From Synechococcales cyanobacterium bin31.maxbin.ball.101 (GTDB taxonomy: Bacteria; Cyanobacteriota; Cyanobacteriia; Leptolyngbyales; Leptolyngbyaceae): DNA of 64,000 nucleotides. Where the stretch lies: assembly GCA_013298165.1 (NCBI GenBank), contig JAAFJU010000008.1:1-64000 (forward strand), read 5' to 3'. Shown here piece by piece: positions 1 through 64,000 of the stretch. The notes beneath the pieces were generated by a model. The model was not told the DNA's origin. It made no database searches and was given only the letters and a program-made list of their open reading frames with translations. Position numbers and translations under genes: made by a program. Every line of letters begins with the position of its first letter. Position 1 is the first letter of the stretch.

Positions 1-56
1 TGCAAGACGATCTTGCTCTTAAATTCTGCGGTGTATTGACGACGTTTTCCACTCAT
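1..56 (-). CDS. IS3-family transposase OrfA, N-terminal 18 residues (partial)
   Basis: Reading leftwards from the ATG at 56-54, the peptide starts MSGKRRQYTAEFKSKIVL and runs off the window. The K-R-R-Q-Y-T-x-E-F-K pattern is the typical start of the helix-turn-helix OrfA protein of IS3-family elements, which binds the terminal repeats. OrfA is usually joined to the DDE-domain OrfB by -1 programmed frameshifting; that part is not visible here. A GGGAGGGA-type ribosome-binding site (complement of 63-72) lies upstream of the ATG. Confidence 0.75.
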   Translation of the reverse strand, partial: MSGKRRQYTAEFKSKIVL

Positions 57-125
57 GATGTTGTCCCTCCCTTGGAACAAGAATACTACTCTTAGTATCC
101 TGTCCGAAAGTTGGGGGTCACTTCA
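1..125 (-). mobile_element. IS3-family insertion sequence, one terminus (rest lies beyond the left edge)
   Basis: The minus strand from 125 reads TGAAGTGACCCCCAAC, followed by TTTCGGACA. This is a terminal inverted repeat of the IS3-family type, which begins with TG and has a C-run. It is followed 45 bases later by the start of a transposase OrfA. The other end is outside the window, so the target duplication and the second repeat cannot be checked. The terminus lies inside the coding frame of the neighbouring GAF-domain gene and supplies its stop codon. Confidence 0.75.
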
Positions 126-1484
126 GTTAGCTGCTGTCGCTGTCGCTTCTAAGAGTTGATCGCGCTTTGCTAACCGATCGAGCGTTTGTTGCAGTTCGGC
201 ATTGATGGTTACGAGTTCTTGCGATCGCTTTCGTTCCAACCTCAGTAGTTCCTCATCTTTTGCCTGACGCTCGATCGCTGCTGCAATACTATCCGCCGCA
301 ACTTTTAGAATCGCAATTTCTGCCTCATTATATAGCCGTGCTTCGCAGCAATTGTCAAAAGCAATAAATCCCCAACACTGATGATTGACCAAGATAGGCA
401 CAAATAATTCTGCTGTGTTTCCTTGTGCGGACAATAAGGAATGATCGGGTTCTGGCAAATCGGCAACCAAGCAATTAATTACTTCGTCTTGGAGCAATTT
501 TGAGTAAATGTAAGGGGCATCTCCCCAAAGAAAAAGCTGGTCAGAGTGTGGACTGAATTCCTCGGATGGCAGTACCCCTGTTTTACACCAATCCCACTTT
601 GAGGGGAGTCTCGCAGCGGGGAAACCGGATATAGGATGCGGAATACTTTGTCCAATCGCACACTGATCGCTCCCCACCACTTCCCCCAACAGCCGCACGA
701 CATCCGGAAGAACGATGGTGTAATCGGGTGATCGCAGCAATAAATTGGCAACTTGGGCGACGGTAGACAACAAACGATTTCGTTCTTGTTCAGCTTCACG
801 GAGAGCATCATCCTGAGCTTGACGAGCGATCGCCACCGCAATACTCTCCGCCGCCACCTGTAAAATCGCAATTTCTGCCTCATCATACAGTTGGGCTTTA
901 CTACAGTTATCAAAGCCAATTTGTCCCCAACATTTTCCCTGTACCATAATCGGCACAATTAACATCGAGGTATTACCTTGTGCGGCAAACAGACTTTGAG
1001 AGGGTTCGGGTAGATCGTTCACCAAAAAATTAGCAACTTTCCCTTGTAAGACTCGCTCGTGAAATCCGCTAAAAATCGCGTTCTCAATACCTGCTTCTAA
1101 CTCTGGAATACATTCGGTAGAACTTGCTACTCCCATTCGACTCCATTCCGTTAACAGTCGAACAGCAATTTCACTAGAATGCGAGTCAAGTAAACTCTGC
1201 GTTAGACAACATCGCTCGCTCCCCACCGCTTCTCCCAATAGCCGAACGACATCAGGGAGAACGGTTGTGTAGTCGGACGATCGAAGGAGTAGATTGGCAA
1301 CCGTCGCGGTCGTCGAGAGCCAGTGAGAATGTGTGTATCCTGAGTCGATAGAACTAGGTTGCAAATGATTAGCTCGATGGAGTCCCTGATTTTCCTGGCG
1401 AAGTCGCTCAACTTCGGCCTCTAAATCAGCAACCCTTTGCTGGCAATGGTTTAAGTTCTGTGGTTGTGCCTGGTTTGCATTCAT
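123..1484 (-). pseudogene. Multi-GAF sensor protein, 3' end removed by IS insertion
   Basis: The 453-residue product has a short coiled coil (about residues 14-38), a GAF-type domain (about 57-218) and a second similar one (about 238-405). Both carry the repeated motif LLRS-DYT-VLPDVVRLLGE and the segment QGNT--L-VPI-V---CWG-I-FDNC. A second coiled coil leads into LLEATATAAN, which in related cyanobacterial sensors starts another GAF domain. The frame ends exactly where the IS3 terminus begins, and the TGA stop is the first three bases of the element. The parent was probably a longer signalling protein (histidine kinase, cyclase or similar), but the output domain is missing. The GAF ligand is unknown. 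The ATG at 1484 has a GGGGA ribosome-binding site close upstream. Confidence 0.75.
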
Positions 1485-1788
1485 CAGGTTTCCCCTAGTA
1501 CTGGCCGCTTCATTAGGAACTTGTCAATCTCCTTCGATTCTACGGGCGATCGACATCATCAATTTTACTCTTTTCAAGAACTAACATTTCATCTACGTGT
1601 CACTCAAATTGTCAAGAATCGCAGCCAGAAAGGCCCAGGTTATCCGTTGAGTTTTTACCTAGCCTGTAGTTCGGGTTTGTCCCTGAAGTTCAAGTCAGTT
1701 GAGAACGAATCAGTGGTAGGGCGATTTTTGGCAGCAGCTCTCGTAAAGTTTTGACACAAGCAAAGTTTAGCCTAACTGAGATAGACCC
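1485..1788. other. Intergenic region, no supported gene
   Basis: This 304-base gap separates the divergent GAF fragment and hydrolase gene and presumably holds both promoters. I could not identify a convincing -35/-10 pair; a TTGACA at 1751-1756 has no good partner. The open frame across it (1464-1754, plus strand) has no recognisable protein features and overlaps the start of the GAF gene. Confidence 0.5.
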
Positions 1789-2439
1789 ATGAGCTACCAC
1801 GATTTACTCACACCTGAAAATTGCACCCTGATTTTCATTGACCACCAGCCCCAGATGTCCTTTGGGGTTGCGAATATCGATCGCCAGACACTAATCAATA
1901 ACACAGTAGGTTTGGCTAAAGCCGCCAAAATCTTCAATGTCCCTGTGATTTTAACCACGGTTGAGACTAAAAGCTTCAGCGGCAACATGTGGCCGCAACT
2001 ACTCGACTTATTTCCCAATCAAGTCCCGATCGAACGCAGCAGCATGAATTCTTGGGAAGATGCCAAATTTGTCGCTGAAGTAGAACGGCTCGGTCGCAAG
2101 AAATTAGTGATCGCGGCCCTCTGGACCGAAGTCTGTCTAACCTTTCCGGCCTTACAAGCCATGGGAGCAGGTTATGAAGTCTATGCCGTTGAAGATGCCT
2201 GTGGTGGTACCTCCAAAGCCGCTCATGATATGGCGATGCAGCGGATTATCCAAGCTGGAGCCGTCCCCGTAACTTGGCAGCAAGTTCTCCTCGAATTCCA
2301 GAGAGATTGGGCAAGAAAAGAAACTTATCCGGCTGTGATGGACTTAGTCAAAGAGCATTCTGGAGCCTATGGAATTGGCGTGGAATATGCTTACACGATG
2401 GTACATGGGCAGCCCGCAAGTAAAAGCCTTAAAAACTGA
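1789..2439 (+). CDS. Isochorismatase-like cysteine hydrolase (YcaC type)
   Basis: This 216-residue protein has the alpha/beta isochorismatase-like fold pattern. The first strand LIFIDHQPQM carries the catalytic Asp at D18. The segment ALWTEVCLTFPALQAM places the nucleophile cysteine at C116, and IERSSMNSW contains a basic residue (R83) where the third triad member is expected. The closest recognisable group is YcaC, whose physiological substrate is not established, so no substrate is assigned. It is the first gene of a same-strand cassette with an amidohydrolase, an ABM-domain protein and a pirin. The next gene starts 28 bases after its stop if the ribosome-binding site at 2456-2460 is used. 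It is complete and probably cytoplasmic. Confidence 0.85.
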   Translation: MSYHDLLTPENCTLIFIDHQPQMSFGVANIDRQTLINNTVGLAKAAKIFNVPVILTTVETKSFSGNMWPQLLDLFPNQVPIERSSMNSWEDAKFVAEVERLGRKKLVIAALWTEVCLTFPALQAMGAGYEVYAVEDACGGTSKAAHDMAMQRIIQAGAVPVTWQQVLLEFQRDWARKETYPAVMDLVKEHSGAYGIGVEYAYTMVHGQPASKSLKN

Positions 2440-2455
2440 AATAGAAGAATGCAGC

Positions 2456-2460
2456 GGAGG
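2456..2460 (+). promoter_or_regulatory. Ribosome-binding site deciding the amidohydrolase start
   Basis: GGAGG lies 7 bases before the ATG at 2468 and only one base before the ATG at 2462. It is downstream of the more distal in-frame start at 2369, so 2468 is the better start. Confidence 0.7.
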
Positions 2461-2467
2461 AATGCAA

Positions 2468-4357
2468 ATGCTTGGTCAAGAGAATGTTCAACCTATCCAT
2501 GCGGATTTAATTCTCACCAATGGTCAGATTGCCACCCAAGATGATCGACGGTCGTTTGCTAAAGCCGTTGCCATCAAAGATGAGCGATTAATCGCTGTGG
2601 GAAGTGAGCGTGAGGTCTTGGCGTATCAGAATAATCAGACTCAGGTCATTGACCTGGCTGGTCGTACTGTCATTCCGGGATTGAATGATTCACATATCCA
2701 TTTGATTCGCGGTGGACTTAACTTCAATTTGGAGTTGCGCTGGGATGGTGTCCCTTCACTAGCCGACGGATTGCGAATGCTGAAGGAGCAAGTCGATCGC
2801 ACTCCTCCCCCACAGTGGGTCAGAATTGTCGGTGGATGGAACGAGTTTCAGTTTGCCGAAAAACGCTTACCAACACTGAATGAAATTAATGCGATCGCCC
2901 CTGACACGCCCGTCTTTATCCTGCACCTGTACGATCGCGCCTTGCTAAACCAAGCGGCACTCAGGGCTGTGGGCTACGACCGTAATACTCCCGAACCATT
3001 AGGTGGTGAAATTCAGCGAGATGGGTATGGGAATCCAACTGGACTGCTGATCGCTCGTCCCAATGCCATGATTCTCTATGCAACCTTGGCTAAGGGTCCC
3101 AAACTCCCCTACGAGTATCAGCTCAATTCCACTCGCCAATTTATGCGCGAACTTAATCGTTTGGGCATTACCAGTGTGATTGATGCGGGTGGTGGATTTC
3201 AAAACTATCCCGAAGATTACGCCATTATCGACCAACTCCGTCGTGACGACCAACTCACTGTTCGGATTGCTTACAACCTTTTTACTCAACGTCCGAAGCA
3301 AGAGTTTGAGGACTTTAGTAAATGGGTAAAAATGACTAAACCAGGCGATGGCGACGATTTCTATCGCGTCAATGGTGCTGGAGAAATGTTGGTCTTTTCG
3401 GCGGCTGACTTTGAAGATTTTCTCGAACCCCGCCCCGATCTTGTCCCCACCTTAGAAGACGAGTTGCAGCGAGTTGTGCAGCTACTTGCCGAACATCGCT
3501 GGCCGTTCCGCTTGCACGCGACTTACGATGAATCAATTTCTCGCTTTTTGAATGTCTTTGAAGCAGTGAATCGCGAGGTTCCCTTTGATGGCTTGCACTG
3601 GTTCTTTGACCATGCGGAGACTGTGAGCGATCGCAATCTCGAACGCATCAAAGCCCTCGGTGGTGGCATTGCAATTCAACATCGCATGGCTTATCAAGGC
3701 GAATACTTTATCGATCGCTATGGAGCAGAAGCGGCCCAACGCACCCCTCCTATCCAACGAATGCTCGATCTAGAGATACCTGTGGGAGCCGGAACCGATG
3801 CCACGCGAGTCGCCAGCTACAATCCATTCGTGTCGCTCTATTGGATGGTGACGGGCAAAACCGTCGGCGGCACGGCGATGTATTCCGAACAAAATTGCCT
3901 CGATCGGATGGAAGCCTTACGCCGCTATACCGTGGGCAGTGCTTGGTTTTCTAATGAAGAATCGAAGAAAGGGGCGATTGTCCCTGGGCGATTGGCAGAT
4001 TTAGCGGTTCTAAGTGATGATTATTTTGTGGTTCCAGCGGAACAAATTAAGCATTTAGAGTCCGTACTCACGATTGTGGGCGGTAAAGTCGTCTATGGTG
4101 CAGGTGATTTCGCCCATCTAGCCCCACCTGCGCTACCTGTTACTCCCGATTGGTCTCCAGTGAAGTATTACGGTGGCTATGCGCGATCGACTCCTGCGGT
4201 CTTGACGAATCGTGAGTCAGTTCACAAACCCTTTCATATTGGCTGCTGTGTCCATCTACCCATCTGCAATTGGGGCAAAGCGTCTCATAACCTAAATCAA
4301 GCTGGATCGCTGTCGGGTTTGTGGGGTGGTATGGGCTGTAGCTGCTTTGCATTTTAA
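2468..4357 (+). CDS. Amidohydrolase, YtcJ-like (amidohydrolase family 3)
   Basis: The 629-residue product starts with the small beta domain usual in this superfamily (ADLILTNGQIAT ... VAIKDERLIAVG). It then shows the metal-binding H-x-H motif in NDSHIHLIRGG (H76, H78). Further histidines at H350 (LHATYDES) and H382 (FDHAETV), and the aspartate D444 in GAGTDATR, match metal-site positions of TIM-barrel amidohydrolases. YtcJ-type enzymes hydrolyse C-N bonds of small molecules; the substrate is unknown. The frame can be read from 2369, but that start would overlap the previous gene by 71 bases and ignore the GGAGG. The cysteine-rich C-terminal tail after about residue 590 is poorly conserved in character. 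The next gene starts two bases after the stop. Confidence 0.88.
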   Translation: MLGQENVQPIHADLILTNGQIATQDDRRSFAKAVAIKDERLIAVGSEREVLAYQNNQTQVIDLAGRTVIPGLNDSHIHLIRGGLNFNLELRWDGVPSLADGLRMLKEQVDRTPPPQWVRIVGGWNEFQFAEKRLPTLNEINAIAPDTPVFILHLYDRALLNQAALRAVGYDRNTPEPLGGEIQRDGYGNPTGLLIARPNAMILYATLAKGPKLPYEYQLNSTRQFMRELNRLGITSVIDAGGGFQNYPEDYAIIDQLRRDDQLTVRIAYNLFTQRPKQEFEDFSKWVKMTKPGDGDDFYRVNGAGEMLVFSAADFEDFLEPRPDLVPTLEDELQRVVQLLAEHRWPFRLHATYDESISRFLNVFEAVNREVPFDGLHWFFDHAETVSDRNLERIKALGGGIAIQHRMAYQGEYFIDRYGAEAAQRTPPIQRMLDLEIPVGAGTDATRVASYNPFVSLYWMVTGKTVGGTAMYSEQNCLDRMEALRRYTVGSAWFSNEESKKGAIVPGRLADLAVLSDDYFVVPAEQIKHLESVLTIVGGKVVYGAGDFAHLAPPALPVTPDWSPVKYYGGYARSTPAVLTNRESVHKPFHIGCCVHLPICNWGKASHNLNQAGSLSGLWGGMGCSCFAF

Positions 4358-4359
4358 TC

Positions 4360-4953
4360 ATGACGGAAACCCCAATGACCCAAGCAATTTTAGAGAGCGA
4401 TCGACAACTTGTAACAGCAGTTATTTCTCATCTGGTCAAACCAGGACAAGAACAAGCCTACGAGCAATGGTTGCATGATGTTTCTGGTGTTGCCCAACAG
4501 TTTGAGGGACATGCTGGAGTTAGCTTTGTACGTCCCGTTGATCCTAGCTACTCGGAATATGCGATTATCCTCAAATTTGATTGCTATCAGCATCTCAAAG
4601 CGTGGCTAGATTCCCCGATTCGGCAACGTTGGATTGACCAGGTGAAACCCCTAGTGCAACAGGACCAAAAAGTTCAAGTACTAACGGGACTCGAAACTTG
4701 GTTTACACTACCGGGAAAATTGGTGCAGCGTCCCCCTAAACGCTACAAAATGGCAATCCTAACGGCATTTGCAGTTTTTGTTGTGGCTCAGGGCTTGGGG
4801 TTTCTAGTTGCTCCTGTTTTAACCGGATTGCCACCTTTAGGTCGTTCGTTTGTGCTAACGGTGGTCACAGTTCTCATCTTGACTTATGGGGTAATGCCCC
4901 GTGTAACACGATTATTTTATCGTTGGCTCTATCCAAAATCTTTACCGGAGTAA
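4360..4953 (+). CDS. Antibiotic biosynthesis monooxygenase (ABM)-domain membrane protein
   Basis: The 197-residue protein begins with a dimeric alpha-beta-barrel ABM-like domain (about residues 15-110: VTAVISHLVKPGQE--YEQWL, then the WLDSP-R--W helix). This is followed by two hydrophobic segments (about 131-150 and 158-176) that should anchor it in the membrane. ABM domains occur in cofactor-free monooxygenases and haem-degrading enzymes. The two-helix variety is commonly annotated as an ABM protein without a tested activity. It sits directly between the amidohydrolase and pirin genes, probably in one transcript. A second ATG at 4375 could also be the start. Confidence 0.8.
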   Translation: MTETPMTQAILESDRQLVTAVISHLVKPGQEQAYEQWLHDVSGVAQQFEGHAGVSFVRPVDPSYSEYAIILKFDCYQHLKAWLDSPIRQRWIDQVKPLVQQDQKVQVLTGLETWFTLPGKLVQRPPKRYKMAILTAFAVFVVAQGLGFLVAPVLTGLPPLGRSFVLTVVTVLILTYGVMPRVTRLFYRWLYPKSLPE

Positions 4954-4962
4954 GCTCAATCC

Positions 4963-5682
4963 ATGTCTAATACTAAAATCACCAACCTTATCCACGATCG
5001 TCATGCCCGTGGACATACTAAAATCGGATGGCTCGAAAGCTATCACACCTTTTCCTTCGGTGAGTTTCGCGATCCCGATCGCATGGGCTTTCGCGCATTA
5101 CGAGTGATTAATGACGATCGCGTAATTCCAGGAGCGGGGTTTGCGACTCACAGTCATCGAGATATGGAAATCGTCACCTATGTTCTAGAAGGAGTACTCC
5201 AGCACAAAGACAGTTTGGGCAATGGCGCAATTATTCGCCCCGGTGATGCTCAAATCATGAGTGCAGGCACAGGAATTACTCACAGTGAATTCAACGCCGA
5301 TCGTGACAAACCCGTTCACTTCCTCCAAATCTGGATTGTGCCCGATCGCCTAGGAATACAACCCCGATACGAACAAAAGCATTTTTCACCTGTCGATCGC
5401 CAAGGTAAGTTGCGCTTAATCGTCGATCCCCAAGGACGTGAAGGAGCAGTGAAAATCCATCAGGATGTCCAGATTTATTCTGCTGTCTTGGATGCAGGGG
5501 AGCAGATTACCTACGATTTACAGGTACATCGATCGGGGTGGTTGCAGGTAGCACGAGGTATCGTGCAGTTAAATGGTAAAGAATTGCAGGCAGGGGATGC
5601 TATACAGATGTCGGGTGGACAACAGCTAGAAATTGCTACATTATCTGATCTCGCTGAATTACTGCTGTTTAATTTGGCTTGA
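4963..5682 (+). CDS. Pirin family protein (bicupin, YhhW/quercetinase-like)
   Basis: The 239-residue protein carries the pirin N-terminal cupin. The four metal ligands of the family are present as H63 and H65 (FATHSHRDMEIVTYVLEG) and H107 and E109 (GTGITHSEFN). The C-terminal half is a second, degenerate cupin. Bacterial pirins of this length include iron-dependent quercetin 2,3-dioxygenases, but the natural substrate here cannot be read from sequence. It is the last gene of the four-gene cassette, nine bases after the ABM gene. Isochorismatase-like hydrolase, amidohydrolase, ABM and pirin genes also travel together in proteobacteria as far as I recall, which suggests a transferred catabolic or detoxification unit. 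Confidence 0.9.
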   Translation: MSNTKITNLIHDRHARGHTKIGWLESYHTFSFGEFRDPDRMGFRALRVINDDRVIPGAGFATHSHRDMEIVTYVLEGVLQHKDSLGNGAIIRPGDAQIMSAGTGITHSEFNADRDKPVHFLQIWIVPDRLGIQPRYEQKHFSPVDRQGKLRLIVDPQGREGAVKIHQDVQIYSAVLDAGEQITYDLQVHRSGWLQVARGIVQLNGKELQAGDAIQMSGGQQLEIATLSDLAELLLFNLA

Positions 5683-5813
5683 ATAATAGACATTATACAG
5701 AATAAGACGAGGATGAGACAAGTTGGAGGGAGAGGGAGGGGCAATGAGTCTCAAGGTGAGATACAGTGCGGGTCTTAGAGTGAGAGAAAGAGAGGAGTGA
5801 AGAGGGATGGGGC

Positions 5814-5819
5814 TATAAT
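5814..5819 (+). promoter_or_regulatory. Candidate -10 box for the MntA/HepT-like operon
   Basis: A perfect TATAAT lies 48 bases before the ATG at 5868. No good TTGACA-like -35 is seen 16-18 bases upstream, so the assignment is tentative. Confidence 0.35.
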
Positions 5820-5867
5820 GGATGTGTGAATTGAAGTGTCCTTTGATCCTGATAACCCCGATCGCTC

Positions 5868-6239
5868 ATGGTTAAGACAGCGTTAGAGTTAAGTCCAACA
5901 GAGTGGAAACAATATTCGTTGCCTCGGCGATCGGTTACGCCAGAGGTGCAAGCCCGTTGGAATGAAGCTTGGCAACTGATTCCGGAGTTGGCGAGGATGT
6001 TGCGGGAAGAGTTTGGAGCGACCAAAATCAAGGTGTTTGGTTCTGCGGTTAGCGCTGATTATTTTTCAGATGAGTCAGATATTGATATTGCGGCTTGGGA
6101 TATTCCGATCGCACAGTATCTATCTGCCGTGTTAGCTGTAAATGAGTTTCATGACGATTTCAAGGTTGACTTATTGGATCCAAATCTTTGTCGTCTGGTG
6201 TTACGGCAAAAGATTGAAAAGGAAGGGATCGAGGTGTGA
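5868..6239 (+). CDS. Nucleotidyltransferase-fold antitoxin, MntA-like
   Basis: The 123-residue protein has the minimal nucleotidyltransferase signature VFGSA ... SDIDIAAW. Glycine-serine (G58, S59) is followed after 11 residues by D71-x-D73, with a third acidic residue at D101 in KVDLLDP. In the MntA/HepT system the MNT enzyme inactivates the HEPN RNase by adding AMP to a tyrosine next to its active site. The downstream gene has exactly that target motif, which supports the pairing. The spacer between GS and DxD is one residue longer than the GSX10DXD usually quoted. The stop codon overlaps the GTG start of the partner, indicating translational coupling. Confidence 0.8.
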   Translation: MVKTALELSPTEWKQYSLPRRSVTPEVQARWNEAWQLIPELARMLREEFGATKIKVFGSAVSADYFSDESDIDIAAWDIPIAQYLSAVLAVNEFHDDFKVDLLDPNLCRLVLRQKIEKEGIEV

Positions 6240-6727
6240 GCGATCCACTGGTGCGTTTATCGGAAAGAATTTCTGATGAAGTTGTAAAGATAGACTTAGC
6301 CGTGCAACGGGCTAAGCGGGGTTGGCATGATTTTCAGAGTTCCGGTAATGATCTCTTTTTAGATAGTGTTTCGTTGAGTTTGCAGGGTGCCTACAATGGT
6401 GTAGAGGTCATTTTTGAGTTAATCTCCCGCCTAGTCGATCGGAGTCAAGCAAAGGGCGAGAATTGGCATCAGCTTTTGCTCAGGCAAATGATGGCTGAGG
6501 TGGAGGGGGTTCGTCCTGCGGTGATTTCACTGGAGAGTGGTCGATTGTTGAATGACTTTCGAGGATTTCGTCATATCACCCGTCACTTATACCCATTTGA
6601 GTTAGAGGGTGAGCGGATTGCTCAAGTTATGCAGTTTGCGGAGCCAACGTTTGCTCGGGTCTGTACGGAGTTGTCGGCATTCGCTAATTTTTTACTAGCG
6701 TCGGTGGATCCGGATGAAACCCTATGA
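6236..6727 (+). CDS. HEPN-domain ribonuclease toxin, HepT-like
   Basis: The 163-residue, mostly helical protein has the HEPN catalytic signature R-x4-H-x-Y as RHITRHLY (R112, H117, Y119). In HepT toxins this motif forms the RNase active site, and the tyrosine is the residue AMPylated by MntA. It starts with GTG overlapping the TGA of the nucleotidyltransferase gene. It ends with an ATGA overlap into the next gene, so three genes are translationally coupled. The protein is longer than minimal HepT (about 130-140 residues) and has an extended N-terminal helix. Function as toxin is inferred from the motif and gene pair. Confidence 0.78.
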   Translation: MSDPLVRLSERISDEVVKIDLAVQRAKRGWHDFQSSGNDLFLDSVSLSLQGAYNGVEVIFELISRLVDRSQAKGENWHQLLLRQMMAEVEGVRPAVISLESGRLLNDFRGFRHITRHLYPFELEGERIAQVMQFAEPTFARVCTELSAFANFLLASVDPDETL

Positions 6728-7317
6728 TAGTCACAATCCGAGATCCAGACATTCTGAACTCTCTAGACCCAGAACAGGTGAGAGGGTATTTACGATCGCA
6801 CCACTGGCAGGAGGAACGTCAAATAGAAGACCATACCTCTCTGTGGACCCATTCCAATCTGACGGGAGAACCCACCGAAATTCTCCTACCTCTAAAACCT
6901 GATTATCTAGATTTTTCCAGACGAATGGCCGAGGTACTCCAAACGCTGGAAATAGTGGAACAAATTTCTCAGCTTGAAATTCTCAGCGATCTGTTTACGA
7001 CAGCTCCGAACATCACGGTCCAAGGGATTATCACCAATCTACAGGAAGGAGCATTTTCAGGGCGAATCACGCTGATGGGCATTGTCATCAGTAAACTGCG
7101 TCGTATTCAGTTTGAATTGCCTGAACCTGCCTATGAGTTAGCCGTTAAAGCCTATCAAGCGAGGATGCCTGTTCTTTGTCGAGGTACGTTGGTGAAACAA
7201 GGACGATCGTTTATATTGCAACATCCAAGCCAATTTACCTTGGATTTAGACTCCTGGGCAGAATCAGGTGAATCTGAACAGCCAGAAATCAGCGATCGGG
7301 CACTGATGCTTCGATAA
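6724..7317 (+). CDS. Conserved-looking hypothetical protein coupled to the HEPN/MNT pair
   Basis: I do not recognise this 197-residue family. The N-terminal half is acidic and helical. The C-terminal half (about 95-180) alternates short strands (NITVQGIITNLQ, GRITLMGIVISK, PVLCRGTLVKQG, SFILQHPSQFTL) in a way that suggests a beta-barrel such as an OB fold; this is inference from pattern only. The ATG overlaps the stop of the HEPN gene (ATGA). It is therefore almost certainly co-translated with the toxin-antitoxin pair and may be an accessory factor. The spacing of 20 bases to the next gene suggests that one also belongs to the operon. Confidence 0.6.
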   Translation: MIVTIRDPDILNSLDPEQVRGYLRSHHWQEERQIEDHTSLWTHSNLTGEPTEILLPLKPDYLDFSRRMAEVLQTLEIVEQISQLEILSDLFTTAPNITVQGIITNLQEGAFSGRITLMGIVISKLRRIQFELPEPAYELAVKAYQARMPVLCRGTLVKQGRSFILQHPSQFTLDLDSWAESGESEQPEISDRALMLR

Positions 7318-7337
7318 TTCACATTATGTATTGAACT

Positions 7338-7745
7338 ATGGCATTTAAAATTAATGAGGCTCGAATTCGAGAACTAGCTCAAATTGAGGCCGAGGCAGAT
7401 TGTACGATCGGTGCGGGCGGTCATATTCCGTTAGAAAGCGTGCCTGGTTCAGCCATGGTGAGTGAGTCTGCCGATGTTTTGATGGTAGCTGAGACAGATT
7501 TACTCTTAGAAATTAATCGGGGAATACCAGAGCAGATCCATGAGCGATATGAGACTTCACTGGAAAAACGTGACGATGAAGCCTTGAGTGAAGCTAAATA
7601 TAGGGAACTTTTGGATCTCAGCAATCAGATGGAAGGCTTTGGAGTCAGTTGGATTGAGGCATTAGGAAAATTAGCGGCTCTCCGCCAGGTTGCACTACTA
7701 AAATTGATGGATGATTTAGGGATCCAATGCGCAGGTGTCCATTAG
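7338..7745 (+). CDS. Cyanobacterial hypothetical protein of the HNH-nuclease-partner type
   Basis: The 135-residue product has a helical C-terminal half (EINRGIPEQIHERYETS ... ALGKLAALRQVALLKLMDDLGI). This resembles a cyanobacterial family that I recall sitting immediately upstream of a small HNH endonuclease gene. No biochemical role is known to me. Consistent with that pairing, the bases just downstream (7836-7952) look like the C-terminal relic of such an HNH protein, so this may be the surviving half of a broken pair. No signal peptide or membrane segment is visible. The assignment rests on remembered sequence pattern, not on a search. Confidence 0.65.
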   Translation: MAFKINEARIRELAQIEAEADCTIGAGGHIPLESVPGSAMVSESADVLMVAETDLLLEINRGIPEQIHERYETSLEKRDDEALSEAKYRELLDLSNQMEGFGVSWIEALGKLAALRQVALLKLMDDLGIQCAGVH

Positions 7746-7835
7746 GTAAGTTTAAAGCTTGAGTTCCCTGTAGATCCGATCGTGAGTATCGATTGCCTGA
7801 ATGAGTGAGCCATAACGTCGCGAGCCAGAATTTCT

Positions 7836-7952
7836 ATGGAACACTTTACCTGAAGCGATAACATCCTCTACATGATTGGAATTACTCCGATCGGACGGGC
7901 AACGGTTGATTTATTGCAGACGAACTGTAAAATATTGGTTGATTTGCGTTAG
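7836..7952 (+). pseudogene. C-terminal remnant of a small HNH endonuclease
   Basis: In one frame the region reads MEHFT-stop-SDNILYMIGITPIGRATVDLL and continues to a TAG at 7950. Small cyanobacterial HNH nucleases end with a segment of the form W-EHF-WS-D---I-GITP-GRATV--L-LN, so this looks like the last 35-40 residues with W changed to stop (TGG to TGA at 7851). The catalytic HNH part is absent. The rest of the 333-base gap between 7746 and 8078 holds nothing else I can identify. Confidence 0.5.
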
Positions 7953-8010
7953 GCACTGTAGCTTAGCCTTCATCCTTCAGATTAGGGAGAAAAGATTCAG
8001 TTAGGTTCGA

Positions 8011-8042
8011 TTGTCACCTAAAATTTTCTGAAGCATTATAAT
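8011..8042 (+). promoter_or_regulatory. Possible promoter for the DUF262-HNH gene
   Basis: TTGTCA (8011-8016) and TATAAT (8037-8042) precede the ATG at 8079. The 20-base spacer is longer than optimal, so only the -10 box is reasonably convincing. Confidence 0.35.
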
Positions 8043-8078
8043 TAGTGGAAATTAGCCAATCCTCGCTTCAGGTCAACC

Positions 8079-9923
8079 ATGTCGAACTTTGACTCCACGA
8101 AAAAACGCCTTGCCGATCTCTTGAAAAATATTGTGGAGGGCAAGATCCAGCTTCCCGATTTTCAACGGGGTTGGGTTTGGGATGATCAAAATATTCGCTC
8201 ACTTCTGGTCAGTATTGCCCGTGCCTTTCCAGTTGGAGCCGTAATGATGCTGGAAACGGGCGGTGATGCACACTTTAAGATTCGTCCAGTGGAGGGACTG
8301 GATGCGGACACAATCAAGCCTACGGATGCAGAGCAGCTTATTCTGGATGGTCAACAGCGCCTCACGTCCCTGATTCAAGTGCTGATGATTGATCACCCTG
8401 TGAAAACTCGATCGAGTAATGGGAAGGCTCTCCAGCGTTACTACTATATTGATATTGAAACAGCATTACTGGGTCCGGATCATTATGAGGATGCGATCGT
8501 CGGCGTAGAAGCCGATCGGACTTTGAAAGCGAATTTTGGGCGCGATATTAAATTGGATTTGAGAACCCCAGAGCAGGAGTACAAGAACTTCTATTTTCCT
8601 TGTAACCAAATCTTAAATTCTGACCGTTGGGAGGAAGGACTCAATAGCTATAATCCTGGTCAATTCTCACGGTATATGCAATTTCGGACCCAGATGCTGA
8701 GTGTCTTTCGGTCCTATGATGTGCCAATTATTCAGCTTAACAAGGAAAATAAGAAGGAAGCGGTTTGTCTGGTCTTTGAAAAAGTGAATACAGGCGGAGT
8801 CCCCCTTTCTGTCTTTGAACTGGTCACAGCTACCTATGCCGCTGAGAATGTGAATTTACGAGATGAATGGTATGGGAATGAAAAAGAAGAAATGATTGGG
8901 ATACAACAACAATTTAAGCAACAACGTCTTCTTCAACAGGTTCAACCCACGGAATTTCTTCAAGGACTATCGCTATTGCAGACCTGGGAGAGGCGTCAGG
9001 AGGATATTTCAACGGGGAAGCAAGGGAAGCAAGTTACTGGGATTAGTGCAAAACGAGAAGCGGTTCTGTCCCTTTCTCTATGTGCATATCAGCAGTGGAA
9101 AATAAAATTAACGGCTGGATTTTTAAATGCTGCAAAATTTCTCAGTCAGGAGTCATTTTTCTCAACGCGAGATTTACCTTATAGTACTCAACTTGTTCCT
9201 CTCGCAACCGTGATGGCATTAATTGAAGACGATTGGCGTCAGCCCGTCGTTTACGATAAATTAGCTCGCTGGTTTTGGTGCGGCGTATTGGGAGAGTTGT
9301 ATGGGGGTGCCGTTGAAACGCGAATTGCCCTCGATGTTCAGGATCTGGTCGAATGGATTCGAGGACGAGGCGATGAACCCACAACCATTCGAGATGCTAA
9401 TTTTCAGCCTGCTCGGTTAGAAACTCTCCGATCGCGAAACAGTGCAGCATATAAGGGGATAAGTACGTTGGTTTTACGAGAAGGGGCACAGGATTTCTTC
9501 TGGAAGTCGAAGATTCGGGATCTGAATGAAACGGAGTGGGATGAATGCCAGCTTGATATTCATCATATTTTCCCGAAAGTCTGGTGTGAGAAGCAGAGGA
9601 TTTCGCCGAAACGGTACAATTCCATCCTCAATAAAACGGCGATTTCATTTAAGGCGAATCGGATGATTGGTGGGAAAGCGCCAAGTGCCTATCTTCAACA
9701 GCTACAAGGGCATTCGGCAGTGCAATTAGATGCGGCGGCGATGGATGCCATTTTGTGGACCCATTTGATCGAGGCAGATCCACTACGCCAAGATGATTTT
9801 GAGGCATTTGTGGAAAGTCGTCAGCGGACCCTTTTGAATAAAATTGCGATTGCGATGGGTAAGCCGATCGTGATCGCAGATGAAAATGTAGATGATGACT
9901 ATTCTGAGCCGGAGGATGAGTAA
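8079..9923 (+). CDS. DUF262/HNH nuclease (GmrSD-type single-protein defence enzyme)
   Basis: The 614-residue protein starts with a DUF262 (ParB/sulfiredoxin-like) NTPase domain. QLPDFQRGWVW (24-34) and LILDGQQRLTSL (88-99, containing the hallmark DGQQR) are clear, as is the later VFEKVNTGGVPLS. The C-terminal third carries an HNH-type nuclease site, LDIHHIFPK (H495, H496), followed by an asparagine-containing segment (NSILNKTAIS, about 514) and a conserved ANRMIGGKAPSAYL block. This is the GmrS/GmrD arrangement fused in one chain, as in several antiphage nucleases that act on modified DNA. Target specificity cannot be inferred. An acidic tail ends the protein. Its position next to HEPN/MNT genes fits a defence island. 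Confidence 0.85.
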   Translation: MSNFDSTKKRLADLLKNIVEGKIQLPDFQRGWVWDDQNIRSLLVSIARAFPVGAVMMLETGGDAHFKIRPVEGLDADTIKPTDAEQLILDGQQRLTSLIQVLMIDHPVKTRSSNGKALQRYYYIDIETALLGPDHYEDAIVGVEADRTLKANFGRDIKLDLRTPEQEYKNFYFPCNQILNSDRWEEGLNSYNPGQFSRYMQFRTQMLSVFRSYDVPIIQLNKENKKEAVCLVFEKVNTGGVPLSVFELVTATYAAENVNLRDEWYGNEKEEMIGIQQQFKQQRLLQQVQPTEFLQGLSLLQTWERRQEDISTGKQGKQVTGISAKREAVLSLSLCAYQQWKIKLTAGFLNAAKFLSQESFFSTRDLPYSTQLVPLATVMALIEDDWRQPVVYDKLARWFWCGVLGELYGGAVETRIALDVQDLVEWIRGRGDEPTTIRDANFQPARLETLRSRNSAAYKGISTLVLREGAQDFFWKSKIRDLNETEWDECQLDIHHIFPKVWCEKQRISPKRYNSILNKTAISFKANRMIGGKAPSAYLQQLQGHSAVQLDAAAMDAILWTHLIEADPLRQDDFEAFVESRQRTLLNKIAIAMGKPIVIADENVDDDYSEPEDE

Positions 9924-10061
9924 AGTTATGAATAGAGTAATTAGGCTAAGAATACTGAAAGACGATCGGTAAATTTCGAGGTCAACCTCTGAACACCTCG
10001 CTATTCAATTTGCTGTTGAGGTGGCGATCGCTCAGGAACGCCGCTTCCAACAATCGGTCTC

Positions 10062-10346
10062 CTGCAAAACCTGAGTAATGTTACTCTTCACCCGCCTCTA
10101 ACGGCTGTGATGACAAGAATTTCAGCAATGACGGCGACGTAGCGGCAGGGGGATGGGTGGTTTGCGCGGGAAGTGGCGGTGGCGGAGTTTTTGAACCCAT
10201 TGGGTGCGCCAATCGTTCCTAACAGTCGCTTGATTCCGCCAGGACCGTATTCCCAATTTGGGTCTGGTAGTGAGCTTATGGGAATGAGTGCTGTAGTTAT
10301 GTTTTTTCCACAGTGTCTAAAGCTATCATTTCTTGTCAATGAGTGA
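10062..10346 (+). pseudogene. Possible remnant of a phosphotransferase-family (APH-like) gene
   Basis: One frame reads LQNLSNVTLHPPLTAVMTRISAMTAT, then an in-frame TAG at 10140, then GWFAREVAVAEFLNPLGAPIVP and a proline-rich continuation to a TGA at 10344. The order 'WF-REVAVA-FL---GAP-V-P---L-PGP' resembles the N-lobe of aminoglycoside-phosphotransferase-family kinases. There is no start, no kinase active site and an internal stop, so at most it is a relic. The identification is from remembered motif pattern and is weak. Confidence 0.3.
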
Positions 10347-10379
10347 GGGCAAACCTTTCTCATTGACAAGAAATAATAG
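10323..10379 (-). terminator. Long inverted repeat, probable terminator of the small membrane-protein gene
   Basis: ATTTCTTGTCAATGAG at 10328-10343 is perfectly complementary to 10359-10374. The stem extends outwards to 21 bp with one mismatch around a 15-base loop. It lies 32 bases beyond the stop of the minus-strand gene at 10411-10677. Its strength suggests a terminator; it could also be the hairpin of a small mobile element. Confidence 0.5.
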
Positions 10380-10410
10380 TCTAGTCTGAGTCGAGCGTCT
10401 TCAGATGTAC

Positions 10411-10677
10411 TTATCGAGCGATAACCTTCTGGAAATCGATAATTAGGCGATTCAGAGACAGTTCCAGATGGAACCCCTGAAAATTAGAGATAGAGACCCC
10501 AACGCATATAACTCCAATCAAGGCAAATAGCCCCATTAGAATCATGACTTGAGGACGTCGTTCAATCATTTGGTCCGTACGATCGAAAAACGATCGTGCC
10601 GGAACGGATGAACGTTGGCGAGAATCATAATTGCGTGAGCGCCTTGAAGCTTTGAAAAACTTTTTCACTGGTAACAT
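10411..10677 (-). CDS. Small single-pass membrane protein, unknown function
   Basis: The 88-residue product has a basic N-terminus rich in Arg, Lys and Ser (about residues 4-40). A single hydrophobic helix follows (VMILMGLFALIGVICVGVSI, about 44-63), then a 25-residue C-terminal tail. The positive-inside rule predicts a cytoplasmic N-terminus. A GAGGAAC ribosome-binding site lies a few bases before the ATG, and a strong hairpin follows the gene, which is why I accept it despite its size. I recognise no family. It is divergent from the large gene starting at 10959, with 281 bases of shared upstream DNA. Confidence 0.5.
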   Translation of the reverse strand: MLPVKKFFKASRRSRNYDSRQRSSVPARSFFDRTDQMIERRPQVMILMGLFALIGVICVGVSISNFQGFHLELSLNRLIIDFQKVIAR

Positions 10678-10958
10678 GATGGTTCCTCAATTGAGAAAAT
10701 AGAGTTTCAGCAAGAAATCCATTAGCCGCAAAAGACTGAATACTTTTGCGATTCCCAAGCTAGAGCGTAGCCATTCGGTCCTCAACATACGCAGACATTG
10801 GTTTCCTTTAGCCACACTTTTAGGCTAAGTCAATGTATAAAAAGTTGTCAATCACTGCTTCGAATTAGACAGATCAGATGATACAAATTGTACATAATAT
10901 ATAGTGATAAATTGGCTAGAATAAATCATCTGTTGTTTTCTAATCGGCCAGATAGATC

Positions 10959-13900
10959 ATGGTTAACCCAAATTCTTCCCTCTCATCGAAGACTGAAGTA
11001 TCAGATGTCGATCGGTTGCTTCTAGAGCAAGAAGAAAGACGACTGCGGAATCTGTATGCATTTCTCCTCAGCATCACAGACTTAGGCTCTGAGACTGCTT
11101 CAGCATTAGGAAAGACTCAGTCTGGTCTGAGCGTTCGCCCGAATGAAAGTCTGATTGCGAAGCAGTGGGGACTGAGTAACTACCGAATTTTTGTACGTCG
11201 GGTCTTGAGAGCAATGTATCCTGATCTCTACCAAGAGCCTGGGAAGCAGAAGGAGAAAACGGAAGGTCTCCCGCATCTTGATATGTACAGATTAGTCAAT
11301 ATTTTAAATAATTTAGGAGAATATAAAAAGAAAAGCGTTCAACCTGGATCCAGTAAGCAATCAAAAAAGATTCGAGACGGACAGTTTACTCTGCCGAGAG
11401 CCGGAAATTTTCATTTGGATAAGCTCAAAGCCTTACGGCTTTTTAGTGAGCTTTCACTGTATGAACGCGAACTACTGGAAATTCCGTGGAGACGAGGGGA
11501 AGGGTTGCTTCAGAAAATTTTTACGGAAACCGCAACACCCTCTCAAGATTTGTCTGACCATAGTCTTCGTCATGTTTATCAGACTTTTATTCAAGCTAAT
11601 CAGGAGCTATTTAATTTTTCTAGAGATGAAGTAACGGTCGATCCATTTTCTCGTACCTTTGTTCAAGGCCAAGTTCAGAAAATACTCTGCCAATACCCAG
11701 GATTTTCTGAGCAAGCAGATGAAAGTATTATCTTAAAATTCCAAGATAAAGTAGAACGGGAAATCAATCGAATTCGGTTGCAATCTGGCTTGCAGCATAT
11801 AGATGGCTCTCAGTTATCGAATTCTAGGCAAGGTAGTCAATCTAGTCAGACAATCCAGCATATCCCGGCAGAGCTAATTCCACGCCTCATTAAATCAGTG
11901 ATTGAGAATGAAATTCTGACGGAACAATTTCCAATATTTATCCAGTATTTAGAAGTTAAAAAAGTTAGTCCTTTACCTTTGTATATTTATCGAGAGGATC
12001 AACCTGATGGACTTCTTAATCAGGAATTTGATCTGAGTGATATGGATGCAGGAATTGAGCGACAGTTTAGCTATTCTGTAAAAATTCACTTTTATGCAAG
12101 GATTCCAAGAGAAAAAGACCTTGAGTCAAACTCGGAGGAAGATTCAGACCGAATTGAATTTTATGAAGAGATTACAGGAATTGGTAGTCCTTTGTCTCAT
12201 GTTACGGCTGCGGTAAATCGGACTCTTTTGTGGGATATCCCCTGTTTAGATGAACGTAATATTTTCCCAATCGTCAAACAGCTTTTTTTGAGCGATGAAA
12301 TTATTGGCGATAGCCATAATAGTCCAGTTTGGTCTCATTGTGTCGTTCAGCTTTGTACTAAGGATAATATTCGAGCAGCTATCCAAACTAATACCTCCTA
12401 CGACCGAATTGATATTTATGCGGAACCTGCTCATGGTGATTTCTGTGGATTTGATATGTTAGAGGCGATCGCTAAATCAGCTTTGAATGCTCGTTTGCGG
12501 TGTATCCAACAAATGGGTATTGATCCTCGATGCTATCTTCGTGAACTAGGTCAACGTGTCCAAGAAGTGAAAGCATTGCGAAAAGCAAAAGGGGCATTGA
12601 AATTTTATCCATTTTCAATTCGAGCTATGGAAGGAATATTAGAAGCTGAGTTATTCCAAAAGTACAACTATGGCTCTTGTTTACTGGATTGGGATGTTGA
12701 AACTTCTCCCACTGAAAATCAAAAATCGTTAAGTCGGATTGCGTGTGACGCGCGACTTTGTTTAGCAGAAGCTCTTTTGACCGAAGGAAAATATGCGGCA
12801 GCAAAGAATCATATGGATAACTTGATATCCATAATGGAAGATCTATCTTCCCATATTAGCGATTTGATGCGAGCTAAATATTATCTTCTTCTAGCCCAAT
12901 ATCATTACCATTATGATATTCCGCTTGAACGCCCTCAAAATATTAGTCATATCTATCATGAGGATCGTAACCATGCTGTTCAAGCTGTGGAACGTGCTTT
13001 AACTAAGGCTAAAGATTATCTCAATAATCGTGTCAGAACTTGTGAAGTTTTAGATGAATTGCCTCAAAGTAACATTCATCCATTTTCGATTTTATTAGCA
13101 CGGATTCATTTTTTAGAAGCTCGCTTAAAGTTAACTTTTGGAGCATATCTAAGATATGACCCTATTAGCGATTGTTTACACGATGTCATGATTAGTCTGC
13201 AAAAAGCAAGAATATGTGCTGCCCAAGATGGAAGCTCTGACGACTATGCCGAGTATTCAGCATTTCAAAGTTGGTTATATTTGATGCTTGCTCAAATTGA
13301 CTCTGAACATCGGACAGATCATTTGGATTGGGCCGGACGGCTTTTAGATCACGCGATTGAGTGCTACGCCCCTACGGGAGAGTCAGCATATCATGACTTA
13401 AAAAATCATGCTGGAGTAATTGATGAAGAGGCTGAATCTCATTTTTGTCATACTGAGAATACAATGGGTTGTGAAGTTTTTGGCCATGTTCATGTCCAAT
13501 CTGTTCCCTTCTTGTTGGAGACGTCCAATCGTCAGAGCCTAAGTGAGCTAACTCAAGGCGAAGAAGAAGGTTCGTATCCAATTCTACGGTTAAATTTTCA
13601 TCTATTCAAAGAGAAGTTTCATTCTGCATCACATAAAAAAGCAGATCTTTTTGGGACTCGTGCTAGCTTGTTGTTAATGGTTACTGGACTTCGAGATTTA
13701 GTAGTAGCTGAGAAGAGCTTAGATTTAGAAATGATTACGTATAAATTATTAGGTGCCTATTCGATCTCCAAAGATGGTGGACATTCTCAACGTGAGGATA
13801 ACTTTCTAGTTGTGAGAAGAAATTTCGAGGCATTTGAATTCGATCTAAGAAAAATCTCAATAATTCAGGGATTATATCCTCATCGAATCAGCTATATTGT

Positions 13901-14363
13901 TGCGTTAAGCGGAATTTTCTTGGTCATTTGTTCAATTCTATCAATTATGAAATCTTACTCAGACTATTATGATCAAAATACATCTTGGACAGATTTTAAA
14001 GAACAAGAGTCGCCTCATTTTACCTGCATTAATTTTATCTTATATGATATGCATGAAGAGAAGGATGCAGGTCAATCAGCAACCTTAAAAGGGACTCCTC
14101 ACCAACAGCGCTTTAATGGACATTTAGTAAATCACTTTGAGCGAATTAAGTCATACATAGAAGATATAATAAATATCCTTGAGAAGAAAGATACTAGGCT
14201 TGGTAAGTTACTCAGCCCTCGGGTAGATCAGGACAATAATAGCTCTAGTCTAGTAATATTAGAAATGAGAGATTACCTATTGAGTGATATGACTCAACTT
14301 ATTCTTGGAGTTGCAGATGTTTCATTTATGCAATCGATTGTCAATGGTAAATCAAAAAATTAG
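10959..14363 (+). CDS. Large hypothetical protein (1134 residues), helical repeat region, one possible membrane helix
   Basis: I do not recognise this family. The first 150 residues are polar and helical (EQEERRLRNLYAFLLSITDLG ...) and include a Ser/Lys-rich linker. The middle (about 590-720 and 755-800) has amphipathic helix pairs such as DARLCLAEALLTEGKYAAAK and RAKYYLLLAQYHYHYD, which look like degenerate TPRs. A hydrophobic stretch at about 978-996 (YIVALSGIFLVICSILSIM) could be a membrane segment near the C-terminus. Codon use is more AT-rich than in neighbouring genes and GATCG sites are rarer, which may mean recent acquisition. It appears monocistronic, ends at a strong hairpin, and faces the secretion operon convergently. 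No enzymatic motif is visible. Confidence 0.75.
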   Translation: MVNPNSSLSSKTEVSDVDRLLLEQEERRLRNLYAFLLSITDLGSETASALGKTQSGLSVRPNESLIAKQWGLSNYRIFVRRVLRAMYPDLYQEPGKQKEKTEGLPHLDMYRLVNILNNLGEYKKKSVQPGSSKQSKKIRDGQFTLPRAGNFHLDKLKALRLFSELSLYERELLEIPWRRGEGLLQKIFTETATPSQDLSDHSLRHVYQTFIQANQELFNFSRDEVTVDPFSRTFVQGQVQKILCQYPGFSEQADESIILKFQDKVEREINRIRLQSGLQHIDGSQLSNSRQGSQSSQTIQHIPAELIPRLIKSVIENEILTEQFPIFIQYLEVKKVSPLPLYIYREDQPDGLLNQEFDLSDMDAGIERQFSYSVKIHFYARIPREKDLESNSEEDSDRIEFYEEITGIGSPLSHVTAAVNRTLLWDIPCLDERNIFPIVKQLFLSDEIIGDSHNSPVWSHCVVQLCTKDNIRAAIQTNTSYDRIDIYAEPAHGDFCGFDMLEAIAKSALNARLRCIQQMGIDPRCYLRELGQRVQEVKALRKAKGALKFYPFSIRAMEGILEAELFQKYNYGSCLLDWDVETSPTENQKSLSRIACDARLCLAEALLTEGKYAAAKNHMDNLISIMEDLSSHISDLMRAKYYLLLAQYHYHYDIPLERPQNISHIYHEDRNHAVQAVERALTKAKDYLNNRVRTCEVLDELPQSNIHPFSILLARIHFLEARLKLTFGAYLRYDPISDCLHDVMISLQKARICAAQDGSSDDYAEYSAFQSWLYLMLAQIDSEHRTDHLDWAGRLLDHAIECYAPTGESAYHDLKNHAGVIDEEAESHFCHTENTMGCEVFGHVHVQSVPFLLETSNRQSLSELTQGEEEGSYPILRLNFHLFKEKFHSASHKKADLFGTRASLLLMVTGLRDLVVAEKSLDLEMITYKLLGAYSISKDGGHSQREDNFLVVRRNFEAFEFDLRKISIIQGLYPHRISYIVALSGIFLVICSILSIMKSYSDYYDQNTSWTDFKEQESPHFTCINFILYDMHEEKDAGQSATLKGTPHQQRFNGHLVNHFERIKSYIEDIINILEKKDTRLGKLLSPRVDQDNNSSSLVILEMRDYLLSDMTQLILGVADVSFMQSIVNGKSKN

Positions 14364-14385
14364 TTTCTTAATGAGGCTGCGCTTC

Positions 14386-14433
14386 AAAATATTGAAATTG
14401 GATATTTCAAATACTATCCAATTTCAATATTTT
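14386..14433. terminator. Bidirectional terminator between convergent genes
   Basis: A perfect 18-bp inverted repeat (AAAATATTGAAATTGGAT at 14386-14403 with its complement at 14416-14433) surrounds a 12-base loop. The stem has A-run and T-run ends, so it can terminate transcription from either side. It lies 22 bases after the 1134-residue gene and 55 bases beyond the end of the HlyD gene. Confidence 0.75.
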
Positions 14434-14488
14434 AGTCTACGTATATTTTTTAAGTACTATAGATTTGTCTAAACTGCCTAGAATAATC

Positions 14489-16033
14489 CTATCGAACAAA
14501 TTTCAGACTTTCGAGACCTTTTTTGAACTGTTCAGTAAAGACATCAATGACTTTCCGTTTTCTAGTTTTGATATTGGCAGAGAGGGACATGCCGGATTGA
14601 AGTACGACAGGTTTGCCATGAGACATGAGTCGTTGTTCGGTCAGCTTAATTTTGGCTGGGAAAGTAAAGTAGGGTTGAGTCTGGGTCGGTTGTGCTGCAT
14701 CGGACCCAATCCAAATTAGTTCGCCTTTTACATCACCGAATTCACTAAATGGGAAAGAATCAACTCGCACGTCAACTTCCATACCGGGTTGGATAAAACC
14801 AATATCTTGGTTTGTGATAGAGACTTGAGCAATGAGATTGCCTTGAGGAACAATTTTGAGAAGTGGTTCCGTGACATTTGTGACATACCCTGGAGTCTTT
14901 GGCTTCATTTCAAAAACGACCCCATCGACAGGCGCTAAAATCTCGCCGTATTTTAATAATTGTGTGGACTGTTGGATTTGGCTATCGATTTCAGAAATGC
15001 GTTTTTTATTCTCTAAGATAGCCTTTGTAAATTGACTATCAATCTCAGCAATTTTCTGTTCATTAATCGAGATTTGTGCCAAATTATCCTTACCCTCATT
15101 GGCATCGAGATTATTTGCTTTTGCTTTGACTTCTTGAATTGCGAGGTTGAGTCGTTGCTCTTCTTGGTCGAGTTGCTGGACTTCAGACTGATTGGCTGAG
15201 ACCTCCTGCTGCTGTTTTAGATACTGTAATTTGGAGATCGCTCCCTGGTCTGCCAAAGGCTTGACCTGTGCCAAAACACCCTGATTCGTTGCAAGTGTTT
15301 CACGAGCAGTTGCACGTTTAACCTGTGCCTGTGCCAACTGTCTCTCCAATTGACCTGCTTGTAACCCCGAGGCTTCAAGTCTCGTCCGAGTTTCAGAATT
15401 TTTATAAGTCAGGCGTTGCTGTTGGTCGCTGCTGAGTCCCGAGTTGTCTCCAGTTAGTTGAGCACGAAGGAATCTACTTTCGTCAGACAAGGCCGATCGG
15501 TTACGAGCGAGGGACAAAATTGAGGATGCCACCTGTTGGGGTGGTGTTGCGATCGCGTTTCCACTGAGCTGTGCGGAATAGTAATCATTTTCCTGAGCCA
15601 GGGCTTGTTTAACCTGCTGCAATGATTTGAGTTGTGCATTAGCAGTGCTGGGATCGAGCTTGAGGAGTCGGTCTCCCTTTTTAACCGTCTGTCCTTCAGT
15701 GACGAGAATTTCCTGAACCACCCCTTGAGTGGGTGCTTGGACATCTTTGACATTTCCTTGAGGTTCAAGTTTCCCCTGAGCTGCAACGGCCTCTTCCAAT
15801 TCAGTGACATTGGCCCAGATTGTGGTTCCGCTGAGGATAGCGATCACCCCCCAAAGAATTGCCCGTGACCAAAAATGGCCTTGTTTTAGGAGTAAGGGAT
15901 GTTCATAGTCTCGCTTGACAGAAGTCGGTGGCTTTGCAGTTTCTGGTGCTGCTTGAGGTGTAACCAACTGCTGTAGGAACTGTTGGTTGGCCGAATGGTC
16001 CGTAGGTTGAGGCGCTTTAGGAGTCTGAGTCAT
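14489..16033 (-). CDS. HlyD-family membrane-fusion protein of a type I secretion system
   Basis: The 514-residue protein has a proline-rich cytoplasmic N-terminus and one transmembrane helix (about 57-75). The first lipoyl half-motif GKLEPQGNVKDVQAPTQGVV follows, then a long coiled-coil hairpin rich in Gln and Ala (about 140-370). The second lipoyl half (YGEILAPVDGVVFEM) and the C-terminal beta-barrel domain (QVSITNQDIGFIQPGMEVDVRVD) complete the fold. These are the features of HlyD/LapC-type periplasmic adaptors that connect an ABC exporter to an outer-membrane TolC-like channel. No TolC gene is in the window. It is the last gene of the operon, 17 bases after the ABC transporter stop. Confidence 0.92.
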   Translation of the reverse strand: MTQTPKAPQPTDHSANQQFLQQLVTPQAAPETAKPPTSVKRDYEHPLLLKQGHFWSRAILWGVIAILSGTTIWANVTELEEAVAAQGKLEPQGNVKDVQAPTQGVVQEILVTEGQTVKKGDRLLKLDPSTANAQLKSLQQVKQALAQENDYYSAQLSGNAIATPPQQVASSILSLARNRSALSDESRFLRAQLTGDNSGLSSDQQQRLTYKNSETRTRLEASGLQAGQLERQLAQAQVKRATARETLATNQGVLAQVKPLADQGAISKLQYLKQQQEVSANQSEVQQLDQEEQRLNLAIQEVKAKANNLDANEGKDNLAQISINEQKIAEIDSQFTKAILENKKRISEIDSQIQQSTQLLKYGEILAPVDGVVFEMKPKTPGYVTNVTEPLLKIVPQGNLIAQVSITNQDIGFIQPGMEVDVRVDSFPFSEFGDVKGELIWIGSDAAQPTQTQPYFTFPAKIKLTEQRLMSHGKPVVLQSGMSLSANIKTRKRKVIDVFTEQFKKGLESLKFVR

Positions 16034-16050
16034 GAGGCTTGGGGGAGTCG

Positions 16051-19011
16051 TTAAACTTCGGCAGTGTTGGCTTCTTGTTGACGGTAGAGCGCATAATAGA
16101 GACCGCGCATTTCCATGAGTTGCTCATGGCTGCCCTGTTCTGCGATTTTGCCCTTATCCATCATTAAAATCAGGTCGGCATTTCGGATCGTTTGGAGTCG
16201 ATGGGTAATAAAGAAAACCGTTTTTCCTCTAAAAACCTGCATCAAGTTTGTACAGAGTTGTTTTTCAGTATGGACATCCAAAGCACTGGTTGCCTCATCT
16301 AAGATCAAAAGATTTGGATTTTGCAAAACGGTCCGCGCGATCGCGATCCGTTGACGCTGTCCCCCAGAAAGAGAAGCCCCACGTTCGCCGACCCGAGAGT
16401 TATAGCCTTGGGGTAAATCCATAATGAACTCATGGGCACAGGCGATTTGAGCAGCTTGGACAATTTCTTCTGGAGCTGCGTCGGGGTTTGTCAAGGCAAT
16501 ATTTTCTTGAACGGTTGTATCAAATAAGAGTGTGTCTTGCAGGACCATGCCAATTTGCTGGCGCAGGGAATGCAGTTCAACTTTGTGGATATCATAGCCG
16601 TCAATGAGAATGCGTCCTGCTTCCGGGTCATACAATCGGGGGATGAGCTTTGTTAACGTACTTTTTCCTGCGCCACTTTGTCCCACGACCCCAACAAATG
16701 TGCCGGGTTTGATATCGAGCGTGACGCCATCTAATTGTGGATTAGGAGTACTGCCAAAGCGGAATGTAATGTTGTCATAGGAGACTGCACCTTGGACCTG
16801 TGGCATGGGGATGTTGGCACGATCGGCTTCGGTTGTTTCTTGAGGGGTATCGAGAATATCGCTGAGGCGTTCGAGAGATAGTGCAGTCTCCTGAAAATTT
16901 TGCCAAAGTTGAATCAGGCGTAGAAGAGGACTGGTGGTATAGCCTGCAATAATGCGGAATGCAATCAATTGGCCTAAGGTCAACTGATTATTGAGGACCA
17001 TCGAAGCTCCAACCCAGAGGAGTAGCAAGCTAGAGAGTTGATTCAAAAAGGAACTCATCGCACCCGATGTGGTGGATGTCATGACGGTTTTAAAGCCAGC
17101 ATTCACATACCGCGCATAACGGTCCTGCCAATTCCAACGCGATCGAAGCTCAATATTTTGTGCTTTAACAGTTTGAATCCCTGAGACCACCTCAACTAAG
17201 TAAGACTGCTGTTCTGCATTTCGTTCCGCTTTCAAACGAGCTTGTTGTCGCAGAATAGGAGAGACGGTTAGGGTTAAGATTGCAAAAAGAGGAACAGTAG
17301 CCAGAGCAACGATCGTGAGAAGCGGACTGTAAAAAATCATCACCCCAATGTAGATGACTGAAAAGACAGCATCTAGGACAACCGTGAGAGCGGTCCCCGT
17401 CAAAAATTGGCGAATATTTTCAAGTTCGTTGATGCGAGTAGACAGTTCACCCACAGGTCGTTTTTCAAAGTATCGCAATGGGAGTCTGAGGAGATGATCG
17501 ATCACCTCAGACCCAAGATTCATATCAATGCGATTCGTGGTCTCAACGAAAAGATTAGTCCGGACCACACTCAAAAACGCTTCTGCCAAGCCCATGGCAA
17601 TCAGGAGAGAGCCTAATAGATTAAGGGTTTCTGCGGCATTCTGCATGATCACCTTATCGATGATGACCTGCGTAATGAGGGGATTCGCCAGACCCAGCAA
17701 TTGAATAAAGAAGGAGGCGATCAACACCTCAATTAAGACCCGCCGATAGCGGATGACGGATGGCGTGAACCAGGACAACCCAAATTTTTGCTTGGGTGTA
17801 TCTTTGTTGGGCTGAAGGAGGAGAATTTCACCTTCCTCACCCCAAATATCAATAAACGTTTTTGGATTGATGTGCATTAGCCCGCGTTCAGGGCTGGCGA
17901 GGATAACGCGCTTCTCACTGACGTAATAGAGCAGGGCAAAATGGTCCTGCCATAGCACCATCACCGGAGTTTCTAGTTGTGGAATTGCACTGGCCGGAAT
18001 CGTGGCGAGCTGAGCCGTCAGACCCATTAATTCACCGATCGCGCCACAAAACTGCAAGGATAGGGACTCAGTCCGCTGTTTTTGATTGAGCAACGCTCGA
18101 CGTAAGACATCCCGTCGAAAGGGCATTTTCCAGAGTTGACTGAGCATCTGAAAGCAAGCGAGTGCCGAATCGACATCACCCTTGCCACGAATCAAAGGAT
18201 AATTACCGCGCTTGAGCACTTCATCATCTGGCTCTAATGCAGCAGGTCTTTCAGGTGCATAGGGCACTGTACTAATCGCTGAATCATCCACGGCTTGAGC
18301 ATCGAATGATTCGATCGGCTCGGTCGGAGGACTAGGCTTTGGAATTCCGATTAAGCGAGCATTGGGACCTTCAATCATAAGGTCAGCATCGTCTTCTGTT
18401 AAACGACTGCCAATGGTGTAATTCGTTTTCCCAGCACTGATAAACCAGAGTTTGGTGTTATCAAGTTGGGAATGCTTCACTTTCCCCGTCGGTAATGTCA
18501 ATGTAATGGTGTCTGGCAATAAGTCTTGAACCAGACTAGCGACATGAACTTTAGCGATCGCATGACGCTGAGCTTCTTGAGACATCAGATCGTAGAGTTC
18601 ATTGAGACCCGGTTGCTCATGAAACGCCGCAGCAAAGGAAGCTTCAGATCGTAATAGATCTCGAAACTCTCTTGTACTAAGGGTTAAACAAGTGGCCTCA
18701 GTGGATGCGATCGCAGTTTCACAGGGAACATCTCGAAGAATACTCTGCCATCCCAGAATGGCTCCAGTCCCCAAACGCTGTAAAGTCTCTGGCAACTTTG
18801 TTTGAACCGAAGGAGCCAAAATTCGCACTTGCCCTTCATGGACGATTGTAATTTGAGCTGGAATTTGATCGCTCAACAGAATCGCTTGACCCATACGATA
18901 ACGTAGGGGCCGAAGTTGCTGACTAACCCGTTCGAGCGCGACTTTAGAGAGTCGGTCAAACGGTGGGGTCTGCTGAAGAAAGTCTAGAATGATAGGAGTA
19001 GTGAGAATCAT
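16051..19011 (-). CDS. Type I secretion ABC exporter with cNMP-binding and degenerate C39-like N-terminal domains
   Basis: The 986-residue protein combines four parts. A cyclic-nucleotide-binding-like domain comes first (about 12-125). A C39-type peptidase-like domain follows (about 270-395), then a six-helix exporter membrane domain (about 420-700). The ATPase has Walker A GQSGAGKST (777-785), the signature LSGGQRQR (about 880) and Walker B LLILDEATSALD (about 900). In the C39-like domain the usual D-C-G active-site segment reads GDVDSALACF, so the catalytic cysteine is absent and the domain should bind rather than cleave substrate. Its start overlaps the stop of the parvulin gene (ATGA). 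The nearest candidate substrates are the divergently encoded 240-residue protein and the giant toxin. Confidence 0.92.
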   Translation of the reverse strand: MILTTPIILDFLQQTPPFDRLSKVALERVSQQLRPLRYRMGQAILLSDQIPAQITIVHEGQVRILAPSVQTKLPETLQRLGTGAILGWQSILRDVPCETAIASTEATCLTLSTREFRDLLRSEASFAAAFHEQPGLNELYDLMSQEAQRHAIAKVHVASLVQDLLPDTITLTLPTGKVKHSQLDNTKLWFISAGKTNYTIGSRLTEDDADLMIEGPNARLIGIPKPSPPTEPIESFDAQAVDDSAISTVPYAPERPAALEPDDEVLKRGNYPLIRGKGDVDSALACFQMLSQLWKMPFRRDVLRRALLNQKQRTESLSLQFCGAIGELMGLTAQLATIPASAIPQLETPVMVLWQDHFALLYYVSEKRVILASPERGLMHINPKTFIDIWGEEGEILLLQPNKDTPKQKFGLSWFTPSVIRYRRVLIEVLIASFFIQLLGLANPLITQVIIDKVIMQNAAETLNLLGSLLIAMGLAEAFLSVVRTNLFVETTNRIDMNLGSEVIDHLLRLPLRYFEKRPVGELSTRINELENIRQFLTGTALTVVLDAVFSVIYIGVMIFYSPLLTIVALATVPLFAILTLTVSPILRQQARLKAERNAEQQSYLVEVVSGIQTVKAQNIELRSRWNWQDRYARYVNAGFKTVMTSTTSGAMSSFLNQLSSLLLLWVGASMVLNNQLTLGQLIAFRIIAGYTTSPLLRLIQLWQNFQETALSLERLSDILDTPQETTEADRANIPMPQVQGAVSYDNITFRFGSTPNPQLDGVTLDIKPGTFVGVVGQSGAGKSTLTKLIPRLYDPEAGRILIDGYDIHKVELHSLRQQIGMVLQDTLLFDTTVQENIALTNPDAAPEEIVQAAQIACAHEFIMDLPQGYNSRVGERGASLSGGQRQRIAIARTVLQNPNLLILDEATSALDVHTEKQLCTNLMQVFRGKTVFFITHRLQTIRNADLILMMDKGKIAEQGSHEQLMEMRGLYYALYRQQEANTAEV

Positions 19012-19778
19012 GCAGCAGCAACCAGAGGACGGATTGGAGTGGGATTAGAAATTTGACTAGGAGCGGGAATTGGCTGTTGAAGTTGAGCATTGACCCATTC
19101 TTCAAAGCGCTGGTCTAATAGCGTTTGTCTCAATTCTCCATCGAGTTGTGCGGGCTTGAATTCTTCTAGCCGAATCAGGACATACCAACTATCAATAGAA
19201 ATGGGCGGAAAGATATATCCAGGCTTATTTTGGCGTAGCCGATCGGCCATGGCAGGGTGAGCCTGTTCTAAAGCAACAGGCCCAATGCGCCCCCCTGTCT
19301 GTGCTTCGCTACCTTCAGAATATTCAGCAGCTAGTTCTTCAAATTCTTGTTCACCGGAATGAATCCGAAAATAGAGTTCTTGGGCAACTTCAGGATGCTT
19401 TGTCCGCAGTAAAGAGTAGGTAACTTGGTCAAGCTGAGCCTTACGATTCAGAAAGTCAGCTTCAATTCCAGATCCCCACTGTTGCTCCTTTAATCGCTGA
19501 ATGCGCTGTGGTCGGGTGGCTAGATGCATGAGTTGAGATTCTGTGATGCCCAGTTGTTTTAGCCATTGCTGCTTACGATCGGAATCGGTCAACCCTTGTG
19601 CTTCTAGAAATTGGTCTAAACCTTGCGAAATTTCATCTTCCGACAGAACAATCCCTAGGATTGCCTGGTCAATAAAAACCTCGCGAACCAACTGTGGCAG
19701 TAGTTGATACTGTGCGAGAAGGGGAATGATGTCAGCACTAGTGATAGTTTGAGTGCCAATTTGTAAGAGATTAATCAT
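19008..19778 (-). CDS. Parvulin-type peptidylprolyl isomerase (PpiC/SurA-like) of the secretion operon
   Basis: The 256-residue protein has a helical SurA-like N-terminal part (about 1-110). A parvulin domain follows (about 115-212), recognisable by the order DQVTYSLLR, then FEELAAEYSEGSEAQTGGRIGP, then VLIRLEEFKPA. No signal peptide is seen, so it may act in the cytoplasm on the exporter substrate, or be a C39-exporter-associated foldase. The same trio of PPIase, cNMP-C39-like ABC exporter and HlyD is common in cyanobacteria, to my recollection. It is the first gene of the operon; its stop overlaps the next start by four bases. Confidence 0.85.
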   Translation of the reverse strand: MINLLQIGTQTITSADIIPLLAQYQLLPQLVREVFIDQAILGIVLSEDEISQGLDQFLEAQGLTDSDRKQQWLKQLGITESQLMHLATRPQRIQRLKEQQWGSGIEADFLNRKAQLDQVTYSLLRTKHPEVAQELYFRIHSGEQEFEELAAEYSEGSEAQTGGRIGPVALEQAHPAMADRLRQNKPGYIFPPISIDSWYVLIRLEEFKPAQLDGELRQTLLDQRFEEWVNAQLQQPIPAPSQISNPTPIRPLVAAA

Positions 19779-20343
19779 TATCTTGGATAGATAGTAAGCC
19801 GACCAGGGCTAAGAGGCAATTAAAAATTCCCCAATCTCATATCCCTAATGGAGTATTCCACGAGGAGTAGATCAAATCTACAAATGCGCCATATTTTCTT
19901 AAAATCATGAAATTCTGATGAAGCCTTACGTAAAGATCCGGATACCTCAATGTCATGAATTCATATAATCTGTAGCTTTCACTGAAGTGAACAAAGGACA
20001 TTGCACTAATCATTTCACTCTTTAATGCACTAACTTACGATCAATTTTTGTATTTTTTAGTAAAAATCTTCCAAATCTATTAATTCCTGAAAGCTAGGCT
20101 ACGCAGCCGTTTGAAGAATATATCTATATTTTGTACTGAACAATATTAATTAAAACGTAAAATCCCTATAGACAAACTACGATTAATCTGACTATTCTCT
20201 TATACATAGATGACTTTTCAGGTTGTGCTCTACCGCAGTGCGATTTCTGATCTAAGGCAAAGTCTCTTTCGATATTTTCTAGACATCTAAAACGCTCTAT
20301 TTATTTCATTCTTCTCTTTCATACCCTCAATCTTTTTTGACTT
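19779..20343. other. Divergent promoter region between exporter operon and toxin-side genes
   Basis: This 565-base AT-rich gap contains no supported coding sequence. It must carry the promoters of the minus-strand secretion operon and of the plus-strand gene at 20344. Several A/T-rich -10-like stretches are present (for example around 20140-20160), but I cannot choose one. Shared upstream DNA is consistent with coordinated control of exporter and substrate. Confidence 0.5.
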
Positions 20344-21066
20344 ATGTCTACTGCAATCGCTATGCAAGAGCTTTCCATTGTTGTGGTAGCTCCTGGTCAA
20401 GGTCCGTCGATCGTTAATTTAGAAAATTTGGTCTTCAATGGGACCATCCCCAAGGATTGGGAACTGGCCCGTGAACCGCTTTACACCCCGCAAATGGTGC
20501 AATTGATCTTCCAGAATTCGATCGCGATTACGGCACAGGCAAATCGGGTTGTTTTTTCTGAGACGATCGCAGACAAGTCATCGGCTGATGTTCAAATTCC
20601 TCAACTTATCCAGCGTTATATTCAGTGTTTCCCTGGATTAGAGTACGAAGCAATTGGAATCAATCCAATGGGTCATGTGGACATGGGTGGTTCTGAAGAT
20701 GCAGTGCGTCATTATATGAATGAAACATTGATGTCTCCTGGCCCATGGCAATCAGTGGGAGAATCGCCAGCCCAGTTGCAGCTTAACTTCCGGTACACAT
20801 TGGCTGAAAGCCAATTGAACTTGACAGTGAGTGAAGTGGGTTTGCGCAATGAAGATGAGTCGGTTGCTAAAGTTTTGCTATTTTCAGGTAATTTCCAATA
20901 CTTAATCGGCGGAAGTTCATCCTCGGAACGAACCCGTATGATGCTTCAAAGCCTTGAGCGATGTGGGTCAGATCTGTCATTCTTCACGGAAACCATTAAT
21001 ACTAAGTTTTTGGGAACCGATCGAACTATGTCAGCTCCTTCGCTGTTGCCAGTTTTTGCGAATTAG
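20344..21066 (+). CDS. Hypothetical protein between the exporter and the giant toxin
   Basis: I do not recognise this 240-residue protein with confidence. It begins with a hydrophobic strand (ELSIVVVAPGQ), then VFNGTIPKDWELAREPLYTPQMVQLIFQNSIAITAQANRV, where short strands alternate with a WEL motif. A mixed alpha/beta region and a polar C-terminus follow. The pattern faintly resembles bacterial proteins of the 'TIGR04255' type, which are also uncharacterised. No signal peptide or membrane helix is visible. It lies 235 bases before the giant toxin and is divergent from the exporter, so a role as export chaperone or secretion accessory is a reasonable guess without direct sequence support. Confidence 0.6.
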   Translation: MSTAIAMQELSIVVVAPGQGPSIVNLENLVFNGTIPKDWELAREPLYTPQMVQLIFQNSIAITAQANRVVFSETIADKSSADVQIPQLIQRYIQCFPGLEYEAIGINPMGHVDMGGSEDAVRHYMNETLMSPGPWQSVGESPAQLQLNFRYTLAESQLNLTVSEVGLRNEDESVAKVLLFSGNFQYLIGGSSSSERTRMMLQSLERCGSDLSFFTETINTKFLGTDRTMSAPSLLPVFAN

Positions 21067-21087
21067 TCTAATTTCCATTAAAAATAC

Positions 21088-21137
21088 AAGCACTGTTAGG
21101 TCTGAATGGACCTCACTACTGCCTGTATAGAGTGCTT
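21088..21137 (+). terminator. Nested inverted repeat upstream of the giant gene
   Basis: AAGCACT (21088-21094) pairs with AGTGCTT (21131-21137), enclosing a second hairpin AGGTC/GACCT (21098-21102 with 21109-21113). It lies just after the 240-residue gene. It lacks a clear T-run, so it could be a weak terminator or leader structure of the giant gene transcript. Confidence 0.3.
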
Positions 21138-21301
21138 AAATCGAGACGATTTAGCATTGAATTTGCTGCACAAAAGAAAGTATTCAATAGGGCTTTTTAG
21201 AGTCTGATGGTGAAACATGTTAGTTAATCTAACTTGCTTTTATCCATCGCTTTAGCTTGTGGTTTTTGGTCAAGTGTATTCATTCAATTGGGGAAACGGT
21301 A

Positions 21302-24300
21302 ATGGGAGACTCTAATAGTCTGTTGGGAACTAGCAACACGCAGAATGTGTTTGCTCAACCTTTTTTACAAGCGACTTCGCTATTAGAGGGCAACATCGGT
21401 CTGGGCATTCAGTATCAGCCGAGTAATCCGCTGGCCTCCAACCCCGGTGCCACTGTTTCAGCATCGCCCATTCCAACGGCGTTGCTCTCCAATGGGACGA
21501 GTTTACTCTTTTCTCAAACGGGTTCCCAGCTATCAGCCACGATTCCACTGACTTCAAGTTCTTCAAGTTCTGTTGACCCGCTCATTGGTAGTCCCGCGAG
21601 GTCTGCACAGCTTACATCTTCTCCGCCGCCCCCATCGGCAGTAGTTGCTCCTTCATTACCCAATTTCTCTATTATTACTGAAGGAAGAATTACAGCTAAT
21701 GGCGTTAGCAATTTTGATGGATTGCCATTAAATCTCAGTGATGATGCATTGATCTATGCAAACAAGGGCTACATCATGAACGGGAACGTTGCGCTCCCCG
21801 TTCAGCGTAACGCCAGTGGAACGCCATTACGGGATGCCAATAATCGTCAAATTCTGGTTCCCAATGCATTAGTTGTTGGTCCGACCTACACCCAAAGTAC
21901 GCTTTCTCCCAATAACAACTATGCAGGTCTTAATCCACCGCCTATTCTGAGCGGAATAACCGTTACAGTTCCAAGTTATGCCACGTTACGGCAGCAAGAA
22001 CTCGATCGGCGCGTTCCGGTGAACACTGCGACAGTCACCTTTAACCCCTCCCAGACACCGATCACAACGGTCGCACAGTGGAACCAGGTTTTCCCAACCG
22101 CTGGAACGGCGACTCAGCCAAAAGTAGTTCGGATTACTAGTGGAAACCTGACGATTCCAATTGGGGTGACGATTAGCAATACGGTTATCATTGTTGAGAG
22201 TGGTAATATTGTTCTCTCTGGTAGTACACATACTCTAAATAATGTGGCATTAATTGCCAATGCTGGGTCAATCAACCTGGGTAATGTTCAAGGGAAGGAT
22301 GTTTCAGCGCTTGCCTCTTCTAGCGTCACGATGAATGGTGCAGCCCGCTTTGATGGCTCGACCCTTCTTGCGAATGGTTCTGGCAATATGACGTTCAACG
22401 GTGCGACGAAGCTATTGGATAGCACCCAGAACTTGACGGTTGTTTCACAGGGCGATTTGACCTTCAATGGCGCACAAAATACCCGAGGTACCTTCATTTC
22501 GCAGGGGCAATTTATCTTTAATGGTAATACTCAACTGCATGGTGTGATTAAAGCGAAGGGGGATATTCTCTTCAATGGTGGCGCAACCGTCTTTGGTATT
22601 GGTGGCGCAGCCCCTGCGGATACAACGCCTCCTGCGATCACAGCTTCGCTCCAACAAGATACAGCCCCTGGTGGAACGAACCTTGACCGGATTACTTCCA
22701 ATCCGACGATCATTGGAACGGCGACAGATGCAAATCCGATCGTCGAGTTGAAAGCAGGCTTTGGCAATATCCCAGTTGCTAACTATGTGAGTGTGTTGCC
22801 GCAGCGTCAAAGTAATGGGAGTTTTACACTATCTGCAACGACACTGGCTCAAGTGAACGGGACTCCACTGGTAGATGGAACCTATACGTTGAACCTATTG
22901 GCCAAGGACCAAGCGGGAAACCTTTCGACTTTTAACTATAGTTTTACATTAGATACGACCGTTGCAGCGCCGATCAATTTAGATTTGATAACGGCTGATG
23001 ACAGTGGAATTAGCAGCACGGATAACATTACCAAAACGAATGTTCCTAAAATTACCGGGAAGGCAGAAATTGGAGCGATCGTCCAACTATTTAACGGTGG
23101 TCAGGTCGTCGGACAAGCGACTGCAAACGCAGCAGGGAACTGGGAAATCACGACTACTGCCTTACCGAATGGGGTCGTCAATCTAACGGCAGTGGCGACG
23201 GATATTGCTGGAAATATTAGTGCGCCATCGATCGGGCTACCCTTGACGATCGATGCGGTGTTACCGACCCTGACGGTGACGACCAATTTGAGTCAACCTT
23301 TGGGAAATTCAGTGAATCTCGCAGGAACGGTGGATGGTACCGGGAGTGCAGTGATGCTATTGACCTATCGTTGGAATACAGGTTCAGAGATTGAACTGGT
23401 TCGCAGCAATGGTAGCTTTAACCAACCTTTAGACTTTACGGGAATTGGCAATGGCGCACAGGTCTTAACGATTACGGCAACCGATACGGCTGGGAATGTT
23501 AAAACGACAGCTTATAATGTCACGCTGAATCGAGATTTTGTCGCACCTATCATTACGGCAAGTTTGCAACAGGATACAGGACGGAGCAATAATGACCGCA
23601 TTACCTTTAATCCTGCTGTTTCCGGGACCGTTGTAGATGCCAGTGTGGTGACAAGCTTTAAAGCCTCGATCGACAGTGTAGTCTCGACGAGTTTTGTCAA
23701 TATTCTGCCGAATCGACTTGCGGATGGATCGTTCAGTCTGAGTCGTGCTCAGTTGAATACAATCGCAGGTGGAACCCTTGCGGATGGTGCGCATAGTCTG
23801 AACTTGATGGCAGTGGATTCGTTTGGCAATACGTCTGCGGTCGTTTCAGTCTTATTTAATTTAGATACGGTGGTCTTGGCTCCCAGTAATATTCAACTGG
23901 CAGCAGGTAGTGATAGTGGGATTAGTGCCAGCGACCGAATCACGAAGGTGAATGCTCCAACGATTACCGGATTGGCGGAAGCAAATTCAGAAGTCAAGCT
24001 GTATAGTGGTCAGGTCGTTCTAGGCAGCACCTTTGCCAATGCTAGTGGTCAATGGTCTATTACAACAACGTCGTTAGCAAATGGTGTTTATAATTTGACG
24101 GCGATCGCCACTGATATTGCCGGGAACATTAGCCCACTTTCTGTACCTGTTTCAGTGACGATCGATGCAGTGATTCCAGGCTTGTCTTTGACGACGAATC
24201 CAGCGCTGCCGCTCCGAAATAATGCACGTCTTGTTGGGACCATCGATGGAACTGGGTCGGCAATCACGGCGATTTCCTATCGCTGGAATACAGGGGTAGA

Positions 24301-27300
24301 TATCCAATTAAGTCCGAACGCAACAGGTCTTTTTGACCAAGCACTTGATTTTACTGGAATTGCCAATGGCGCACAAAAACTGACGATTACGGCAACGGAT
24401 ACAGCGGGTAACGTTTTAACGCAAATCTTAAATGTTAATGTGGACCGTGATTTGCAAGGTCCGGTCATTGCAGCACAGTTGGTCACAGATACAGGAAGTA
24501 GTGACAGCGATCGGATTACCTTCAATCCAACAATTTCTGGTTTAGTTACAGATATTAGTCAGGTATCGAGTTTAACCGCTTCGATCGATGGTGGAGCCTT
24601 TGGGACGATTTTGCCTCAACGTCAGCCTGATGGAAGCTTTACGTTGACCCTAGCTCAATTACAACAATTGAATGGGGGACCGATCGCTGATGGCGTCAAG
24701 ACCGTTCGCTTTACAGCGCAAGATGAATTTGGGAACCAGTCTGGAATCTTTACGATTACCTTTACCTTAGACACCGTTGTTCTGCCACCTAATAATTTGG
24801 TATTAGTCACAGACACTGGGATTAGTAGTAGCGATCGGATTACGTCAACCTCAACGCCGACGCTTTCAGGGGTGACAGAACCCGGCGCTAAGGTGGCATT
24901 GTTTAATGGCACTGTTCAAGTGGGACTGGCGACGGCTGGAACCGATGGCCGTTGGCAAGTGACAACGAGTGGATTGCCGGATGGCGCGCTGACCCTGAGT
25001 GCGATCGCGACGGATATTGCGGGAAATGTGAGCCAACCGGGGACGATCGCGATCGTGGTCGATACGTTGCAACCTTTGGTCACTTTGGGAACTGTGGTCA
25101 CTCAGCCACTAAAAAATAATGCACAACTCACAGGACAGTTAGATGGAACGGGTTCTGCGATCGTCAATGCTCAATATCGTTTTGACAATGGACAAAACAT
25201 TCCATTAGCGCTCAATGCAGGTGCGTTTAATCAGAGTTTTGATTTTACTGGAATTAGTAATGGTGTTCATAGCCTGACGATTACGGCAACCGATACGGCT
25301 GGAAATCTCAAATCGACAACCTATTCCGTGACCGTTGAGATCGATCGAGAGGTTCCGGTAATTGCTGCCAATCTAGTGCTGGATACCGGGCGGAGCAGCA
25401 TTGATGCGTTGACGTTTGATGTTCGGATTACTGGAACCGTTCTGGATGCTAATGCTGTGACCACGTTCCGTGCTGGCTTCGATAGCATGACAACCACCAA
25501 TTTCGTCAATATTTTGGCGTTCCGTCAGGCCGATGGGAGCTTTGCCCTGTCCCGATCGCAGTTGGATGCGATTTATGGTGGAACAATTCCCGATGGGCCG
25601 CATTCACTCAAACTGCAAGCTCAAGATGAGTTTGGCAATATATCGCCTGTCTTTATTCTGAGCTTTAATTTAGATACCATTCCACCTGCTGCACCTGTTC
25701 TTGATCTTCCGGCGATCGGGGATAGCGGTGTGAGCAACACCGACAATATCACTCGAATTAATCCAGCTAATATTGCGGGCGTAGCTGAATTCGGAAGCAT
25801 CGTGCAAATCTTCGTGGATGGTGTTGCCAAGGGCGTCGTCTCTCCTAATGCAGATGGAAGTTGGTCTTTCGCAACCAATACTTTGACAGAAGGGTCTCAT
25901 ACCTTTACGGCTACGGCCACCGACGCAGCAGGTAATGTGAGTGCCGTTTCAGCCCCGCTTAATATCATTATTGATACGGTTTCGCCGACATTGACGGTGG
26001 TGGGACTTGCTGAAGGAGCCGTGCTTAAAAATGATGCGCGTCTGGCAGGGAGCGCCAATGGAACGGGATCGGGTTTGGCTAATGCTCAATATCGCTTTGA
26101 TACAGGTTCTAACCGATCGGTCACTTTGTCGAATACTGGAACCTTCGATCAGGCATTAGACTGGACTGGAATCGCGAATGGATCTTATACGTTGACACTG
26201 ATTCTGACTGATGTTGCAGGGAATGTGACGGAGAAAGTTTTCAATGTCACGGTCGAGCGAGACCTAGTTGGACCTGTCATTGGTGCTGCATTGACCCAAG
26301 ATACCGGGAGTAGTGCTGCCGATCGGATTACGAAAACGGCTGGCATTACGGGAACGGTGAATGACCAGAGTCCGGTGACAGCATTCCGTGCCCGATTCCA
26401 AGGGAGTACGAGCTGGACAGATGTTTCGAGCAGTTTGGCGGTGAATGGCAGTTTTAGCTTGACGGCAGCGCAACTGACTCAGATCTATGGTGCAACGTTG
26501 ATTGATGGGGCCTATAACCTCGAATTAGAGGCCGTTGATGCCTATGGCAATGTCTCTGCCCTGTTTTCAACTAGTTGGGTGCTGGATACGGCATTAGCAC
26601 TCAATGTGAGTTTGGATCCCGCCTTTGATACAGCACCTGTCGGAGATAGCCAAACGTCGGCGCTCAATATTACGCTGACCGGACAATCAGACCCTGGTGC
26701 TACGGTGACACTGCAAGGGACAACTGCGATCGCTGACACCCAAGGTAAATTTACCTTCTCTAATCTGGCTTTGGCTGTCGGGGATAATATTTTTGCAGTT
26801 AGTGCAGTAGATGTGGCGGGGAATCAACGCAGTAGTAGTTTGACCATTAAACGACTCGTCACCAACCAGGTCCCTACTAATATTCTCCTAACCAATACCC
26901 TGATTGTTGAGAATAGTGCTTCTGGAACAGTGGTCGGCTCATTGACCACGGTTGACCCCGATGTGGCAGATATCCATCGCTATGCGCTGCTTGATGATGC
27001 AGGTGGACGGTTTGTACTCGACGGCGATCGGCTCAAGGTTGCACCGAATGCCGTGCTCGATTTTGAATCTCAAAGTCAGTGGATGGTGAAGATTCGGACG
27101 ACGGATAGTGGTAATCCTAATCTCTTCTTTGATAAATCATTTATTATTCAGCTTGCGGATGTTAACGAAGCGCCGCGCTTTACCAGTAATCCCATTGTGA
27201 ATGCTGGGACCAATGCGCCCTACAGCTATGTTATTACGACGGCTGACCCTGAAAATCAGGCTCGGACTGTTAGCGCGATCGATTTACCAAGCTGGCTGAG

Positions 27301-30300
27301 TTTTGTAGATAATGGCAATGGCACCGCAACGCTTGCAGGTCAGCCGACACCTGCTCAATCTGGACTATATAGCGTCAACCTCAAGGTGACAGATAGTGGT
27401 GGTCTTTCTACAACTCAAACGTATCTTTTGACTGTAGATGTTGTGCTGAAGGAAGATAATCGTTTCAATACCAGTCAGTCAGTTTCCTTCAAGATGCCGA
27501 CGCAGCCGACACTCTTGAGCTTTGCGTTTGATCCAACCTTCGATCTCACGGATCCTCGATTCATTAATGATGCCTTTGAAGTGGCTTTGGTGGACAGCAC
27601 TGGGAAGTCCTTAGTGCAGACCATTAAACGCGATCGGCAGTCTTTCTTTAACGTGACTGAAGGGGAGCCGATCGCCTTGGCTTCAGGCGTTACCTATAAT
27701 GCTACGACTCGAACTGTGACCCTGAATCTAACGGGTATTGCACCGGATGCCAATGCAACGTTGATGTTCCGCTTGGTCAATGATGATACGGATACGACGA
27801 CGCAAGTTCGGATTCGGGATATTGCCTTTACTAATGCGCCTGTTGGAACGTTACCCGCTTTGCAGCAGGGTGGTTCTTCGCCCACATTCCAAGGGGTTGA
27901 TCTCCCTATTTTCAATCAACTGACCGATATCTCCTCTAGTATTCAGGCGGTCTATGGTGAAACGTCCTTCGATGCCAAGAGCAAACAGGTCTACACCGAG
28001 GTCTCCCTCCGCAACATCGGCACCTACAGCATGGATGCGCCAGTCCTGGTCGCGATCCGTAATCTATCCAATGCGTCAGTTCTAGTCAGTAGACCGGATG
28101 GGTTTACGCCAGAGGGTTTGCCTTACTTTAATTTCTCATCCTTGGTGACAGGTGGGAAATTCAACGCTAGTACCTTGACCGCTAGCCGTGATATTGCCTT
28201 CTATAATCCTCAACAAGCCCAGTTCTCCTATGAATTGATCGTTCTAGGACAACTGAATCAAGCGCCAACTATTCAGTCGAGACCACCGATCGAAGGACTT
28301 GCTGGGAAACCTTACTCCTATCAAGTCCAGGCAACTGATCCGAATAATGATGCACTGACCTATAAACTGTTGATGGCTCCGCAGGGGATGACAATCCAGG
28401 CTGCAACAGGTCTAATTGCTTGGAATCCAGCGATCGCGAACCTCGGAAATCATTCGGTCATGGTTCAAGTCTCCGATGGCCGTGGCGGAATTACGACCCA
28501 ACTCTTCAATCTGACGGTAGCGGATGAGGTGCCCAACCGATCGCCGCTCTTTACGACGACTCCGATCGTTGATGCTTTTATCAACAGGTCCTATGTCTAT
28601 GATTCCAATGCCGTTGACCCAGATCAAGATGCGCCACTGACCTATACGCTGCTTCAAGGTCCAGATGGCATGGTGATTGACCCAGTGACGGGTAAAATTA
28701 CTTGGACTCCTCCGGCTTCCTTGGTTTTAGGCGATACGATTATTGGTTCCATTTCGACCCCTGGTCAAATTGATGAATTCTCGTTCTCTGGGACCGCAGG
28801 ACAGCGAATTTATTTGGATTCCTTGAAATACTCTGGTAATTATTCCGATCGTAAAATCAGGATTGTCACACCGGGTGGAAAAGAATTAGTTAATACCGAT
28901 TATTTCTTTTATTCTGGATATCAATTCTTAACGCTGCCTGAATCTGGTAACTATAATATTCAAGTTATTGGGTCTGGCGATCGGACGGGTGAGTATGGGT
29001 TTAGTGTGATTGATGTAGCACAGACTCCAGTGATTCAAGCTAACAATACGATCCAAGGAGTTTTAACACCGGGAACTGAGGATGATATTTTCCGCTTTAA
29101 TGCTTTTAAGGGTCAACGGATCTATCTAGATACCATTTCTAGCAATGGCAGTCTGGACTGGGTTCTCTATAATGCAAGACTTGAAACAGTTGCCTATTCT
29201 TCTAGCTTTAGTGATTTAGAAGCCGTAATTATTGAAGATGGTGAGTATTTGCTGGCCGTGAGAGGTCGGTCTGGCTTTAGTTCGACCGTCAACTACTCCT
29301 TTGTTTTAGGTATTCCTGATCTCATCACTAAGCCGCTGACTCTAGGAGATACAGTTAGAGGTGCAATTTCAACGAAGGGAGAGCAAGATGCCTATGCTTT
29401 TAGTGGAACAATTGGGCAACAGCTCTTTTTAGATTGTCTGCAAGGAGCGTCATCTATCAGTTTTAAGATGTATGACCCTACTGGAAAAGAAATCTGGTAC
29501 AGTGGCTCTCAAAATGACTATGGCCCAGACGACCGAAGGCTTGTCCTTGGTATGAATGGTCAGTATAAGATTGTTGTTGATGGTTCTGAGAGTAACCTTG
29601 GAGACTATGCTTTCCGATTACTTGACCGTGTGGCGACAACTGAAACGATCGCGCTTAATCAACTAACGACAGGAACCTTTGGAACAGTTTCATCTGATAC
29701 GAAAACATTTAACTTAGTCCTTACTCAGAAGACAAATATTTTCTTTGATGGAGTTAGTGGAAGTGGAAATTGGAAGATTTTTGCTGAAAATGGACAATCG
29801 TATGGTGGAAATATTTCCTCAAACTATGAAGTTGAGTTAGAGGCAGGAAGATATTGGTTTGTTCCTTATCATGACAGTGGAACTAGCCAGAATTTCTCAT
29901 TCCAATTTATTACTCCTTTGTTTACAACCCAAGCAATGGCGCTAGGACAGAAAGTGGCAGGCCGTATTAATGGGAAAGGAGATCGTGATACCTATACTTT
30001 TAATGGTGCTCCAGGACAGCAGCTTTTCTTAGATAGTTTGGCAGGATTATCTAATATCGGCGTTACATTGTATGACCCGACAGGCAAAAACATTTTTTCT
30101 GCTGGTTCCCAGACTGACTATGGAACTGATAGTCGAGGATTAATCCTCAACATGGCTGGTCAGTACAAACTTGTTGTTGATGGTAATGATGAAACGGTAG
30201 GTGATTATGCCTTCCGTCTGCTCAATCGGGTCGATACAACTGATACGATCGTACTTAATACAGTTAAGACAGGAACTTTTGGCACAGCTTCATCTAATGC

Positions 30301-33300
30301 AACAACCTCAAATCTAATTCTTACTGGAAAAACTAAGCTCTTTTTTGATGGAATCTCTGGTAATGGTTCCTGGAAACTTTTTGGTGAAAATGGCGAGATG
30401 TTTTTTAAAGGGGACTCTATTTCATCAAATTATGAGTTTGAACTAGAAGCAGGAAGATATTGGTTTGTCCCATATCATGGAAACTCAAGTGAACAAAATT
30501 TCTCATTCAATCTCATCACACCGACGTTTACAACTCAATCACTAATTCTGGGACAGCCAACTCCGGGTAATATCACGAAAGGAAGTCAGGATACCTATAT
30601 TTTTAATGGAACGCCAGGGCAGCAGCTTTTCTTCGATGCTATAGAAGGTATTTCTACAATTTATACAAAGCTTTACGATCCAACAGGTAAGGAAGTCTTC
30701 TCTGGCAGTTTGCAATCTGATAGTTCTTCAAACAATCGAGGACTCGTTCTCAATATGAATGGAGAGTATCGACTAGTCGTAGATGGCTCTGATGAAGCTG
30801 CGGGACCATATAAATTCCAACTCCTTGATAGAACACAAGCAAATCTAGTTAATCTTGGTTCTACAATAAGCGGGAATTTTGCCAACAATTCCACTAATCG
30901 GTCGTATCAATTTGAGATAACGAGTAACCGTAAGGTTTTAATTGACGGTGTTTCTGGTAGTGGAGAGTGGCAGCTTTACGATCAATCAGGATATTTGATA
31001 CGTGGAAATTATTTAACAAGTGACCTTACACTAGATCTCTCTAAGGGTTCCTACTGGTTAATCTTAGTACCCAATTGGAATAGTACTAGTCCTTTTGGAT
31101 ATGAAGTTCAAATTATTGACCAAGGTGTGGGGAGTCTTGTTGCTTCTACTGGAATTCCTCTTCTTGTAAATACACCAGCCGAAGGAACTATTGCTTCGAC
31201 TGGACAAAAGAAAAGCTATCTTTTTGATGGTACTGCTGGACAGCAGATCTTCTTTGATGGATTGTCTGGATCTAATATTGTTGCTAGGATATATGACCCA
31301 TCTGGTACAGAAATTTTAAATTCTTTAACTAATGATGACACCTCTTTTTATTCTGGCTTAGTTCTCAAGAATTCAGGGAGTTATCAAGTTATTGTTGAAA
31401 GTTACTTTGGAGGAACAGGTCAATATTCTTTCCGAATTCTTGATAAAAATAATGCAACAATCCATACCGTAGATTCGGCAAGTATAGGTGGAGATCCTAC
31501 TTTATCGGGATCATTCTCCCTTCTTAATGAGACTCAGCTTCATCGCTTTAATTTAACAGAAAAGACTTATCTCTATTTTGATGTGCTTCAAGGCAACCAC
31601 AATTGGTCTCTATATAAGGCTAATGGTGAGAGAGTTAACTATACCTCATCTGACTCTGAATTCTGGCTTGATTCTGGAGAATATATTGTTTCGGTCTCTC
31701 GTTATAGCTCTGGAGAGAACTATAGTCTCAAAATTATTACGCCTCCGTTGTCTCAATTAGGAAGTGTATTTTACAATTCATCAATTTCTGGAAATCTGAT
31801 TGAGAAGGGACAACAGGACCGATATACCTTCCAAGGAAAGGCAGGTCAACAGCTTTACTTTGACGGATTGAGTGGTAGTAATATTTATCCTAATATTTAC
31901 GACCCCAATGGCCGCTTAATCTTGGGTGGACGATATGCACAGACAGATACTGACTATGGACCTAATAATTTAGGAATATTAACTCTTGATGGGGAGTATA
32001 CAATTCTTGTTGATGGTATTAATGAGGCAGTAGGTAATTATTCGTTCCGATTATTGAATGGTTCAATTGCACCATTACAAGTAGTAGATGGATTAACTAA
32101 TAGTGATCCACTGATTGAAGGGAACTTCACTACACCGAATACGACAAATCTTCATCGAATTAGTCTAAGTCAGCGGACTTATGTATACTTTGATGGAATA
32201 GAAAGTAATAATTATTGGAATCTCTACAAGGCAAATGGTGATCTCATTGATTCATCTTATACCTCTAGTGATAAAGAGTTCTGGTTGAATGCAGGCGAGT
32301 ATTTGATAGCAGTTAACAATAATTATAATTATTCTGCTCCTGTTATTAGTAACTATCGCTTTAAGATAGTTACACCTGCTTTACCTGAATTGGGAATTGT
32401 TAATTATGGTCTGCCAATTTCTGGAAATTTGATTGAGAAGGGACAACAGGACCGATATACCTTCCAAGGAAAGGCAGGTCAACAGCTTTACTTTGACGGA
32501 TTGAGTGGTAGTAATATTTATCCTAATATTTACGATCCCAATGGCCGCTTAGTCTTGGGTGGACGATATGCACAGACAGATACTGACTATGGACCTAATA
32601 ATTTAGGAATATTAACTCTTGATGGGGAGTATACAATTCTTGTTGATGGTATTAATGAGGCAGTAGGTAATTATTCGTTCCGATTATTGAATGGTTCAAT
32701 TGCACCATTACAAGTAGTAGATGGATTAACTAATAGTGATCCACTGATTGAAGGGAACTTCACTACACCGAATACGACAAATCTTCATCGAATTAGTCTA
32801 AGTCAGCGGACTTATGTATACTTTGATGGAATAGAAAGTAATAATTATTGGAATCTCTACAAGGCAAATGGTGATCTCATTGATTCATCTTATACCTCTA
32901 GTGATAAAGAATTTTGGTTGAATGCAGGCGAGTATTTGATAGCAGTTAATAATAATTATAATTATTCTGCTCCTGTTGCTAGTAACTATCGCTTTAAGAT
33001 AATTACACCTGCTTTACCTGAATTAGGGGTTGTTAATTATGATTCGCCAATTTCTGGAAATCTGATTGAGAAGGGACAACAGGACCGATATACCTTCCAA
33101 GGAAAGGCAGGTCAACAGTTTTACTTTGATGGATTGAGTGGTAGTAACATTTATGCTTATATTTACGATCCGTATGGTCGATCGATTTTAAGTAATTACT
33201 ATTCACGAGGGCAGTCAGATACTGATTATGGGCCTAATTTAGGCTTGCACCTTGATACGGATGGAATTTACTCTATTCTCATTGATGGAGCCAATGCTGA

Positions 33301-36300
33301 CAGCTTAGGTACTTATTCTTTCCGACTTCTGAACGGAGAAAATGCGACAGAAATTAATCTCAATCAGGATTACAGTGGTACTTTTAGTAACGATGTAAAC
33401 AATGCGGTTCTCTACCGATTCACGGCTACTGCTGGGCAGGAAATCTACTTAGACACAGGTGCAGGTCAATACCCAAACAGTTGGACGCTGTATAGTCCTA
33501 GTGGGCAGTCGATCGCAGATGGTTTGATCGATGATGGGTATTCTAGTAGTGATAAAAAAATCAAGTTGCCTGCCGCAGGAGAATACTTATTAGCTTTGTC
33601 AGGTAAAGGTGCTGTTAATCCGGTATTTAAATTCCATATTGCAACGGTGCGCCGATCGACGATCGGACTGACACCGAACCAGGTTGTCACAGGCGCATTG
33701 ACGACTCGGGGTGAGCAAAATATCTACACATTCACAGCTCAGGCTGGGCAACGTTTCTTCTTTGATGGATTGACGGGAAACACTGGAATTAAGGCCAAAC
33801 TGGTCATGCCAAGTAAAACACAGGTATGGGATTATGCGGTGAGTGGGGATTCGATTCCCTTCACGATGACTGAATCGGGTCAGTATCAAATCATTATTGA
33901 AGGGGATCTTGCGACTACGGGCAGTTACAGCTTCCAACTTCAGAATTTGGCGAACGCTGCAGTGCTGCCGATCGGGACTCCTGTGACAGGAACGATCGCA
34001 CCCAGTCAGTCAGTGATGCTGTACAAACTAGAAGGTCAAATTGGGCAAACCTTTAACTTTGATTGGGCAGAGACCTATCTCAATGGTTTAAATTGGGTTC
34101 TCTATGGTAGTAATAATCAAGTTGTTGGGACTTCTATTTATTACGCACCTGATTTCCGTGTCACCCTCCCTGCGACGGGTTCCTATACTCTAGCTGTGAG
34201 TAAAACCGTGTCTGGTGCTGTGAACTATGGATTTACGGTGGTTAATGAAACGCCGACTGCGATCGTGGCGGTATCAGGCTTAGATCGTCTGATTGGTGAA
34301 ACAGAATTTAGCTCTCGGTCTGGGACGATCGCGGCTGGGGAAGTGAAGAATTCGACCTTTACGGCTCCTGCTGGGACCAGAATCTACTTTGATAGCAAAG
34401 ACTTTGATGATGATAGTGTTCAGGTTTCTGTTCTGAATCCAGATGGAACGATCGTCTTCTCCGGGAGTGCGTCAATTGATGTCGGTCCCGTATTGTTGAG
34501 TCAAAGTGGTACCTTTACGGTCCAAGTTAAAGGGAAAACACCAAGTAGCTCTGGGGACTATCAATTCTCATTGATGGAAGTATTGACGAAGGAACCCGGC
34601 TTCTTGGATGATGTCCGTCGTTTGACGTTGAATGCTGAAATTACTAAGCCGTTGAGTCCTGGACGTACTACCGATATTCTGGCTTTTGAAGGGAGAGTTG
34701 GGCAGCAGTTGTTATTCGATGGGATTTTGCCAGATGGTGCTAATTTCTCTACGTTTAAGGTGGATGCCAAATTAATTGGACCGAGTGGACAGGTCATTTT
34801 TGACTTCAAGTCATCGGATTATCCATACAACACAGGTTCAGCTAAGGATTTTGCGCCGTTTACTTTGACAGAAAGTGGAACCTATAATCTTATTATTTCT
34901 GGTGAGCAGGATACACCGAGCGACTATCGCTTTAAGATGTGGGATCTGAATGAGGCAGAGCCACTGCTATTAAATCGTCTCTATGCTGAGAATTTGCTTC
35001 GGGGTTCTGATATCAGCTTATATAAAGTTAGCGGAATCGAGGGGCAGCGGTTATTCTTCAACTCGATCGATGGTCGCAATACGGACCAATGGGTTCTATA
35101 TCGTCGTGGAAATAATCAGGAACTAATCCGTCGAAATCTGAATGAAGACTTTGAATATACTTTCCCGTCTGACGGAGAATATATCCTGGTGATTCAAGGG
35201 GGTTCGACCACTCCTGCGAATTATCGATTTGCGGTGCAGGCTATCCAGGAGCCGAAAGCTATTATTATCCCTGGAAGAGGTGAGTCAGGCGGTACTCAGG
35301 TTGATGAATTAGGACTCTATCCAGTTCGTGTGAGAGTCAGTGATGGTAAGGGTGGTTTGGATGAGCAAGTCTTTAAGATTCGAGTGAATCCTACAGAAGG
35401 AAATGCAAACCCATATATTGTTTCTGAGGCACGGAGACGGGTAACGGTGAATGAAATTTACCGTTATGACGTAGATGCTGTGGATGCCGATCGAGAGACG
35501 TTGACCTATAGCCTAGTCGATGGACCGGGTGGAATGCTGATTGATAATGTGACGGGGCAAATCACTTGGCAAACTCCTCTTGTTGGAACCCATCAGGTTA
35601 AGGTGCGGGTTTCGGATACTAGTGGTGGCTTTGATTACCAAAGTTTTGAATTGATTGTCGATGGGACGGCGAATGCTTGGGTATCGGGGACGGTTTATAA
35701 CGATCTGGACCAGACGGGTACGCGGAGAATTACTAATCCGAATAATCTGACGCCTTATGCTGGAGTGACGATCGGCGATCGGTTTAAGGATAGCTATACG
35801 CCCTATAATCTGGGCTTGCCGAAGGGTTTGCCGATGGATATTGGGGCGATGACGTTCTACCGAGATGCAAATGGTGTCGTCGATCCAAATACTCTTTTGG
35901 TTGCTGGGAGTATTGAGAGCTGTGGCGGCGTTGTTTTCAAGGTTAAAGTTCAACGCGGAGATGGGGGCCATATCATCGGTTTTGATGACGACTTTGATCC
36001 TACGACACCTTACGTTGCTGAATTATTTGCCTATACCACCTACATCAGTGCGGGGTTAGTTTATAATCCCGTAACGAATACTTTGATTAGATCTTCATCA
36101 AAAGCTGTTTATGGCATAACAGACGCTTACACTGGTTTGACCTATGTACCAACAGGTATCTCAGGTGCTGGCGGCTTGAAGGCGAATAGAAACACTGCAT
36201 TCTATACGATTCAAAATGGTGTTTCGACTCAGACTGGATTAATCCCGGACTATTCCACAGGGATGGTCTATATGGCTGCAAACTCCCCTGATTTTGGATT

Positions 36301-39300
36301 GGGGGCAGAGTTACTGATTGCGAATCGAGTTGGTGATTTAATTAATTCCTACCAAATTGATGGCAATGGGAATCCAATCCTTGGGACTGAAACGCCATTC
36401 CTGAAGGATATTGATACTCCGATGGGTGCGTTGATTGACCCAGTGACGAAGGACGTACTGTTTAGTTCTGCGGGTAAGGAATTTGATGACAAAAATACGA
36501 TCGTAGTGGTCCGTGGACTGGGTAAACCTGCTGGAAATGAGCCAGGAATGGGGAATTGGCTAGTTTATGTTGATCGGGACCAGGATGGAATCCGGGATAC
36601 GAATGAAGAGTTCACTTATACAGATCAGCAGGGTAATTATAAATTCAATCTTGCGGCAGGTAATTATCAGATTCGTGAGGAATTACAGGCAGGTTGGACC
36701 CAAACTTCTCCGACTAATCCGAACTATCGCAATGTTACATTGACTAGCAATCAATTCCTTTATGGCGTGGATTTTGGGAACTTTGGGTCTCCAGCTAATT
36801 CGCCCAATTTAGATCCTAACTTTGCCTCGACTCCGATTCTTCAAGCTTTGAGTGAGCAGCGTTATATCTATCGTGCAACTGCATCTGATCTGAATGGGGA
36901 TGCGCTGACTTTTGAGTTGGTTCAGGGTCCGAATGGGATGGCAGTGTCGTCCGGTGGGGTGGCGACTTGGCAACCGAATGACCAACAGGTTGGGACGCAT
37001 CAGGTGATTCTGCGGGTCAGTGATGGTCGAGGTGGCGTTGATTTGCAAGCCTACACGTTGACGGTGCAGCAGGGGAATCGTCGTCCGGTGATTACTTCGA
37101 CGCAGCCCAGCAATAGCGCGATCGCGACCAAGCTATTCCGCTATCAGGTGACGGCCAGTGACTTGGATGGTGATGCGCTGACCTATGAAATTGTGCCAAA
37201 TCAAGAAGAGTCACGATCGTTGCCTGCGGGTGTGACACTGAGTAGTACAGGTCTACTAACTTGGACGCCGAGTAATGCTCAAGTGGGCGGTGCTTACATC
37301 TGGGGACCCGATAATGACATCGTTGCGCCTTGGCAGGTGACGGTGAAGGTCAGTGATGGTAAGGGTGGATTGGCGTATCAACAGGTGAATCTGCTGGTGG
37401 ATGATGCGATCGCTAACCGTGCGCCGGAGATTATTTCTCAGCCTCGGACGAGTGTGTCTGTGGGGACGGATTATTTCTACGAGATTCAAGCGAAGGATGC
37501 GGATGGCGATCGTCTGACCTACAGTGTGGTGGAAGCGCCTGCTGGGATGACGTTGACGAATGGGTTATTGACTTGGAAGCCTGGGGCAAACCAGCTTGGC
37601 AAGTATACGGTGGTGGTGAATGTCAGTGATGGCACGTTGGCGACGCAGCAGCGTTGGACGATTAGTACGCTGACGGGTGTGACGAATCAATTGGTGAATC
37701 ATGCACCAACGATCGCCTCTACACCGAAGGTGGTGACGAATGTGGGGGATAGCTATGAATATCGGTTTGTGGCAGCGGATCAAGATAATGATGTGTTGTT
37801 CTGGGAATTGGAATCAGGTCCTGTTGGCATGGCGTTAGATAACCGGAAGCTGAATTCGGCGGATGGGAATACCAAGGTTGGGTATTTGCGTTGGCAACCG
37901 GATGCGAAACAGATTGGGACGCATGAGGTGACGCTGCGGGTGTTGGATGCCTATGGTGCGTATTCGAGTCAGACGTTTACGATCGTCGTCACAGGGGTGA
38001 ATGCACCGCCTGAAATAGTATCGATTCCATTGACGAAGATTGGGGTGAGCGATCGGTATTCCTATCAAGTGATTGCAACGGACCCTGAGCAAGACCCCTT
38101 GAATTTTGTGTTGCTGAAGAAGCCCGAAGGGATGGCGATTCATCCAACGACGGGGGTGATTAGCTGGCAACCGATTGCATCACAATTAGGGACGCAATCG
38201 GTGGAAGTGTTGGTTCAAGATCCAGAAGGTGGCCAGTCGATTCAACAGTTCAAAATTGTGGTGGAATCGCAGACGGTGAATCGTGCCCCTGCGATCGTTT
38301 CGACGCCTGTTTTTGTGGGTAGTCCTGGGGTGGCATATCAATATCAAGTGGTGGCGAATGACCCGGATGCGGGGAATACGTTGACTTATCAGTTGTTGTC
38401 GGCTCCGGCTGGGGTGACGATCGATAGCACGACTGGATTATTGTCTTGGGCGAATCCGACGATCGGGATTTATCAGATTGTGGTGGGTTCGATCGATCAG
38501 GGTGGACTGGGAGCAGCGCAAGGATTTAGTCTGACCGTGCGATCGAATAGTGCGCCAGTGATTCAGTCCACGCCAGTTCAGACGATCGCATTAGGAACGA
38601 CCTATCGATATGACGTGCGAGCGACGGATGCAGAGAATGATGCGTTGACCTATACGTTGAATCAAGGGGCGATCGATCGTGGTGTACGGATGGATGCGCT
38701 AGGTCGGATGTCTTGGACACCTCAAGGGAGTGATCTGTCTACTCCAGTTCCGGTGATTGTGACGGTGAAGGATGCTCAAGGTGCCACGGTCACGCAGAGC
38801 TTTACTCTAACGACGATCGGTGATACTGAGAAGCCAACGGTGATGCTGCAAGCGACGCGGACGGCATTGAATGTCGGTGAGTCTGTGACCTATGAAGCAC
38901 GGGCTGTTGATAATGTGAAAGTGGCAGGATTGTCCCTAATGGTGAATGGACAGGCGATCGTCTTGGATGCCCAAGGACGGGCGACTGTTACTTATAACAA
39001 TGTGGCAACGCTGAATGCAGTGGCGAGTGCTGTTGATGCTGCTGGGAATTCAAATCTATCGAATCTGATTACGATTAACGTTTCTAATCCTGCACTACCG
39101 TTTAATCCGAACGTTGTGTTTAATTTGCCAGATGTGATCACAGCACCGACTCATTTTACGATCGACAAAACAGGAATTTCACGATATCGACTGGATGTGA
39201 TTTCGGTGGAGACGGGTGAAATTCAAACTCTGATTCAGGAAACAGCGGTTCCGAGCGATGGCAAAATTGTGTTTGACCCGTCGTTGTTGCTGAATGATAC

Positions 39301-42300
39301 CTATGATGTGCAGTTGACGGTGTTTGCAAGTAACGGTGTCGATCAACAGATGTACTTTGACACGGTGAATGTTGAAGGTTCGCTGAAACTGGGCAATTTC
39401 CGCCTGTCATTTACCGATTTGTCGATTCCGGTGACGGGGATTCCGATTAGTTTGACGCGGACCTATGATACGTTGACGGCAAATCAGTCGGATGACTTTG
39501 GGTATGGCTGGCGGATGGAGTTCCGGGATACGGATCTGCGGACCAGTGTGGGTAAGCAGAGTGAACTGGATGCGGAATTGGGACGATATCCTGCGTTTGA
39601 CGATCGGACGAAGGTGTTTATCACGTTACCGGGTGGGAAGCGTGAAGCGTATACCTTTAAACCGAAACCGTCTCGATTTAATTCATTCTTCGGCGCGGCA
39701 CCGGAGGCAGCGCTGTATACGGCGGCATTTGAGTCTGAGAAAGGCAGTACGAATACATTATCGATTGAGTCGAATGAATATATTGTGCGCCGTCCCGATG
39801 GGAAATATATGTCATTGACGCAACCGTTTAACCCAGCGGATGCGATGTTTGGGGGCGTGTATGTGTTGACGACGAAGGAGGGTGTGAAATATCGGATTGA
39901 TGCGCGGACGGGTGATTTGTTGACGGTGGCGGATACCAATGACAATACGTTGACCTATAGCGATGATGCGATCGTGTCTTCGACAGGTCAGAAGATTACG
40001 TTTGAACGGGATACGAAGGGGCGAATTGTGTCGGTGAAAGACCCGATGAATGAGTATGTTCGTTATGACTATGATGCCAGTGGTGATTTGATTAGTGTGA
40101 CCGATCGGGAGAAGAACAAAACTCGGATGGTCTATGACACGAGTTATGACGATCCAAATTATGCCAATAGTGGGAATACGATCGACCCAACCAGAACGAA
40201 ACGGTCGCACTTCTTGCGGGAAATTATTGATCCATTGGGACGAGTGGGAGCGCGGACGGAATATGATGAAAATGGGCGACTGAAGCAGATCATTGATGTC
40301 AATGGTAAAGCGGTGGATATGACCTATGACATTAATAATGATAAGCAAGTTGTTAAAGATCAATTGGGTTATGAAACGACTTATGTTTATGACGATCGGG
40401 GGAATGTATTACAGGAGATTGATAGCCAGGGTGGTATTACTACTAGAAGTTATGACGGTAATAATAATATATTGACCGAAACGGATGCTGATGGTGTGAC
40501 GACGATGTACACCTACGATGGTCAAAATAATCTGCTAACGGTCAAAGATGAAGATGGGAATACCACTTGGATGACCTATGACGATCGTGGTCGCATGACA
40601 TCCACGACTTCTCCAACTGGATTAACGGTAAAAGCGAAGTATGACAAGCGTGGAAACCTGCGTGAAAGTATTGATACAGACGGGTTAAAGACGACTTATG
40701 ACTACAATGCTAGTGGACAGTTACGCTATCAGGTAGCTCCTGATGGCCAAGTGACTGAATATGATTACGATCGACTGGGTAATCCCACTAAGATGGTTGA
40801 TAGTCGAGGGAATGTGACCACATCTGTCTACGACAGTAATGGGCGTATGAGTACGGCATCAAGTACCTTCCTGGTCAATGGTCAGAGCTATACACTCGGG
40901 ACAGAGTACGTCTACGATAAGGAAGGTCGGACTACAGAAAGTCGCAATTCTAGAGGTCATGTTCAGAAGATGAGCTATGACAATTTAGGACGGGCGACTT
41001 CTACGACGGATGCTTTTGGGAATGTCACGACGTTCCGTCATGATGTTCAAGATGCCTCGATCGGAACGTCGATCGGATTGGTGAATGGAAATCGATCAGT
41101 GATTACTCGGGTGGATGAAGTTGTCCTTCCAGATAATACACCAGATAATAGCGCTGACAATTCCAAAGTCATTCGTAAATATGACCAAGCGAATCAATTA
41201 GTTGCTGAGATTTCACAGACTGGATTAGAAACTCGGTATATCTATGATTCATTGGGACGGTTGATTGAAGTGATCGTTCCAGATCTGACGGTGAATGACT
41301 GGACCGATAATCCGCGACTGAAGCGAGAATATACGGCTGGCAGTCGCTTGAAGGGGAAAACGGATATTTTTGGGAACTGGGAGCGGTATACCTATAACGA
41401 TTTAGGGCAGATGACTTCGGTGCGAGATGTGCTGAATAATTTGACGGCTTATACTTATACTGATGGAGGTCAGATTTCGACGATTACGGACCCTCGTAAC
41501 CGGAAAACTCAGAACTTCTATGATGCGAATGGACGAGTTAAAGAAACTCTGTTTTTCGATAATACAAAGTCGAGTTGGACCTATGATGATTTGGGACGGG
41601 TTAAGTCTGCAACGAATGGGCTGAACCATACGACGACCTATGAGTATGACCAATACAGTCAAGTAAATGCGGTTATTAATGCTCTGAACGAAAAGACTGA
41701 GTTTGAGTATAACGATCGGCGTCAATTGGTTCGGGTGACGGATGGATTGGGGCAATCAACTCGTTATCAATATGACCAATTTGCGAATCAGACTGAAACT
41801 AGATTCCACAATGGTGATAAGGTCTCGATGACTTATGATGGCTTCGATCGGATGACGAGTACAACCGATGAACGTCAGTTTACGACGCAGTATCGGTACA
41901 ATAATCTCAGCCAATTGGTAGAGATCGAACAGCCGAATAGTGCGAAGACAAACTACAGCTACGATACGCTAGGACGCATGGTCGGCGTGAAGGATGCCAA
42001 TCAACGATCGACGACGTTTGAGTATGATGCGTTCGATCGGGTGGTAGCGAGTCAACAACCGCTGGGTCAACGGAATCAAACGGTTTACGATAAATATGGT
42101 CAGGTGAAATCTACGACTGATTTCAACCAGGACACGATTAATTATGGCTATGATGCCTATGGTCGATTGAGTCAAAAGAGTTTCACGGATAGTCGTCTTT
42201 CGACCGTGACCTATGGCTATGAGAATGTCATGTCTCACTTGACGACTGTGACGGATGGTCGAGGTGTGACGCGGTATGACTATGACAACTACGATCGGTT

Positions 42301-44833
42301 GTTCAAGGTGACGAATCCGGATAGTCAATACGTCCAATATGGCTATGATGTGCTGGATAACGTGACGTCGGTGAAGACAAAGGCGGGGACAACAGATTAC
42401 GGCTATGACAAGCTGAATCGATTGGATACGGTGAAAGATGGGAGTAAAATCCTGGCGGATTATGACTATGATGCAGCGGGGAATCTGATTCGGACGAAGT
42501 TTACCAATAGCTCGACTGAAATCCGGACCTATGATAGTCGTAATCGTCTCAAGTCTATGACCAGTAAGAATGTGGTGGGGACAACCTTCTCAGGCTTTAC
42601 CTATGAACTAGATGCCGCCGGAAATCGGACGAAGGTGACAGAAAATAATGGACGATCGGTGGCGTATCAATATGATTCACTGAACCGATTGACCCAAGAA
42701 CAGGTGACAGATTCTCGTCTTGGAAACCAGACGACCGGATATAGTTATGACCTCGTGGGAAATCGATCGACGAAGACCGATTCGATCGACGGCACGACGA
42801 CCTATCTCTATGATGGGAACGATCGGTTACTGAGTGCATCTAATGGCAGTCAGTCCACGCAATTTACCTACGATAACAATGGGTCCATGAAGACTCGAAA
42901 TGATGGGACTTCGACAGTGACCTATGGTTGGGCAAATGATGGAGAAAATCGGTTACTGAGTGCATCCGATGGCGTGAATCAAACTCAGTTCATCTATGAT
43001 GCCTTTGGGGAACGAGTCGCAACGATCGACAATGGCACCCGCACCAATTATCTATCTGCACCAATTTGGAATTTGCCTGAAGTGCTGATGGAGTATGACA
43101 ATGCAGGAAATATCAAAGCAGATTACACCCAAGGGATTGGCGTGGTCCGATCGCGCCGGGATAACCGGGAAGTGTATCACCATACCGATGGTTTAGGTTC
43201 GACGATCGCCTTGACCGATACTGTCGGGTTAGTGACCGATCGGTATACTTACGATGCCTATGGTGGAACTGTGGACCATCAAGGGACATTTGGGAATTCA
43301 TTCCAATTTGCGGGAGAGCAGCGGGATAGTAGTACGGGATTAGATTATCTACGGGCACGATATTACGATTCGAGTTTAGGACGATTTGTGTCGGCAGATC
43401 CGTTCTCTGGGTTTATGAATGATCCGATGAGTTTGCATAATTATCAATATGCACATGCGAATCCGACGAGGTATACCGATCCAACGGGTTACATGAGTTT
43501 AGGAGAATTATCTGTTGTCACCGCGATCATAGGAAGTATTGGTCTATCTGCGGCTTATGTGGGTCAAAAATATGTGTTGAATGGTGGATTGAGTAGTGAT
43601 GATGTGTTGACTATGAGTGATGCCTGGTTCGCAGGATTTGCCCATGGTGCGACGGGTGGATTCTATTCGGAAGCTCGTAGATTGGGTGGACCTGAGATTA
43701 GAAATGATGATGATGGAGCATTCCTCTGGCGAATGGGCGTTATTACTGGAGTAGCCGCATCTTTTGGTGTTGGACTAAAACTACCGAGCTTAACGACTGC
43801 TCAGATGGGAAGTTGGGGTAAATGGGTTGCCTTGGGTTGGGGTGCCGTAGCCGCAAATGGGATGAAGCAAGGTTTAGATGGCTTGACGGATGGGAAGTGG
43901 GAATGGACTGATGCAGTTAACCTTTTATCACTCATTCCCTTGGCACAACCGATTAGAGGAGGGGCTAGCACTTCGATCGGGACCATGCGTCAAGCGAATC
44001 GTGCAAATGCTGGAGGAGGTGCAGATGATGCAATGAGAGCCTCTAAGAATGTTCAAACTAAATTACAGTCAAATGGTGGGTGTTTTGTTGCTGGAACCGA
44101 AATTCTGACGACCGAGGGGATTAAAAATATTGAAGATATCCGAGCCGGGGATTGGGTGATCGCCGATGACCCGACGACACCCGGTCAGATTGAATCCCAT
44201 CAGGTACTCGTTGCCTACGATCGTCAATCTACTACTCTGATTGACATTTATGTCGATGGGGAAATCATTTCTGCCACCGGGGATCATCCGATTTGGGTTG
44301 TTGATAAGGGCTGGGTAGATCCGAAAGATCTCCAAGTGGGCGATAAACTTCAGACAAAAGATGGGCATGTTGTTGATGTTGACAAACTAGAGAAGCGAGA
44401 AGGTGATTTCAAGGTCTATAACTTCCGAGTAGAGGATATGCCCACCTACTTTGTCTCAAATTTGGGTATACTTGTGCATAATAATGTTAATTGTGATGAG
44501 GCTTTTGTAAAAAACATCCTGAATAACCCAACATCTTTGTGGGGTAAAACGCCTGAAGAAGTGATAGAAATATTTAAAAAAGCAGGGTATGATGCAGTTC
44601 CAGAAGCTCCAAAACCAGGTACATCAGGGCTTGCTCAACCAGTTAAAGTAACAGGAGTTAAAGATCATGGAATTGATAAAATACAAATGCATCCAGGAGG
44701 TCCGGAAAGTTTACATAAAGGACCCTATATTAAGATATCTAGTCCATCTCAAGGAAAGATAAAAGTTGTTGATGGAAGTACCTACAAACCAACTGTGGGT
44801 GATAAGTCTAAAATAATTGACATCAATGGGTAA
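21302..44833 (+). CDS. Giant multidomain Rhs/Hint polymorphic toxin (about 7843 residues)
   Basis: One unbroken frame of 23.5 kb. In order: beta-helix-like N-terminal region with repeated F-NG motifs (about 250-430); bacterial Ig-like repeats (about 440-1857); a cadherin-like module (about 1858-1957); He_PIG-type Ig modules; about 21 PPC-like beta-sandwich repeats (about 2478-4647). Next come an SdrD-B-like region interrupted by a propeller-like insert (about 4790-5163), more He_PIG modules (to about 5840), Rhs-associated sequence and YD repeats (about 5940-7280) and the Rhs core (7280-7397). A hydrophobic linker, a Hint domain (7594-7728) and a 115-residue tip complete it. There is no Sec signal, so export by the adjacent type I system is my inference. 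The ATG at 21302 has a GGGGAAA ribosome-binding site; the frame is open a further 45 bases upstream. The putative immunity gene starts six bases after the stop. Confidence 0.9.
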   Translation: MGDSNSLLGTSNTQNVFAQPFLQATSLLEGNIGLGIQYQPSNPLASNPGATVSASPIPTALLSNGTSLLFSQTGSQLSATIPLTSSSSSSVDPLIGSPARSAQLTSSPPPPSAVVAPSLPNFSIITEGRITANGVSNFDGLPLNLSDDALIYANKGYIMNGNVALPVQRNASGTPLRDANNRQILVPNALVVGPTYTQSTLSPNNNYAGLNPPPILSGITVTVPSYATLRQQELDRRVPVNTATVTFNPSQTPITTVAQWNQVFPTAGTATQPKVVRITSGNLTIPIGVTISNTVIIVESGNIVLSGSTHTLNNVALIANAGSINLGNVQGKDVSALASSSVTMNGAARFDGSTLLANGSGNMTFNGATKLLDSTQNLTVVSQGDLTFNGAQNTRGTFISQGQFIFNGNTQLHGVIKAKGDILFNGGATVFGIGGAAPADTTPPAITASLQQDTAPGGTNLDRITSNPTIIGTATDANPIVELKAGFGNIPVANYVSVLPQRQSNGSFTLSATTLAQVNGTPLVDGTYTLNLLAKDQAGNLSTFNYSFTLDTTVAAPINLDLITADDSGISSTDNITKTNVPKITGKAEIGAIVQLFNGGQVVGQATANAAGNWEITTTALPNGVVNLTAVATDIAGNISAPSIGLPLTIDAVLPTLTVTTNLSQPLGNSVNLAGTVDGTGSAVMLLTYRWNTGSEIELVRSNGSFNQPLDFTGIGNGAQVLTITATDTAGNVKTTAYNVTLNRDFVAPIITASLQQDTGRSNNDRITFNPAVSGTVVDASVVTSFKASIDSVVSTSFVNILPNRLADGSFSLSRAQLNTIAGGTLADGAHSLNLMAVDSFGNTSAVVSVLFNLDTVVLAPSNIQLAAGSDSGISASDRITKVNAPTITGLAEANSEVKLYSGQVVLGSTFANASGQWSITTTSLANGVYNLTAIATDIAGNISPLSVPVSVTIDAVIPGLSLTTNPALPLRNNARLVGTIDGTGSAITAISYRWNTGVDIQLSPNATGLFDQALDFTGIANGAQKLTITATDTAGNVLTQILNVNVDRDLQGPVIAAQLVTDTGSSDSDRITFNPTISGLVTDISQVSSLTASIDGGAFGTILPQRQPDGSFTLTLAQLQQLNGGPIADGVKTVRFTAQDEFGNQSGIFTITFTLDTVVLPPNNLVLVTDTGISSSDRITSTSTPTLSGVTEPGAKVALFNGTVQVGLATAGTDGRWQVTTSGLPDGALTLSAIATDIAGNVSQPGTIAIVVDTLQPLVTLGTVVTQPLKNNAQLTGQLDGTGSAIVNAQYRFDNGQNIPLALNAGAFNQSFDFTGISNGVHSLTITATDTAGNLKSTTYSVTVEIDREVPVIAANLVLDTGRSSIDALTFDVRITGTVLDANAVTTFRAGFDSMTTTNFVNILAFRQADGSFALSRSQLDAIYGGTIPDGPHSLKLQAQDEFGNISPVFILSFNLDTIPPAAPVLDLPAIGDSGVSNTDNITRINPANIAGVAEFGSIVQIFVDGVAKGVVSPNADGSWSFATNTLTEGSHTFTATATDAAGNVSAVSAPLNIIIDTVSPTLTVVGLAEGAVLKNDARLAGSANGTGSGLANAQYRFDTGSNRSVTLSNTGTFDQALDWTGIANGSYTLTLILTDVAGNVTEKVFNVTVERDLVGPVIGAALTQDTGSSAADRITKTAGITGTVNDQSPVTAFRARFQGSTSWTDVSSSLAVNGSFSLTAAQLTQIYGATLIDGAYNLELEAVDAYGNVSALFSTSWVLDTALALNVSLDPAFDTAPVGDSQTSALNITLTGQSDPGATVTLQGTTAIADTQGKFTFSNLALAVGDNIFAVSAVDVAGNQRSSSLTIKRLVTNQVPTNILLTNTLIVENSASGTVVGSLTTVDPDVADIHRYALLDDAGGRFVLDGDRLKVAPNAVLDFESQSQWMVKIRTTDSGNPNLFFDKSFIIQLADVNEAPRFTSNPIVNAGTNAPYSYVITTADPENQARTVSAIDLPSWLSFVDNGNGTATLAGQPTPAQSGLYSVNLKVTDSGGLSTTQTYLLTVDVVLKEDNRFNTSQSVSFKMPTQPTLLSFAFDPTFDLTDPRFINDAFEVALVDSTGKSLVQTIKRDRQSFFNVTEGEPIALASGVTYNATTRTVTLNLTGIAPDANATLMFRLVNDDTDTTTQVRIRDIAFTNAPVGTLPALQQGGSSPTFQGVDLPIFNQLTDISSSIQAVYGETSFDAKSKQVYTEVSLRNIGTYSMDAPVLVAIRNLSNASVLVSRPDGFTPEGLPYFNFSSLVTGGKFNASTLTASRDIAFYNPQQAQFSYELIVLGQLNQAPTIQSRPPIEGLAGKPYSYQVQATDPNNDALTYKLLMAPQGMTIQAATGLIAWNPAIANLGNHSVMVQVSDGRGGITTQLFNLTVADEVPNRSPLFTTTPIVDAFINRSYVYDSNAVDPDQDAPLTYTLLQGPDGMVIDPVTGKITWTPPASLVLGDTIIGSISTPGQIDEFSFSGTAGQRIYLDSLKYSGNYSDRKIRIVTPGGKELVNTDYFFYSGYQFLTLPESGNYNIQVIGSGDRTGEYGFSVIDVAQTPVIQANNTIQGVLTPGTEDDIFRFNAFKGQRIYLDTISSNGSLDWVLYNARLETVAYSSSFSDLEAVIIEDGEYLLAVRGRSGFSSTVNYSFVLGIPDLITKPLTLGDTVRGAISTKGEQDAYAFSGTIGQQLFLDCLQGASSISFKMYDPTGKEIWYSGSQNDYGPDDRRLVLGMNGQYKIVVDGSESNLGDYAFRLLDRVATTETIALNQLTTGTFGTVSSDTKTFNLVLTQKTNIFFDGVSGSGNWKIFAENGQSYGGNISSNYEVELEAGRYWFVPYHDSGTSQNFSFQFITPLFTTQAMALGQKVAGRINGKGDRDTYTFNGAPGQQLFLDSLAGLSNIGVTLYDPTGKNIFSAGSQTDYGTDSRGLILNMAGQYKLVVDGNDETVGDYAFRLLNRVDTTDTIVLNTVKTGTFGTASSNATTSNLILTGKTKLFFDGISGNGSWKLFGENGEMFFKGDSISSNYEFELEAGRYWFVPYHGNSSEQNFSFNLITPTFTTQSLILGQPTPGNITKGSQDTYIFNGTPGQQLFFDAIEGISTIYTKLYDPTGKEVFSGSLQSDSSSNNRGLVLNMNGEYRLVVDGSDEAAGPYKFQLLDRTQANLVNLGSTISGNFANNSTNRSYQFEITSNRKVLIDGVSGSGEWQLYDQSGYLIRGNYLTSDLTLDLSKGSYWLILVPNWNSTSPFGYEVQIIDQGVGSLVASTGIPLLVNTPAEGTIASTGQKKSYLFDGTAGQQIFFDGLSGSNIVARIYDPSGTEILNSLTNDDTSFYSGLVLKNSGSYQVIVESYFGGTGQYSFRILDKNNATIHTVDSASIGGDPTLSGSFSLLNETQLHRFNLTEKTYLYFDVLQGNHNWSLYKANGERVNYTSSDSEFWLDSGEYIVSVSRYSSGENYSLKIITPPLSQLGSVFYNSSISGNLIEKGQQDRYTFQGKAGQQLYFDGLSGSNIYPNIYDPNGRLILGGRYAQTDTDYGPNNLGILTLDGEYTILVDGINEAVGNYSFRLLNGSIAPLQVVDGLTNSDPLIEGNFTTPNTTNLHRISLSQRTYVYFDGIESNNYWNLYKANGDLIDSSYTSSDKEFWLNAGEYLIAVNNNYNYSAPVISNYRFKIVTPALPELGIVNYGLPISGNLIEKGQQDRYTFQGKAGQQLYFDGLSGSNIYPNIYDPNGRLVLGGRYAQTDTDYGPNNLGILTLDGEYTILVDGINEAVGNYSFRLLNGSIAPLQVVDGLTNSDPLIEGNFTTPNTTNLHRISLSQRTYVYFDGIESNNYWNLYKANGDLIDSSYTSSDKEFWLNAGEYLIAVNNNYNYSAPVASNYRFKIITPALPELGVVNYDSPISGNLIEKGQQDRYTFQGKAGQQFYFDGLSGSNIYAYIYDPYGRSILSNYYSRGQSDTDYGPNLGLHLDTDGIYSILIDGANADSLGTYSFRLLNGENATEINLNQDYSGTFSNDVNNAVLYRFTATAGQEIYLDTGAGQYPNSWTLYSPSGQSIADGLIDDGYSSSDKKIKLPAAGEYLLALSGKGAVNPVFKFHIATVRRSTIGLTPNQVVTGALTTRGEQNIYTFTAQAGQRFFFDGLTGNTGIKAKLVMPSKTQVWDYAVSGDSIPFTMTESGQYQIIIEGDLATTGSYSFQLQNLANAAVLPIGTPVTGTIAPSQSVMLYKLEGQIGQTFNFDWAETYLNGLNWVLYGSNNQVVGTSIYYAPDFRVTLPATGSYTLAVSKTVSGAVNYGFTVVNETPTAIVAVSGLDRLIGETEFSSRSGTIAAGEVKNSTFTAPAGTRIYFDSKDFDDDSVQVSVLNPDGTIVFSGSASIDVGPVLLSQSGTFTVQVKGKTPSSSGDYQFSLMEVLTKEPGFLDDVRRLTLNAEITKPLSPGRTTDILAFEGRVGQQLLFDGILPDGANFSTFKVDAKLIGPSGQVIFDFKSSDYPYNTGSAKDFAPFTLTESGTYNLIISGEQDTPSDYRFKMWDLNEAEPLLLNRLYAENLLRGSDISLYKVSGIEGQRLFFNSIDGRNTDQWVLYRRGNNQELIRRNLNEDFEYTFPSDGEYILVIQGGSTTPANYRFAVQAIQEPKAIIIPGRGESGGTQVDELGLYPVRVRVSDGKGGLDEQVFKIRVNPTEGNANPYIVSEARRRVTVNEIYRYDVDAVDADRETLTYSLVDGPGGMLIDNVTGQITWQTPLVGTHQVKVRVSDTSGGFDYQSFELIVDGTANAWVSGTVYNDLDQTGTRRITNPNNLTPYAGVTIGDRFKDSYTPYNLGLPKGLPMDIGAMTFYRDANGVVDPNTLLVAGSIESCGGVVFKVKVQRGDGGHIIGFDDDFDPTTPYVAELFAYTTYISAGLVYNPVTNTLIRSSSKAVYGITDAYTGLTYVPTGISGAGGLKANRNTAFYTIQNGVSTQTGLIPDYSTGMVYMAANSPDFGLGAELLIANRVGDLINSYQIDGNGNPILGTETPFLKDIDTPMGALIDPVTKDVLFSSAGKEFDDKNTIVVVRGLGKPAGNEPGMGNWLVYVDRDQDGIRDTNEEFTYTDQQGNYKFNLAAGNYQIREELQAGWTQTSPTNPNYRNVTLTSNQFLYGVDFGNFGSPANSPNLDPNFASTPILQALSEQRYIYRATASDLNGDALTFELVQGPNGMAVSSGGVATWQPNDQQVGTHQVILRVSDGRGGVDLQAYTLTVQQGNRRPVITSTQPSNSAIATKLFRYQVTASDLDGDALTYEIVPNQEESRSLPAGVTLSSTGLLTWTPSNAQVGGAYIWGPDNDIVAPWQVTVKVSDGKGGLAYQQVNLLVDDAIANRAPEIISQPRTSVSVGTDYFYEIQAKDADGDRLTYSVVEAPAGMTLTNGLLTWKPGANQLGKYTVVVNVSDGTLATQQRWTISTLTGVTNQLVNHAPTIASTPKVVTNVGDSYEYRFVAADQDNDVLFWELESGPVGMALDNRKLNSADGNTKVGYLRWQPDAKQIGTHEVTLRVLDAYGAYSSQTFTIVVTGVNAPPEIVSIPLTKIGVSDRYSYQVIATDPEQDPLNFVLLKKPEGMAIHPTTGVISWQPIASQLGTQSVEVLVQDPEGGQSIQQFKIVVESQTVNRAPAIVSTPVFVGSPGVAYQYQVVANDPDAGNTLTYQLLSAPAGVTIDSTTGLLSWANPTIGIYQIVVGSIDQGGLGAAQGFSLTVRSNSAPVIQSTPVQTIALGTTYRYDVRATDAENDALTYTLNQGAIDRGVRMDALGRMSWTPQGSDLSTPVPVIVTVKDAQGATVTQSFTLTTIGDTEKPTVMLQATRTALNVGESVTYEARAVDNVKVAGLSLMVNGQAIVLDAQGRATVTYNNVATLNAVASAVDAAGNSNLSNLITINVSNPALPFNPNVVFNLPDVITAPTHFTIDKTGISRYRLDVISVETGEIQTLIQETAVPSDGKIVFDPSLLLNDTYDVQLTVFASNGVDQQMYFDTVNVEGSLKLGNFRLSFTDLSIPVTGIPISLTRTYDTLTANQSDDFGYGWRMEFRDTDLRTSVGKQSELDAELGRYPAFDDRTKVFITLPGGKREAYTFKPKPSRFNSFFGAAPEAALYTAAFESEKGSTNTLSIESNEYIVRRPDGKYMSLTQPFNPADAMFGGVYVLTTKEGVKYRIDARTGDLLTVADTNDNTLTYSDDAIVSSTGQKITFERDTKGRIVSVKDPMNEYVRYDYDASGDLISVTDREKNKTRMVYDTSYDDPNYANSGNTIDPTRTKRSHFLREIIDPLGRVGARTEYDENGRLKQIIDVNGKAVDMTYDINNDKQVVKDQLGYETTYVYDDRGNVLQEIDSQGGITTRSYDGNNNILTETDADGVTTMYTYDGQNNLLTVKDEDGNTTWMTYDDRGRMTSTTSPTGLTVKAKYDKRGNLRESIDTDGLKTTYDYNASGQLRYQVAPDGQVTEYDYDRLGNPTKMVDSRGNVTTSVYDSNGRMSTASSTFLVNGQSYTLGTEYVYDKEGRTTESRNSRGHVQKMSYDNLGRATSTTDAFGNVTTFRHDVQDASIGTSIGLVNGNRSVITRVDEVVLPDNTPDNSADNSKVIRKYDQANQLVAEISQTGLETRYIYDSLGRLIEVIVPDLTVNDWTDNPRLKREYTAGSRLKGKTDIFGNWERYTYNDLGQMTSVRDVLNNLTAYTYTDGGQISTITDPRNRKTQNFYDANGRVKETLFFDNTKSSWTYDDLGRVKSATNGLNHTTTYEYDQYSQVNAVINALNEKTEFEYNDRRQLVRVTDGLGQSTRYQYDQFANQTETRFHNGDKVSMTYDGFDRMTSTTDERQFTTQYRYNNLSQLVEIEQPNSAKTNYSYDTLGRMVGVKDANQRSTTFEYDAFDRVVASQQPLGQRNQTVYDKYGQVKSTTDFNQDTINYGYDAYGRLSQKSFTDSRLSTVTYGYENVMSHLTTVTDGRGVTRYDYDNYDRLFKVTNPDSQYVQYGYDVLDNVTSVKTKAGTTDYGYDKLNRLDTVKDGSKILADYDYDAAGNLIRTKFTNSSTEIRTYDSRNRLKSMTSKNVVGTTFSGFTYELDAAGNRTKVTENNGRSVAYQYDSLNRLTQEQVTDSRLGNQTTGYSYDLVGNRSTKTDSIDGTTTYLYDGNDRLLSASNGSQSTQFTYDNNGSMKTRNDGTSTVTYGWANDGENRLLSASDGVNQTQFIYDAFGERVATIDNGTRTNYLSAPIWNLPEVLMEYDNAGNIKADYTQGIGVVRSRRDNREVYHHTDGLGSTIALTDTVGLVTDRYTYDAYGGTVDHQGTFGNSFQFAGEQRDSSTGLDYLRARYYDSSLGRFVSADPFSGFMNDPMSLHNYQYAHANPTRYTDPTGYMSLGELSVVTAIIGSIGLSAAYVGQKYVLNGGLSSDDVLTMSDAWFAGFAHGATGGFYSEARRLGGPEIRNDDDGAFLWRMGVITGVAASFGVGLKLPSLTTAQMGSWGKWVALGWGAVAANGMKQGLDGLTDGKWEWTDAVNLLSLIPLAQPIRGGASTSIGTMRQANRANAGGGADDAMRASKNVQTKLQSNGGCFVAGTEILTTEGIKNIEDIRAGDWVIADDPTTPGQIESHQVLVAYDRQSTTLIDIYVDGEIISATGDHPIWVVDKGWVDPKDLQVGDKLQTKDGHVVDVDKLEKREGDFKVYNFRVEDMPTYFVSNLGILVHNNVNCDEAFVKNILNNPTSLWGKTPEEVIEIFKKAGYDAVPEAPKPGTSGLAQPVKVTGVKDHGIDKIQMHPGGPESLHKGPYIKISSPSQGKIKVVDGSTYKPTVGDKSKIIDING
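22625..26870 (+). repeat. Bacterial Ig-like composite repeats, about 0.9 kb period
   Basis: Within the giant gene a three-domain unit of about 300 residues recurs roughly five times. Unit starts fall near 22628, 23548, 24463, 25354 and 26272, each beginning with a variant of P-I-A-LQQDTG-S--DRIT. The middle domain ends with the hallmark NLTAIATDIAGNIS. These Ig-like domains normally form a rigid stalk in bacterial surface proteins. Confidence 0.85.
28735..35240 (+). repeat. About 21 PPC-like beta-sandwich repeats
   Basis: Each unit of about 90-110 residues contains a variant of 'G-I--KGE-D-Y-F-G--GQQLFFD-LSG', followed by 'YDP-G--I' and 'G-Y-L-V-G----G-Y-FRLLD'. This matches the bacterial pre-peptidase C-terminal (PPC) type of domain. 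I counted 21 by eye; degenerate copies may have been missed. The centre of the block is more AT-rich than the flanking gene. Confidence 0.75.
31783..33048 (+). repeat. Near-perfect tandem duplication, 633-bp unit (211 residues)
   Basis: Copy 1 spans 31783-32415 and copy 2 spans 32416-33048; a third partial copy begins at 33049 and stays similar for about 100 bases. The two full copies differ at only a handful of bases, including one isoleucine/alanine change near the end. The unit is two PPC-like domains long, so the frame is kept. Confidence 0.9.
39900..43140 (+). repeat. Rhs/YD repeat region
   Basis: Dozens of copies of the tyrosine-aspartate pattern (variants of YDYD-LGRL--VTD--G--T-Y-YD) fill this part of the giant protein. 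Such repeats build the Rhs/teneurin beta-cocoon that encloses the toxin tip. They are preceded by the usual entry motif L-FTDLSIPVTGIPISLTRTYDT at about 39410-39475. Confidence 0.9.
43141..43491 (+). repeat. Rhs core module, copy 1 (homologous to 45923-46273)
   Basis: This block encodes the conserved Rhs core end, with YHHTDGLGSTIALTD, FAGEQRDSSTGLDYLRARYY and the terminal DPTGY. It is almost identical at DNA level to the orphan cassette 2782 bases downstream. Sequence after it diverges completely, as expected for an rhs tip-exchange junction. Confidence 0.9.
44081..44485 (+). other. Hint (pretoxin-HINT) autoprocessing domain of the giant toxin
   Basis: The domain begins with the self-splicing-type cysteine in GGCFVAGTEILTTEGIKNIE (codon 44081-44083). 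It has the conserved histidine block ISATGDHPIWV and ends at LVHNN (His codon 44477-44479). These are the residues used by Hint domains for self-cleavage, which would release the C-terminal tip. The orphan cassette has a near-identical Hint domain at 46866-47270. Confidence 0.88.
44486..44830 (+). other. C-terminal toxin tip of the giant protein, family unknown
   Basis: This 115-residue segment after the Hint domain is the expected toxic moiety. It has a helical N-part (LWGKTPEEVIEIFKKAGYD) and a strand-rich C-part with HPGGPESLHKGPYIKISS and KIKVVDGSTYKPT. Conserved-looking H, K, Y, S and T residues would suit a small RNase or nucleotide-binding fold, but I cannot assign a named toxin family. 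It is AT-richer than the Rhs part and adjoins its putative immunity gene. Confidence 0.6.
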
Positions 44834-44839
44834 CATGAT

Positions 44840-45538
44840 ATGAATCGAATCATCAAAGTTGATCGAGTAAATACATTAGAAGAAGCAGTTATGCTTCAAG
44901 ATCTTGGAGTAAATATTATTGGCATTTATTTTGGGAAAGATATAAGATTTAATGATGATAGAGAAATGACAAAGAATTTATTGATTGATATAAAAAATAA
45001 ATTAAAACCAGCAACAGAAATTTGTTGTCAGATTACATCAGATTACAAAGGTAATATATTTGAAATAGCTGATTTGTGTAGCTATCTTCAAATTCTTGAT
45101 TTTGATTTTGACTATCTTTCAGAAAATATCTTTCAAAACAAGTTAAAAGATAAGATTATCTATTCCATTACATCAATATCATATGACGATGAAATATCCT
45201 ATGTTCTCAGTTCAATACAAGATAAGAGCCAGTTAAGTCCTTCATTTATCCATGCTGATTTATTAGCTAGTATGGATAAGTCATGGAATTTCCTTAAAGA
45301 AGAATGTCCTAAATATCCAGATCTTCTTCAGATAGAAGATGTTAATAACTTCTCCAATCAATATCCATTAATCATTGGTATCGATTCAAATCTAGATAAC
45401 ATCTGTGAATGTATAGCTATGATGCCAAATATTCGCGGATTTAACTTTGCGCTTGCAAATGTAGAACCAAATAATAATGATGTCCATCATGTAGAATACA
45501 AAAAATTGTGTGAATTATTGAGATTAATTAAGAAATAA
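44840..45538 (+). CDS. Putative immunity protein with a TrpF-like (phosphoribosylanthranilate isomerase) fold
   Basis: The 232-residue product starts six bases after the toxin stop, the usual immunity position. Its N-terminus (IIKVDRVNTLEEAVMLQDLGVNIIGIYF) aligns by eye with the TrpF opening (K-KICGIT--EDA--A--LGAD-IGF-F). Its C-terminus (YPLIIGIDSNLDNICECIA ... GFNFALANVE) aligns with the TrpF phosphate-binding end (P-ILAGGL-P-NV-EAI ... VDVSSGVE). The catalytic cysteine of TrpF falls on D8, and the GGTG motif is absent, so it should not be an active isomerase. I infer that a TIM-barrel scaffold has been reused to neutralise the tip. It is AT-rich like the tip itself. There are no trp genes nearby. 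Confidence 0.7.
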   Translation: MNRIIKVDRVNTLEEAVMLQDLGVNIIGIYFGKDIRFNDDREMTKNLLIDIKNKLKPATEICCQITSDYKGNIFEIADLCSYLQILDFDFDYLSENIFQNKLKDKIIYSITSISYDDEISYVLSSIQDKSQLSPSFIHADLLASMDKSWNFLKEECPKYPDLLQIEDVNNFSNQYPLIIGIDSNLDNICECIAMMPNIRGFNFALANVEPNNNDVHHVEYKKLCELLRLIKK

Positions 45539-45920
45539 TTCTAAATCATAAATCGCAGCTAACTTTCTCGATTGTTACCATTATTGAGGAAATATCTTAC
45601 TAGAACTATAGCGGTCCGACATAATTCGTGAGAATCAGATCATTGCCTGGAGAGCTGTTTAAAGAAAAGTGGGTAACAACTTAAAGCGGGAGACTTTCTC
45701 CGCTCTGGGAACCTGAAGCCCCTGTGGGCTGGAACTCCTTCTGCGTCGAATGTCCCAGCTTAAGTTGTTACCCCTGTTCAAAGAAAAGTATTTTTCCGAA
45801 TGAGACCGGATTGTTATACTTGTACTAATAATGTGTAAGTAATAGCAGTATTGAAATTAGAAATTACTGGACTCCATTTAATTCTCTATTTGTAAATAGG
45901 TATCTCATTTCAGATGTAGA
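45539..45920. other. Spacer between immunity gene and orphan rhs cassette
   Basis: This 382-base stretch has no supported gene. It holds the structured palindromic element described at 45656-45789. Rhs homology resumes abruptly at 45921-45923. Confidence 0.5.
45656..45789. repeat. Structured palindromic element flanked by 15-bp direct repeats
   Basis: GGGTAACAACTTAA (45671-45684) is perfectly complementary to 45760-45773. Between them are further stems: a GCGGGAG/CTCCGC hairpin near 45685-45702, CTGGGA/TCCCAG, and AGCCC/GGGCT. The element is bounded by TGTTTAAAGAAAAGT (45656-45670) and TGTTCAAAGAAAAGT (45775-45789), a direct repeat with one mismatch. It may be a MITE, an IS200/IS605-type end or a structured RNA; I cannot tell which. 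Confidence 0.55.
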
Positions 45921-47459
45921 GGAATAGTCCGATCGCGTCGGGATAATCGCGAAGTGTATCACCATACCGATGGCTTAGGTTCGACGATCGCCTTGACCGA
46001 TACCGTGGGGTTAGTGACCGATCGGTATACCTATGATGCCTATGGTGGAACGGTAGACCATCAGGGAACATTTGGGAATTCGTTCCAGTTTGCGGGAGAA
46101 CAACGGGATAGTAGTACGGGGTTAGATTATCTACGGGCACGGTATTACGATTCGAGTTTAGGACGATTTGTGTCGGCAGATCCGTTCTCTGGGTTTATGA
46201 ATGACCCGATGAGTTTGCATAATTATCAATATGCGAATAGTAATCCAACTCGTTATACCGATCCGAGCGGCTATTTCCCAAATATGGCTGAAATAGGTGC
46301 TGCCCTGACGATCGCCTCTCAACTCGCTTTAATGGGCAGTGTGACCTTTGGGACGGGATATATTATCGGCGGTGCGATCGCTGGAGCGGATATCAGCGAA
46401 ATGATTGGCAATTTCGGAACCGGGTTTGCCAATGGGATGTCGGGCGGAATGATTACAGATGTGTATGAACTGGGAACGGGAAAGAAAGTGGTTCCCAGAC
46501 ATGGTGCATTACACAATGCGGGAATGGTAGCAGGTGTCGCAGCCTCGATTTTGACAGGTGCAAAATTCGTGACCTGGGCCATGACCGCAGCAGGACCATT
46601 AAAAGTCATTGGTACGGTGGGTGCAGGCTTCGATGCACTATCTCAAGGTTATAGCTATGGACTGACAACGCGAAATGTTTATGGTGCTGCGCAGGATGGC
46701 TGGCAATGGGAAGATAACATTAACTTACTGGGGTATATTCCGCTGGCGATGAATGGCGCGAGTCGGTTCATTGCGGGTGCAAAAGCGGCTAAAAATCCAA
46801 AAGCAGCCAACGTCGATGCGAGTGCTCAACATCTGGGCGAGACGAATATCAAAGCAGGCACAGGTTGCTTTGTTGCAGGCACCGAGATTCTGACGACGGA
46901 GGGCATCAAAAATATTGAAGACATCCGTGCTGGGGATTGGGTGATCGCCGATGACCCGACGACACTGGGTGAAATCGAGAAACGCCAGGTCATTACAGCC
47001 TATGAACGGGAAGCTACGAAACTGATTGACATTTACGTGGATGGGGAAGTCATCTCTGCCACCGAGGAGCATCCGTTCTGGGTGGTCGATAAGGGCTGGG
47101 TGGAACCGAAAGATCTGCAAGTGGGCGACAAACTTCAGACAGAAGATGGACGTGTGGTTGATGTTGATAAGGTAGAGAATAGAGAAGGTGACTTCAAGGT
47201 TTATAACTTTAGTGTCGAGGGAATCCCTACGTACTTTGTTTCAGAACTGAAAATTTTGGTTCATAATAATAACTGGGGTTGTTATCTTAGAAAGCTAAAA
47301 GGAGATCCACCAGAAGGAATGCCGGATCCTCACGCTCATCACATTTTGTATAAAAAAGGGAGAGGATCTGCACAGCAAGAACTTGTTCAAGAAGGTCAAC
47401 AAATATTAAGAGAAGCTGGAATCGATCCTATTATGGGGCCTGAAAATCTGGGTTTGTAA
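45921..47459 (+). pseudogene. Orphan rhs C-terminal cassette: Rhs core, Hint, AHH nuclease tip (5' truncated, 3' cut by IS256)
   Basis: The frame begins in the middle of an Rhs protein (GIVRSRRDNREVYHHTDG) without its own Rhs N-terminus; the first possible start is GTG at 45954. It encodes an Rhs core, a hydrophobic linker unlike that of the giant toxin, and a Hint domain (46866-47270, HN at its end). The beginning of an AHH-type nuclease tip follows (DPHAHHILYKKG ... QQELVQEGQQILREAGIDP). The tip is cut after PENL by an IS256-family element, and three read-through residues end at a TAA inside the element. The remainder of the tip is at 48827-48983. AHH nucleases are HNH-superfamily DNases of polymorphic toxins. 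No upstream promoter or signal is evident, so this is probably a silent spare tip. Confidence 0.82.
47442..47449. repeat. 8-bp target-site duplication, left copy
   Basis: GAAAATCT immediately outside the left end of the IS256-family element; an identical copy is at 48819-48826. Confidence 0.92.
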
Positions 47460-48818
47460 AGCATTTTGTGTCAAAGGTCATAATTTAGTTAGGCATTCGC
47501 CCTTCAAATTCAATTGCAAAGCGATTGAGTGCGCTTTTCCAGTCTCGAATGGGCATCGTCCATTTTTGGGAAATATTCTGTAAAGCAAGGAAGATTACTT
47601 TCATCGCCGATTCATCCGTTGGGAAAGTTCGATGATTTCGAAGGACTTTTCGCAGGGTCATATTCATCGATTCAATGGCATTGGTGGTGTAGATCGCTTT
47701 CCGAATATCGTGGGGGAAGGCAAAGAAGGGAATCACTCGTTGCCAGTGATTCAGCCAAGATTTACTGATAGTCGGATATTGTTTATCCCAGGTTTGAGCA
47801 AATTTAAGCAGTTCTTGCTCTGCTTCTGGTTCAGTCATCGCGCCATAGACTTTTTTCAAGTCGCTGGCGACCGCTTTTCGGTCTTTATAAGAGACATAAG
47901 ACAGCGAATTCCTCACCATATGGACGATACAGAGCTGAACCTGTGTCCTAGGAAACACCGTTTCAATGGCATCAGGGAACCCCGTCAAACCGTCACAGCA
48001 GGCGATAAAGATGTCCTCAACCCCACGATTCTTCAATTCTGTCAGCACGGTTAACCAGAATTTAGACGACTCATTTTGGGTCATCCAAATTCCCAGCAGT
48101 TCCTTTTGACCCGATAAGTTCACGCCCAGCGCTAGGTGGACGGCTTTGTTCATCACGCGCCCCTCATGACGAATCTTCAGCACTAACGCATCTAAATAGA
48201 CGATGGGGTAAATTGGGTTGAGCGGACGATTTTGCCAAGCAACTAAGTCTGCTTCGACCGCTTGAGTCACTTGACTGACTAGACCCGCTGAAACCTCCAC
48301 ACCGTACAGATCTTTGAGAGTGGATTCAATATCCCGAGTACTCATCCCTCGACCATATAGGGCAATGATTTTGTCGTCAAATCCGGTAAATCGGGTCTGA
48401 TGTTTTGGGATTAGTTGCGGCTCAAATTCGCCGTGGCGGTCCCGGGGGATTTGAATCCCGATTTCTCCAAATTCTCCTTTGATGGTCTTTTTACTCGTTC
48501 CATTGCGTCGATTTTTTCCTCCTTTTTGCACCCCCTCCTCTGATGGCGACTTTTCCTCCGAGACTGGCTCAGGTTCGCGATCGGGATTGCTCGACCCAAG
48601 GTGAACGGTCATTTCTGTATTCAAGCATCGCTCCACGATCGCCTTTGTCAGTTGTTTGAGAATTCCAGTCTCACCCATCAAATCCTGCGGATTTGTATAG
48701 TCCTTGAGCAATTCATCTAAAAGTTCTGGATTGATGTTCAGCATGATTTTAGGTCTTGGGTTGATTAGTTCATTAGATCTCATCTTTCAACCTTTGACAC
48801 AATCTATTTTACAATCCC
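47450..48818 (-). mobile_element. IS256-family insertion sequence, complete (1369 bp)
   Basis: The ends are 29-bp imperfect inverted repeats (47450-47478 and 48790-48818; 24 of 29 positions match), starting GGG and sharing TTGTAAA and TTGTGTCAAAGGT. An 8-bp direct duplication flanks it, and one intact transposase fills it. The insertion splits an AHH-type toxin gene; removing the element plus one duplication restores that frame exactly. Intact ends suggest a recent and possibly still active element. Confidence 0.93.
47485..48783 (-). CDS. IS256-family (mutator-type) transposase
   Basis: The 432-residue protein shows the mutator-type DDE triad: D198 in YLDALVLKI, D264 in CCDGLTGFPDAI, and E371 in TTNAIESMN. 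The characteristic C-I-V-H-M-V-R-N-S motif follows the second aspartate. The N-terminal region includes a charged, proline-rich linker (about 62-100). It is complete, with no frameshift. The ATG at 48783 has an AAAGG ribosome-binding site; an internal ATG at 48744 (starting MLNINPELL) is an alternative. The gene lies wholly between the terminal repeats and faces against the interrupted toxin gene. Confidence 0.93.
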   Translation of the reverse strand: MRSNELINPRPKIMLNINPELLDELLKDYTNPQDLMGETGILKQLTKAIVERCLNTEMTVHLGSSNPDREPEPVSEEKSPSEEGVQKGGKNRRNGTSKKTIKGEFGEIGIQIPRDRHGEFEPQLIPKHQTRFTGFDDKIIALYGRGMSTRDIESTLKDLYGVEVSAGLVSQVTQAVEADLVAWQNRPLNPIYPIVYLDALVLKIRHEGRVMNKAVHLALGVNLSGQKELLGIWMTQNESSKFWLTVLTELKNRGVEDIFIACCDGLTGFPDAIETVFPRTQVQLCIVHMVRNSLSYVSYKDRKAVASDLKKVYGAMTEPEAEQELLKFAQTWDKQYPTISKSWLNHWQRVIPFFAFPHDIRKAIYTTNAIESMNMTLRKVLRNHRTFPTDESAMKVIFLALQNISQKWTMPIRDWKSALNRFAIEFEGRMPN

Positions 48819-48826
48819 GAAAATCT
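48819..48826. repeat. 8-bp target-site duplication, right copy
   Basis: GAAAATCT immediately outside the right end of the IS256-family element, identical to 47442-47449. Confidence 0.92.
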
Positions 48827-48983
48827 AACTTGGGCACCCAATAGAATTCCTGGTCAGCATAGTACTCAAGATGCACAAGATATAGTGGATGCTCTCAAAG
48901 CTGTAAAATCGTTTGGTGGAGGACGAGATGAAATGGCGAGAGTTCTTGAACAATTTGGACAACGAGCAGCTCAAAGGAGATAG
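48827..48983 (+). pseudogene. C-terminal half of the AHH nuclease tip, separated by the IS256 element
   Basis: Joined to the CT left at 47448-47449, the first base here completes a leucine codon. The frame then reads TWAPNRIPGQHSTQDAQDIV and onward to a TAG at 48981-48983. The motif PENL-WAPN---GQHS is the expected continuation of an AHH nuclease after its central helix. No stop or frameshift is present in the joined frame, so the toxin was intact until the insertion. The last codons overlap the ribosome-binding site of the downstream ankyrin gene. Confidence 0.85.
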
Positions 48984-48987
48984 TTTG

Positions 48988-49491
48988 ATGGATACTAATA
49001 CATTGACACAAAATTTTGTGCGAGCTATTAAAAATAGCAATCTTCAAGACTTAAAAAGTCTCATAGAATCTTTCCCTTCTCAAATTGAAGTAGTGACAGT
49101 ATTCGGCACTTGGCTCCATGTAGCCACAAGTTTCAATGCTGATATTGATATTATTAAATATCTTGTTAAAAATGGGATAGATGTCAATCAAAAAGGAGGT
49201 ATTTTGGGAGGTAGTGCTTTGAATATTGCTGCATCAAATGGAATGCTTGATGTAGTAAATTACCTTCTTGAATGTGGTGCTAAGTTTGATTTATCTGAGC
49301 CTGAAAAGAATCCATTATTCAGTGCAATTTATGGAGGTCATTCAGAAATTGTAAAACTTTTTATTTCTCATAAGGTAGATATTTTGGTAAAGTACTCAGG
49401 AAATCATATGAATGAAATGGATGCGTTAGCTTTTGCCAGAGAACGGGGGAAAATTGAAATAGTAGATATAATTCTGGATGCACTTAATTAA
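48988..49491 (+). CDS. Ankyrin-repeat protein, putative immunity partner of the AHH toxin
   Basis: The 167-residue protein (MDTNTLTQNFVRAIKNSN ...) is built of ankyrin repeats: WLHVATSFNADIDIIKYLVKNGIDVNQ, ALNIAASNGMLDVVNYLLECGAKFD, PLFSAIYGGHSEIVKLFISHKVDIL and a final capping repeat. It begins four bases after the stop of the AHH toxin remnant and has an AAAGGAGA ribosome-binding site inside the end of that gene. Ankyrin-type immunity proteins are known next to nuclease tips of polymorphic toxins. A longer in-frame start at 48913 would overlap the toxin and lacks a better site. The gene remains intact although its toxin is broken, so it would act as an orphan antitoxin. It is AT-rich. Confidence 0.8.
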   Translation: MDTNTLTQNFVRAIKNSNLQDLKSLIESFPSQIEVVTVFGTWLHVATSFNADIDIIKYLVKNGIDVNQKGGILGGSALNIAASNGMLDVVNYLLECGAKFDLSEPEKNPLFSAIYGGHSEIVKLFISHKVDILVKYSGNHMNEMDALAFARERGKIEIVDIILDALN

Positions 49492-49592
49492 TTAAAAAAT
49501 TTGTAATGACAAATTCTATTAACTTAAATTAAATTAAGGGTATTGAGGAATTATAGGTGATCGCCTTTGCACTATTGCGATCGGCTTTACTC

Positions 49593-50110
49593 AGATTCTT
49601 CTTGGATCTGTTGGAGTTAGGCGATCGAGAGTCCTGTGAAACGAGCGATCGTTTTTCTGAGGAGGAAAGCGCTCGGCTGCTTGGGAATGGGACGATCGCT
49701 CCTGCGTTTTCTGGGGACGATCGCTTGAGCGATCGTTAGTTCAGTTGAAGTTACAGAGATTGGATTTGAGCGATCCAGAGTCCAGTGATTTCGGCGATCG
49801 CTTTTCTTAGTGAGTGGATCGATCGTCTGTTTAGGAATGGCGGCGATCGCTCTTTCAGTGCTGCGATCGTCTTTACTGGAATTCGGTTTGGATTTGCTGG
49901 AGTTGGGCAATTGTGAGTCCAGTTGTCCGATCGATCGCTTTACTTTTGGCTTTGAGTGATCGCCCATCTGGCATTGAAAACGATCGCCCTAACCCCAAAT
50001 TCATCCCAGCTTGCATATCCTGAAGTTGAGCCACAGTCAGTCCTGTTGCCTGATCGATCGCCTCGATCGGACTTCCCAGTCGCCAGCGGTTGAAGGCGAT
50101 CGGCTGTTTG
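49593..50110 (-). pseudogene. Decayed tandem coding repeats (TGL-IAQLQ modules)
   Basis: On the minus strand four units of the form A-I--xTGLxIAQLQxIQ can be read. They lie at 50008-50072 (AIDQATGLTVAQLQDMQ), 49876-49940 (AIDRTTGLTIAQLQQIQ), 49755-49801 (AIAEITGLWIAQIQSL) and 49593-49655 (ARFTGLSIA, stop, LQQIQEES). Three are associated with an upstream IPKQ motif. The motif resembles the C-terminal tail of Rpn/PD-(D/E)XK-type cyanobacterial proteins (an inference). Stops and frame changes separate the units, so nothing is expressible as one protein. The DNA is unusually dense in GCGATCG sites. The remainder of the gap from 49492 to 50150 holds nothing else I can identify. Confidence 0.5.
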
Positions 50111-50150
50111 GGGATGAGCAATGTTCTTGGAGGATGACGATCGGATAGGC

Positions 50151-50654
50151 TCAACCGATCGTCACCACATCCCCTTTGAAAATTATCCCTGGCACGATCG
50201 CCTTGGCATAGACCCCGAAATGTCGTCCAAATCGTCGGGTTATATTGCGATCGTTGGCGAAGCCTCTCATTCTGAGAATCGCCTGCAAGACTTTGGGACG
50301 GAAGCGTCGGGTATCGATTGTTGCCATGGGGCATCGCTGTTGGAGCGATCGTAAAGCTGCCGTCGTGATGAGGTGAATCGGTCCTGCATCCAGATGTGAA
50401 ATTTGTTCTTCTACCGATAAAGTAACGGATTGCCCTAACGTTTTAGAAAGCATTCTATGAATGTCTGGATGGTTTCTCAGGATTCGCTGTCCATTGCCGA
50501 ACTTGCCCTGTCGATCGCGAATGGCGAAGATTCGATCGCCTTTGATGCCCCGATCGTTCACTTCTAGCGATAAGCAAGATTCCCCCAACATGGATTTGAC
50601 AGGATAGCGCCAGAGATTTAAAACTCGACCCAGGGTTGGCGGATTAGTGTTCAT
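50151..50654 (-). pseudogene. MOSC-domain protein with an internal deletion
   Basis: The 167-residue frame starts like a MOSC protein (LGRVLNLWRYPVKSMLGESCLSLEVNDRGIKGDRIFA) and continues through the region usually ending ID-RRFRPN. It then jumps from GFANDRNITRRFG straight to GVYAKAIVPGIIFKGDVVTIG. Full-length relatives have roughly 60-100 more residues here, including the G-CPRCV cysteine segment of the MOSC core, which is missing. The ends are intact, so the frame looks normal, but the product should not bind molybdopterin-type or sulfur-carrier substrates. Deletion rather than natural short form is my inference. It sits next to other decaying DNA. Confidence 0.6.
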
Positions 50655-50777
50655 CTTGGGGTTGGGCAGGGGAAGCCGATCGGTTATCAGAATTTTGAGA
50701 GTTCAAAAATTTCGTGTGGGATTATCACGATCGTGCGATCGGTTCAATGGGCAAGTCTTGATCAATCTCAACGATCG

Positions 50778-51359
50778 TCATGAGTATGATGATGCTTTTC
50801 TTTTAGACCTATCCATAATTCTTTTTGCGCCGCTTAAATTGACGCGCATCGTAATCACTTCTTTGCTTGCCCCATAAAATTGACTGGCTTTTTCCAAGCT
50901 CATTCCAGTCTTAACGATGTGAAAAGCAGCATCTTTTGGGACAAGGAGTACTGGGCCAAGCCAATTTGCCTCATCTTCATCCTGAGCATTGAACTTACGA
51001 TGTCCATATTGGTCAAATATAGGTGTTGGAGAATGCCCGAGAATACCATGACTTAGTTCATGAGCAATATTTGCGGCTTGTCGATTGGGGTGATGCGAAT
51101 CATTATGAATGACCAGTCGTCTATAGTGGTCAAAGACTGTGACGGCTGAAAAAATGTTCTGTTCTGTTTCTGTGCAATATATGACCTCATCAGGAATTGT
51201 ATCCCTATAAAATGAGAGTGGCTTTATTGGAATGTCCAGCAGCTCGGCCAATTTCCATGGACAGAGTGGATGGTGCGGAGCAAGCCCCAACTCTTTTCTA
51301 AATTCCTTGGCATAATCTTCGGCTTCAGTTTTGAAACCTCGGCGATAGTTCGTGGCCAT
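50778..51359 (-). CDS. ImmA/IrrE-family metallopeptidase
   Basis: The 193-residue protein has the zinc motif HELSH (H100, E101, H104) with a downstream acidic ligand in DEDEANWLG (E130). These are hallmarks of the ImmA/IrrE (COG2856) peptidases that cleave or antagonise an associated XRE-type repressor. The N-terminus (AEDYAKEFRKELGL) and the 'LAELLDIPI' segment are typical. It overlaps the stop of the upstream XRE gene by one base, so the two form a pair. Such pairs either control a mobile or defence locus or act as a toxin-antitoxin module. The divergent ubiquitin-like operon is the obvious candidate target. Confidence 0.88.
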   Translation of the reverse strand: MATNYRRGFKTEAEDYAKEFRKELGLAPHHPLCPWKLAELLDIPIKPLSFYRDTIPDEVIYCTETEQNIFSAVTVFDHYRRLVIHNDSHHPNRQAANIAHELSHGILGHSPTPIFDQYGHRKFNAQDEDEANWLGPVLLVPKDAAFHIVKTGMSLEKASQFYGASKEVITMRVNLSGAKRIMDRSKRKASSYS

Positions 51360-51721
51360 TAATTTGCTCGATCCTGTCTTAGACTTTCATATCCTGCTTT
51401 AACGATCGCTTCTAGTGCCGCCGCGCCTTCTGGAGTGAGATTGCGATCGGCTCTTAAGTAAGCGGTGATTTGAGTCAGTGGGTCTGACTGCGTTTGTGGT
51501 TCTTGCCCGCCTTTCACAAAATCCTCAGCTTGTAACCCAGACCAATTTAATAGTCCAGCCAAGCTATCGACATCAGGTCTTCTGCCTTGTGCCATGCGAG
51601 TCAGCGTAGAGGCACTGACCCCTGATTTTGAGGCAACTTGCTTCCAGGTCAGACGTTGGGACTGACGCTGACTATCCAAGGCTGCATAGAAAGACTCCAT
51701 ATCGAATTCAACTTTTGCCAT
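51359..51721 (-). CDS. XRE-family helix-turn-helix regulator
   Basis: The 120-residue protein has a lambda-repressor-like HTH (about residues 22-60: LTWKQVASKSGVSASTLTRMAQGRRPDVDSLAGLLNWSG). A C-terminal helical region follows (RADRNLTPEGAAALEAIVKAGYESL). The frame opens 45 bases further upstream, but the ATG at 51721 has a GGAGGGGAG ribosome-binding site directly before it and gives the usual XRE N-terminus. It is coupled to the ImmA/IrrE gene (stop and start overlap) and divergent from the ubiquitin-like operon, 110 bases away. Several palindromes lie in the shared promoter region. Confidence 0.88.
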   Translation of the reverse strand: MAKVEFDMESFYAALDSQRQSQRLTWKQVASKSGVSASTLTRMAQGRRPDVDSLAGLLNWSGLQAEDFVKGGQEPQTQSDPLTQITAYLRADRNLTPEGAAALEAIVKAGYESLRQDRAN

Positions 51722-51777
51722 CTCCCCTCCGAATTGCTCTCTTGCAATTTTAATCCACATGTGCAATTCTGTACAGA

Positions 51778-51793
51778 GTTGCTAGATAGCAAC
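51778..51793. promoter_or_regulatory. Palindrome in the divergent promoter, candidate XRE operator
   Basis: GTTGCTAGATAGCAAC is a perfect 16-bp palindrome midway between the XRE gene and the ubiquitin-like operon. Weaker symmetric sites (AATTGC/GCAATT at 51732-51749 and CACATGTG at 51756-51763) lie beside it. Operator function is inferred from position only. Confidence 0.45.
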
Positions 51794-51831
51794 TGAATTT
51801 CAACTTTGAAACCGATAACGGTAACTGTCTT

Positions 51832-52287
51832 ATGATTTCGCAATCTGAACAAGTAAAAATCGACCAAATCGCCTTTGTGGTCGATGATCCAGTCATCACT
51901 GGTCAACAGCTTCTAGATCTCGCCAATAAGCGACCAGCCGACCAGTACCTTATTTATCAGGTGCTCCAGACTGGACAAATGGAAGGGATTCGCCCTGATG
52001 AGACGATCGACTTACGCAAACCAGGAATTGAAAAATTCCTAACGTTTGCCAGCGATCGTGCCTTCTTCTTTACCGTGGATGGTCGAAAATTTGAGTGGGC
52101 AGCATCGGTGATCAGTGGTCGTCAGCTCAAGGATTTAGCTAAAGTACCCGACCCACTAACCTATGAAGTCTGGCAAGAAGTTCGCGGAGCAGACGATCGT
52201 GCCATTGGCGATCGGGACTTCGTGAGTTTGGATCTACCTGGCACTGAGCGGTTCTTTACAGGTAAGAAGACCACCACGGAGGGTTAA
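51832..52287 (+). CDS. Double multiubiquitin-domain protein
   Basis: The 151-residue protein contains two beta-grasp modules of the bacterial multiubiquitin type. The first (about 8-75) reads IDQIAFVVDDPVITGQQLLDLA ... PDETIDLRKPGIEKFLTF. The second (about 78-145) reads FFFTVDGRKFEWAASVISGRQLKDLA ... DRDFVSLDLPGTERFFTG. The C-terminus is TTTEG, ending in a single glycine, as expected for a modifier processed or activated at its C-terminus. It is followed after three bases by an E2-like gene and then a JAB-E1 gene, forming a complete conjugation set. Target proteins are unknown. Confidence 0.85.
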   Translation: MISQSEQVKIDQIAFVVDDPVITGQQLLDLANKRPADQYLIYQVLQTGQMEGIRPDETIDLRKPGIEKFLTFASDRAFFFTVDGRKFEWAASVISGRQLKDLAKVPDPLTYEVWQEVRGADDRAIGDRDFVSLDLPGTERFFTGKKTTTEG

Positions 52288-52290
52288 GTC

Positions 52291-52671
52291 ATGACATTTC
52301 TTCCTGAACGCGATCGGCAATACTTGTGCGATCGAGGTTTGAATTGGGGAGAAGTGGTGGATGGTGCTCAGAAGGGTGTCATCCTACAAAACTTCTACCT
52401 CCCTGTGGGACGATTTAATGTTCCAACCGCCAACATCTTAATTATCCTGCCGTCAGGCTATCCAGATGTTCCACCCAATATGTTTTACTTGATGCCTTGG
52501 CTGAAGCTGATGCCCAGTGGTAAAGCTCCCGCAGCGACTGAAGCGAGTTTTCTGTTTCAGGCTCAATCCTGGCAGCGTTGGTCTCGTCATAATAATGAAT
52601 GGCGACCGGGTCAAGATGGAATATGGACGATGCTAAAACGGGTCGAACATGCGCTGGCGGTGGCGGTATGA
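52291..52671 (+). CDS. E2-like (UBC-fold) protein, prokaryotic E2 family E type
   Basis: The 126-residue protein has the UBC-fold order: N-terminal helix (ERDRQYLCDRGLNW), beta-meander (GVILQNFYLPVGRFNVPTANILIILPSGYPDVPP), and a C-terminal WQRWSRHNNEWRPGQDGIWTMLKRVEHAL. The YPDVPP turn is the E2 hallmark. The only cysteine is C13 in the first helix, so the usual active-site cysteine is not visible. It either transfers the modifier through another residue or acts as a scaffold. The start follows the ubiquitin-like gene by three bases, and its stop overlaps the next start (ATGA). Confidence 0.8.
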   Translation: MTFLPERDRQYLCDRGLNWGEVVDGAQKGVILQNFYLPVGRFNVPTANILIILPSGYPDVPPNMFYLMPWLKLMPSGKAPAATEASFLFQAQSWQRWSRHNNEWRPGQDGIWTMLKRVEHALAVAV

Positions 52672-54080
52672 GTTGTCGATTAGTCCTTCAAGACCTTCAT
52701 GCCCAGCATTTTCAAGAGTTCCTGTTACCGGAATCAGGACATGAACGATCGGCTTACCTTCTGTTTAGCCAGGTCAACATTAAAGCTGATCCATGGACAG
52801 GTCAGCCGTCGCAACGATTTCTCTCCTATGAAGTCGTCCCTGTAGATGAAGGTGAGGTCGTTTCCAGTTCCGCGCAACACATCACTTGGGCAACACAGTC
52901 CTTTGTGAATGTGTTGAAGCGGGCGCATGATAAGGGTTTGGTAGTTGCACTCGTTCATAATCATCCTGGTGGACTGGCTGAGTTTTCTGAGCAGGACGAT
53001 CGCAATGAAGCTGATCTGATGCAGTTAGCTCAAAATCGGAATGGTCCCGAGGTCTCCCTGCTGAGTTTAGTCCTCATGCCCAATCAACGCTGGATTGGAC
53101 GACTCTGGGAAAATCTGACTGATGTGCGACCACTTGATTTAATTCAGGTGGTGGGCGATCGCATCAGCCTTCACTATCCCGATCGGGGTCAAGGTCAACC
53201 TTCAGCTATCCTTAATCGCCAAGCATTAGCGTTTGGGGATGTCTTAAATCAGGACTTGGCTCAATTGCGCGTGGGGATTGTCGGGGTCGGGGGTACAGGT
53301 AGTGCTGTGGCAATGCTGGCAGCACGACTGGGAATCCGTAAGTTTGTCCTCTTCGATCAAGATGTGGTCGAAGCAACCAATCTCAATCGTTTACATGGGG
53401 CAACTTTGGAAGATGCTGAATGCGCTCATCCTAAGGTTGAGGTCGTCGCCCGATTGATGGAAGCACTAGGATTGGGGATAGACGTGCAGACGCAGCAAAA
53501 ATGGGTGAACGATCGTGATTGCCGGGATGCATTGCGTTCCTGCGATGTTGTATTTGGTTGTACCGATGACCATGCAGGTCGGCTAGTCCTCAATCGCTAT
53601 GCCTACTATTACGCGACACCTGTGATTGATTTGGGGCTGGCGATCGAAGTCTCGAATGCTGAAATACCCGAAATTCAGGCATTGGACGGACGGGTGACGG
53701 TATTACAACCAGGGTATCCCTGTCTTCTGTGTCGGGACGTGATTAATCCAACGATCGCCCGTGACGAACTGCTGAAGCAACAACATCCTGAACAGTACGA
53801 GAGTCGAAAGGCGGAAGCTTATGTCCAGGGTGAGGGAAATCCTAGCCCTTCTGTTGTCCTGTTCACGACGGATGTCGCGAATATGGCCCTTCAGGAATTA
53901 GTGCATCGCCTTCAGGGGTTTCGTGGCCGGGAATCTCTGACCAAGCAGCGTGTCCGGAAATTCAAACTAATGAACGATCGATCGCAGGGTCGTGAGTCCA
54001 AAGCTTATTGCTCAGTTTGTGGATGTTCTGACCACTGGGCAATGGGAGATACGGACCCTTTTCTTGGACTATTGGAGTAA
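52668..54080 (+). CDS. JAB peptidase-E1 (ThiF) fusion of the ubiquitin-like system
   Basis: The 470-residue protein joins a JAB/JAMM deubiquitinase-like domain to an E1 adenylating domain. The zinc motif VHNHPGG (H100, H102) with D113 fits H-x-H-x(10)-D. In the E1 domain, GIVGVGGTGS (about 203-213) is the nucleotide-binding loop and DQDVVEATNLNR follows. PCLLC (C352, C355) contains candidate thioester cysteines, and a further cysteine group (YCSVCGC) sits near the end. One chain can thus both process and activate the modifier. The frame opens upstream at 52599, but the ATG at 52668 overlaps the E2 stop and gives a proper JAB start. The zinc-protein gene begins three bases after the stop. Confidence 0.9.
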   Translation: MSCRLVLQDLHAQHFQEFLLPESGHERSAYLLFSQVNIKADPWTGQPSQRFLSYEVVPVDEGEVVSSSAQHITWATQSFVNVLKRAHDKGLVVALVHNHPGGLAEFSEQDDRNEADLMQLAQNRNGPEVSLLSLVLMPNQRWIGRLWENLTDVRPLDLIQVVGDRISLHYPDRGQGQPSAILNRQALAFGDVLNQDLAQLRVGIVGVGGTGSAVAMLAARLGIRKFVLFDQDVVEATNLNRLHGATLEDAECAHPKVEVVARLMEALGLGIDVQTQQKWVNDRDCRDALRSCDVVFGCTDDHAGRLVLNRYAYYYATPVIDLGLAIEVSNAEIPEIQALDGRVTVLQPGYPCLLCRDVINPTIARDELLKQQHPEQYESRKAEAYVQGEGNPSPSVVLFTTDVANMALQELVHRLQGFRGRESLTKQRVRKFKLMNDRSQGRESKAYCSVCGCSDHWAMGDTDPFLGLLE

Positions 54081-54083
54081 ATT

Positions 54084-54431
54084 ATGAGATTCAGCAGTTG
54101 GATGCGGCAACTGCTGGTCTGGATGCGCCGTATTCGTCAACCTGATTTTGTGGTGAAGCGAGTAGCGGTGCATCCGGCACCAGAAGCGGTTAAGCCTGGA
54201 GTGATGGTCGTGGTGGGCGATCGGCAACGGCAAAAGTGGGCTTGTTTTCAGTGTCCTGGAGGCTGTGGTGAGGTGATTAAGCTATCGCTGAATGCGAAGC
54301 AGAGTCCTTGCTGGTCGGTAGAAGTTGATGAATTAGATTGCCCTACGATCTCACCTTCGATCAGGCAACTGAATTGCTGCGGCTGTCATTTTTGGATTCG
54401 GCGGGGTCAGGTCACATGGTGTGACGATTAA
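54084..54431 (+). CDS. DUF6527-like zinc-binding protein of the ubiquitin-like operon
   Basis: The 115-residue protein has a basic N-terminal helix (FSSWMRQLLVWMRRIRQ). It then has paired cysteine motifs: CFQCPGGCGE (three cysteines) and LNCCGCHFWIRRGQVTWCDD (four cysteines). This suggests one or two structural zinc sites. Proteins of this type (DUF6527) accompany multiubiquitin/E1/E2 genes in other bacteria, as far as I recall, and their role is not established. It follows the JAB-E1 gene by three bases and is the last gene of the operon. Confidence 0.75.
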   Translation: MRFSSWMRQLLVWMRRIRQPDFVVKRVAVHPAPEAVKPGVMVVVGDRQRQKWACFQCPGGCGEVIKLSLNAKQSPCWSVEVDELDCPTISPSIRQLNCCGCHFWIRRGQVTWCDD

Positions 54432-54801
54432 AGAATGAGATAGGGTTTACCATTTTACGCATGTTTAAGGCTTGTTTGGTGGGGGTTATTCGATCGGCGC
54501 TTTCGTGTGATGCCGTGATATGCAAACGGTTGCATGGAGAGACGTTGTAACTATCAAGGATCTGTACTTCGCCCCATAGTCCCTTCCTTTGCTCATTGTT
54601 GAATCAACCAATGCGTCTATGTAACGTAATGTGTCTAGTGAGATTCAAATGGCTCAGAAAAGGGCACTCCATACTATATAAAGACTTAGTAGACTTTTTT
54701 CATTCTTGACCATAGACTAAATCCCTACTCAAAATGACTTTCGAACCTACAAACATAATCAGTACAATTTTTGGCTTTAATATTGCCCCCTGAGACAGAA
54801 T
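54432..54801. other. Intergenic region, no supported gene
   Basis: This 370-base gap lies between the ubiquitin-like operon and the SEFIR-STAND gene. I see no coding remnant, no strong terminator hairpin and no confident promoter. Some A/T-rich sequence shortly before 54802 presumably drives the next gene. Confidence 0.4.
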
Positions 54802-57375
54802 ATGTCAATATCACCTTCCCCGCCTAGAGTCTTCATTAGCTATAGTCATGATTCAGAAGAGCAGATGGATCAAGTCCTTAGTCTAGCTAATCGATTACGA
54901 GCAGAGGGTATCGACTGTAGTATTGATCAATACGAGCAATCGCCAGCAAAAGGTTGGCACCGCTGGATGATGGATGAGATAGAAGTCGCAGATTTTGTAT
55001 TAATGATCTTTACTGCGAAATACACCCGACATTTTTGGTCAAAAGAAGAAGATGTTATGGCTATGGGTGTAGCTTGGCAAGGTGCCATTATAACTCAAGA
55101 TCTTTATGCTCAGCATGGAAAGAACTCAAAATATATTCCAATTCTTTTTTCATTAGAGAATACGGATGCAATTCCCAAAATTCTTCGCAGTACATCTAGA
55201 TATGACTTGAGAAATTCAAATGGATATGAACAACTTTATCGACGCTTAACAAATCAGCCTAAAAATATTAAACCAGAATTGGGTAAACTTCAAAAGCTAC
55301 CTGCTAATGAACGTCAACATTTTTTCAATCTTACTTTGGAAAAAATTGACATAAAGGAAAAAGAGAAATGTAATTTACCACGAGGAAGATACAATAATTT
55401 TATTGGAAGAAAGAAGGAAATACGGGAACTTCTGGATCGCATATCACCTAATTATCGGCAACATATAAATGTTGTGAGAGGTATTGGTGGAGTTGGTAAA
55501 ACTTCTCTGGTTATAGAAGTAGCCAGTCAGTGCTGGCAGGCTAAAAAAGATGGGCGTATAGATGATTGTATTCCTGTCTTTGATGCAATTATTTTTACTT
55601 CTTCTAAAGCAGCCGATTTAGTCAATACTCAAATCGTTAATCGTCCTGAAAAGGAACCTATGTTAACTGATATATTTCGTATAATTTCTGATGTTCTTAA
55701 TGAGCCTACTATTACTCAAGTTGAAGCAGAAGAGCAGCCAAAAAAAGTAAATGAAATACTTTCAAAGCAATCGACATTATTGATAGTTGATAATATGGAA
55801 ACTCTTTTGGAAGAAGAAAAGAATATAATACTTGCTTTCTTGAATAATGTTCCAGTACCAACTCAAGTTATTATCACAACAAGGAACTTCTTGGGGTTTG
55901 ATGGAGTTGTTATTGAAAGCTTAAATAAATCAGAAAGTTTTGATCTGATGGATAGTCAAGCGAAAATAAAAAATATTGGTTCTGTCAGTAATGCATGGAA
56001 AAAAGATGTTTATAAACGTTTTGGAGGTATTCCAATTGCCTTAATTTATGCGATTGGAAAAAGAGCGGCAGGATACCAATTCGCAGATATCATAGATTCT
56101 AAAAGAGTTCTTACTAAGGATTTAGGAGAGTTTTGTTTTGAAAGTTCAGTCGCACTTATTAGAGAGACTGATGCATATAAATTGTTCATGGCAACACCAT
56201 TTTTCACAGGAACATTTTGTTGTGACGCCTTAATTAAGGTTGCGGGTTTGATTGATGGAAAAAATCTAACAGATGCATTTGCAAAACTTCAACAACTTTC
56301 TCTTATTACAGAAGAAAGGAAAGGACGATATAGTATTTTGTCGATTACTCGTGAATATGCAATGTTAGAACTAGAAACAGATTTAAATATAGAATTCAAG
56401 CGTGAGGCACGAGAACGCTGGTTTAATTGGTATTTAGAGTTTACTCAATTGTATGGTGGTCAAGATTGGGAAGGTTGGAGAGCTAAGTATGATCGCTTAG
56501 AAGAAGAATGGGAAAATATTCAATCTGTTTTATATTGGTATGCAGAAAAATCGAAGTGGAATAAAGTTCTTCAACTTTGGGAGAAGATTGATAATTATGC
56601 AGACCTCAGTGGATATTGGCAAGATCGCCGTTACTGGTGGGCACTTTTAGGAAAAAATCATGGTAGTGCAATAACGAGAGTCAAGGCATTTTCTGAGAAA
56701 GGATTTATATTAACCTTAATGGGTAACTATGAAGAGGCAGAAGAATACTTGAATAAAGCCTGGGACATCCATGAGGAAGTTGATGCGGTCGTTCAATCTA
56801 CTGTAGCGAATCATTTATCAATACTATCAAAATGCAAAAAAGACTATCCTCAAGCACACAAATGGCTTGATAGCGAAGCAGAATTACTGGCAGAATGCCC
56901 CTCTGAAACCAAGAAAAAACCTCGATATCAAGTTAGAAATTTGTACTATCGTGCTGAAATACATTATTTAGAAGGTGAGAAAAGCATAGCAAAACTTGAG
57001 TTTGAGCAAGTTATTGAATTGAGTAGAAAAATAGGCTGGCAAAGATTTAAAAATTATGCAAAAAATAATTTAGCAGAAATATACATTGAACAGGGTGATT
57101 TGGGCGCAGCGGAAACAATGATTAAAGCAGGATTGTCATCTGCAATCCAAGCAAGAGAAAAACGCAGAGTGGCACTCTATTATGCAAGTTATGCTCAATT
57201 ATGTTATCAGCAGGCTCAAAAAGTTAAAAAAGGTGAATTGCAGGAAAAATCTAAGCCATGCATTGAGATGGCGCGTGAGTTTTCAATTAAAGCAATAGAA
57301 GTTTTTTCCAAAGAATTTATGGCAGATGAAATTAATTTAATTAATACATTAATTGAACGGATAAATGAATATTAA
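54802..57375 (+). CDS. SEFIR-NB-ARC STAND protein with helical C-terminal repeats
   Basis: The 857-residue protein begins with a SEFIR domain (TIR relative; about 8-150: RVFISYSHDSEEQMDQVLSLANRLRAEGIDCSIDQYE ... PILFSL). An NB-ARC-type STAND ATPase follows, with Walker A GIGGVGKTS (227-235), Walker B STLLIVDNMET (about 325-335), the sensor TQVIITTRN and the GGIPIALIYAIG motif. The C-terminal third (about 540-850) consists of TPR-like helix pairs such as GFILTLMGNYEEAEEYLNKAW and NNLAEIYIEQGDLGAAETMI, which would sense a trigger. This is the layout of STAND immune receptors. SEFIR would be the signalling or effector end. The gene is monocistronic and AT-richer than the preceding operon. Confidence 0.88.
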   Translation: MSISPSPPRVFISYSHDSEEQMDQVLSLANRLRAEGIDCSIDQYEQSPAKGWHRWMMDEIEVADFVLMIFTAKYTRHFWSKEEDVMAMGVAWQGAIITQDLYAQHGKNSKYIPILFSLENTDAIPKILRSTSRYDLRNSNGYEQLYRRLTNQPKNIKPELGKLQKLPANERQHFFNLTLEKIDIKEKEKCNLPRGRYNNFIGRKKEIRELLDRISPNYRQHINVVRGIGGVGKTSLVIEVASQCWQAKKDGRIDDCIPVFDAIIFTSSKAADLVNTQIVNRPEKEPMLTDIFRIISDVLNEPTITQVEAEEQPKKVNEILSKQSTLLIVDNMETLLEEEKNIILAFLNNVPVPTQVIITTRNFLGFDGVVIESLNKSESFDLMDSQAKIKNIGSVSNAWKKDVYKRFGGIPIALIYAIGKRAAGYQFADIIDSKRVLTKDLGEFCFESSVALIRETDAYKLFMATPFFTGTFCCDALIKVAGLIDGKNLTDAFAKLQQLSLITEERKGRYSILSITREYAMLELETDLNIEFKREARERWFNWYLEFTQLYGGQDWEGWRAKYDRLEEEWENIQSVLYWYAEKSKWNKVLQLWEKIDNYADLSGYWQDRRYWWALLGKNHGSAITRVKAFSEKGFILTLMGNYEEAEEYLNKAWDIHEEVDAVVQSTVANHLSILSKCKKDYPQAHKWLDSEAELLAECPSETKKKPRYQVRNLYYRAEIHYLEGEKSIAKLEFEQVIELSRKIGWQRFKNYAKNNLAEIYIEQGDLGAAETMIKAGLSSAIQAREKRRVALYYASYAQLCYQQAQKVKKGELQEKSKPCIEMAREFSIKAIEVFSKEFMADEINLINTLIERINEY

Positions 57376-57976
57376 GTATGTTTAATGTTAATGACAGACG
57401 CTAGATATGACGCCGATTCTTTGTCTGGTTGGGGTGCTTGGATATAGACAAACGGAGGTTGCAAGTGGGGTCGCTCAGGTGGCGATCGACCAATCAATTT
57501 TTGATGATGTAGCTTGGGTAGCAATTTGGGAGAGTGAGTTGTCACAGACGTCTTGACCGGATGAGCTTGACCGGATTGCTGAATGGAAATATAGAGTTTG
57601 ATGATGTCACAGTTTGCCAAGATGAATTCTGACCTGAAGATTCCCAGAAGAGCGGGCGAGTCTATTTGTAGATTTAGGACAGTTTCAAGCGCGATGTCTC
57701 TCTGAGTCTGTCGATCGCCATCCATTCTTCGGTCGGTTGCTGAAAATCTGGGATGATGCAAGGGAGGAGCTTTGGGCGTGGGTCTGGTACAGGCGATCGG
57801 TTGCTATGGGTTATTCCTGGGGGGAGAATTCATGACTAAAATGGCAGGACGGTACGTTTCAAAACGGGTAAGTTGATCGCTAGCAGAGAATTTTAACAAG
57901 GTTTATAGATTTAAGCCGCCCCAATCATTTGTAAAAAAAGCTATAACAGATAAGAAATTTCACCGAGAAATTATGT
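57376..57976. other. Intergenic region, no supported gene
   Basis: This 601-base stretch contains an open minus-strand frame (57372-57761), low-complexity in character, with no recognisable motif and overlapping the end of the SEFIR gene; I do not call it. No clear remnant of a known family, terminator or operator was found. The promoter of the effector gene at 57977 should lie just upstream of it. Confidence 0.4.
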
Positions 57977-58429
57977 ATGACGGATCCTGTAGCCATTACG
58001 TTGACTGCCAGTGCGATCGCCACCCTTGCTTTTCAAGAAGTCATCAAGTCCAGTGTCGCTGATCTAACTAAGAGATTTACGGGTGTAGCGATCGCCAAAA
58101 TGAAAGACTTACGGGATTTGATTTGGTCTAAACTTCGCGGTAATGCCGACGCTGAGAATGCTTTAGAAAGTGCTCAAAACGGTTCTGAGGAAGATATTGC
58201 AGATGTGGCGACTTATCTCAAAGCTGCGATGAAAAATGATCTGCAATTTGCATCTCAGGTGCAGACAATGGCTCAAGAAATCAATGCTGGCAAACTCATC
58301 GACCAAAGCAACATGACGATGAATGTCTACGATCAGGCAAAAGGCTGGCAGACGAAAGTTGAAGGGGGCACTGCCTATATCGGCGAAATTCATCAGCACG
58401 GTACTGTTCCCACTCCCGATCAAAAGTAA
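57977..58429 (+). CDS. Small putative effector with C-terminal motif shared with the adjacent NLR
   Basis: The 150-residue protein starts with a hydrophobic helix (AITLTASAIATLAFQEVIKSS, about 6-26). A helical domain (about 30-110) ends in AAMKNDLQFASQVQTMAQEINAGK. Residues 112-141 (MTMNVYDQAKGWQTKVEGGTAYIG, then a short polar tail) resemble residues 37-66 of the NB-ARC protein that starts six bases after its stop. A membrane-active N-terminal domain followed by a short motif matching a neighbouring NLR is the arrangement described for bacterial amyloid-signalling (BASS/Bell) effectors, where an activated NLR templates effector assembly. The motif sharing is visible; amyloid formation and cell killing are inference. 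Confidence 0.7.
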   Translation: MTDPVAITLTASAIATLAFQEVIKSSVADLTKRFTGVAIAKMKDLRDLIWSKLRGNADAENALESAQNGSEEDIADVATYLKAAMKNDLQFASQVQTMAQEINAGKLIDQSNMTMNVYDQAKGWQTKVEGGTAYIGEIHQHGTVPTPDQK

Positions 58430-58435
58430 AAGCCC

Positions 58436-59773
58436 ATGACAGATTTAGTTCAACAACTTAGCCAATTGATTGCGGAAAACCTACAAGCTGCTCCCACTGC
58501 CACCGTTGACCAACTGGTTGAGCGCCTGAAAACAGACGATCGTATCATCCAAATCAACACTGGAAATGCCATGGCGTTTCAGACTGTCGTTGAAGGCGGC
58601 ACTGCGAATGTCGGCATTCATCTGCATGATTTTGATGATGAGAAGCTAAATAGGGTTCTGAAAGCCTTCTGGCAGTCGCTCCAGCCTTCTGGGGTGCCAA
58701 ATAATGTTCCCCACAGTGGCGTTGCGAAGTTCATTGGGCGCGAGCCAGAGCTAGAAAGGCTCCATACCCAGTTGCAACAGGATAGCCTGGTTGCGATCTC
58801 GGCGGTTGAGGGCATGGGCGGTGTGGGCAAGACCGAACTGGCGATTCAGTACACCCAGCGATACGCCGATGTTTACCCAGGCGGGATTGCTTGGTTGTTT
58901 GCCAGGGAATTCAACATGAGTGCCCAGGTGGTGGGGTTTGCCCAGTCCCAACTGAACTTGAAGATTCCCGAAGGATTGGAACTTCCCGACCAGGTTGCCT
59001 TTTGCTGGCGCAATTGGCGAGAAGGGGAAGTGCTGCTGGTCTTGGATGATGTGGTCAACTATAGCCGGGATGTAGAACCCTACCTACCACCGCCTGCATC
59101 CAATCGTTTCAAGGTAGTGATGACCACCCGGCTCACCTTTGGCCCCCCAATCCAATCCCTGTCTCTGGATGTGTTGTCTCCAGAACAGTCCCTTGAACTG
59201 TTGACTGTGCTGATTGGGGAAGCGCGGGTGCAACCGGAACTGGAGATTGCCCAATCCCTCTGTGCCTGGTTGGAGCATTTGCCTTTGGGGATTGAGTTGG
59301 TCGGTCGCTATTTGCTCAAACGCACGGATCTATCCCTGGCGACGCTTCTGTTTCGGTTGCAAGAGAAAGCCAAGAAACGGCAGGCGATTAGGCATGATGC
59401 CTTGCAACGGGATGAGGCAACGGCAACATCGACGGCAAGGCGGGGAGCAGAGGCAGCGTTTGAGTTGAGTTGGGAGGAGTTGAATACACCTGGTCAGCAT
59501 TTGGGTAAGTTGTTGAGCCTGTTTGCCCCAGCTCCAATTCCCTGGTATTTGGCAGAATCGGTGGAGCAAAAGTATTGTGAGAATTCAGAGGGGAGTCAAG
59601 AGTTTGATGTGGAGGTGTTTGAAAATGCCAGAGCTAGACTGCTGGATCTGCATTTGCTGCAACTATCCCAACAACAGGAGAAAATCTATCGTCTACACTC
59701 GCTAATCCGAGAGTTTTTTAGAAGTAAGCTGGAGGGTGAAGCTGATGAAACTTCAAATGTAACAGTCAGTTGA
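58436..59773 (+). CDS. NB-ARC (NLR-like) ATPase lacking its own sensor domain
   Basis: The 445-residue protein has a short N-terminal helical region, then the shared motif (37-66: IIQINTGNAMAFQTVVEGGTANVG), then an NB-ARC domain. Walker A is GMGGVGKTE (126-134), Walker B is VLLVLDDV (about 195-202), RFKVVMTTR carries the sensor, and LCAWLEHLPLGIELVGRYL is the GxP-type motif. The winged-helix part ends with YRLHSLIREFFRSKLEGEADE. Related proteins continue here into a TPR sensor (EADELK-AF ...), but this one stops after a few residues and a terminator follows at 59811. The TPR part appears in separate genes downstream. It forms an operon with the small effector. Confidence 0.85.
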   Translation: MTDLVQQLSQLIAENLQAAPTATVDQLVERLKTDDRIIQINTGNAMAFQTVVEGGTANVGIHLHDFDDEKLNRVLKAFWQSLQPSGVPNNVPHSGVAKFIGREPELERLHTQLQQDSLVAISAVEGMGGVGKTELAIQYTQRYADVYPGGIAWLFAREFNMSAQVVGFAQSQLNLKIPEGLELPDQVAFCWRNWREGEVLLVLDDVVNYSRDVEPYLPPPASNRFKVVMTTRLTFGPPIQSLSLDVLSPEQSLELLTVLIGEARVQPELEIAQSLCAWLEHLPLGIELVGRYLLKRTDLSLATLLFRLQEKAKKRQAIRHDALQRDEATATSTARRGAEAAFELSWEELNTPGQHLGKLLSLFAPAPIPWYLAESVEQKYCENSEGSQEFDVEVFENARARLLDLHLLQLSQQQEKIYRLHSLIREFFRSKLEGEADETSNVTVS

Positions 59774-59810
59774 GGTGGAATGACTGAAGCAATCATTGTG
59801 TTAAGTAATG

Positions 59811-59840
59811 GGAAACGGCATAGCTGTTTCCTGTTATTTA
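59811..59840 (+). terminator. Rho-independent-type terminator after the NLR gene
   Basis: GGAAACGGC (59811-59819) pairs with GCTGTTTCC (59823-59831) as a 9-bp stem with a three-base loop, followed by the T-rich TGTTATTTATTT. It separates the effector-NLR operon from the TPR genes. Confidence 0.65.
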
Positions 59841-59935
59841 TTTACCATTTCTTTGTCAGTTCATTGATATTGAAATGAATTAATGTTAAAGGTATCTTGT
59901 ATTCAGCTTAATTGAATTTCACTTTGATCTTAATC

Positions 59936-61108
59936 ATGAAAATAACTCAATCCGTGAAAAAGCAAAATAGAATTAGTCCCAGACAAGAGTTATCTGCACT
60001 GAAAACTGCATTTGCTTTAACGATGCTTGAAGTAATCCAGCAAGTTCCTCAGGCAAAGGCAATAACGCAACAATTAGTTAAAGAATTTGAATCTACTATC
60101 CCGCATGTCATTGAAGTGACTTGCTCTCTTTCTGATTTTATTCCTAGTGACTACTTGAATGACATATATATCGGTTTAAGCAGACTATATTATGGACAAG
60201 GAGCATATCATCTAGTTACATACTGGCGAGAAGAAGGCGTAAAAGCTATTAAGTGTCGCCTCGGTTTAAATAGTCTTCAAACGGCTACTAGCCTTGATTA
60301 CCTTGCATCTGCATACCGTATTGAGGGATTCTATGCAGATGCTGAGCTATTGTTTCTTCAGGCATTAGCAATATCTACAAAATTATTAGGAGAACATGCT
60401 TCTCAAGTTGCAGATCACCAGCATAACTTGGCAGGGCTGTACCGTACCTTAGGGCGTTTCAACGAATCTGAGAGCTATTTCACAAAGGCTTTAGAGACTC
60501 GCAAGAGACTTTTGGGAAATATTCATTCTGATATTGCTGATAGCCTCAATAGTATTGGTTTACTATATGTGGATCAAGAAAATTATGCATTAGCAGAAAA
60601 TTATTTGACGCAAAGCTTAGAGATGTATAAATCTTTATATGGTAAAAAGCATCCGTATATATCAGCCAACCTTAACAACTTGGCAATGCTTTACGATGGA
60701 CAGAAAAAATATGAAAAAGCAGAAGAGTTATATAAGCAAGCTTTAAGTATTGACCAAGAGCTGATGGGCAGCGATCATCCTGATTTGGCAACCACCTTTT
60801 ATAACCTAGCGGATCTTTACCGAACCCAAAAGCGTTTTGATGAAGCAGAATCTTTTTGCCAGAAAGCTCTTGATATTGATGAAAAGTTGGGTAGTGAGCA
60901 TCCATGTGTAGCGGATGATTTATATATACTTGCTCGAATTCACCATGACAGAGGGGCATACTCTCAAGCAAAATCTCTATACGACAGAGTGCTGTCCATT
61001 CGTAAAAATCGTCTTGGCGTAAATCATCCTCGTACAATCAAATGCATTGAAAGCCTTCGAGAACTAGGAGTAGCATGTTCTGAGCGCGCGAAGGATAAGA
61101 ATAGGTGA
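59936..61108 (+). CDS. TPR (kinesin-light-chain-type) protein 1, detached NLR sensor candidate
   Basis: The 390-residue protein starts with a helical cap (ELSALKTAFALTMLEVIQQVP ... TIPHVIEVTCSLSDF) similar to the cap that follows NB-ARC in fused cyanobacterial NLRs. It then has about six 42-residue TPR_12 units of the form A--L--QALEI--KLLG--HP-VA--LNNLA-LY--QGRY-EAE. No catalytic motif is seen, so it should act in binding. I place the start at the ATG at 59936; the frame is open from a TTG at 59912 and neither has a strong ribosome-binding site. It follows the NLR terminator, so expression is probably independent. Two paralogues follow. Confidence 0.8.
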   Translation: MKITQSVKKQNRISPRQELSALKTAFALTMLEVIQQVPQAKAITQQLVKEFESTIPHVIEVTCSLSDFIPSDYLNDIYIGLSRLYYGQGAYHLVTYWREEGVKAIKCRLGLNSLQTATSLDYLASAYRIEGFYADAELLFLQALAISTKLLGEHASQVADHQHNLAGLYRTLGRFNESESYFTKALETRKRLLGNIHSDIADSLNSIGLLYVDQENYALAENYLTQSLEMYKSLYGKKHPYISANLNNLAMLYDGQKKYEKAEELYKQALSIDQELMGSDHPDLATTFYNLADLYRTQKRFDEAESFCQKALDIDEKLGSEHPCVADDLYILARIHHDRGAYSQAKSLYDRVLSIRKNRLGVNHPRTIKCIESLRELGVACSERAKDKNR

Positions 61109-61197
61109 ACTATGCTGCTGATTAGCTATGAGTAATTTAAAATCTTCAGTTAATACAAAATAAAGGTCTAAGGTAGAGCGATTAAAGCGATCATGTA

Positions 61198-61335
61198 GTG
61201 AAGGCACTAGCCATTATCGAGAACCAATTTTGTATCGAGCATCCAAGTATGATAACAATTCAGAAAGATTTGGAGAATGTACGATCGCGCCAGAATTCAG
61301 CAAATTCAAAGGAACAAAGCCATGCAAGTGACTGA
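61198..61335 (+). pseudogene. 3' remnant of another TPR gene
   Basis: This frame reads VKALAIIENQFCIEHPSMITIQ and continues KDLENVRSRQNS to a TGA at 61333. The pattern ALAI-E---G--HP--I-I--NLE--R is the final repeat of TPR proteins of this type. There is no start or preceding repeat, and the end overlaps the first bases of the next TPR gene. It is best explained as the tail of a copy lost by deletion. Confidence 0.55.
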
Positions 61336-62755
61336 AGCAGAACAACTCAAACGGGCTTTTGCTTCATCACTGGCTAAGAAAGCTGAGCAAATTCCTGAAA
61401 TTCTGAGCCTTAAACAAACAAAATCTCTGGCTTTCCTGATTCCCCATCTCGAAGAGGTTGCTAGACATGGAGTAGCATATCTCAGTGATGACGACCTAAT
61501 TTGGCCATTTGTTGGTTTGAGCAGAACTTATGAAGCACAGGGACTATATTCTTTGGCAGAACCCTGGCGGCAGAAATGTTTTGATGTAGCCTCCGATCGC
61601 TTTGGAGAATTGAACATTCATGTGGCAGTTAGCTCAGGTAATCTTGCCAGCCTATATTTTTTGCTAGGAGATTACAGCAAAGCTGAACCTTTAATTTCTC
61701 AGGTCGTCCAATATTGGAAACGTTCAGTTGGTGAGAAACACCCCGTTTTTGCAACTAGCTTGAATAATTTGGCGAGTATTTATGAAAATCAAGGACGTTA
61801 TGACGAAGCTGAAACCCTTTTTTCACAGGCTTTGAAGCTAAGGAAATGCATCCTCAGCGAAAATCACCCTGATATAGCAATCAGCTTAAACAACCTGGCA
61901 AATTTGTATTCATCCCAACAGCGCTACGACAAAGCCGAACCTTTACTTGTGGAAGCTCTAAAACGATTTAGGCTTGTTTTTGAAAATGAACACCCTCATG
62001 TAGCAATGAGTTTGGAGAATCTTGCGATCGTTTATCAAGGGCAAGGACGCTCTAGCAAGGCTGAACCGTTATTTCTTCAAGCTCTTGATCTGAGGGAGTG
62101 GTTACTTGGTACTGAACATCCTGACGTAGCCCTGAGCTTGAGTAATCTGGCAGCACTTTATGAAACCCAAAAGCGTTATGACGAGACTGAACCGCTGCTC
62201 CTGAGATCCCTTGACCTAAACAGAAGTATCCTTGGCAAGAAGCACCCTAATGTGGCAATCAGCCTGAATAACCTTGCAAAATTATACAAAAATCAAGGAT
62301 ACTTTGATAAGGCTGAGTTCTTGTATGCTGAGGCTTTAGAAATCAGGAAATGTTCACTGGGTGACACTCATCCTGATGTTGCCATAAGCCTCAATAATTT
62401 AGCAGGGCTATATGCAGAACAAAAGCGCTATCGTGAAGCAGAGTCATTATATTTGCAGGCTTTGAATATCAAGAAGCAAGTATTTGGTGATCTTCATCCC
62501 GCTGTGGCAAAGAGTCTCAATAACCTAGCTCAACTGTATGCAGATCAGGAATACTACGATAAAGCTGAACCTATTTTTCGACAAGCCTTAAAAATATTTG
62601 AAGCTCATTTTGGTGGTAATCACCCAGACACAGTAATGATTTACCAGAATCTTAAAGGGTTACAATTCAAAATAGTTGAAAAAGTTAATAAGCAAAGGAG
62701 GAGGAAAGTAAAAATGAGGAGCAACGGACGTGGTTTTGGAAATAAGCAAGAGTAA
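61322..62755 (+). CDS. TPR (kinesin-light-chain-type) protein 2
   Basis: The 477-residue protein has the same cap as its neighbours (MQVTEAEQLKRAFASSLAKKAEQIPE ... LAFLIPHLEEVARH ... LSDDDLIWPFVGLSRTYEAQGLY). Eight 42-residue TPR units follow, each with A-SLNNLA-LY--Q-RYDEAEPL and a G--HPDVA turn, and a basic tail (KQRRRKVKMRSNGRG). The frame is open to 61277, but the ATG at 61322 aligns with the start of TPR protein 3 and follows AAAGGA, so I prefer it. The regular repeats suggest intact ligand-binding function. The lysine/arginine tail is unusual and might bind nucleic acid, which is a guess. Confidence 0.82.
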   Translation: MQVTEAEQLKRAFASSLAKKAEQIPEILSLKQTKSLAFLIPHLEEVARHGVAYLSDDDLIWPFVGLSRTYEAQGLYSLAEPWRQKCFDVASDRFGELNIHVAVSSGNLASLYFLLGDYSKAEPLISQVVQYWKRSVGEKHPVFATSLNNLASIYENQGRYDEAETLFSQALKLRKCILSENHPDIAISLNNLANLYSSQQRYDKAEPLLVEALKRFRLVFENEHPHVAMSLENLAIVYQGQGRSSKAEPLFLQALDLREWLLGTEHPDVALSLSNLAALYETQKRYDETEPLLLRSLDLNRSILGKKHPNVAISLNNLAKLYKNQGYFDKAEFLYAEALEIRKCSLGDTHPDVAISLNNLAGLYAEQKRYREAESLYLQALNIKKQVFGDLHPAVAKSLNNLAQLYADQEYYDKAEPIFRQALKIFEAHFGGNHPDTVMIYQNLKGLQFKIVEKVNKQRRRKVKMRSNGRGFGNKQE

Positions 62756-62862
62756 GAATTAAAGAATTAAATTTTGTCTGGCTTGTAGTTGGACTGTTTC
62801 GTAGCATTATCCAAAATATTTAAGGTGAGATCGCACCAGAATCAACTATATTCAGAGAAATT

Positions 62863-64000
62863 ATGCAGTCACATGAAGCAGATCAACTGAGACAAGCATT
62901 TGCCTCAACACTGGTAGGTATAGCAACGCAAATACCTGACCCAGCAACTCGCCAGCAACTCGCGGCGGTCGCTCTGGCCATACCTCATGTAGAAGAGGTC
63001 GCAACAGCCTTTGTTGATTTTTTGAAAGATGATGATCTCATCTACCCCTTTATGGGCTTAGGCAGATTCTACAAGGAGCAGGGACTCTATAAATCTGCCG
63101 AGCCTTGGTACAATCGATGTTTAGAGATAACCATTGCGCGCTTTGGCACTGAGCATCTGACAGTTGCGATTAGTCTGAATGCATTGGCAGGTCTTTACTT
63201 CCTTCAGGGACATTATGGCGAGACAGAATCTTTCTATTTGAGGGCTTTGGAACTCAGTAAGCAGCTATTAGAAAACAATCATTTCATTGTAGTAACTATT
63301 CTCAATAGTCTGGGATATACTTATTATACCCAAGGGCGTTACAGAGATGCTAAATCCCTTTATTTACAGGCTTTAGAGCTTAGGGAACACGTTCCAGAAA
63401 CAGAGCATTTTGATAGTGCCGACATACTGAATAATTTGGGATTGCTCTACGGAGACCAGGGGCAATACCAAGAGGCTGAATCCCTTTTCAATCAAGCAAT
63501 AGAACTCGGTATACCCCTATTAGGGAAAGAGCATCCTAATATTGTCAAAAGTCTGAACAACTTAGCTACTCTGTATCATAAGCAAGGTTATTTTCAGAAG
63601 GCAAGACCTCTGTATTTAGAGACGTTCAACCTCAACCAACGCCTATTGGGAGATGAACATCCAGCGATGATCATCAGCCTGAATAATTTAGCAAATTTCT
63701 GTTGTGATCAAGGTAATTATATCGAAGCCGAATCACTGCTCTTAAAGGCTTTCAAGATTTCCCAAGTGATGCTTGGCGATAACCATCCTGACATGGCTAC
63801 AATTTTGATCAGCTTGGGGGAAGTTTACTACAGGCAGGAACGTTACAGCGAATCGGAACCTTATTTGTTAAGAGCTGCTGAGATTGATAGAAAGTGTCTG
63901 GGCAATCAGCATCTTCATATCGCAGACGGTTTGAATAGTCTGGCAAATCTTTATAGGGCGCAACAGCGTTACCCTAAAGCAGAATCCCTTTACAGAGAAG
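62863..64000 (+). CDS. TPR (kinesin-light-chain-type) protein 3 (runs off the right edge)
   Basis: From the ATG at 62863 an unbroken frame of at least 379 residues continues to the window end. It starts MQSHEADQLRQAFASTLVGI, and the helical cap (PDPATRQQLAAVALAIPHVEEVATAF ... LKDDDLIYPFMGLGRFYKEQGLYKSAEPWYNRC) matches the cap of TPR protein 2 and the region normally following NB-ARC in fused NLRs. At least seven TPR units follow (SLNNLATLYHKQGYFQKARPLY and variants). It is the third paralogue in the array. Whether it ends as a pure TPR protein or carries another domain cannot be seen. Confidence 0.82.
   Translation, partial: MQSHEADQLRQAFASTLVGIATQIPDPATRQQLAAVALAIPHVEEVATAFVDFLKDDDLIYPFMGLGRFYKEQGLYKSAEPWYNRCLEITIARFGTEHLTVAISLNALAGLYFLQGHYGETESFYLRALELSKQLLENNHFIVVTILNSLGYTYYTQGRYRDAKSLYLQALELREHVPETEHFDSADILNNLGLLYGDQGQYQEAESLFNQAIELGIPLLGKEHPNIVKSLNNLATLYHKQGYFQKARPLYLETFNLNQRLLGDEHPAMIISLNNLANFCCDQGNYIEAESLLLKAFKISQVMLGDNHPDMATILISLGEVYYRQERYSESEPYLLRAAEIDRKCLGNQHLHIADGLNSLANLYRAQQRYPKAESLYRE

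Follow-up and report, generated by a model that had tools for sequence, protein, structure and literature searches.

An MNT-HEPN gene pair in the slot of a DUF4365 gene: a likely hybrid locus with a short PDC-M02B gene in a cyanobacterium

We analysed a 64,000-nucleotide stretch of a cyanobacterial draft genome (the window, in what follows), in which a gene pair of the MNT-HEPN type is followed, in strict coupling, by a third gene of the PDC-M02B kind, a component of the phage-defence candidate PDC-M02 of PADLOC (the other component, PDC-M02A, being a DUF4365 protein). The operon is real and unusual, and its most plausible reading is that modules of two known kinds have been joined by a graft, not that it is a new three-component system. 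We consider it likely that this is a hybrid locus, in which an MNT-HEPN module sits in the slot of the DUF4365 gene, and that the third protein is not a partner of HEPN; our best guess is that it serves as an antidote to the DUF4365 nuclease or restrains it.

Results

Layout of the locus

The open reading frames for the MNT, HEPN and third proteins follow one another in this order on the plus strand, and neighbours overlap by 4 nt; an earlier note on this DNA had claimed both overlaps and a third gene of 197 residues, and the frames and overlaps are as it described them. The features of the locus are given here by their window positions.

5868..6239, plus strand: MNT-domain nucleotidyltransferase gene, presumed antitoxin (123 aa; GS-x11-D-x-D at residues 58-73)
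6236..6727, plus strand: HEPN gene (HepT-like_2 in Pfam), presumed RNase toxin (163 aa, GTG start)
6236-6239, plus strand: MNT/HEPN overlap, GTGA
6569..6592, plus strand: HEPN motif R-H-x-x-R-H-x-Y (residues 112-119)
6716..6734, plus strand: junction, 19 nt that span the ATGA and are identical, by sequence comparison, to the DUF4365/third-gene junction of loci L070 and L071
6724-6727, plus strand: HEPN/third-gene overlap, ATGA
6724..7317, plus strand: third gene, short form of PDC-M02B by PADLOC (197 aa)
6724..6993, plus strand: N-domain of the third protein (residues 1-90), which also occurs alone beside distant DUF4365 genes
6994..7263, plus strand: OB fold of the third protein (residues 91-180), from the predicted structure
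7264..7314, plus strand: C-terminal tail of the third protein, absent from most close relatives and of low model confidence

A fourth gene (7338-7745), which lies within the range covered by the earlier note (to 7745), is uncoupled, following the third gene after a gap of 20 nt. Scans for promoters and terminators gave results near chance, and PHROGs held no match for any of the four window proteins.

Some other features of the window deserve mention in their own right. A purine-rich stretch upstream of the MNT gene (5683-5795) is an interspersed repeat, with copies on contigs C165, C274 (twice) and C168 of the same genome at 77-86% identity. At its start (7336-7469), the fourth gene shares 86% identity with the beginning of a small gene on C274 (L213 3577-3867, minus strand), itself preceded by a 204-aa gene that looks GNAT-like by eye; since the two proteins diverge after their similar start, the N-terminal segment of the fourth protein looks modular. 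Further along, a 614-aa GmrSD_N (DUF262) protein is encoded at 8079-9923 and matches the PADLOC candidates PDC-M55C (1.3e-28) and HEC-05 (3.9e-22), and an ABC exporter with cNMP-binding and C39 peptidase domains lies on the minus strand (16051-19011). A single ORF of 7858 aa (21257-44833), with Ig-like repeats, RHS repeats and a PT-HINT domain, has the appearance of a giant RHS polymorphic toxin; as a guess, the gene next after it (44840-45538) could be an immunity gene.

The MNT-HEPN pair

MNT-HEPN is a common toxin-antitoxin gene pair of bacteria. The HEPN protein of the window has Pfam HepT-like_2 (PF20797, E 6.2e-29) as its sole Pfam match and falls outside PF01934 and PF08780; the motif R-x4-H-x-Y with its target tyrosine, pointed out in the earlier note, is indeed present at residues 112-119. 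In an alignment of the family (45 rows, of which two are gapped at the motif and 43, window included, were counted), the tyrosine and the histidine directly after the arginine are found in 43/43 and the arginine in 41/43, and the position of the canonical histidine of R-x4-H is held by H in 16/43, by N in 13, Y in 7, S in 6 and K in 1. Because this histidine is so variable, RNase activity of the family cannot be read from the canonical motif alone; the window copy does have the motif.

The MNT protein appears to be a nucleotidyltransferase, on matches that are weak but consistent (Pfam Polbeta, E 2e-5, just under the Pfam cut-off; NCBIfam MntA, E 1.4e-5, 24.9 bits for a cut-off of 60). Its GS-x11-D-x-D is where the earlier note had seen it, but the spacing that was thought unusual there turns out to be the ordinary one, with 11 residues in 31 of the 40 MNT sequences compared from such pairs and 10 in the other 9 (window included), and it is ruled out as a peculiarity. 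An MNT gene is upstream of, or fused to, HEPN in 29 other HEPN loci (some of them judged by eye), and the HEPN family is present on five other plasmid records.

The pair can be compared with the type VII system HepT/MntA. The excerpted text of PMC7641770 gives as features of Class I an MNT gene directly upstream, RX4HXY, GSX10DXD and membership of PF01934/PF08780, together with toxicity and RNase activity of HEPN and its AMPylation by MNT, whose modification of the conserved tyrosine keeps HEPN from cutting RNA. By this excerpt (PMC7641770), the window is alike in having MNT directly upstream of HEPN, R-x4-H-x-Y with the tyrosine, and GS...D-x-D. By the same excerpt, it is unlike in that its HEPN is of PF20797 and not of PF01934/PF08780, the MNT spacing is 11 and not 10, the MNT protein stays below the NCBIfam MntA cut-off, and the canonical histidine is variable among the HEPN relatives.

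Identity and structure of the third protein

The third gene, presented as unrecognised in the earlier note, is a PDC-M02B gene, since its product matches 29 PADLOC models of that name (best E 2.3e-42); it has no match in Pfam or NCBIfam. The PADLOC match splits into two parts, one of residues 1-97 with the beginning of the profile and one of about 98-175 with its end. The gene is thus a short form that lacks some 200 residues in the middle, and this is also true of other short forms. Short or long relatives were found in 25 of 292 cyanobacterial genomes, including the genome of the window, which has one DUF4365/M02B pair, of the long form, on contig C145. The OB half alone is matched in frames of 172-183 aa (G193:C108, G563:C46 and G601:C312). 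When the third gene is compared with five relatives, the proportion of changed sites is 0.19-0.22 for nonsynonymous and 0.76-0.79 for synonymous sites, the latter being saturated.

In an AlphaFold2 model built from 53 sequences (pLDDT 87.8, pTM 0.71), the N-domain consists of helices and three strands, and an OB fold follows at about residues 91-180, in agreement with the OB-like strands suspected in the earlier note. This fold is a five-stranded barrel with a helix between strands 3 and 4, the order being seen over residues 93-173. We assign it to OB because of many Foldseek matches to OB domains (E of about 0.01) and of the VIA-align comparisons of the predicted model with SilF (Z 9.6, rmsd 2.3, 74 aligned) and SSB (Z 9.1, rmsd 2.8, 83 aligned); at E<=0.001 the lone Foldseek match is a lysyl-tRNA synthetase (5.8e-4), with a poor overall alignment (rmsd 19.9). 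Modelled alone, the N-domain reaches a pLDDT of 84.5; Foldseek gives it no PDB match at E<=0.001, and it may still have a known fold. The OB domain probably binds nucleic acid.

Partners of the third gene and of HEPN in other genomes

A scan of GTDB with an alignment of the third protein recovered 130 relatives, the best 80 of which were examined (an earlier scan, with the single third protein as query, had found no relatives). There is overlap among the sets searched (GTDB, phylum, order, class and plasmid), so that their counts are not additive. In the relatives, the gene upstream codes for a DUF4365 protein (165-187 aa, PF14280), usually with the same 4-nt ATGA overlap, and that of L003 matches PDC-M02A of PADLOC at 5.6e-58. 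We take DUF4365 to be PD-(D/E)XK-like, a predicted nuclease. DUF4365 sequence precedes the third gene in 74 of the 80 loci (best 80 of 130): a match ending at most 400 nt upstream is found in 71, remnants outside this rule are present in L135, L136 and L149, and there is no convincing DUF4365 upstream in L074, L087, L093, L116, L117 and L129.

By comparison, tblastn at E<=0.01, over up to 6 kb on each side, found HEPN or MNT in 0/80 of these loci (best 80 of 130). The view from the HEPN side is the same: among 47 HEPN loci of about 2-3.5 kb, the third gene occurs with the window copy only, being absent within about 1.5 kb of the 46 others. In the 292 genomes, matches to the HEPN and third-gene families adjoin in the window only, and there was no second hybrid among eight loci (L257-L264) from a class search of 388 genomes, with DUF4365 in 7/8 and HEPN or MNT in 0/8. 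The three-component system of HEPN, MNT and third gene proposed in the earlier note thus finds no support from either side (0/80 among the best 80 of 130 third-gene loci, 0/46 among other HEPN loci), and the third protein is found mostly elsewhere, beside DUF4365. Nor do these counts, or the loci L257-L264, bear out a recurring HEPN-MNT-OB unit.

Among plasmids, 18 records match, 17 of them with a near-full-length short third gene, and DUF4365 lies beside the latter in 15/17 (in two pieces in two of these). The third gene had 0 matches in 50,697 phage records, and among viral contigs 34 pattern matches included no relative of it. In the literature, no paper on a three-component HEPN/MNT system was found by title or abstract start among the matches listed, and the open-licence part of PubMed Central (preprints excluded) held no paper on DUF4365 together with HEPN and none on PDC-M02.

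The junction

Compared with 11 PDC-M02 loci, the window is alike from the ATG of the third gene to near its stop (67-70% identity), and no likeness was found outside the third gene in the stretches compared. The 8 nt before this ATG are also the end of the DUF4365 gene in L070 and L071, where they encode its last codons, and form part of the 19 nt identical across the junction. As some HEPN genes end similarly (that of L180 has similar codons, with 11/16 nt), these 8 common nt may be microhomology and not captured DUF4365 codons; under either explanation, the putative exchange point is close to the overlap. No DUF4365 match was found in the window at E<=0.05 (the best, at E 0.077, is far away). 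In relatives, we found neither flank synteny nor an empty site. Neither an ancestral site nor an intermediate carrying DUF4365 in this position turned up.

Asymmetric decay of DUF4365 and the third gene

With intact DUF4365 defined as an ORF matched over 150 residues or more, and 3 contig-end loci of the 80 set aside, the script rule scored DUF4365 as intact in 46/77 GTDB loci (from the best 80 of 130), partial in 18 and none in 13; among these 13, L088 has in fact a 151-aa DUF4365 ORF from which the end is missing. The third ORF is intact in 78/80 (best 80 of 130), in many cases without an intact DUF4365. These loci had been picked by their third gene, which biases the decay count, and the same 292 genomes were therefore searched with a DUF4365 alignment.

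By hand count, the 292 genomes have 26 places with a short-type third gene (the OB-half-only match G193:C108 being set aside), 23 of them intact and 3 fragments (G153, G127, G024). An intact DUF4365 accompanies 15 of the 23 and is missing from 8 (G099, one of four in G191, G101, G030, G022, G155, one in G064, and the window). The reverse case, an intact DUF4365 without a third gene, was found 0 times (8 against 0, exact sign test 0.008, a value that ignores relatedness and is based on only 8 discordant cases, partly related). The partner of an intact DUF4365 is the short third gene in 15 cases and the long one in 5, and in G211 the DUF4365 gene ends with the contig. Two distant but intact DUF4365 genes are overlapped by a small gene that matches the N-domain HMM (31.0 and 29.4 bits):

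L245, 1980-2285 (reverse complement): N-domain-only gene, 100-101 aa, overlapping DUF4365
L246, 1983-2285: N-domain-only gene, 100-101 aa, overlapping DUF4365

These two genes, which match the M02B N-domain alone, represent a minimal form of the partner. Because no intact DUF4365 that can be judged is without a partner, and the partner in L245 and L246 is the N-domain only, this domain is the constant companion of the DUF4365 nuclease. Since DUF4365 is often broken or lost and the third gene intact, the third protein could be an antidote that is kept after the loss of the toxin; such asymmetry is what would be expected of a toxin and its antidote, and it has other possible explanations.

Discussion

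The third gene resembles PDC-M02B in that it matches both ends of the PADLOC profiles and occupies the same coupled position behind a partner gene; the window differs from PDC-M02 in having MNT-HEPN in place of the DUF4365 partner, and its third protein lacks a central part of the profiles, about 200 residues long. The usual partner can be set beside short Argonautes of the SPARDA type with DUF4365-APAZ, which, according to the excerpted text of PMC10810196, degrades DNA nonspecifically once its Argonaute partner is activated. As far as this excerpt goes (PMC10810196), the Pfam nuclease domain is the same, and the Q-x-K that is invariant in our 16-row DUF4365 alignment resembles the published Q62/K64. 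The usual partner, unlike the protein of that excerpt (PMC10810196), is a stand-alone DUF4365 found with M02B, and the window itself is without the nuclease. Much of the earlier interpretation stands, namely the MNT-HEPN pair, the coupling, the OB-like fold and the link to defence candidates; it is the three-component HEPN system that finds no support.

The juxtaposition might be a pure accident, the MNT-HEPN pair having landed beside a dying PDC-M02 remnant whose third gene has no present function. The DUF4365 gene is after all broken or lost in many relatives, in the window's third gene the stop codon of its relatives is gone and a tail has been added, and a relative of the same family (L061/L249) has a decayed third gene. 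Yet the window copy is open over its full length, and the retention of intact third ORFs described above, often beside a DUF4365 that is no longer intact, also speaks against this explanation, which we regard as unlikely.

A different possibility starts from M02B as a general sensor of nucleic acids or restrainer, which in this lineage would have exchanged its DUF4365 DNase for a HEPN RNase to give a working three-gene system of the defence or toxin-antitoxin type. The coupling is exactly kept, the third ORF is uninterrupted and under long-term purifying constraint, and in the listed loci without intact DUF4365 the slot holds no other full-length gene in coupling. However, this constraint spans the whole divergence and not the time since the graft (with synonymous sites saturated), HEPN is already paired with its own MNT, and the N-domain tracks DUF4365, not HEPN. 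Moreover, the window is the one example, with none in the best 80 of 130 GTDB loci, the 46 HEPN loci or L257-L264, and we find a swap of effectors quite improbable. We likewise give little credence to the idea that M02B can drive different effectors, an OB-fold partner of a DNase having passed in a single step to a HEPN RNase that brings its own MNT brake, the translational coupling being preserved. Finally, an assembly chimera is hardly credible, even in a draft genome of 356 contigs, since a 70-kb contig encloses the join, which coincides with a start codon and has a clean overlap of 4 nt, and the assembler had little to confuse in a genome with a single copy of HEPN and no other close third gene (there is one 35% paralogue).

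We thus come back to the graft of an MNT-HEPN module onto a PDC-M02 locus. The two-gene module would have displaced a DUF4365 nuclease gene that stood immediately before the short PDC-M02B gene, presumably by recombination at the gene junction; as the exchange kept the ATGA overlap, the third gene would still be translatable by coupling. By analogy with such pairs, HEPN would cut RNA unless MNT has modified its conserved tyrosine. The third protein is most likely no servant of the HEPN pair, its N-domain being the constant companion of DUF4365 genes; its retention suggests that it could act as an antidote to the DUF4365 nuclease, or restrain it, and have outlasted the loss of that nuclease. 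Such an orphan antidote might perhaps be kept as a protection against DUF4365/M02B pairs borne by plasmids.

Conclusions

Strict gene coupling alone is no proof of a functional unit, and the coupling in the window was apparently made by replacement. The loss of the nuclease and the retention of its partner suggest that PDC-M02B may act as an antidote; PDC-M02 would then be a toxin-antitoxin-like pair, one that plasmids carry as well.
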